Source: Antedon mediterranea (taxonomy: Eukaryota; Echinodermata; Crinoidea; Comatulida; Antedonidae). Taken from it: a DNA stretch of 64,000 nt. A program made the position numbers and the translations under genes. The DNA is taken from the NCBI RefSeq assembly GCF_964355755.1, contig NC_092675.1, positions 27,258,412-27,322,411 on the forward strand, given 5' to 3'. Position 1 is the first letter of the stretch. Every line of letters begins with the position of its first letter. This document shows, one piece after another, positions 1 to 64,000 of the stretch. The notes under the pieces are model-generated. The model saw nothing but the letters and a program-made list of their open reading frames with translations, did no database searches and had not been told where the DNA came from.

Positions 1-868
1 TAACATTCCGCAAATAAACATTTTATGCAGATATTTTGACACAAATTTCTTTTTTTTTTTAGGTTGATTGATTGAACAATAAGAGCAAGTAGTGAGAAAC
101 ATAAAATGTATCGTACAGTGGCAACATTCACAATTTATTGAAACGTTTCTTACTATTAAAATGACTCTTTGTAATGGATGTGAGCGATCTTAGAAGACTA
201 TAGCTGTCGTAATTACTGCCACAATCAACACATTGATAATTAGTAGACAAATTGACACAAAAAACAATACAGGAATTCAATAAGATATACTGTATATATA
301 TATTTTATTAACTACTTTTGCACTGTAATATTTACAGTAAAATTATGAAGTGTAAGTAAATTTGAAGAATTTATCCTGTGTACTGTTGTAGTAGTTCTTT
401 TTATTTATTGAATGTTATGTTTACAAAATAATATACTGTACATAATTATAATACAAAAAAAATTATACAATATTTTACAAGCTGGACAAGAACATATTGG
501 CCGAATGCAGCAGGAGAGTCAGAAATATTTTTCCTGCAATATCCAATCATATTCCAATACCGAGTCTATCATTGTTGTCTTTGGGTGACCTCTGTTCCAG
601 TCTTCATCAGCTCAACGTCTTTAAAAAAAGTAAAAGCAAAGTATGAAAATCTGGAAAAAATAGATCATGCATATTTAGTGCAAAATTGGGCTAGTGAAAT
701 TGCTTACTTTGACATAGTCAAATAAGTATACTACCTTTCTATGGTAATTAAAACACATTACTTATAATTTTATAACTTATAAAAATAGAAAATAAATATT
801 TGACTTACTACAGTACAGCGAACATTTGTTTGTGTTGTAAAATGGCTAAGCTGGCTTTTCCCCTCTGT
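1..868. other. AT-rich stretch, no gene seen
   Basis: AT-rich non-coding sequence. No exon-like stretch can be defended here. On the minus strand it lies downstream of the candidate terminal exon at 869-928 and could contain its 3' untranslated region, because TTTATT (AATAAA on the minus strand) occurs near 400. Confidence 0.4.
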
Positions 869-928
869 CTACTTGTACAGTGCTGCTGGAAGGTTCTCAA
901 TTTCAGGCTTGTATTGCAACCATTTTCC
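869..928 (-). CDS. candidate terminal coding exon, unknown protein
   Basis: Read on the minus strand, a pyrimidine-rich acceptor (atttttcag) is followed by 19 sense codons and a TAG. The peptide starts GKWLQY and ends PAALYK. Its composition (Trp, Tyr, charged residues, no simple repeat) looks like real protein rather than random AT-rich sequence. I do not recognise the family and could not find a convincing upstream exon. A possible short first exon near 1400 (starting MDDAR, followed by a GT) is only a guess. It could be chance. Confidence 0.25.
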   Translation of the reverse strand, partial: GKWLQYKPEIENLPAALYK

Positions 929-1504
929 CTGAAAAATGTTTGTTTTATTTTTATCATAAAAATTAGTTAAACAAGCTTCAACTGTAAATATATATGGTAC
1001 AGCAAGCTGGCTGTATTTTCGGAATGTAGCTAAGATTGATGGCATATAGCCTAGGCCAGTCTATGAAGAGTACAATGTATAGGGCCTAGCTGGGCATCTT
1101 CTGCAGGGACCCGATTGTCACAGTCTGCTTGCTACTAGCCTAGTAATATATGCAGCAGCATGTATTAATTATTCTAGGCCTAGCCCTGAACTGAAAAAAT
1201 CCCAGGCTAAGTTAATTAATTTACCTTCCTGTTATTATTGCGTTATATATATTATTATATTTAAAATAACCGTCTAGGCCTACATACCGACAAATTAACA
1301 GCTCAGATTTACATATTTATACGATCAGCCATCCCAGGGAAACCCACAGTCGCGTCGATCTCTGGTGGTGTTGTTGTACCATACAACGTGCATCGTCCAT
1401 TGTTAGATCAGATCTCTGCTGTGTGGATGCTCATTAACATATCATGCATATGTATGAGTTAGCTCTACCGGCCTAATTTCTGAGCCGATGAGTTCGAAAA
1501 AATG
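929..1504. other. non-coding, no clear feature
   Basis: Contains AGGCCTA-type words and AT-rich filler. No supported gene. Confidence 0.35.
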
Positions 1505-1664
1505 GTAAATTTATTTTGATTTTTTTATAAGCGAAATCAATATTTTTTTCGGATTTTTTTTCGGTGGAAGTGAATAACTTTATGTTAACTACAAAACGGT
1601 CTATTCAAAATTTGATTTTTTTCATCTTTATTTTTCATTTTTTGGGGGACAATACATCTTTAAA
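1505..1664. mobile_element. truncated copy of the TTAAAGATGTATTGTCCC MITE
   Basis: Half of the repeat seen complete at 33097-33451, 55071-55405 and 55734-56089. The shared part runs from the poly-T/CGG tract through the 'AACTTTATG...AAAACTACAAAA' core to the terminal GGGGGACAATACATCTTTAA. The other end is missing, so this copy is decayed. Confidence 0.65.
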
Positions 1665-2273
1665 TGGAGAAAGAGAAGTAATCAAGGACCAATATGGAGA
1701 AATAACAATAACGTGATGATTATAATGAAAAAAAAGAGTTGTTTTATTATTTAAATGGTGTGAGAAGTAGCAAGGACCCGAAACGTGGAGGTCAACACTG
1801 TGATTGTAATTGAATAAGAGAGATAAGTAGGGGCGTTCACATCGAACTATGTCTAGATGAAGTGGATTTAACAATTTTCTATTAACTGGACTAACCTTGA
1901 CAAATCCCGTTCTTTGGTACAATTATGTCTAGTTAATTCAATTTCATTAAAACCTGGTATTGGAGATTTTTTTAAATTTTTTTATGTAAAAAACTCATCT
2001 CTTTCTTTTATTTTTTCTGTATGTTATTTACTTTTAACTTGTGATTACCAACAATTGGTCTTACCTTTGTAGCTATTTTGACAGTCCACAAACGTTAGGT
2101 CGATGAATATTTTAATTAGTTAATAGAAAATTAATCCACTTCCATTTGCTTCAAAAGTCTCATGACTTGTGATTATGAGCTTTATATAGCAATAAAATAT
2201 AGTTTTTGTTTCTATTAAAAGAGGAATGACAAGGCCATATACATGGTTGCAGTCGCGTGCGCAAATTAAAGTA

Positions 2274-2372
2274 AACATAGGCAACTTTCTTGATGCATGC
2301 ACCAAGTATGGAGTCTCAAAATCAGATTCGTTCCAAACAGTAGATCTTGTTGAGAATCAAAATATGACCCAG
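2274..2372 (+). pseudogene. orphan duplicate of transgelin exon 4
   Basis: Thirty-three codons, open throughout, match the exon at 29697-29801 at most positions: N-I-G-N-F-L, then C-T-K-Y-G, F-Q-T-V-D-L, E-N-Q-N-M and a final Q. The donor GTAAGA follows directly, and similarity continues some 40 bases into the intron, so this arose by DNA duplication rather than retroposition. Left of the AAC codon the similarity stops. The ATGG start of the source exon and its acceptor tract are lost. No matching final exon is visible before 5809. It is most likely a broken copy, although use as an exon of an upstream paralogue cannot be excluded. Confidence 0.8.
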
Positions 2373-2641
2373 GTAAGACCGGCGTCGTTTTCCAAAATAT
2401 AGAATATAGAAAATAAAAATAAAATAGACCAGGCCTACATCAAATATGTGAAAAGTTCTAACTTGGAAAAACTCAACATCAAAGATAAAAAACCAACCAC
2501 GTTTATTAGACTTGGTATAGTGGCCCTGAACAATGAGAAAATATATAGTGAAATTTAACTTTGTTTCACCACTTTAAAAAAACAATTCTAATTATAATTG
2601 AAATCATAGGTTGTCAACGGGGTAGAAGCACTTGCAAAGCT

Positions 2642-2650
2642 TGCCGGGAC
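2642..2650. repeat. 9-bp target site duplication, left copy
   Basis: TGCCGGGAC precedes the foldback element and is repeated exactly at 3911-3919. Confidence 0.85.
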
Positions 2651-3910
2651 GCGATTTTTTTTTTCGTACATAAGTTGGGGACCCCATCATGAAACGTCAC
2701 AAAATAAACATGAATAATTCATCAGTTAAATTTTCTTGTTCCGTGTGCACCCAAGCGTATAGCAACAAGAAGTGATTACACAAGTGCGGTACGATTCTAG
2801 GCCTATCTCCGCTGTGGTTGCCGCGTGCGATTTCATAATAGAATAGCGGAGTTTTGTGTGGATTGTCGAAATAATCAGCCTTTAGTTTATGGTGTTTTTA
2901 ATATAGTTTATTACTAAAGAATTACGTGTTAAAATTATAGTTTCTATTGATACTATTAGGCCTAATTACTAGTCTCTAAACCCCTGTATATTCTAGTAGT
3001 AGCTGTGTGGGTGTGTCTGACTTGTGTCTTTGGGCTATGTCATGTCCAATTACTACTTAGTTTAATGTTTTGCCTAGCTGTCGATTAGCCTCGACACATT
3101 TTGCATAGTGGACGTGTGTGTGAAGAAGAGTGCGCGAAGGCAATCACGTGAATTGACCTAGAATCCTAGGCCTATTATTGTAGAAAGAATCGTATCGCAG
3201 TTGTTGTTCCGTGTGCACCCAAGCGTTCTTGGACATAGCCCAAAGAAAGCTTAGACCCACAAGAATAAAGAATGTGTTTAATTTGTGTACTGTATTTTTT
3301 TAATTCTGCTATCAATTATCAAACAATATGCAATGTACTCAAAGGAACTTTAAAAATGCGCGTATATGAACACATGAGATGGGAAGATTTGACCCACGAG
3401 AATAAAAAATGTATTTTTGTGTAATGTTTATTGTTTAATTTTGCTGACTTATTACTCGGATTGTGTCATACCAAAGATAGTGTAACTATTACCAAAGATA
3501 GTGTACGGTATAATATAGTGTAACTATCTTTTTGGTCATACCTAACACACACACACGTCACACACATCCACACAGCAACTACTAGAATAGACATGGGTTT
3601 AGAGACTAATAATTAGGCCTAATAGTATTAATAGAAACTATAATTTTAACACGTATTTCTTTAGTAATAAATTATATTAAAAACACCATAAACTTACTAA
3701 AGGCCGATTATTTCGACAATCCACACAAAACGCCGCTATTCTTCAACAGCGGAGATAGGCCTAGAATCGTACCGCACTTGTGTAATCACTTCTTGTTGCT
3801 ATACGCTTGGGTGCACACGGAACAAGAAAATTTAACTGATGAATTATTCATGTTTATTTTGTGACGTTTCATGAGGGGGTCCCCAACTTATGTACGAAAA
3901 AAAAAATCGC
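2651..3910. mobile_element. 1.26 kb foldback (Mutator-like?) DNA element
   Basis: The ends are long inverted repeats: about 2651-3019 pairs with about 3545-3910. They start GCGATTTTTTTTTTCGTACA and include the AAGTTGGGGACCCC region, the word CCGTGTGCACCCAAGCG and a stretch around AGGCCTAATTACTAGTC. A perfect 9-bp duplication, TGCCGGGAC, flanks the element. Long arms plus a 9-bp duplication fit Mutator-like non-autonomous elements. The centre (3020-3544) has internal duplications and no transposase frame. Confidence 0.85.
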
Positions 3911-3919
3911 TGCCGGGAC
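3911..3919. repeat. 9-bp target site duplication, right copy
   Basis: TGCCGGGAC, identical to 2642-2650. Confidence 0.85.
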
Positions 3920-4202
3920 GCGTAGTCATGCCGGTTTATAATGTGATGGAAAACGGAATAGGAATCACTACGAATCACTACGAACAAACAGTTGGATGAA
4001 GGCAACAAGTATCACACATGCTTACTAAATGAAATTAAATTTGGTGGTGGTAGGTCTAGGCACAATATTGTTGTGGAAATTGTTGAAACTATAATGTACT
4101 TCCAAACATTATCTTTAGATTGAATTCAAAACAAAAGAAATATTTAATAAAAGGTTGATCGTGTATCGTCCTCATCTATTATTTATTTTTATTTTATGTC
4201 TT

Positions 4203-4480
4203 TAGGCAATGTGGCCAAGGATTACCAATAGTGAATTAATCACTGTCCTATCAGATAGGTGGTAATCCCCCTGATACAGGGGCTATTGTGTGAACCAGTT
4301 CACCGGGGTACACACAGGTTATAACTGTGTACACTGGACCTAAGGTTTATAGTCCTTATCCGAGAAGACTTGTTCCACCACCAGAACTAGGAGCGAGTCG
4401 GCCTCGAACCCTTGCCGATGTTGTTGTTGGCTCTTTAGGTACGGTAAACGGCGCCCCTGCCTTAACCGCTCGGCCATATT
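4203..4480 (-). mobile_element. tRNA-derived SINE
   Basis: On the minus strand the head reads ATGGCCGAGCGGTTAAGGC, an A-box-like start of a Leu/Ser-type tRNA. About 45 bases later comes GGTTCGAGGCC, a B box. A long non-tRNA body follows, running through 4203. Together these indicate a Pol III-type SINE, not a working tRNA gene. Confidence 0.75.
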
Positions 4481-5808
4481 CATCATTGTGATTTATTGTG
4501 TTTATTTGGCTTGTACAAAATACATACACCTATATGTCTACATATTACTCAATATGACATACGTTCATAGACAAAATTCAACACTGTGTACACATTAAAT
4601 ACCAACTTCGCGCGAATTCATCTTACATTGTAATAATATTTTTTTTTACATACCGCCACCAACGGGTGTTTTGAACCAAACCAGTTCTCTATGTATGGCC
4701 ATCTCTGGCCGCATTATAACTCTTGTTTGAACTCAGGTGTAGTTATGACACGCCTTGTTATGCTAAAATGTTTTCTTTTTACGAGTAATAAGCCGCATCA
4801 CCGTCTCAACTCCGACTTAACGTTTGTATTCTTCATTCATCTAAAACAAGCGCAATAAGATTTTGAATTATACATTGATTCAATTAGACATAAACCGATG
4901 AGTGAAACCAATCAAAAATAGCATTTTAGAGGTATAATCAAGGGAGACAACCACTATGACATTTTTTGGTCCAATACACTCTCATGACAAACCCATATAG
5001 TACTCGTTGCCAAAAGACATAGACGGGAGGAGAGTTGTAAATAATGTAACATAGCCTAAGCATTTTATCATTATTTTGAAAAATAACATGTTAGGCCTAT
5101 GTATGGGAAGAAGACGATGAACCAATCGAAAACTCCAAGAGATAATTGGGTGCATCTAAAAATACTTTTATTAATCCATATTATAAAACGAAATACGACA
5201 ATTGAGTCATTGTAGGCTATAAAATACAAAAATTATGCCTATTACAAAAATAATACTTTGTAACGACGTAACTATTCTGAAATGTAGAGACGTGACCTGG
5301 CATTGCAGGACTAGGTCAATAATGACGTATTGAAGTATACAATATGCAAACAGAAATCAATACCTTTAGGTCATTATTAATAATAGATCAGCCTACTTCC
5401 GATTGAACTTCCTGAAAGTAACAAGTATGGCATGCTGCTCAAACCGCCCTATTATTCATAATGTATTGTTTATAAATCCTAACACAGTATGATTGTTTTA
5501 TATAATACCATGTTCAAATTTCGTATTTAGAATACTGTAGGATTGGGCGTCAACCAAAATATCAACCCCGAGTGGATAATAATAATAATACTGTAACAAA
5601 AATAGTAGTGGTTTTACCGTCTATTTGACGCGCCATACCTTTTGTATGGCCTTGTGTTGAGTGTTAATTGTTAAAGGATAATAAAAGTAATATTGAATAG
5701 GAAATCGTCGCATATTAAACCAGAACTGCTATAATAGTAGTTGGGAAAACATAATCATTAATAATATATTTAATTATCACAATCAAGCAAAGACTACATA
5801 TAACCATC
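4481..5808. other. upstream region of transgelin first exon A
   Basis: Non-coding, AT-rich. It should include the promoter and 5' UTR of first exon 1A. I see no TATA box or consensus CArG box that I would defend. Confidence 0.4.
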
Positions 5809-30472
<24,664 letters not shown>

Positions 30473-33096
30473 ACTGATTGCATTGCTCACTGATTGTTAA
30501 GCAAGTTTTATAGTAACAGTTGTCATCATTCTTTTTATTGTACTTTTTTTTTCCTTATTAAGCAACCAACATGGAATAGTCAATTCAAAACATAAATGTT
30601 GTTTACCATTGTGTAATTATCATCAAAAAATCATTAAAATATTAATAGTTTTTATTTAAAAAATTGGTTGGTTGTACTGTATCACAAAAACAAAAGGCCT
30701 CTGTAAATTAATATAAATTATAAACAAAAATACATTTTTTTTTTAATCACAAGAATTAAGAATGTTTTAGTAGTAATGAAATTAGTGTTTAGTATACTAA
30801 ATTCATTTATTATAAATGGTTAGGGAGATATGGTATGGAGATAAAAAATAACTAAATAAATAAAGATGATTTAGATTTATAGCAAAAAATGTTCATCTAA
30901 TTATATTGCTTTACTACAGGTATCACTCTGTTAATATTCATAGAATTACATTACTTGTATTGTTTCTTTTTAAAACATAAAATGTGTTTAACATACAAAA
31001 TAAAATTGAAATGCTGAACAGACCTTGACGGAACTCATCCTTTTATTTCATATATCAGTCATTTGCATAAGAAACATCTTATTAAATTTGCAACTTTTCA
31101 TATCAATCTATATTTTGCATAGATGTGATGCGACGAACTAGAGAAATAACTAGGCAACAAAGATACGAACAGGACAGGGAATCTTTGAAATGTCTGCTAT
31201 ATCTGTTAATGCAGATATCAAAACAGCTTCAAAAAGGCATAGCTGATTGAGAATACAGGCCTATTTGATAGTAACTATGTCCGAGTTGTCTCTCTAGTTT
31301 TATAAATAATACCTCTATGATATTTTGTAATATTTTTCTGTTTTATTCACCACACAAAATAACTCTCCCAAACAACACCTTTGAATTTTGACCTGTTTCG
31401 TAATGTTTTAGAATTTGTGTGTGATAAACTTGAATCATTCTATTTTTCAAATTAAGTTTGAAAGTATAATATGGAAAATTGTGAAATGACATCCAAAAGA
31501 AAAGTATCTTTTGATTAAATTATCCATCGTCTAAATTTGGAATATTCATTTACAGAAATGTCATGGTCATGTGAATTACTTATATTTTTGTTTGTTTATC
31601 TGTTTACGAGGGACATAAAAGAAAAGTAGTCATTGTGCTAAATAGTTGAAATAATAAATACTAAATTAGCTTTCAAACTATTTTTCTATAAATGTTTTTT
31701 ATTTTGCTCTGGCCTTTTTAACTTTGACCATTCATTTCATGCAAGCAATGATGCCAAATAATAATGAAAAATGACCAAACCTTCAACAATGTTTTGAGGT
31801 AACTTGTATCATGATAACTAAATATGTAAAAAAAGGGCACTTTTTTTCAAAAAAATGTCAAACATTTTATTGTGTGATAATACTGTATTCGCATAGCACA
31901 TAGACTGCGTTTATACCGTCTTACAGAGCCATAGTAAATGATTATGTCAAAAAATAAAAGGGTTGAATATTTGTCAATTTTTTGGAAAATTTCCCTGTCC
32001 TATAGTACAGGTATTTTTTAAAAAAAATGTTGACTTTTTAAATTAATTAAAACTTTCCAATTATTATGCAATAATTTGCATAGCGCATATATAATGTACT
32101 AGCGCGTTATTGCCCTCATACAGAGCCATAATAAAAAATTATGCCAAAAAATAAAAGGGTTGGACTTTGGTTATTTTTTTGTCTGTGTAGTATATTATTA
32201 CAGCTGGGATTGGCAAAATAGCAAAAAAAGGTAACAATTTCCCTGAACTATAATAATATTGCATCATATCATCTTTATAGACGTAGTGAAACTAATAGAA
32301 TATAGTAACCATAACATTTTAATAAATCATGTAAAAATTGCCAAAATAATAAACTTTCAAAATTCTTATTCTTACTTTTGTAAAGAAATGGCAAGAGGAC
32401 AGAGTAGTCCTAGAGGGTGTGGTCCAGGTTTTTTTTTTCATTTTTCATATCGAATATGACAATCAAATAGTTTTTGATTAGGAAATAAAATATGATGAAC
32501 GTTCTTTAATTAAAACATTATTATATTATTCACAGAAGAAAGTGTATTCAAAGATTACAGAAAATTGTAAAGTAGACATATTGGGTGTGGTTCTTGCTTT
32601 TTATTACAGCATTACGTCAAGCTAACAGATATTAATATATATCATATATAATCGATAATCGATATAACTATTATTAATTATATATATGTATTGATATAGT
32701 ATTTTTTTGATATGCATATGTTAACTTTAATACAAATTCACCACATTATGTGTACATCTTCGTATTTAGGAAATAGCATGAAATTAAATGGACCATTTAT
32801 TAAAAGCAAATTATACATTTACTGTACACACATTTTACTGTATTAAAAATAGAATTTGTAATGGAATGTCTGTAAAAGAACACTTAAAATAAATAGCACA
32901 TTTCAAAGCTATCAATATTATATAACAATCAATATTACCAACAGCGCCATGCAAACTGGGATCTTTCATCTTAAGGATTGCAAGACCCCAAACTTGTAAT
33001 TGAAATTTGGACCAGCCTAAAAGGGCCCTGTCCGGTTTCCAGCTCTAAATCTGTGCCACTGTACATTGGGATACCATAATATTAATCATATATACA
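30473..33096 (+). other. transgelin 3' UTR and intergenic region
   Basis: AT-rich sequence. Candidate poly(A) signals are near 30630 (ATTAAA) and 31000 (AATAAA). No gene is seen. Confidence 0.5.
31850..32185. repeat. diverged tandem duplication of about 190 bp
   Basis: The string of CATAGCACATA/CATAGCGCATA, ACAGAGCCATA and AAAAAATAAAAGGGTTG appears in the same order near 31890-31965 and 32080-32162. Confidence 0.65.
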
Positions 33097-33451
33097 TTAA
33101 AGATGTATTGTCCCCTTGAAAAAATAATTCTTAAAACAATGTTTGTTGAAAATTCCATTTTTAATGTAACATAATAGTTATCCACTTTGACCAAAAATTG
33201 GATCGAAAAAATATGTATTTACCTGAAAAAATGTAATTCAAAGCAAAAAATGTTCAAATTGGCTGCCAGCCAATGGATTTTTGGTTGAATTTTAACGTTT
33301 ATTTCGTCATTTTATAAGTTAAAACAAGATTTTTTTTCGTTTTTTTTTCTATTGAAGTGATTAACTTTATGAAAACTACAAAATAACATATTCAAAGTCT
33401 GATTTAATTAATCTTCATTTTTCATGTTTTTGAGGGACAATACATCTTTAA
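33097..33451. mobile_element. TTAAAGATGTATTGTCCC MITE, full copy 1
   Basis: Inverted ends: TTAAAGATGTATTGTCCCC and GGGACAATACATCTTTAA. The interior has AATAATTCTTAAAA, CCACTTTGACCAAAAATTGG and a TTTTCG/T-rich arm. It is between the two convergent genes. Confidence 0.85.
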
Positions 33452-34382
33452 GAATTGAATAAATTGTTTTAAAATTACTTTACATTCGTGGAGTCAGCTG
33501 ACCATGGATCTGAAACTGCAATGCATAACGCCTGTTCATACATAGTGTGGGCCGCCAGTCTATGTAATATTCAGAAAAGGGTAGGTCTTATATACTGTAT
33601 TAATATATACAATAATATACTAAACAAAATATTTTACTTTGGCTATATACACAAATATGAATCATCCAGTTATACTACAGTAATTAGCCCTGACTGCCTT
33701 CATGACAATCTGCCACTGATACACAGTAGGCCTTGTCATGTTTAAAAAAAACTCTGCTTGTGGATACACACTGTATACAATCTTCTGCCCCAGTAGGACC
33801 TACATTGAGCACCTTTTCATGAAATTACCTCAGAGTACAATATTTACAATTTATAATTACAGCCATAGAGAAATGCTGATACACTGAAAAATAATATTAT
33901 AAAATGAAGACGAGGACATTTGCTACAAAGATAAAAAGCTGCCTCAACACAGATTCAAACCCATTGATATGCAGGCATTATTACCATGGTATCAAATCTG
34001 ATTGGATAATGACTTTTTGGCACCTGAATTTCAACATTTTAATTACACATTTGGTCTTTGTTGTTTGTCAACTATATTGTAATGAACATTAAAATAATTT
34101 ATAGCTCTATTAATAAATGTATCAATAGAGTGAAACTTGAAATGTATGCTTCATATCAGGGTCAACTTCCTATAGCATTTACAAGTATTTGTGCCATAAT
34201 TTATGTGCATTTCAAAATTAAAAACTTTGAATCTTCAAGTTTAAATCTTTTTTTAGCCAATTTGAAAATTATGAAAGACAGTAAAGTTTATTATAATTGT
34301 AACCAATGGCAAGAATTTAGCCCCAGCTGACTTGTGGCACTCACTGTTTGGTGCGATAGAAAGACTAAATAGGTTAACAAAT
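33452..34382. other. 3' flank of the receptor gene
   Basis: AT-rich, no gene. It includes a candidate minus-strand poly(A) signal at 34287-34292. Confidence 0.5.
34287..34292 (-). promoter_or_regulatory. candidate poly(A) signal of the receptor gene
   Basis: TTTATT on the plus strand reads AATAAA on the minus strand, about 90 bases after the receptor stop codon. Confidence 0.4.
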
Positions 34383-34901
34383 CTACGAGCTAGATAAATG
34401 TGTATCTGCCGTCTGACAACTAGTCCCGCTTCCAGATACGTAGTTCCCAGAAGAAAGTGTGCTTCTGTTGATTAAATAACTCTCGGAGTCGCACTCTGAG
34501 TAAGGAACAGAACTGTCTGCAAATGGGTCAACTGAGGTCAATGGTTCTTCAGAAATCATAGCATCGTTTTGTACTTCAGTCAGTAAATTTCCATTACAGA
34601 GTTGAAGGTAACGAACATCTGCATCTTCCTTGGATGAGCTGTTCTCATCATCGTTTACGTCATCGGTGAAAACATTATTATTCTGTTGTTCCTGTTTCCG
34701 ACCCAAGATTAGGTATGTTTTGTTTGTTACTTCCACCGAAGTCTTTCGCTGATTACCTCCGGTTTCAAAAGTTTTCTCTGGCAACATACACGTAGACTCT
34801 GACAGATCTTCCTTCTCTTTTGGAGGATTTCTATTCATCTTGACTTCATCGAAGATCTCTACATCAGGTTGTTTTGCTTCCCTGCATTGCGATGCAGCCC
34901 A
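34383..34901 (-). CDS. receptor exon 11: cytoplasmic tail
   Basis: Acceptor ttttttag, then W-A-A-S-Q-C and 172 residues to TAG. The acidic, Ser/Thr-rich tail carries tyrosines in Y-L-I-L and Y-L-Q-L settings, which resemble STAT5-type docking motifs. Y-S-E-C, Y-L-I-N and Y-V-S-G lie near the end. No kinase domain is present, as expected for a JAK-coupled receptor. Confidence 0.85.
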   Translation of the reverse strand, partial: WAASQCREAKQPDVEIFDEVKMNRNPPKEKEDLSESTCMLPEKTFETGGNQRKTSVEVTNKTYLILGRKQEQQNNNVFTDDVNDDENSSSKEDADVRYLQLCNGNLLTEVQNDAMISEEPLTSVDPFADSSVPYSECDSESYLINRSTLSSGNYVSGSGTSCQTADTHLSSS

Positions 34902-37900
34902 CTAAAAAATGTTTACAAAAAAAAAGGATTGTTCAAATTAAATCAATTTTATTCATGATAAATATAGCTGGTAGGATTTTATTAATCATATTTATTACTA
35001 ATCATAATTAATCATTGCTTATGTGAGGTAATCTTTTTTTGAATAAACCATAAATGAAACTAGATACTGGGGTTTGAATTACTAACTAGCTTTCATGTTC
35101 CCATCTATTCATATGGGTACTAATGAAGTCCTATCTGGTGATTATATAATGGACCCAGACTTCAGTTTACATAAGATTTGAATATTTAATAATAGTATTA
35201 TTAATTGATTTGTTTTTGGCGGTGCTGTTCTATTGTTAGTCAACTGAAACTATTGTTATTTGAATGGTTGGATAACCATTACACCAAATTTGCATACAGA
35301 CAGTTGTAGTGAAATTAGCCTAATCACACACAGCATTACACACAAAAAATATATATATATATTTTTTTTTATGTAGGAGAATTTACAGTAGGTGGAGGTA
35401 TGCATTCTTGGAGTGCTGTTGTAGTTTCTTCTGTAATTTCTCCTACAATGACTTATATCGTAGGATTTTATTTTTACCTCCATGGTTTTACAGTATTTCA
35501 TACTGGAAATCAACAAACACCAGTATTATTATCAAATTGAACACTGTGAGTATCATCCATGTGTCTTTCAACATTAACTAATCTTGATACTAATTTTACT
35601 AGAGAGCTGGGTGCTATACAAAATAACTAACATTCATAATAATTGGCTTGTACCTTGAAGAACTTTGGCTCTGGTAATGGCTTCATACAATCTGCCTTCT
35701 TCATACAGCATATTATAATTATAAAAATTATGAGTAACGTAACAAATACTATTGACACTATTATAATCACTGCTATATACTCCTTGCCTGAAATAAAACA
35801 ACCAGAAAATGTATATAAATGCCATACATTCTAAACATACATTTTAATAATTTATCAATCAATACATTTTCTCTGTATTTTTTTTGTTGGTGGGGGGAGT
35901 GGATTTTTCTACTGTATTGAAGAACTTTCTTATAAGTAGTGGGGGGTGTGTCACTGTACTTTCTAAACATTTCCGGAGGGGCCACAACATGAGATTGAAC
36001 TATCTAACTATTAAGATTAAGATAAATCCTTCTGGAAATAACACATTTTAAATTTATGTACACATAACCAAAAATGGTTTTTAAGTATGATTCTGAGTTT
36101 GAGGCTCAGTTTATTTTTTATGTACAAGTGTCTTTTAATTAATAACTTACACTTACACTATACTACTGGATTCATACAGACCCAAATGAATGCTGTTATG
36201 AAATTCTAAAAATACAGTAGTAGTGTTTCACTGTACCCACCTACTTTTTAAACATTTCTGGAGGTCCCACAACATATCTAACTATTAAACAAAAAAATTA
36301 GGCTTTTTTAGAAGAAAAGCAAAATGTTCTATTTTATCATAATAAGATAAATCCTTCTGGAAATAACACATTTTAAATTTATGTACAAACCAAAAATGGT
36401 TTTTAAGTATGATTCTGAGTTTGAGGCTCAGTTTATTTTTTATGTACAAGTGTCTTTTAATAATACCTTACACCTGCTTACTAAATTTGTACTATTTGTT
36501 TTTGAAGTGTGAATAGAATATCTCTATGGAATAATTAAATAAAAAAAATAATCTTCTAGATTCATACAGACCCAAATGAATGCTGTTCTGAAATTCTAAA
36601 AACAGTCTTACCTATGCCACTTGCAGTAGGTATCCCAATGAAGCGGATTTTCGTTACCGCGATTTTAACACGTTCGTGAAATTTCAAAAAGTGACGTGTC
36701 TTTGAAGTTAAAAATATACTATTTCTTATATACACATGTGAAAAAAAATTATATGTCTGGAAAGATCTTGTTTAAGGGATTATTTTCATATATTTTTAAT
36801 CTATGTTTATTAAATATTTTAATAGAAAACGCGAGTTAAAAATGAGGTACAAAAGCCGGCGAGCCGAAATCCGCGCGCTAAAAATAACTTTGGAAAACAC
36901 CTACCCATTTTCAAAACACGATCGCACGAGGTCCATAATAGGTGGTGGAGTAATTTTTGTTGCATGTTATCAGGCTTTAAATACTCTTTATTTTGATATG
37001 TAAATCGGTTATTATTATTATGTACATCCGCCTCAAATGTCAATTTTAACGATAAAAATTGAATTTTTTAGTCTTTCTCATTATCAAAATTTGGCTAATT
37101 TAGTATTGAATTGAAGCTAATTTATATTTTTGTTTGATAAACCACATCGTTTTATTTGACTTTGCGTGGACCTCGTGCGAAGAGGCCAACAAGACCAACC
37201 ACTGAAAAAAATAATCCCTACCAAAAATATCAGTGTTTACCATTTTCCTTACGGGGGGGATTCAGTTCTCCGCTTATTACTAAATTACCGTCGCCCAGAC
37301 AATGTGCATGGTATGCATGTATTAGCGCGTTAATTAATGATTGGATAACCCCTGCAGTGGACTGTTCCATTTTCTGAACTAGTCTTCGCCGCACACGAGG
37401 CATGTCGAAAAATGTCGCCTCTCATGGAATATTTGCTTCGAAACGTCAATTTTACCGATTTATTAAATTATTTAATAAGTGGAATATTTATAAATCTACT
37501 ATATAAAGCAAGTACGTTAGGAAGAAATGTACCGAAGAAATTTAAGAAGCTTTGATTTTGCTATGCAGCGGCCGTAAGCCATTCTATGTAGGCGGCCGAA
37601 ACGCGCTTTGGCCTGTGTTGCCGTTGTATGTCTACGCTGTTTCTAGGCCTAAATTTTATTCCGTATATTTCAATTCAAAGTGCAACTTTCGGTTAGAATA
37701 ATCGAAAGGGAAATAAAATTAAACATGTTACAATTATACCATTGAGGTAATTACTTTGTTAAATAAAAAATTTCTTCCCGATATTTCTTAGTCTTAGGCA
37801 GAATTTAGCGCCAGGCTTTTATTTAGACCTTAGTCTTAGGGGCCTATATAACTTAACTTGTAGTAGGCGCGGCCGAGTCTACGTTCGGCCCGGCGCTCCA

Positions 37901-40900
37901 AATGGAATCGAACACATAATAAGCACGGGCTTAATTCTTATTTTTGGCGGTTCGAAAATCAATTAAAATAATATATGATTATAAATATAACTTTAAATAC
38001 TAGAATTAAAAAAAAAATGTATACTTACGAAAAATAATATTTAATGAAAAGAAACAATACCCACACAGTTTTTTAACGCATTATTTTTTTTTTTCACATT
38101 TTAACATTTTTTAACAATATTTTATGTTGTATTTCAGAATTACCTACCTGTCAATATAAATAACCTTACTAAAATACATATTAAATTTTATGCAATGCAA
38201 AAAAAAAGAAGTTAATTCACACATTGGTTCAAAAGTTATGAATCATTTAAAGACAGGAACTTTTTGGGCATTTTTGAGACATTGGGAAAATCACGCGTAA
38301 AAAGCCCTCGGACGAATTTTGGAGGGCGATATCTAAAAAAAAAAATGTCGAGGACACCCAAAAAAAAAAATTCTTGTACAACTCTGTTGTATCTATGGGT
38401 TTGGAAAAAATAAGAACTTTAAAATTATTAGTATAAAAGTTATAACCCTTCAAAAATGGGTTCAAATATAATTAGAAAAAGTGCCGTTTTTCAAGCAAAA
38501 ATCACTGTTTTTTGGGCACTTTAATGGACCATAACTTTTGAATGGATAATCCGATTTCAATCATTTAAATTGCAAAAGTTTATGTTCAGTAAGTTCCTTC
38601 TGATTAACTGAAAGAAAAAGTACCATCATTAATTTGAATTTTTACATTGGGATACCTACTTGCAGTTAATTGACCAGCAACAAAACTGGAGCTAATCGTG
38701 GTATAACCAACTGAATTGTGTGCTGTGATGTTTACAATGTAGTCCTTATCTGATGGCAGATCTACAATATGAATCAAATTGTTTTATGGTATACATAATC
38801 AATTAGTTTGTTTCACATAAATCATCTCCGAAAAAAAACCCCCACCAAAATAAGATCTGTCTACACTATCAAACTAGTTTGACAAAAAACAAGGTGTTAC
38901 GTTCCCAAATATGGTAGTGATATGCTTAAATATGGTAGTGATGTTATGTCCATATATGGCCACATCACATTTGTTTGTCACATAATGTTTGATAGTGTAG
39001 ACAGAGCCTAAGAATCTGTCTCTATAAGATGAGATTTCTGTTCAACCGACCTGTTCACTCCACATTCGGTTAAATGTGCGTACATTTTGTATTTTTTTCT
39101 AATTTTATACGGTCATATCATAATTGTATAATTGTAATGGAGGGGTGGATCTAGGATTTTGATAAAGAGGGGGACGATATGGGAAACTAATTGTCTAGGG
39201 TGTCCGAGACATGCTTCCCCTGAAATGTTTTTTTTTCTAGACGCCCGGAGACAGCATCTGAGGCGTTTTGGCCAGTCGATTTTTGTCATATAATTATCTG
39301 AATATAGTGTGTTTTATAGACCATATTTAATATACGGAACTGTTTAATTTTTTTTTTTTGCATCAATAGCCTAAAGCCTGTTTCCCCGTTGACGAAACGT
39401 TACGACTAGTTGCATTATAATTTTAAAATTATTAAACTTGAAAATAAATAACGATAACGATGATCGAACCGGACCGCGAATATTTTCACATTTTTACGCA
39501 ATCGTTAATGGTGGTTGCTGAGACGCATGGACGTGAAGTTTTACAAAGCAAAGGCCGGTCATGCGCAGCCGGGCCTGCTGAAAAATTGAAAAAGTTACGG
39601 GTTTTGATGCTTCGATTCAATCCGGCCTATGACATGTTTTTGCTGATATCTTAATCTAGGCTTTACACTAAAGACAAATATTAAATTAAATTGTTTTTAT
39701 ATTATAATATATCCCCCTCCCTTTTGTAATATATAAATCCGCCCCTGTATTGTAACTGTTAAGCTTATTTTAACTTGAAATGGAAGGCAATGTCGTTCAA
39801 TTTACTTTTCAACAATTTTCCATTACTCAACACAATAGTGCCATTTTTCAAGTAGCTTTAGGAGTAAAAGGTATCGGTTCATACAGTATTTACCTGTAAA
39901 TTCAACTTGAAGTGATGTGTTGTATTTTGTAGTAGCTATATCCACTTCTCTATCATCGGAAAAAACTGTTATTTTGTATCTAAGAAGATGACCATTTTGT
40001 TTTTCTGGAGGTAGTTCCTAAGAAACAAATTAGTTTTCTTTTTAATTATACTGTAACAACAGGAATGATGCTTTTTTTTTTAAAGAAAATGAAGATTTAT
40101 TTCTAAAGACATTTGCATTTGTCAAAATCTTAATGAAATGTTAAATTATGTCACCATTGCATGTTATAAATATTTAAAACCATGCTATAAAAGTGTGGTG
40201 TGAGGAGTATTGGAGGATCCCAATAATTTGTTCTGGTTAGGTAGCTTTTAGTGGGTTTCATCATGGAGAATTCTCCATGGTTTTATGAATCAGTTTCCTA
40301 AAGCTTAAAAAAAAAACCAATCTTATTATACTGATTGATCGATCGATGTTTGGTGTATTATTTCATTTATCTGCTATTGTTAATAGCCTTTAGATAACCA
40401 TCATAAGTTTGGATACTACAAACATGATGAAATAATTATGTATTTTTGTAACTTATACAGGATTTGTTGCAATTCAAAAGAATTTTATTACAATAATTTT
40501 TCATTTTGGTCATTCATTATCTGCCAAGTAAAAACTATAGATAGCATTATTCATTTTTTTATAAAAAAAAGAATCATATCAGCAGTTTTGAGGTAAAAAG
40601 TAAATACGTAAATTCACTTTCATATACTCATGTTTGGTGTGCGCAGAAGTGTACTCTATGGTCCTCGATGTCTGCGAATATACCCGTTTATTACTCTCAA
40701 TTCCTAACCCGCTCTACTTTTTTCACTTTTTCCGTCTGATGATATCTTTACAAATATAAATATGCAATGAAGTAAAAACAAATCCTAAAAGTTTCTGGAA
40801 ATATGTAAGAGAGAAAACCAAATCAACTCAATCTATTGGATTGGTGAAGGATGGAAAGGGTAATATGGCTGATGACAATCAGCATAAAGCGGAAATTTTC

Positions 40901-43900
40901 AACGCATTTTTCACGAGTGTATTCACGAATGAAGACCTCAAGTCATTGCCAGAAGTTACACCAAGTGTTGACGTGGATGACCATTTGGAGTCAATTGAAG
41001 TGACAAAGGAGGAAGTGCTTACATGCCTTCAGCAGATGAACTCAAATAAATCAGCTGGACCAGATGACGTGCATCCAAGAGTACTGAAGGAACTTAAAGA
41101 AATTGTTGCAACTCCATTGACGTCAATTTACAACAAATCACTATCGACTGGACAGTTACCGGAGTGCTGGAAATGTGCAAATGTAGTACCAATTTTTAAG
41201 AAAGGGGACAAGACTGAGGTTGGAATTTACAGGCCAGTAAGTTTGACATCTGTCGTATGCAGACTTTTGGAATCAATTGTGAGAGACAAAATTATACAGT
41301 TTCTAAATGATAGAAACCTTATTATAAAAGCACAGCATGGGTTTCGGAAAGGTAGATCTTGCGTCACACAATTGCTGGAGGTGATGGAAGAATGGACGAA
41401 ATTGCTGGATGCGGGGGAAAACTTTGATGCTGTATAATTGGATTTTAGTAAGGCATTCGATTCTATCCCCCACCAGAGATTAATAACAAAATTGGAAGCG
41501 TACGGAATAAAAGGAAACCTACTGAGATGGATACATCAATTTTTGACAGGGAGGAGACAAAGAGTTAGAGTGGCCGCAGCATTTTCTGAATGGTCTACGG
41601 TTAAAAGCGGAGTCCCTCAAGGCAGCGTGTTAGGCCCTTTATTATTTATAATTTTCATAAACGACCTACCTGATGCAGTTAAATCTAAAGTATGGATGTT
41701 TGCAGATGACACTAAGATGTTTAATGTTGTGTATGATAACAGAAATGATACTGTTCAAAATGATCTCAAGGCATTATCCGATTGGTCTAAAAGATGGCAG
41801 CTGAAATTCAACATCAATAAATGTAAAGTAATACATTATGGAAATTCAAATCCACAAATGCAATTCACTATGCCAACAGAGGAAGGTGACGAGGATCTGC
41901 CAAATGCCAATACTGAAAAGGACCTTGGAGTTACTTTTGATCAGTCTTTAAAATTTTCACTACATACGAATGAAGCTGTAAATAAAGCAAATAGACTCAT
42001 TGGATTGGTAAGGCGATCTTTTGCTTACATGGATAAGGATATGTTCCTGCCCCTTTATAAAAGTATAATTCGACCTCATCTGGAATACGCAAGCTGTATA
42101 TGGTACCCTCTCCTAAAAGGTGATTTGGATAAGCTTGAAAGAGTGCAGCGTAGGGCCACTAAAATTGTCAAAAAGTTAAGAGATAAATCTTACGATCAGA
42201 GATTAAAAGAGCTTGGATTACCTACACTGAATTACAGAAGAAGGAGAGCGGACATTATACAAGTGTTTAAAATTATCAAGGGCTTGGATGATATTGAAGC
42301 CGAAACCTTTTTCGACTTTAGAGAGGACAGTAGAACAAGGGGTCATCAATACAAATTAAGAAAGCCAAGAGCCCGACTGAAAATCAGAAGCCACTCCTTT
42401 TCATGTAGAATCGTCAACACATGGAACAATCTATACCACACTACAGTACAAGCAGAAAACATAAATGCATTCAAGGATCAACTAAACAAAGACAGAGCAA
42501 TGGGAGATAAATTTTGCTACCAATTCTAGATAAATACAGAAGAAATGGAGGGCGTTTAAAAGGCATTTGCCTTAATCAAGAGCCCGAAGATTCAAGTAAG
42601 ATTCAAGTAAGATATATTTTGTATTCATTTTTTTATAAAAAAAATAATCATATCAGCAGTTTTGAGGTAAAAAGTAAATACATAAATTCACTTTCATATA
42701 CTCATGTTTGGTGTGCGCAGAAGTGTACTCTATGATCCTCGATGTCTGCGAATATACCCGTTTATTACTCCCAATTCCTAACCCACTCTACTTTTTTCCT
42801 CACTTTTTCCGTCTGATGATATCTTTACAAATATATTTTGTGGTATTCATTTTCGTACCTTCCAATTGCACGTAAGTACATCATATCCATCTTTCCAATT
42901 GCAGTTACCATCCACTGTACCTTCCGGTGGTTCTGTTGAAAAATGTTTAGTTCAAACTCAATTAAAGGAACTTAAAATTGTTGATGATTTCATGGAAATA
43001 GTAAAAACCTTAATCAACTAGGGACCAGTTGCTTTTTGTACTTTTCTGTGGTTTTATCCTTGATTATCCACTTGATCAACAGAATGAATAAGTAAATAAA
43101 AAAGAAACTTAATATATCTTGACTTTTAGCTTTTTGTCAAAACATGAAAAAGTATTGCATCCCTGGTTTTAATATACAAACAAATACTAGAGGCCTACGG
43201 CAAAAATAAACTGTAGCTCAATTGAAGATAGAAGCAATGGTTTGCGATTATATGGTCAAACTTTAATATAAAATCAACAACATTCCAACCAAGACTATTT
43301 CATTTTTGATGCAAAAATGTATTCAAATTTACTTGTTTCTTCTTTCATGACAACAACAATGTCCGACCATTTATTAATGTTGTCTTCTCTTGAATATCTG
43401 ACGGCAACTTGTACCTCATACTCCTTGTAGCCTGTAGGTATGTCAAGAATTTTCTCAGACAAATCGTCATGTGATCTATCACAATGGATCTTAAAAACAA
43501 TACAAAAATATCAAAGTTTAGTGTGAGCAGAAAAAAGGAAACAATAGTGTCTATGAAAGTGGGAACTATCGCCCAACAAATAATTTATTTAAATTTTAAT
43601 TTATTTAATACACTTCGCTTCCAGTCCATCGCCTCTCGTACAAATAGATTTCGTAATAGTTTTTACCCATCTGCCATTAGAATACTGAATCTTACAGAAT
43701 GATGTGTCATGGCATTTTGTTCTGTATTATATTGTGCTGTAGTTTCAGAGATACACACTTTTCTGTGTATTTTAGGCGAATGATATAATTGAATTGAATT
43801 AAATGTACATAACGTACATTTTTTTAGGTTATTGGATGTTTAAAAACATACCTCGTTCTTCTCTGGAGGTTTCATGTTTGGATACACCTCCTTATAACTA

Positions 43901-46900
43901 ACAACGTAAACATGCTCTATTCTATATTTTGTTGGATCCCAATTTACTTTAAGTAACGTGTCATTTTCAATCCGTCCCACAACATTCTTTGGAGGATACA
44001 TTATGACTAATAAAAGAAAAACAAGAAATTAGTGGCAGTGGTTTCAACATAATATATTACAATAAGAAAATGGCAATTCATTCATTTATCTAGTATGATT
44101 TTTCTGCTATATTGATTTTATATAATTGCCCATTCACTGCACAGTGTTATTTCCAATTTTGTGCAGAAATAGTGATTTTGAAATTAATTGTTTTACTTAC
44201 TAAAACAGTTTTTCAAAATTGTGTTTATATTGTACTGTAGGTGGGGGTTGGTCTAGGGGGAAACAAACAAAATTATGAAAGACTTTTTTTTCCCCATGAA
44301 ATTCTTATAAAACTAGAAGGCCACTATACAATTAGTATAATTCCCCTACATGATTTCCCCGACATTTTTTAAAAAGTTTTATGTCTAGTGCTCAGTGTGA
44401 TTAGATTAAAGTGTACTACAACTTTTGAATGTGAGTTTGGTGTAATGGTTATATATCCAGCCTTACACTGTTGCGTTCCCTGGTTTATTTCCTGCTGTGA
44501 AGATCTTTTTTGTTTATCATCCTTATTATTCCTTTTTATTATTATTTTTAATAATTATAATATTTTATATTTTAATAACCTAAGGTTACCTTAAGACTGA
44601 TCACTACCAGATCACCGGCTTCTCTATCAAGGCCTATTGTAAGCCTTCTAACCTGGTAACAACAACCTTGAGCAGCTGTGCAAGCTGCACAATTTCAGAT
44701 GTACAAGTATCGTACCTCTATAGATTATTGGACTAGCATTATATAATTCAACTAAAATATCTGTACAGACTGTTTTGGCCTCAAATGACTCAGATACAGG
44801 TTTTCTATAGCCAGCATAGAACTGTTAGTAATTCTCAAAATCACACCTTTGTTACTTCCCTAGAAAATATGCAAATTAGTAGTACAAGAGGTGAAAGTTG
44901 CCATATCTCTATCGGTCATTAGCGTTTTTCGAGATACATAAGGCTGTAATTTGCATATTTCATATAACTTGTACTAATAATGTGCATACTTTCGAGTTGC
45001 TTGACTTTTTGGAATTACTAAACGATCCTATACTGGCTATATAAAACCTGTATCCAAGTCATTTGAGGCCAAAACAAAGTCTGTACATACATTTTAGTTA
45101 CATTATATGCAAATATTGAGAAATAGGTTCGAGGGTCAAATGTCATACTTTCGATAATTTTTTTTTCAATAATGACCCAGATACAGGTTTTCTATAGCCA
45201 GCATAGAACTGTTTAGTAATTCTCAAAATCACACCTCTGTTACTTCGCTTGAAAGTATGCAAATCAGTAGTACTAGAAAGTTGCCATATCTCTCTCTCTC
45301 GGTCATTAGCGTTTTCGAGATACATAAGGCAATTCACTGTAATTTGCATATTTCATATAGCTTGTACTACTAATTTGCATCCTTTCGAGGTGCTTGACTT
45401 ATACTGGCTATATAAAACCTGTATCCGAGTCATTTGAGGCTAAAACAATGTCTGTACATACATTTTAGTTGCATTATGCAAATATTGAGAAATAATAATA
45501 ATAATATCCTGGATTATAGCGCCTAATGTTGTGAAACCTCTAAGCGCTGTACATAAACTAATACGAAAAAAGGGAATTCCAACCATGCCAAAATGAAGGC
45601 GTGATTTTGGGAATTACAAAGCGGTCCTATGCTGACTATAGGAAACATGTATCCGAGTTATTTTAGTCCAAAACAAAGTTTCTACAGACATTTTAGTCGC
45701 ATTATGTATGCAAACATTGATAAATGGGGTCGAGGGTCAATTGTTGTATTTCTGGTCATTTTTTCGTAAAATGTTTCATTAGAGTAAATATAAATATGTA
45801 CATTCTGAACAAGTTATTGAAAAAATCAACTCTCTAGCCTTAGTGGTTTTCGATATATAGGAACCTTTAATTTCACCCTCTAATTTGCATATTTCATGTA
45901 ACTTGTACTAATAATTTGCATACTTTGGAGGTGAGTGATACAGGTGTGATTTTGAGATCTACTAAACAGTCCTATGTTGGCTATTAGAAACCTGTATCGG
46001 AGTCATTTGAGGGCAAAACAAAGTCTCTACAGACATTTTAGTTTCATTTATATATGCAATATTGAGAAATGGGGTCGAGGGTCAAATGTCATACTTCCGG
46101 TCAATTTTTTGTAAAATGTTTCATTGGAGCAAATAGAAATATGTACATTTTGAATACGGCTGTGAAAAAATCAGCTCTCTAGCATTAGTGGTTTTCGGGA
46201 TATAGGACAACTGTAATTTTTTCCCCTTATTTGCATATTTTATTTAAATTGTACTACTAATTTGCATACTTTCGAGGTGTGTGACAAAGGTGTGATTTTG
46301 GGAATTACAAAGTGATCCTATGCTGGTTATTAGGAACCTATGTCTGGGTCATTTGAGGGCAAAATAAAGTCTCTACAGACATTTCAGTCACATTGTATAT
46401 GCAAACATTGGGAAATGGGGTCGAAGGTCAAATGTTGTACTTCCGGTCATTTTTTCGTAAAATGTTTCATTAGAGTAAATATAAATATATACATTTTGAA
46501 TAGATCAGTGAAAATATCAACTCTCTCGGACTAGTAGTTTTTGAGATATGGTAACCCTGTAATTTACCCCTAATTTGCATATTTAAGCTAATTTGCATAT
46601 TATCGGGATGAGTGACAGAGGTGTGATGCTCAAATTTTGATCTCCTCATAATATATGACCATTTAAAAAAGAAAAATCTCTGTTTGCAATTTGTTTCACT
46701 TTGGGCTGTTTTTTTTTGCTAGATTGACTAGCCTATTGTGTTGTCTGGTTGCTGAATTGTTTTTCTTTTTTGGCAGAATCCATTAATTAAAAACGAGAAA
46801 GACACAATTTTATACAATTGTATGTTTTTCTTCATGATCAACTCTATATATCGATGTGATGATATAAGTGTGATGCATGCAATTTCAATTATTAGAGTCG

Positions 46901-49900
46901 GCTTATTTTCCACATTATTGCAATTATAGGCCCATGTTGGATTTCTATTTACAAAAAAAATGTAGGCAAGTTTGTGACCTTTAAAAGACTGAGGAAAAAA
47001 ATTAATAACTTATACTAACTTATAAATTGTGTGTATATAGAACTTACTGCTATAGAAAGCAAAATCAGCAATGTCGCGGTCTCCTAAAGCATTTGAGACA
47101 TACAACTCTACTTTCATTCTGCCATGGTCATAAGCTAAATCTATATATTTATTATGTGTCGTTTTATTATTTCTACAAAAAAAAAAGAGAAAAACATCAT
47201 AATACATTTAGTCAATATTTATGAACAGTATATATGTGTACAGTATATATATACAGTATATATAAATACCACAGGAACTGCAGAATATTAATTCTAAACT
47301 GCCTGGTAATAAATAAATTAATTAATTTGAAATGATAAATAAATCTGTGAGAATGAGATGTAGATGCCCTAACCATTGAACTTTCAAACTATCAAATGTG
47401 GCACATCTTCATTTTTTTTTCACATCAAATTTGATAGTGTAGACAAAGCTTTACATTCTGTCTTTGACAAGGCAAATCCATGATTACATGCTGTAAGCAA
47501 ACTCTCCATAAACTTACAATAAAGTAGATGAGGCCCTTCCATAGAAAATTTGGTACACATTTGGAAGGTTTGTATCCAAGTCTCCAGGTAGCCATGTGCA
47601 TCTGAAATGTGTAATACTCGTCTCAAAGCATGTAAGATTTTTGACCGCTACCGGTTTACCTGTTGAAGGATATCAAATTTATTGTAATTGATAACTTTAC
47701 TGTACCATGTAGTAGTAATTGAGAAATCAATTAAGTACACAAAAAAGCTGACACAAGAATAAGTGGTGGTGCTAGACCACACCGAGATACAATGGTGAGG
47801 TATGATAAACAATCAAGACGTCACTCATGTGAATAAGGCCACCGATGCTAGTAGCTGTAAATATGTACGATTATTGACCGCTCCCTGTTTACCTGTTGAA
47901 GGATATTAAATTTACTATAATTGATAAACAAATTTAATACACACAAAGAAACATTTTGTTAGAAAATGATATTACAACATTATATATATATATATTTTTT
48001 TTTTTAACCATATTTAATGAGGGTGATCCATCCAGCTATTGCTGCAGTCATTAGGGACCCTTCACAAGACAAACATATACACAAGCTGCTCTACATAACA
48101 AAGTCTTATTACAAGTCTTTGGAAGTGGAGAATTTGGTTGGTCCTTAGAAAAAATCCTGACATGTGACGGGACTTGAACACAGGACCCTTGGAGTGGTAG
48201 CCAAGCATCATAACCACCAAGCCACAACTCCACCCAAAAAAAATTTGATAGGATATTCTGGGACCTGTTCACTAGATCGTTGACTGATGCTGCAGTCCTA
48301 GAATAAAGCCCATTCTGTTTTCTTAGAAAAGTTCATATTTATTTTGACTAATTGTAACATTTTATTTCTAGTTTTAAGGTTTAACTAAATTGAGTAATCA
48401 GAATATACCTACGTCCAAAAGTGATGAAGACCTCTTGGCTGTCATTAGAAACTTGACAAGAATATTTACCACTTTGATCAAAAGATGACATATTAATTCC
48501 CAAAATCGATTCATTAGATTCTAAAATGGTCTCAATAAAATACCATGTTATTGTATATCCTGTCATATCCAAGTTGCAGCGTAACTCTAATACATCACCC
48601 TCAATAAGTTCAAAAGTTTTTGGTTGGCTAGGCAATGTCACTGTAAAAGAAAAATTTGTTCAAAATTTCATTTTGAAAAAATTCATTCATTCTGTTATAG
48701 GTGTACTGGATTCAAAAGTGAAGGTGAAAGAAATGTCATAATCTACATTAAATGAAATGCTATTCATTAAGCATTATACGGTATATTTTGGAATATACCG
48801 TATAATAGCCACAAACGATGGGAATATTTATATATACGGTATATTCTTTATGAGACCCGTTTCTGCTGCCAAAAAATATACCGTATATAAAATATACCGT
48901 ATATATACGGTATATTTTTGGCAGCAGAAACGGGGCCATGTATGGATCTCTCAAAAAAGAACTTATTCCCTAATTTTCAAATCAAATTATAGCAAATAAA
49001 GTATATTCTAATCATTCATTTTAGGAACAATTACATTTTTATAATAATATGTCCGTCCATTTTTTCAACTTCCTTTTATAACCACAGGCTTTGTATATAA
49101 TTGTTTTGTATAATTTATATAGATTTATATATAATTTATATAGATTTTTATTAATTCATTTTTAAAATGTTATCTAAGCATACTACATATATATACTACG
49201 TTCTCAAAATAATGTGTGAAACAGAGACTACTGTACATCTTATCCTTCTTTTTTTAATTTAAAAAATAAATAATCAAATAAAATCAAATGATCATTGCTA
49301 ATAATTGATCAGAAAACTACAAGTATGTGTGAGAATTTCACTGTATGCACGTACTGTACGAAAGTACAATTTACAACATTTCTATTGTTTTTTTAAAATT
49401 TAGCATCGAAAATCTTAAAATTGATTTAAGTGCATGTGATATTAACAACATGATGCAACACCTTGTGCAATGTACTCAAAATGAAATTCTATGCGTTGAT
49501 TGGATGCTGAAAAATATAAATTTGGAAATCATTGTGAAACAACAAAAGAACAAGGGTGTGCTAACCAATGCTTACCGGTATTGTATCAGGAAACATTAAA
49601 AAAAAACACACAAAAACAAAGGAAGAAAATACAGATTTAAAAACAAAGTAAAAAAACAAGGTAGCCTGAAAACATGCAAGTCTGTGTCTGCAGTAAGGTC
49701 TGTCAGCCTGACATTAGGAGAACGAGCCCTATTTAGCGTGAGCTTTTGCCTCTGGCATCTTACTTGTTTATTTTTGCCTAAAGCCAGTCATTAATGTCTT
49801 AGGCAATTAATAAATCACGTAACACCTTGTTCATCTTCCAGGCTCAGCCTTCCTTGCTTCTGATTGGCTGCAATGCACAGCCTATTTTGGAATTGGTCAC

Positions 49901-52900
49901 TCATTGTATTTAGAAACCACCATTATACCATGGGTAAATTTTTTGCACACAAAATTAAAGAATGCAAGTGGCCTTGTGGTTAGCAAGGTCAGTTCTAATC
50001 TAACAGCAGGGAGCCAAAGAATGAACTGTAGAGATGAGTTTAAAATAAAAATTTGTGTTTTGTGCACCCAGACTAAAATCGCTGGAAAAGCAAAAACTTT
50101 TGTTTTGAAATTAAAACTATATTTATAAACTATTTCATGTTCTTCAGCTGAGATCTCAAAATGATCTCTATGGATTTGCCACCCCTCTAATGTTAAATAT
50201 ATAGGCCTATAATAAATAGTACAGTAATACTATTTCAAATTATAAGCAAACAATTAAATACTGTATTTTATAATCATATTTTATATAATAGTTACTTTAT
50301 GTCTCAATTATAAACCCCTTTTCTTGAGTATACCCCAATTGTATGCACATTTATGGAGGAAATATATATTTATGTTTTTCTCAATACATAATAGTTCAGT
50401 TTTTTTTTCACATTAATGTGACATTTGTTTGTCTAAGTTGTGTGAAGTAATGATACCAAAAATGTTAACTCTTAATTTGTAACTCCTGAATTGTAATCAA
50501 TAGATTAGGTCTAAGTAAATATTAAAAAATGGTTGTTAATGTTACAGATGGAACATTTTTGTTATAGGCCAGGATATCATTATTTTAACGATTACCTAAA
50601 AAATCAGATACTGTAATTAATACACTGAATAAAATCTGTATGTGCATGTTATATATTTATTTTAATTTGAAAATTAACAATTGCCATGTAAACATATATT
50701 ATGGGCCTAATTTGAATTAAATTTTATAGAGTATATATTCTTAAAAAATTCCTGTCCGTTAAAAAACAAGGCCAACAGCCATTAAGTCGCGTGCTACAAT
50801 GCATAGTGATACCGGACCGACCGACAGACAGACCGACAGACCGACCGACATAGTGAACTACTGAACATGTGTAAAAATGTTGAAATGTTTAAAAACATTT
50901 ATATTTTTTTAATTTACACGTGCGTAGCCTGTCACTTTTGACGTGCTCATATAACGTAATTTCTAGTTGAAAAGTAAGTCAAGAAAACAGAAATCGGGCA
51001 AAAAGAGTGCGCAATAACATTTAACGCGCAGTGCGCGCGCAAAAATCTGCGCACTCATGGCAATTTTGTAAACGCTTAAAATTGCCTGAAACGTACTCTT
51101 ATTTCATCGAAAATAAATTTTGAAAATTTTAAGCGCGCGTACGCATGCGTTACATGCGCTACGCACGTAATTGTATTGCCATATAATGATTTATGCCCTG
51201 AAATTTATGAGTACCAAATTTTATTTAATTGTGATTCATGGTTGTGAAGATATGATTACAAACGTGATTTCGTTAAATCGTGCGTAGACCGCGTAATTTT
51301 TTATTGCGCACCGTGAAAACATAACCACATCGATTCCTGGCCATAAGGAATATACTGTGAAAAATTGACTTAGCTAGATTAAACTGATATCAAGATAAGG
51401 TCAGAAAGCGATAACATGCATAGTGATACCGGACCGACAGACAGACGGACCGACCGACCGACATAGTGAACTATAGAGTCGCGTGCACGCGACTAAAAAT
51501 GTGAACCTGCATAATGCGATAAAGTATTGTTGGCACATATATTAAATCCCGTCACAGTATTATCTTGTATCCTTTAACATTTGGAATGAGTTGGTGCATG
51601 GTAAGATATAGGAATATGGATTATGAAGGGGATGAAAAAACGTGAAAAAGATAGCACAATTTCTCAAATAGGTATACCGTACGTACAATTTCTCAAAGAA
51701 GTAGCACAACTTTCGGAATGGATTGCACAATTTCTCAAAGAGGTAGCACAATTTCCCGAATGGTTAGCACAATTTCTCAAAGAGGGAGCACAATTTCTCA
51801 AATGGTTAGCACAATTTCTCAAAGAGGTAGCACAATTTCCCGAATGGTTAGCACAATGTCTCAAAGAGGTAGCACAATTTCCCAAATGGTTAGCACAATT
51901 TCTCAAAGAGGTAGCACAATTTCCCGAATGGTTAGCACAATTTCTCAAAGAGGTAGCACAATTTCCCGAATGGTTAGCACAATTTCTCAAAGAGGTAGCA
52001 CAATTTCTCAAAGAGGTAGCACAATTTCCCAAATGGTTAGCACAATTTCCCGAAAGGATTGCATAATTTCTCAAAGAGGTAGCACAATTTCCGGAATGGT
52101 TAGCACAATTTCTCAAAGAGGTAGCACAATTTCCCGAATGGGTAGCACAATTTCTCAAAGAGGTAGTAGCACAATTTCCCGAATGGGTAGCACAATTTCT
52201 CGAATGGTTAGCACAATTTCTCAAAGAGGTAGCACAATTTCCCGAATGGTTAGCACAATTTCTCAAAGAGGTAGCACAATTTCCCGAATGGGTAGCACAA
52301 TTTCTCAAAGAGGTAGCACAATTTCCCGAATGGTTAGCACAATTATTTCTCAAAAAGGTAGCACAATTTCCTGAATGTTGCATATTGCACAATTTCTCAA
52401 AGAGGAGCACACTTTCTCAAATGTAGGTAGCACAATATTTCGTGATTGTATGACCAAAATTGTACTGGGAAGGTTTTAAACAATATTTAAAAAAATCACA
52501 GTGTGCAGAGGTTAGAGGGGTTGGAGGCTTAGTGATTTGCTGGGGTTAGTATCAATGACCACATGAGTAATGTGAACTGGGGGTATGTTTTAACTGCATT
52601 TGAAAACCGTCATAAAGCCGGGGTGTGCAATAGAATTTGTACCAGGAAGTTTAACATTATAAGTTAAAAAATCCCCGAGTGCGGGTGTGTGTTGGGGAGG
52701 TGGGTGCATTTTAGGGCATCTGGATAATGAGTTATCAAATGATCGGGAATGTACTGTGAAGTTTTAAAACTACATAGGAAACCCGCCCGGGCGTGTATAA
52801 TTGCTAGTCATCAATGTTTTAAAATACTAGAGTGCTAAAGTGAACATAATGTATGTAGGCCTATGTGCAGTTTTCTTAGAATAACATAAACAACTAAAAT

Positions 52901-55900
52901 GAGGCATAATCGGAAATCCCTCTATTATAATATCGTACTGTATAACATCAACTTGTTATTACACAATAAAAAAGATTGTTATTTATATGGGTTTCGTTTA
53001 TGTTTATTAACATTCATTCAATTACATTTTTTTAAATAAAAAGATTTATTTTTTAGATTTTTTAGTATTATTAATTAATTCATATATCTGGTCCTATATA
53101 CTAATATAGCGCAAACACTTTTTGGGAAGCGTATGGGTACCACCCCCTACGGCTACATTATTTTATTTGAATTTCCCGCTCATATTCTCAAAAATTGTAG
53201 GCCTACCTATACCAGGGAGTTGTTATTAATAACAACTCCCTGCCTATACCTCAGCCCGAGTCTGATGTGATGGTGTACCTCTTGACATCCCTACCAAATC
53301 CCATCGCACCATCCCAGTTTATTTCAGAATCCATTTGTAGTAGGCTATGTATTTCATTGGTAAATTAATAAAATTAAAATTATTCAATTGTAATTGGTTG
53401 ATCGCTTGACTACTCAATCTAAGGTTGAACTTTGTAGCTCCCCATACAATGTTGTTAAAATGTACAAAATCGAAAAGGAAACATGGAAATAAAGGCTTAC
53501 TTAAATAATTATAAGGCGTGAAAAGGCTATTATATAAATATTCATTTATTTCATGAAATCAAACTATTACCTAATCATTAAAACATGCTGTAACTGAAAC
53601 CTGATGCTGTCGGTGATTGGCTGTTGGCAAACAAAGTGGGCTTGGCCTCTTTTAGTACCCAGATACTTTCCTGCATGATTGATGGCCACTGTTCTGTTAA
53701 TTACCCATCAACAAGACTGATCAGGGTCAAAACAATTACAGGCAATTATAGTACCCCAGGTTAGCCGGGGTACTAAAAGCTCACGTTAAATAGGGCTCGT
53801 TTTCCTAATTAATTCTGTGCAAGGCTGCAGCCTATTGTGATATGTAGCTACAAGCTTGGAATTATGTGCAAGTATGCATCCAGAAGACTATTCAAACCTG
53901 CAGCCATGTAGAATTCTATCCAAGGCTGCAGCAACATTATTTTGCAGCGGCAAAAGTCTGCTGACATTTAAATCTTTCAACTCATTAAAATATTTTCCTT
54001 ATTCAACTCATAAGACATTCATAATTATTTGAACGCTATCAATGCATGAGACCGTTGTTTACAAAAGTGAAGAATTCCTGTGAAAAAAAGTCTAAAGCCT
54101 GGGCAGTTGGTTCAGGAAAAAGATTCAAAAACATAATCAATTTGATTTTAATCATACAAAAAATTTTTTATTTTAAAGTGTTTTATTTTCATAGAAGCAC
54201 AAAAAATATTTTTTGTTGACCTTTTTATAACTTAGAGAATGAGTAGGAAAAAATTAACTGTAAATATAGCACCAAAATAAATAACAACTTTAAGTTGCTA
54301 TTATGTGATTAGAACATGTATGGTGTAAACAACATGCCTTCTCCCCTTGGGTAGGCCTACGTCTACAGACATCATCAAACCATGTTATGAGCAATGTGTG
54401 TTGAGGTCGTTCTTTTTATACTGAACAATCAGCAAATCAAAATGGTGGAATTATTTTTTTCATACACATTCAAATTTTGTTCCATGTTACACACATTTTT
54501 CATTCATTTATAAATTTTTGATGTTCTCAATATATTCCTATATTAATATATAGTAAATGTGTTAATTACTAAACGTATTATTATTTACGACAGAAACATG
54601 TTTTTTAACCAATGTTTGATTTATTTTTATTGAAATGAACATTTCAAATTATCAAGGGCGGATACAGTGGTGATAGCGCCATATTTTGTTTATACGAACT
54701 GCTACAGTATTGATATTGTGGATCACCATTATCAATAAGATACCTTTTTAGCCTCAACTTTGAATTAAACTTTATCTACAAAAACATCAAAAATATAAAA
54801 AAAACAATCCAGGTTGCTTCTGGATATTCAAGGCTAGACAATTAAACATAAATGGTAATAAAGTTGAAAGAATTGAGTGTTGATGAGAGATAAATATTAA
54901 TTGGGAGATCATTCCATAGTTTTGGCATGTACTTGAGAAAGATCTGTGTAGTGTTACAAAGACGCCAGCCTAGTTAAATCAATGAAGGACCAATTCTACC
55001 TTGTTCACCTAATAAAAAAATTGAAATACAGATGGATCCTATTATTTATTAGTAAACCTGTATCTTATTCTTAAAGATGTATTGTCCCCCTGAAAAAATA
55101 ATTCTTAAAATAATTTTTGTTGAAATATTCCATTTTAATGTAACATAATAGCTATCCATTTTGGACCAAAAATTTTAGGTCGAAAAAAAAAAAGTATTTA
55201 CCTGAAGAAAATGTAATTTAAAGCAAACATTTTTTTGGTTGAATTTAACCTTTTATTTTGTCATTTTATAAGTGAAAACATTATTTTTTCCGTTTTTTTT
55301 CCTACGAAAGTGATAAACTTTATTAAAACTACAAAATAACCTATTCAAAGTCTGATTTAATTAATCTTCATTTTTCATATTTTTTGGGGGACAATACATC
55401 TTTAAAAATATTAAGAAAGTTATAAAGTGATGAAAGTTATTGAATTAAAGATAGAAAAAAACTTATTAAGTAATCTTAAATGTTTACAAAATTGAAGTAC
55501 ACTGGCGTATAAGCTTTTACAGAAGTCTCCAATGTATTTAAAGATTGTTGTCATCAATCACAATCCAGTTCATTTAGCTCGATATATATCAGTTCTTGAT
55601 GTTTAATTGAAATACAGAAAACAAACTACTAAAACTATATCAAATGATATAATATATCATCTGGACATCAAAACATGTATGTGAATCTAAAAAAAAAAGA
55701 ACATCAGATAACACCAAGTAACTGCAATACCAGTTAAATATATATTGTCCCCCTGAACAAAATATTTTCTAAAATGTTTTTGTTGAATTTTTATGTCAGA
55801 TAACAGTTATTCACTTTGATCAAAAATTGGATTGAAAAACAATTATTTAACATGAAAAAACAATAATTTTAAGCAAAAAAAATAGTCAAACTGGATGGAA

Positions 55901-57601
55901 GTCAATAAGCGTTTTGTTGAATTTAACCAGTTAATTTGTCTTTTTATAAATGTAAACACTATTTTTTGTAGTTTTGTTTTTCTACAAAAGTGATTATACT
56001 TTATTAAAACTGTGAAATGGCCTTTTCAAAGTCTTTTTTTATTCATCTTAATTTTCCTTTTTTGGGGGGGGGAACAATACATCTTTAAATTATATTAAGT
56101 GTTCAGTAAAGTTTGCAAGTTAGGGAGTAATTTCCTGTTTCCTGTATCAAGTACCTCCTATAGATATAAAATTCCAGGTACTCTTGAAAGGAAAAAAAAA
56201 TAGCTTTAAGAGTATTTAAAAATATCAGCACCTTATTTTTGTTTTTTTCTTCAATATTTGAATTGCAATATTCTGTCTTTTGTCTTCATCAACAGATTTA
56301 AACTTATTTCCACCTTTTTCCCATTTTTTTGAATCACTTAAACCTAGCTAGAGCAATTTCTTGTCTCCACTGTATCGTTCACATGGGGGTTCGGGGAGAG
56401 GAGTTATGTATTTTTGCTTCGTCATGTTATTTTTATACTATTTTACTCATATTTAAAATTTTTTTTTTTAATTGTGTTTTTCTTGTACATTGCTGGTCGT
56501 GTGACCCGAGGGGGTCGTAGGGTTGATTCGCAATCACACATTACAACTGTCTCATTTATATGGCAATATCTGTGTTCTTAAGAAGTCCATTTTGGTAATG
56601 TTGTCTATTGTTTTGATTTTTATTTTTTTTTTGGACGATTAGTTTATTTACATTTTCGTGATTTATAGTTCTACAATACATAAGATTAGATACAATGACA
56701 TGAACGAACAACATGATAAATGAAAAGACTATGCAAAACACACTATATTACATTTTATGCTATGCATCATTTGTGACTATAATGGCCGAGAGATACAAGA
56801 ACGTGACAAATTTTACTGAACCTCTCTAACGATCTTATAAATAAAAAGAGAGAATATTTTTTTTAGCATTTCCAAGATATACTTTTGTAGTTCACATTCT
56901 GTTCAATGACACTACACCAGTTATAAATATTACTATGTACATAATTATACAATGAATGTTTATGAGTTATGGAGAGAATATTTTCATGCATAAAAGATTG
57001 ACAAGGTGGAGTCGAGTAAGTCAGACTTGATGGAGATTTAAAATATTCTCCCTATTATTTGTTAGAACACTGTACACGTTAACCCATATATTGTGTATTA
57101 TCTTTGGCTATGACTCAAATTTAGGGGGATGGGAGAAGCTTCCAGAATTCGCCATGGCATATGATAAAATATTAACCAATCAGATAGATGTGTAGAATTT
57201 TTTTTTACAGTAGTTATACGCACGAAAAATGTTTTGCTCCATGCTTGGATCCACCCCTAACTAATGTTACGTCGGATACATGCTTTTGGACATAAATCAG
57301 TGTTTTATTGGGGTTATAAAGAGAGATTTTTCTAATCACACAAGCAGTTGTGATGGTTGTAAGTCACAATATAAATTGGATAAGCTTAAATCTTATGCAG
57401 ACTTAGCAGTGTGTGTGTGTGAACACAGTTAATAACGGTACTTTAAAGTAACAATCATTGTGACGAACTGTAAAGTATAAATGCTATATAAGTAGGCCTG
57501 ACAATCATCTTACCTTGCTTATTGCAATAGACGTGTGCAAGAGAATGCAACATGATAATGGCAGTAAATATAAATGATGCCATATTGAACGAATTCTTCA
57601 T
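34383..57601 (-). CDS. gp130-like class I cytokine receptor (11 coding exons, one interrupted by a transposon)
   Basis: Exons 57601-57514, 48640-48413, 47659-47518, 47172-47048, 44006-43852, 43489-43333, 42932-42859, 40017-39894, 38761-38659 plus 36619-36612, 35787-35654 and 34901-34383 join in phase (1857 nt with one copy of the target duplication, 618 aa). Order: signal peptide (1-26), Ig domain (C51, W62, C91), cytokine-receptor domain 1 (C116, C126-T-W128), domain 2 (W217, W287-S288 in place of WSXWS), a third FN3 domain (C309, C320-N-W322, then L-P-P-x(4)-N-G), membrane helix 405-428, Box1-like P438-L-P-E-P with W447, and a 172-aa tail with Y509 (YLIL), Y544 (YLQL), Y580, Y588 and Y600. 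The order matches gp130/LIFR, which signal through JAK and STAT. The degenerate WSXWS and the element in the juxtamembrane exon are notable. The non-coding first exon was not found. Confidence 0.88.
34902..35653 (-). other. receptor intron 10
   Basis: GT(acaagcc)...AG intron. No feature seen. Confidence 0.6.
35654..35787 (-). CDS. receptor exon 10: transmembrane helix and Box1
   Basis: Acceptor tttatttcag. GC completes a Gly codon, then K-E-Y, a helix of about 24 Ile/Val-rich residues, C-C-M-K-K stop-transfer, and K-P-L-P-E-P-K-F-F-K before GTACAA. The Pro-rich piece plus the following Trp in exon 11 matches the Box1 JAK-binding layout (gp130 has a V-P-x-P with a Trp nine residues later). 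Confidence 0.88.
35936..36611. repeat. tandem segmental duplication (two to three partial units)
   Basis: TCCTTCTGGAAATAACACAT, TTTGAGGCTCAGTTTATTTT and CAGACCCAAATGAATGCTGT recur in order at about 36026-36210 and 36350-36590. A partial unit (ACTTTCTAAACATTTCCGGA) is at 35955. It abuts the donor side of the interrupted receptor exon. Confidence 0.85.
36612..38761 (-). CDS. receptor exon 9: end of FN3 domain 3, interrupted by a 2 kb element
   Basis: The right part, 38761-38659, has acceptor atattgtag, then L-P-S-D-K-D-Y-I-V-N-I-T-A-H-N-S-V-G-Y-T (strands F and G of an FN3 fold), continuing to Q-L-T-A-S. The left part, 36619-36612, holds the last codons and the donor GTAAGACTG. Omitting the element and one target duplication gives 111 nt with phase 1 on both sides, matching exons 8 and 10. 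Straight translation into the element adds 17 residues and then TAA, giving about 416 aa with no membrane anchor. Confidence 0.85.
36620..36627. repeat. 8-bp target site duplication, left copy
   Basis: CTTGCAGT, identical to 38659-38666. Confidence 0.88.
36628..38658. mobile_element. 2.03 kb AGGTATCCCAATG inverted-repeat element, copy 1
   Basis: The ends are AGGTATCCCAATGAA and CATTGGGATACCTA. CTTGCAGT is duplicated on both sides. It is alignable along its length with 59517-61530 (shared pieces include TTTTCAAAACACGATCGCAC and GTTATCAGGCTTTAAATA). No transposase frame is visible. The interior is richer in CG than its surroundings. The 8-bp duplication suits hAT-like and some other cut-and-paste families, but the ends do not identify one. 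Confidence 0.88.
38659..38666. repeat. 8-bp target site duplication, right copy
   Basis: CTTGCAGT, identical to 36620-36627. Confidence 0.88.
38851..39010. mobile_element. CArG-type MITE, copy 5
   Basis: The ends are TAAGATCTGTCTACACTATC and GATAGTGTAGACAGAGCCTA. It has CCAAATATGG at 38905-38914 and CCATATATGG at 38950-38959. It lies in receptor intron 8. Confidence 0.8.
39011..39893 (-). other. receptor intron 8, remainder
   Basis: Non-coding. Nothing recognised apart from AT-rich filler and a CG-richer patch around 39460-39640 with an unsupported open frame. Confidence 0.5.
39894..40017 (-). CDS. receptor exon 8: FN3 domain 3, middle
   Basis: Acceptor atttgtttcttag, then ELPPEKQNGHLLRYKITVFS and on to V-E-F-T plus one base before GTAAATACT. 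The L-P-P-x(4)-N-G-x-L-x-x-Y pattern closely follows the equivalent gp130 segment. Confidence 0.9.
40557..40757 (+). repeat. about 205-bp direct repeat, left copy
   Basis: About 97 percent identical by eye to 42629-42836. It includes ATCATATCAGCAGTTTTGAG, TGTTTGGTGTGCGCAGAAGT and TCCGTCTGATGATATCTTTA. It flanks the LINE insert. Confidence 0.9.
40758..42628 (+). mobile_element. 5'-truncated non-LTR retrotransposon (LINE) with broken reverse transcriptase
   Basis: The open frame begins upstream of 40841 without a start. It encodes a non-LTR reverse transcriptase: the Y-R-P-V-S-L-T block, motif A (L-D-F-S-K-A-F-D), motif B (G-V-P-Q-G-S-V-L-G-P), motif C (F-A-D-D), then the L-G-V-T thumb-side block and a C-terminal W-N-N-L-Y region as in CR1/jockey-like elements. 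A TAA at 41435-41437, just before motif A, splits the frame (198 and 363 codons). The endonuclease domain is missing. The 3' end has GATTCAAGTAA duplicated. It sits in receptor intron 7, antisense to the gene. Confidence 0.9.
42629..42836 (+). repeat. about 205-bp direct repeat, right copy
   Basis: Partner of 40557-40757, differing at a handful of bases and a short insertion (TTTTTTCCTCAC against TTTTTTCAC). Confidence 0.9.
42859..42932 (-). CDS. receptor exon 7: start of FN3 domain 3
   Basis: Acceptor catttttcaacag. AA completes a Lys codon, then P-P-E-G-T-V-D-G-N-C-N-W-K-D-G-Y-D-V-L-T and C-N-W-K before GTACGA. The C-x-W spacing is a class I cytokine-receptor signature. Confidence 0.88.
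43333..43489 (-). CDS. receptor exon 6: second half of cytokine-receptor domain 2
   Basis: Acceptor tgtttttaag, then I-H-C-D-R and 52 codons plus one base before GTAAATTTG. Y-E-V-Q-V-A-V-R-Y-S followed by N-K-W-S-D-I-V is the F-G region. W-S-D-I-V occupies the WSXWS position with only the first Trp-Ser kept. Confidence 0.88.
43590..43800 (+). mobile_element. LINE 3' end fragment
   Basis: The plus-strand frame reads R-T-N-R-F-R-N-S-F-Y-P-S-A-I-R-I-L-N, typical of the last residues of CR1/L2-like ORF2. It is followed by a short 3' UTR and a TGAATTGAATT tail array. It lies in receptor intron 5. Confidence 0.7.
43852..44006 (-). CDS. receptor exon 5: first half of cytokine-receptor domain 2
   Basis: Acceptor cttttattag. 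TC completes an Ile codon, then I-M-Y-P-P-K-N-V-V-G and on through V-N-W-D-P to P-P-E-K-N-E before GTATGT. The P-P-K-N hinge matches the gp130 interdomain linker. Phase 1 in, phase 0 out. Confidence 0.9.
44740..46640. repeat. dyad-symmetric satellite, about 340-bp unit
   Basis: Blocks such as AATTTGCATATTTCAT, TTTCGAGGTG, GTGTGATTTTGGGAATTAC, TCCGAGTCATTTGAGG and TGTCATACTTCCGGTCA recur about every 340 bp (near 45930, 46270 and 46605). The first two units (44750-45090 and 45160-45460) contain inverted copies facing each other around AAAACCTGTATC/GATACAGGTTTT. An (AAT)n-headed SINE-like insert sits at 45488-45600. All of this is in receptor intron 4. Confidence 0.85.
45488..45600 (+). mobile_element. 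(AAT)n-headed SINE-like insert
   Basis: AATAATAATAATAAT followed by CCTGGATTATAGCGCCTAAT and CCTCTAAGCGCTGTACAT interrupts the satellite pattern. Family unknown. Confidence 0.4.
47048..47172 (-). CDS. receptor exon 4: second half of cytokine-receptor domain 1
   Basis: Acceptor ttttttttttgtag. A completes a Leu codon, then 41 codons ending in V-S-N-A-L-G-D-R-D-I-A-D-F-A-F-Y-S plus one base before GTAAGTTC. The N-A-L-G followed by the hinge matches gp130 and LIFR. Confidence 0.9.
47381..47453. mobile_element. CArG-type MITE, truncated copy 6
   Basis: Shares TGTGGCACATC and TTTGATAGTGTAGACAAAGC with the family. It is internally deleted and has no CArG word. Confidence 0.6.
47518..47659 (-). 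CDS. receptor exon 3: start of cytokine-receptor domain 1
   Basis: Acceptor tatccttcaacag. GT completes an Arg codon, then K-P-V-A-V-K-N-L-T-C, R-C-T-W-L-P-G and on to A-S-S-T-L plus two bases before GTAAGTTT. The K-P-x-N-L-x-C...C-x-W arrangement is the canonical start of a gp130 cytokine-binding module. Confidence 0.9.
47863..47930 (-). pseudogene. partial duplicate of receptor exon 3 boundary
   Basis: The acceptor tract and first about 30 bases of exon 3 (47630-47695) are repeated 233 bp upstream on the minus strand, with TATCCTTCAACAG|GTAAAC intact. The downstream coding part is lost and a stop follows. It is a decoy acceptor or relic. Confidence 0.75.
47981..48239 (-). mobile_element. 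tRNA-derived SINE
   Basis: The minus strand begins GTGGCTTGGTGGTTATGATG (A box) with GTTCAAGTCCC (B box) about 45 bases on. A body containing GGACCAACCAAATTC and AAGGGTCCC follows, ending in A/TA-rich sequence. It differs from the 4203-4480 SINE and lies in receptor intron 2. Confidence 0.75.
48413..48640 (-). CDS. receptor exon 2: Ig-like domain
   Basis: Acceptor ttcttttacag. TG completes a Val codon, then 75 codons plus one base before GTAGGT. L-E-L-R-C, I-T-W-Y-F and S-G-K-Y-S-C-Q-V give the Cys-Trp-Tyr-x-Cys pattern of an Ig domain, as at the N-terminus of gp130. An alternative donor four bases on would break phase with exon 3. Confidence 0.9.
48773..48937. mobile_element. TACGGTATA element, short derivative (copy 3)
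   Basis: It keeps both ATATACCGTATA-rich end regions and GGCAGCAGAAACGGGGCC, but lacks the 0.6 kb unique interior of copies 1 and 2. It is an internally deleted copy in receptor intron 1. Confidence 0.8.
48938..49714 (-). other. receptor intron 1, no clear feature
   Basis: AT-rich filler. No exon signal found. Confidence 0.45.
49715..49747. repeat. inverted-repeat end, left
   Basis: TAGGAGAACGAGCCCTATTT plus AGCGTGAGCTTTT. The reverse complement, with two or three differences, is at 53775-53806. Confidence 0.65.
49748..50783 (-). other. receptor intron 1, between inverted ends
   Basis: AT-rich. A tRNA-like piece (GTGGCCTTGTGGTTAGCAAG) lies near 49971-49990, without a clear B box. Confidence 0.35.
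50784..51494. mobile_element. AGTCGCGTGC inverted-end element with GACCGACC arrays
   Basis: It starts AGTCGCGTGC and ends GCACGCGACT. Near both ends the block GCATAGTGATACCGGACCGA is followed by CCGACAGACC-type microsatellite and CATAGTGAACTA, in the same orientation. The interior (50880-51410) is rich in GCGCG words. Confidence 0.7.
51655..52440. repeat. 21-bp (42-bp dimer) minisatellite
   Basis: Alternating units near GTAGCACAATTTCTCAAAGA and GTTAGCACAATTTCCCGAAT, over 30 copies. The 21-bp period leaves several frames open on both strands (up to 248 codons). These are repeat artefacts. Confidence 0.95.
52441..52810. repeat. diverged repeats next to the 21-bp array
   Basis: Three loose copies share the pattern 'ttgtact(g)gga-agtttta' followed by an A-rich run and a GTG/CCCG-rich end (near 52455, 52635 and 52745). 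Confidence 0.4.
53775..53806. repeat. inverted-repeat end, right
   Basis: AAAAGCTCACGTTAAATAGG plus GCTCGTTTTCCTA, complementary to 49715-49747. Confidence 0.65.
53807..55070 (-). other. receptor intron 1, no clear feature
   Basis: AT-rich non-coding sequence. Confidence 0.45.
55071..55405. mobile_element. TTAAAGATGTATTGTCCC MITE, full copy 2
   Basis: Complete inverted ends and the same interior order as 33097-33451. Confidence 0.85.
55734..56089. mobile_element. TTAAAGATGTATTGTCCC MITE, full copy 3
   Basis: More diverged than copies 1 and 2. It starts TTAAATATATATTGTCCCCC and ends GGAACAATACATCTTTAA. Confidence 0.8.
56090..57513 (-). other. receptor intron 1, near the signal exon
   Basis: No supported gene. 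Open frames at 56329-56741 lack splice or family support. Confidence 0.45.
57514..57601 (-). CDS. receptor exon 1: start codon and signal peptide
   Basis: Acceptor cctttttcag lies one base before the ATG, so a non-coding exon exists upstream. MKNSFNMASFIFTAIIMLHS then L-A-H-V-Y-C is a clear signal peptide. N-K-Q and one base follow, then GTAAGATG. The second Met (residue 7) is possible, but the first is chosen as the most 5'. Confidence 0.88.
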
Positions 57602-57984
57602 TCTGAAAAAGGAAGAGAAAAATTGGATTCTTAGTAGCCTATTACATAATGTTAATGGATATTTGACTTGCATGTTAGAGGAGGCATGGGTTCATATTGA
57701 TTGCTTTTAGGCAAGACTCATTGCCTCATCTTTCGAATTGAATGTGAAGTTGTATCCTATGCAATGTGTCCTGTGGTTAAATAGTCTGGTGAATATGGAT
57801 CCTTTACAGAGTCTAAACAGACCTGAAACAGTGGAATACATATTTCCAAACCCAGGTCTGTTAGGATTCTCTGTAAAGGCAGCGTGGAAAAGAGATGAGG
57901 GTACCCAGGCTTAGGCCTAAGAGGTTGAGAAAAAAATCGCGAGCGGGAATGACATACGCCACCAATAGTTTGACTTTTCAATTC

Positions 57985-58170
57985 AATTCAAACATTTCAT
58001 TCAAAACATTTCATTCAAAACATTTCATTCAAAACATTTCATTCAAAACATTTCATTCAAAACATTTCATTCAAAACATTTTATTCAAAACATTTTATTC
58101 AAAATATTTCATTCAAAACATTCAATTCAAAGCATTTAATTCAAAACATTTCATTCATATATCGCGCCAT
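57985..58170. repeat. 14-bp minisatellite
   Basis: TTTCATTCAAAACA repeated about ten times with drift at the right end (ATATCGCGCCATTCAATTCA). Confidence 0.9.
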
Positions 58171-58615
58171 TCAATTCATATCGATGCATTTCATTCAAAT
58201 ATCGCGTCATACAATTCTTATCATCGAAATGTTGCATAAACGGCGTTCCATACAGTATAAAGAAAAAATAAAATAAAAAATCAAAATTTATATAAGCATT
58301 GTAATAGCCAAAAAAAAGAATATGTTTCATACATACATACATTTTTTTCTAAAAATAATATTTAAAACAGGCATATGTTTCTGACTTTACCATAAATGGG
58401 CTGTATAATACAGATCTCAAAATTGCATTTTAAGCTTTATATACAAAGTTCAAAGATATAAAGTAGTTTACCAAACAATGTTTATGAAGCTTCAGGAAAT
58501 TAAAAACAAGCAAGAGATTTAAGACAAAATGATATTTATGTCCAATTATCCCCATATGACCTTGAACCAAATACATACAATATACTTATTTTCTTAAGAT
58601 ATGTACACTATGTAT

Positions 58616-59493
58616 GGCCCCGTTTCTGCTGCCAAAAATATACCGTATATATACGGTATATTTTATATACGGTATATTTTTTGGCAGCAGAAATGGGTCT
58701 CATAAAAAATATACCGTATATATATGCGGTATATATACCGTATAAATATCCCCATCGTTTGTGGATATTATACGGTATATTCCAAAATATACCGTATATT
58801 TCGTACCCCATTTCTGCTGCACTCAAAATATACCGTAAATGTGACCCGAATCGTGACACGAGGTCAAAAACTAACAGAGCGCGACGCGTTTGTTTTGGTT
58901 TTTCTGCTGCATTGAAAGTTGAAACACACGTGTAAAAGCAAGCAACAGATCAAAATGTCACTGTGGACCGAACAAATCACTATTTTTGCAATTCAATTGT
59001 GGGGGGAAGCGAAGGTTGGGGGGGGAGACTGCATGGCAACAGAAGAGATACCGAGATTTTAATTACAATAAATCGAATGTTCTTACACGACAACAACGTG
59101 ATGTAAAATCATGGTAAAATACTGTATAATAGAAAATGGAAATTAAAACGGCAATATAGGATAATATAGCATAATATAAACTCAATTTGAATAACAGAGT
59201 TTATTTATAGTGACATTTCTAGATTGTGCTTGTATGTGCGGTGTAAATTCGTTGCCACTTCTGCTCATTAGATTTAAAATAGAAAGCAATGCTGTCATGT
59301 AACCTCACTACACGAGACTCTAGGTCAATCCATACTTCCGTCTCACGAAATGCATTTTGGGTAATGAAAGCCAACTTTTTTACAACCCACCCACGAAGTA
59401 TGTGCAGCGGAAACGGTGCACGAATTTCATATACGGTATATTTATACGGTATATTTATACGGTATATTTTGGGTTGGCAGCAGAAACGGGCCC
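58616..59493 (-). mobile_element. TACGGTATA inverted-repeat element, copy 2 (878 bp)
   Basis: Reverse orientation and nearly identical to 26586-27474. It differs chiefly in the homopolymer (59019-59026) and a few bases, such as the end GGCAGCAGAAACGGGCCC. The 60-codon open stretch of copy 1 is kept (minus strand, stop at 59219-59221). Confidence 0.85.
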
Positions 59494-59508
59494 TATGAGT
59501 AAGTATAC

Positions 59509-59516
59509 ATGTTAAT
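59509..59516. repeat. 8-bp target site duplication, left copy
   Basis: ATGTTAAT, identical to 61531-61538. Confidence 0.85.
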
Positions 59517-61530
59517 AGGTATCCCAATGAAAGCGCACAGAGGGGTATCACTTTTGAAATATTGACGAAATTCGAAAAAGTAGTATGACTTTGATGTTAA
59601 ATAAATCGTATTCAATCTTAATTAATACTTACAAAATTTATATTGTTTGAAAGTACTTGTTTTAATCTATGTATAAGTGTGTTTATAATTAAAATTAATG
59701 AATTAGTTGCCGAGAAAATGCGATTTTAAAACGGTTCTAAAATCCCGTCGAGCCGATTTCCGCGCGTTGAAAACCTCATCGGAAAATCCCCATCAGTTTT
59801 CAAAACACGATCGCACGATTACCATTGGAGCTAGCGGATTAATTTTTGTTGTATGTTATCAGGCTTTAAATAAGCTTTAATTTGATACGAAAATCGTCTT
59901 CTATAAATAGGTTTTTCGTAACGAAAAGTCAATTTTTGTGACAAAAATCCAATTTTGATTCACCGTTTATGGAAAAATATTATGGATTTTGGTATTAAAT
60001 TATAGCTAAATCTACATTGAAATCGATAAAACATAGTTTACAAACGTATTGTGCATGGTAATTGTGCGAACTACATTTTAAAATGGTGCATGAGGCGTAA
60101 ATCCCGTTCAAAATTTTAAAGATCCAACCATTATAATCCGGTGAATATTGTAGTGAGTAAAATATTGTACTCTAAAGTACGCGCGTGTTTGTTGTGGCGT
60201 TTTCCGTTAAATACATTAATGCACCCTATCAGCGAATGGTACGTTCCATATTTTGAACACGTTGTTTAGTTTTCCTCGCTCGAGTTCGACCGGTTCGACG
60301 CGAGATGTGTGACAGCAGCGATGTCGGAGATTGACATGTCCTTTTCCGTCGTAGAATATCTGGTTTTACACATTAATTTAACAACTTAAAATTGATGTAA
60401 TGTGCGGAAGATTTATTATGCAAGTATATAATGCAAATGCGTTAGGTTAAAATGTACCGAGGAAATTTATTAAGCTAATTTACCAACGTTACATTTGACT
60501 CTGTATACGGCGGCCGAAAGTCATTAACTGCGACCGAAATACTTTAACGGGAGCGACTACTGATCGCGAGTAAGCCGTGACTTGGCCTAAACTTTAGCTC
60601 CGTATTTCAATTTAATAACGTAATAATACGAAAAGAAAACAATTTTTATAATGTTATATATACTATTCAGGTAAACAATTAATTGTTTTAATTAACATTG
60701 ATTATCTTAAATGAGTTTATTTTGACCCATATTGTGCGTTTGCCTTAAAAGAGCATATCTTACTTAGCAGCCCGGCTTAGATTTGGTGTCATAATCATAT
60801 GGGCCTAAAATCTTGTTTTACGTATTCAAAAGTTATATATAATAGTATTTATGATTGAAATTATAAATATAAAGTATATTAAAATATTCTAATAATTATA
60901 CTTACCGAAAATTAGTGTAAAATAAAGGAAACAGTACACACCGTTTTTAACATACTTTTTCATTTTTTTTTTTATAATTTTAAATTTCACCATTAAAAAA
61001 AATTTTTTTTTTCATATACACATCTAAAATATATTTATTAATGAAATATACACTACATTCTAACAAGTACAAAAAAAATTAAATGAATTAGTACAGTAGT
61101 TCAAAAGTTACAGATCATTGAAAAATTGCAGTTTTTTCATTTTTTAGGGAATTCCAGCAAAAATGGGCGTTAAATGCTTTCCTACCACTTTGCGGACCAA
61201 TAATTTAAAAAATAGGTTTCGTTGAGGCTCCAAAAAAAATAGAGTTGTACAACTCTGTGATATCTATAGGTTTAACAAAATTCAAAACTTTTAACTAATT
61301 ATTGTAAAAGTTATAACCTTTTAAAAATGCTTCCAATTTCAACTGCAAAAAACACCATTTTTAGGCAAAAAATCGTATATTTTTTTACCACTTTAAATAA
61401 CCATAACTTTAGAACGGGTAATCGGATTTCAATCATTTAAATTGCAAAATGCTAATTACATTAAGTTCTTTATGGTTAACTGAAAGAAAATGTAAAAAAA
61501 TTAATCTGATTTTTTTCATTGGGATACCTA
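59517..61530. mobile_element. 2.01 kb AGGTATCCCAATG inverted-repeat element, copy 2
   Basis: Same ends (AGGTATCCCAATGAAAGCG and TTCATTGGGATACCTA) and same orientation as 36628-38658, roughly 70 percent alike by eye. Flanked by ATGTTAAT on both sides. It confirms the boundaries and the 8-bp duplication. Confidence 0.88.
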
Positions 61531-61538
61531 ATGTTAAT
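61531..61538. repeat. 8-bp target site duplication, right copy
   Basis: ATGTTAAT, identical to 59509-59516. Confidence 0.85.
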
Positions 61539-61914
61539 AAATCACAACATAGGGAATTAGTATTTTAATATCTGATATTGTTGGAGCCATCCATCTAATT
61601 TAATGTCATCTTTTATTTTGTATAAGTAACCCAAAAGTGAACTTGATTAGTTTTACATTAGGTATAAAACAAAAATGATGATAAATGTCAAAGAAAACAA
61701 ATTAACTGTGACATGTAAAGTGTATCATATAGGAATCAATCAATCTGACTTGAGATTTAAAAAAGAAAGTTTTATTTTTAGAAAACTATATTGACAAGTG
61801 TCCTTCAAAGATTATCATATTCTTTTTAAAAAAATTCAGCCTTTTAAGAATTCTCAAATTATTATTCAAGTTCAGCCAAATGTATCTTAATATTCATGAC
61901 ATTTAAATCACATT

Positions 61915-62544
61915 TAAAGCCCCATTCCCTACGTTTTTTAGATCTAATTTAAGATCACAAACTATATTTAATGTAAAAATAATACTATGGTCCTATTGCG
62001 ATAACTTTTTTCGTCTTTAAACGGTTAAAAATGTGAAAAATAAATCGATTCTAATAATTATAGCGGCCCGCTATAAATACCAAAATGCATTGCGCGCGGA
62101 TTGATATTTTTGTTTTTCACCTGTAATTCGCCCACTTTTCGATCGATCGTGAAGCCAAAACAAATGGAAGACTCCTAACTTTTCAGCGAAAATACCGGGT
62201 TTTTCCCAATTTGTATCAACGGAGTCTGGCAAAAATAGAAAGACAATTAATGCAGCAACTATACAACGTCAGGCTAGGTATATAGCTAGCGTACGATGTT
62301 CGTACGTATCGATGTTTACCAGCTAGGCCTACAAAACTAAGCCTAGCTAGGCTAGGCCTAAGACCGTCCACGAGAGGTCGATCGCCGCGAGCTACTTAGG
62401 TAGTGCATTGTTTCTCACTTTTTATCATAATTTACCATAAAACGTACATTTAAGACAAGGAATGACATGGTTTAATGTTTTTAAAGTGATATATATGTAT
62501 TATTTTCCAAAAAACGTCCAAAATTGCAGGGAAGGGGTCTTTAA
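61915..62544. mobile_element. possible MITE with TTTAAAGCCCC/GGGGTCTTTAA ends
   Basis: TTTAAAGCCCCATTCCCTACG at the left faces GCAGGGAAGGGGTCTTTAA at the right. A 17-bp palindrome TATAGCGGCCCGCTATA lies inside (62078-62096). Confidence 0.55.
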
Positions 62545-63670
62545 GTTAATATGACTGTTAAAGAGGCATTGTCGAACAAAACCTGGCAAATGAACTGGCC
62601 ATTTTGTAGTTTTAAAAAACAATTTAATTCACTTTCACTTAATAATGATTTTAATCCATAAAAAGAGAGGAAAAAAATAGTTACCATTTATAAACCAAAA
62701 ACCTGACAATGGGTTTCTGGATGAATTTTGTTCTCCTTTAAATTAACATTTATCATTTTTGGCTATCATATGTCTGATTTAAAAAAATATATTTTCTGTA
62801 TTAAAACAAAAATATTATATGCCATTAGAAATGTCTATAGTATACAGTTTTAACATATCAAAAACGGCAGGATTTTGAATGATCTTATTATCGACCTGTG
62901 AAAGTGTTCTGTTTTATGCACCAGCAAAGCATAAATATTAATCATTACAGCTTACAAACTGCTTTTGCCACAGTGTTACAGCAATTAAAGTAGAAACTAT
63001 GACGGACATATGGAATGTAGGTCTCTTAACGTTATTTAAAGAAACATGGTTTGAGTTGAGCTTTTAAAGAATTATCTCTTTAAATTTATGGTCAAAACTG
63101 GACTTTCTTTATTTACAATACAGTACAGTACTTTAAAATAGAACATCTCTCTCTTTAAAATCTTGTGCCATTATACTTTCATCTATTTTTTCCCCCAGTT
63201 TGTTACATTTAGAGCAGGATGGTTTTGTAGATGATACAATCAAGGGTCACTGGTGTCAGTTAGGGGGCCAGGGTGATCAAGAGAAAACTTGGGCCCCCTG
63301 TCAGGGAAGAGTTGCCAATTTACCCATCCAACTTAATTTATATTGTGTATTGACAATGTTGGCTACTGTTGGCCAATCAGGCTATTCTATTAAAGCACAA
63401 CTAGTAGATACCCATGGAATACAGGAACTACCTAGTTAGTGAATTCTAACCATTTGTCAAAAAGAAATTTAAAAGTATAATTTTTTCTGGAGGCCTAAAA
63501 GGCAGGAAAAGATAAAACGACACACGTCACTAACAACTCGGAAGCCATACAATTCTCGAAAAAACATCTATATGAGGTCAGGTTGCATGCCCATTTAAAC
63601 TAATAGTGATCAGAGTTGAATACCTCAGTTAGTTTTCAATTGATAGTATAAAATCTAAGAATTATTATAA
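62545..63670. other. no clear feature
   Basis: AT-rich. It might contain the non-coding first exon or promoter of the receptor gene, but nothing supports a position. A 79-codon frame at 63200-63439 has no recognisable domain. Confidence 0.35.
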
Positions 63671-63707
63671 CTAGATGGCACGCTCGCTTCGCTCGCGTAC
63701 CATCTAG
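63671..63707. repeat. 37-bp hairpin CTAGATGG...CCATCTAG
   Basis: CTAGATGGCACGC and GCGTACCATCTAG flank TCGCTTCGCTC. It is probably one end, or both fused ends, of a DNA element. Confidence 0.6.
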
Positions 63708-64000
63708 GTCGTGCCCACAGATGGTTCTCGAATACACAGTATTTCCAGCGAGAAAAAAATGGAGATTTCAAATGTACGTACCGCAGGACTATAATACATT
63801 GTCGTTTACAGAAACGAATAAATATACACAATGATTTATGTAGTCAACCAAAATTAGCACCCTGGGAATTACTTCCGAGAGAGAAACAAATTTTTTTATT
63901 CGGACTCATTTAAACAAACCCAATTTGTGTTTTGTATGTAACATTAAGGGTTGAGGGATGGGGAAAGAAGATAGGTACAAAGAGGAAACATTTTAAAATA
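63708..64000. other. right edge, nothing recognised
   Basis: No exon or repeat was identified in the last 290 bases. Confidence 0.4.

What the first reader, a model, noticed from the sequence alone, without database searches (positions are those of the whole stretch)
36612..38761. Transposon inside a coding exon of a cytokine receptor, in a configuration that could be spliced as a new intron
The element 36628-38658 interrupts the last extracellular exon, with CTTGCAGT duplicated. On the minus strand the exon reads ...ACTGCAAG, then the element starts TAGGTATCC. Splicing from the AG|GTATCC at the element end to the AG inside the second target copy (CTGCAAG|TGGCATAG) removes the element. The join adds exactly three bases, one Ser codon, and keeps phase into the transmembrane exon. 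A donor from the element and an acceptor from the target duplication is the logic proposed for introners. The downstream acceptor has a weak pyrimidine tract, so this remains a hypothesis.
Basis: partly seen in the sequence, partly recalled or inferred. Interest (0 to 1): 0.88.

Follow-up and report, generated by a model that had tools for sequence, protein, structure and literature searches.

The report
Fresh transposon in a receptor exon
A recently active transposon has landed in one exon of one of four near-identical receptor genes; it is probably not a new intron, though the joint it makes with the exon could let the cell splice it away with the neighbouring intron at the cost of three amino acids.

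Summary
The insertion is real: a 2,032-bp element (36627-38658) with 14-bp inverted ends and a 7-bp (not 8-bp) target duplication, CTTGCAG. It belongs to a young family of about 160 copies; two others are 99.85-99.95% identical to it. Three paralogues carry the same exon uninterrupted, so this is a recent insertion into a duplicated gene. The other exons that I located in the window copy are open. The proposed new intron (donor TAG|GTATCC, acceptor in the target copy) works on paper but is weak: both sites score below every inferred site of the gene, it leaves an 8-nt exon, and an overlapping stronger donor (CAA|GTAGGT) would put that join out of frame. The arrangement is expected for this family: the donor lies in the element ends and the target preference (NTNNNAN) gives a terminal AG in 100 of 240 orientations. 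Of 120 copies screened, 2 were recognised in host exons, so introner behaviour is not supported. A likelier in-frame outcome is CAA|GTAGGT joined to the normal transmembrane-exon acceptor: the element merges with the existing intron and the protein loses Gly-Ile-Gly. Exon skipping, cryptic exons or loss of function remain open; there is no RNA evidence.

The parts
36627..38658 (.). non-autonomous TIR DNA transposon, 2,032 bp, subfamily I
   Evidence: Inverted ends; at least 37 full-length relatives by BLAST (capped list); absent from three paralogues.
36627..36640 (+). terminal inverted repeat TAGGTATCCCAATG
36620..36626 (.). target site duplication CTTGCAG, second copy in gene direction; ends in the AG proposed as acceptor
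38659..38665 (.). target site duplication CTTGCAG, first copy in gene direction; its last base makes the junction donor
38659..38761 (-). 5' part (103 nt) of the interrupted FN3 exon
   Evidence: Frame and splice sites shared with three paralogues; fn3 match PF00041 E=8e-7 for the last two ectodomain exons together.
36612..36619 (-). 3' part (8 nt, TGGCATAG) of the interrupted exon, then donor GTAAGA
   Evidence: Contiguous with the 5' part in all three paralogues.
38654..38660 (-). junction donor A|GTAGGT: last exon base 38660, G from the target copy, TAGGT from the element; predicted join 38660^35787, in frame, loses Gly-Ile-Gly
   Evidence: Score 3.07; 2.8% of 915 GTs on the gene strand as high; 5 of 8 inferred donors lower; same 8-mer as the Ig-exon donor.
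35654..35787 (-). transmembrane exon GKEYIAVIIIVSIVFVTLLIIFIIIICCMKKADCMKPLPEPKFFK; best acceptor among 135 AGs from the element to here
34383..34901 (-). cytoplasmic tail exon with stop
39894..40017 (-). preceding FN3 exon; joining it to the transmembrane exon (skipping) is also in frame
43333..44006 (-). two exons (44006-43852, 43489-43333) of the second receptor module, with WSxWS-like NKWSD
   Evidence: domain naming by eye.
47048..47659 (-). two exons (47659-47518, 47172-47048) of the first receptor module
   Evidence: domain naming by eye.
48413..48640 (-). Ig-like exon; its inferred donor is GAC|GTAGGTAT
   Evidence: Ig_3 match E=1.3e-5, below Pfam cut-off.

Best explanation
Shown: a non-autonomous cut-and-paste-type DNA transposon of a recently active family inserted, with a 7-bp target duplication, into the last FN3 exon of one of four close paralogues of a type I cytokine-receptor-like gene. 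Inferred: it is a young, perhaps polymorphic, partly disruptive insertion rather than an intron of its own. Where the transcript is still spliced productively, the likeliest in-frame route uses the donor CAA|GTAGGT, made by the last G of the target copy and the TAGGT of the element end, joined to the normal acceptor of the transmembrane exon (38660^35787). The element, the 8-nt exon remnant and the old intron leave as one larger intron; the exon shrinks from 111 to 102 nt and the receptor loses only Gly-Ile-Gly before the membrane. My odds for this RNA route being the main spliced product are about 0.4; the insertion part is near certain.
For: Empty site in three paralogues. Two copies elsewhere 99.95% and 99.85% identical. 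Other located exons open with GT/AG borders. In-frame product of the join computed. Junction donor scores 3.07, above 5 of 8 inferred donors, and is in the top 2.8% of 915 GTs; it makes a 102-nt exon. The same GTAGGTAT is the inferred Ig-exon donor in all four paralogues. The transmembrane acceptor ranks first of 135 AGs from the element onward. The second exonic copy (L076) also has a junction donor in frame with its exon's own donor, minus 21 nt.
Against: No RNA data. Weights are recalled and human-like, and rate several inferred acceptors poorly. The old donor TAG|GTAAGA remains and scores higher (4.7). Inside the element lie a stronger donor CAG|GTAGGT at 38147 (7.2) and an acceptor at 38607 (4.1), so cryptic exons are possible. 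Over the family the junction donor is mostly mediocre: of 50 orientations (of 120) that form it, 11 score 1.3 or more; in L076 it scores only -0.12 against 7.3 for the original donor. Redundancy alone explains why the insertion is tolerated.
Confidence: 0.6

Rival explanations
1. Loss or truncation: the element's stops, cryptic splice sites or poly(A) signals end the message before the membrane exon, giving no protein or a soluble ectodomain with 16 or so foreign residues.
For: Read-through ends ...QLTASRYPNVKIQINDGTFSFS*; 6 AATAAA and 5 ATTAAA on the gene strand of the element; strong internal donor at 38147. An intact full-length paralogue C exists, so loss may be cheap.
Against: All located exons of this copy are otherwise open, which youth also explains. 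About 3 AATAAA are expected by composition (my estimate), so the signals are weak evidence.
Confidence: 0.27
2. Exon skipping: the 111-nt exon is left out, joining 39894 to 35787; the frame is kept and 37 residues, part of the last FN3 domain, are lost.
For: Exon is 111 nt with equal phases; the skip product is in frame. Skipping is a common outcome when an exon is grossly lengthened (established knowledge, not tested).
Against: The junction donor restores a normal-sized exon (102 nt) and scores well. The product would break an FN3 domain.
Confidence: 0.09
3. One reading: TAG|GTATCC to CTGCAAG|TGGCATAG, adding Ser, introner style.
For: In frame, no stop. Published introners include one that carries its donor and takes its acceptor from the target site (PMC9860276 Fig. 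2C legend, passage seen). The only other exonic copy found also has AG at the duplication's end and a non-stop phase.
Against: Weak donor and acceptor, 8-nt exon, stronger overlapping donor that gives a stop with this acceptor; family found in host exons only twice in 120 copies screened.
Confidence: 0.03
4. Assembly artefact or haplotig rather than a real locus.
For: Paralogues are 95-98% identical over long stretches, a range that heterozygosity might reach.
Against: The four copies lie apart in the assembly (C6 27.30, 27.35, 27.43 Mb; C4 27.16 Mb) and differ by other insertions and deletions; the insertion has a clean 7-bp duplication.
Confidence: 0.01

Closest known systems
Introners (Gozashti et al. 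2022, PMC9860276; passages and abstract seen)
   Same: TIRs, target duplication, donor carried by the element, possible acceptor from the target copy, codon insertion as reported for some families.
   Different: 2,032 bp against median lengths of 30-654 nt; not found repeatedly as introns in host genes; splice sites weak; no RNA.
Maize Ds/Ds1 elements spliced from exons (Giroux 1994, Dennis 1988, Wessler 1991; titles seen in reference lists; content recalled)
   Same: A non-autonomous DNA transposon in a coding exon whose terminus supplies a donor.
   Different: Here the better-scoring route joins the pre-existing intron; Ds has 8-bp duplications (seen for the Ac/Ds family only as a partly cut passage; 8 bp recalled).
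hAT, P and Dada DNA transposons
   Same: TAGG-type ends recall Ac; T...A target symmetry recalls hAT (both recalled). 7-bp duplications are mentioned for P-type Galileo and for Dada (papers listed only).
   Different: No transposase found in the copies read; hAT and P domain hits are not linked to these ends, so the superfamily is open.

Membership tests
Introner | many family members present as introns of host genes | tested here: not met
   2 of 120 screened copies recognised in host exons; screen by open frames, eye and Pfam/PDB on a subset, so short exons can be missed.
Introner | removed by splicing | not testable with these tools
   No RNA data.
Introner | splice sites from element and/or target duplication | tested here: inconclusive
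   GT and AG present in the right places but weak.
Introner | length in the described range (median 30-654 nt) | tested here: not met
   2,032 bp; range from passage.
Non-autonomous TIR DNA transposon | terminal inverted repeats | tested here: met
   14 bp perfect.
Non-autonomous TIR DNA transposon | target duplication of constant length | tested here: met
   7 bp in 60 of 65; T at position 2 in 58 of 60, A at position 6 in 59 of 60.
Non-autonomous TIR DNA transposon | dispersed similar copies without transposase | tested here: met
   373 exact ends, 157 right ends; no ORF over 82 aa in the element.
hAT superfamily | hAT transposase in an autonomous relative | tested here: inconclusive
   59 PF05699 hits listed, none seen by eye to lie inside a listed family copy.
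P superfamily | P-type transposase in an autonomous relative | tested here: inconclusive
   35 PF21787 hits; the one inside a family copy (L140) is a separate 5.6-kb P-like element nested in it.
Type I cytokine receptor | cytokine-receptor module, WSxWS, single TM, box 1 | tested here: inconclusive
   fn3 over cut-off, Ig below cut-off, EpoR_lig-bind E=0.043 below cut-off; PDB interleukin receptors only at E 0.65-0.68; NKWSD, TM and PLPEP by eye.

The most novel reading that the evidence does not exclude
The family's target preference (NTNNNAN, often CTNNNAG) and its TAGGTATCC ends together build a splice donor, (A)G|TAGGT, at the upstream joint in either orientation, so that insertions in exons tend to be absorbed into the next intron ('donor capture') and survive when in phase. 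In both exonic copies found, the target copy ends in G in gene direction and the junction donor is in frame with the exon's own donor; by chance this has a probability of about (50/120 x 1/3)^2 = 0.02, calculated after the fact from two cases.
Probability: 0.12. Interest if true: 0.6.

Novelty: new member of a known kind. Interest (0 to 1): 0.28.

Why it matters
A transposon whose ends and target choice together form splice signals is a natural test of how insertions in coding exons are tolerated. The locus has what such a test needs: three empty paralogues, one intact full-length relative, and three distinct predicted junctions that a handful of RNA reads would tell apart. As it stands it is a well-documented recent insertion, not evidence for intron gain.

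Tried and rejected
8-bp duplication: rejected, 7 bp fits 60 of 65. Autonomous partner: five copies with wider end spacing were fetched (L033-L037) and hold no transposase-like ORF that I recognised; hAT and P domain searches gave no linked partner; L140 looked promising but is a P-like element nested in a family copy. Species: two paper searches by size and chromosome lengths found nothing. Selection after insertion: not measurable; dN exceeds dS between paralogues with few synonymous changes. Phage search with the locus: no match. Searches failed because the translations held stop codons; single exons were used instead. LINE labels for L010, L094, L102, L104 and a P-like label for L086 are mine by eye; Pfam gave no match for the L010 peptide and the others were not scanned.

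Full report
What is there. The minus strand of the window holds a receptor gene: an Ig-like exon, two cytokine-receptor-like modules, FN3 exons, one transmembrane exon and a cytoplasmic tail. Pfam supports fn3 above cut-off; Ig and cytokine-receptor matches stay below cut-off and PDB interleukin receptors appear only at E 0.65-0.68, so 'cytokine receptor' is likely but not proven. The first exons and one FN3 half-exon between 43333 and 40017 were not settled. Exon borders are inferred from frame and paralogues, not from transcripts.

The insertion. The element occupies 36627-38658, with 14-bp perfect inverted ends and CTTGCAG on both sides. In 65 whole copies from the genome, 60 have a perfect 7-bp duplication with these boundaries; T is at position 2 in 58 of 60 and A at position 6 in 59 of 60. 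The 14-base end occurs 373 times exactly (control 0). Right-end patterns with up to 2 mismatches gave 157 hits each; the two sets overlap because the patterns differ by two bases. Two subfamilies share the ends: the window's (40 fetched copies including it at 96.5% or more) and another about 70% similar over 700 bp. Two copies are 99.95% and 99.85% identical to the window's, so it is young.

Empty sites. A protein search found three other copies of the exon, on C6 at 27.35 and 27.43 Mb and on C4 at 27.16 Mb, all uninterrupted. Fetched DNA shows all three contiguous exactly across the site. Paralogue C is full-length with open exons; B and D lack about 1 kb from the end of the transmembrane exon into the tail exon. 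In the window copy the nine exons examined are open with GT/AG borders, counting the interrupted one read across the empty site.

The arithmetic is right: +3 nt, Ser, frame kept. Against it: TAG|GTATCC scores -1.4 and the target-copy AG -6.1, each below all inferred sites of the gene (8 donors, 9 acceptors, recalled human-like weights). The acceptor would leave an 8-nt exon. The overlapping donor CAA|GTAGGT scores 3.1, the only GT of 2 or more in the exon and the first 400 nt of the element, and with that acceptor gives a stop at once. The pattern is also not special: the donor belongs to the element end in either orientation, and AG closes the target copy in 49 of 120 orientations (duplications verified) plus 51 of 120 (one side only). 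With two of three phases free of the TAG stop, about 28% of exon insertions would look like this.

Is the family an introner? I screened 120 copies: 60 with both flanks and 60 with one 240-bp flank (the 36 with the longest frames were printed and read). Pfam was run on 10 and 8 peptides. Two lie in recognisable host exons: the window and L076, in an exon resembling the myosin X N-terminal SH3 domain (E 2.4e-5, just under the cut-off). That exon has 15 further uninterrupted copies on C3. L073 lies in an intron just upstream of a WDR33 exon; L064 is beside a CENP-B_N domain. Both exonic insertions thus sit in duplicated genes, where redundancy explains survival.

A better route. Joining CAA|GTAGGT to the normal transmembrane-exon acceptor keeps the frame and removes only Gly-Ile-Gly. 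That donor is in the top 2.8% of 915 GTs and beats 5 of 8 inferred donors; the same GTAGGTAT is the inferred donor of the Ig exon. The acceptor ranks first of 135 AGs from the element onward. Against this: the old donor (4.7) persists, the element holds a stronger internal donor (7.2, at 38147) and an acceptor (4.1, at 38607), and elsewhere the junction donor is mediocre: 11 of the 50 formed in 120 orientations score 1.3 or more, and L076's scores -0.12 against 7.3 for its original donor. In L076 the junction donor is again in frame (21 nt lost). The chance of G-ending plus in-frame in both cases is about 0.02, computed after the fact.

Literature. From PMC9860276 I saw the abstract and passages: introners carrying their donor and taking the acceptor from the target site are described, median lengths 30-654 nt. 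From PMC3443670 and PMC3260210 I saw passages and reference titles on transposon-derived introns and maize Ds. Papers were seen as listings only. I did not search for this species' transcripts; none were available.

Verdict. A real, young transposon insertion in a duplicated receptor gene; the intronisation hypothesis as stated is unlikely; a donor-capture route is the testable alternative.

Noticed in passing
window 59516-61530: A second copy of the same transposon family (ends TAGGTATCC/GGATACCTA, 7-bp duplication ATGTTAA), of the other subfamily by its start sequence.
   Followed up: partly
L076, L078 (C3:22094546-22099851): Myosin X-like exon whose 3' part plus donor is repeated as a 79-bp tandem array (14 units matched downstream); 15 further exon copies, many with array units beside them, lie on C3 19.6-25.1 Mb.
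   Followed up: partly
L027-L032 against window 34631-35690: Receptor paralogues B (C6) and D (C4) lack about 1 kb covering the end of the transmembrane exon and the start of the tail, including the box 1-like stretch; B and D differ by one nonsynonymous change in the ectodomain exons compared although on different chromosomes.
   Followed up: partly
window 38659-48640, minus strand: Ectodomain exons of the paralogues show dN above dS (for example A-C 24.8 nonsynonymous and 2.2 synonymous changes), as in fast-diverging receptors; numbers are small.
   Followed up: partly
L140 (C3:37947200-37954400): A 5.6-kb P-like transposon with a 794-aa open frame, 99% identical to copies on C1 and C8, nested in a copy of the window's element.
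   Followed up: partly
window 36003-36602: Duplicated stretch of about 325-390 bp spacing in the intron just downstream of the interrupted exon (families D1-D3).
   Followed up: no
window 40760-42529: Non-LTR reverse-transcriptase-like ORFs (225 and 363 aa) in an intron; the surrounding stretch is missing from the three paralogues (label by eye).
   Followed up: no
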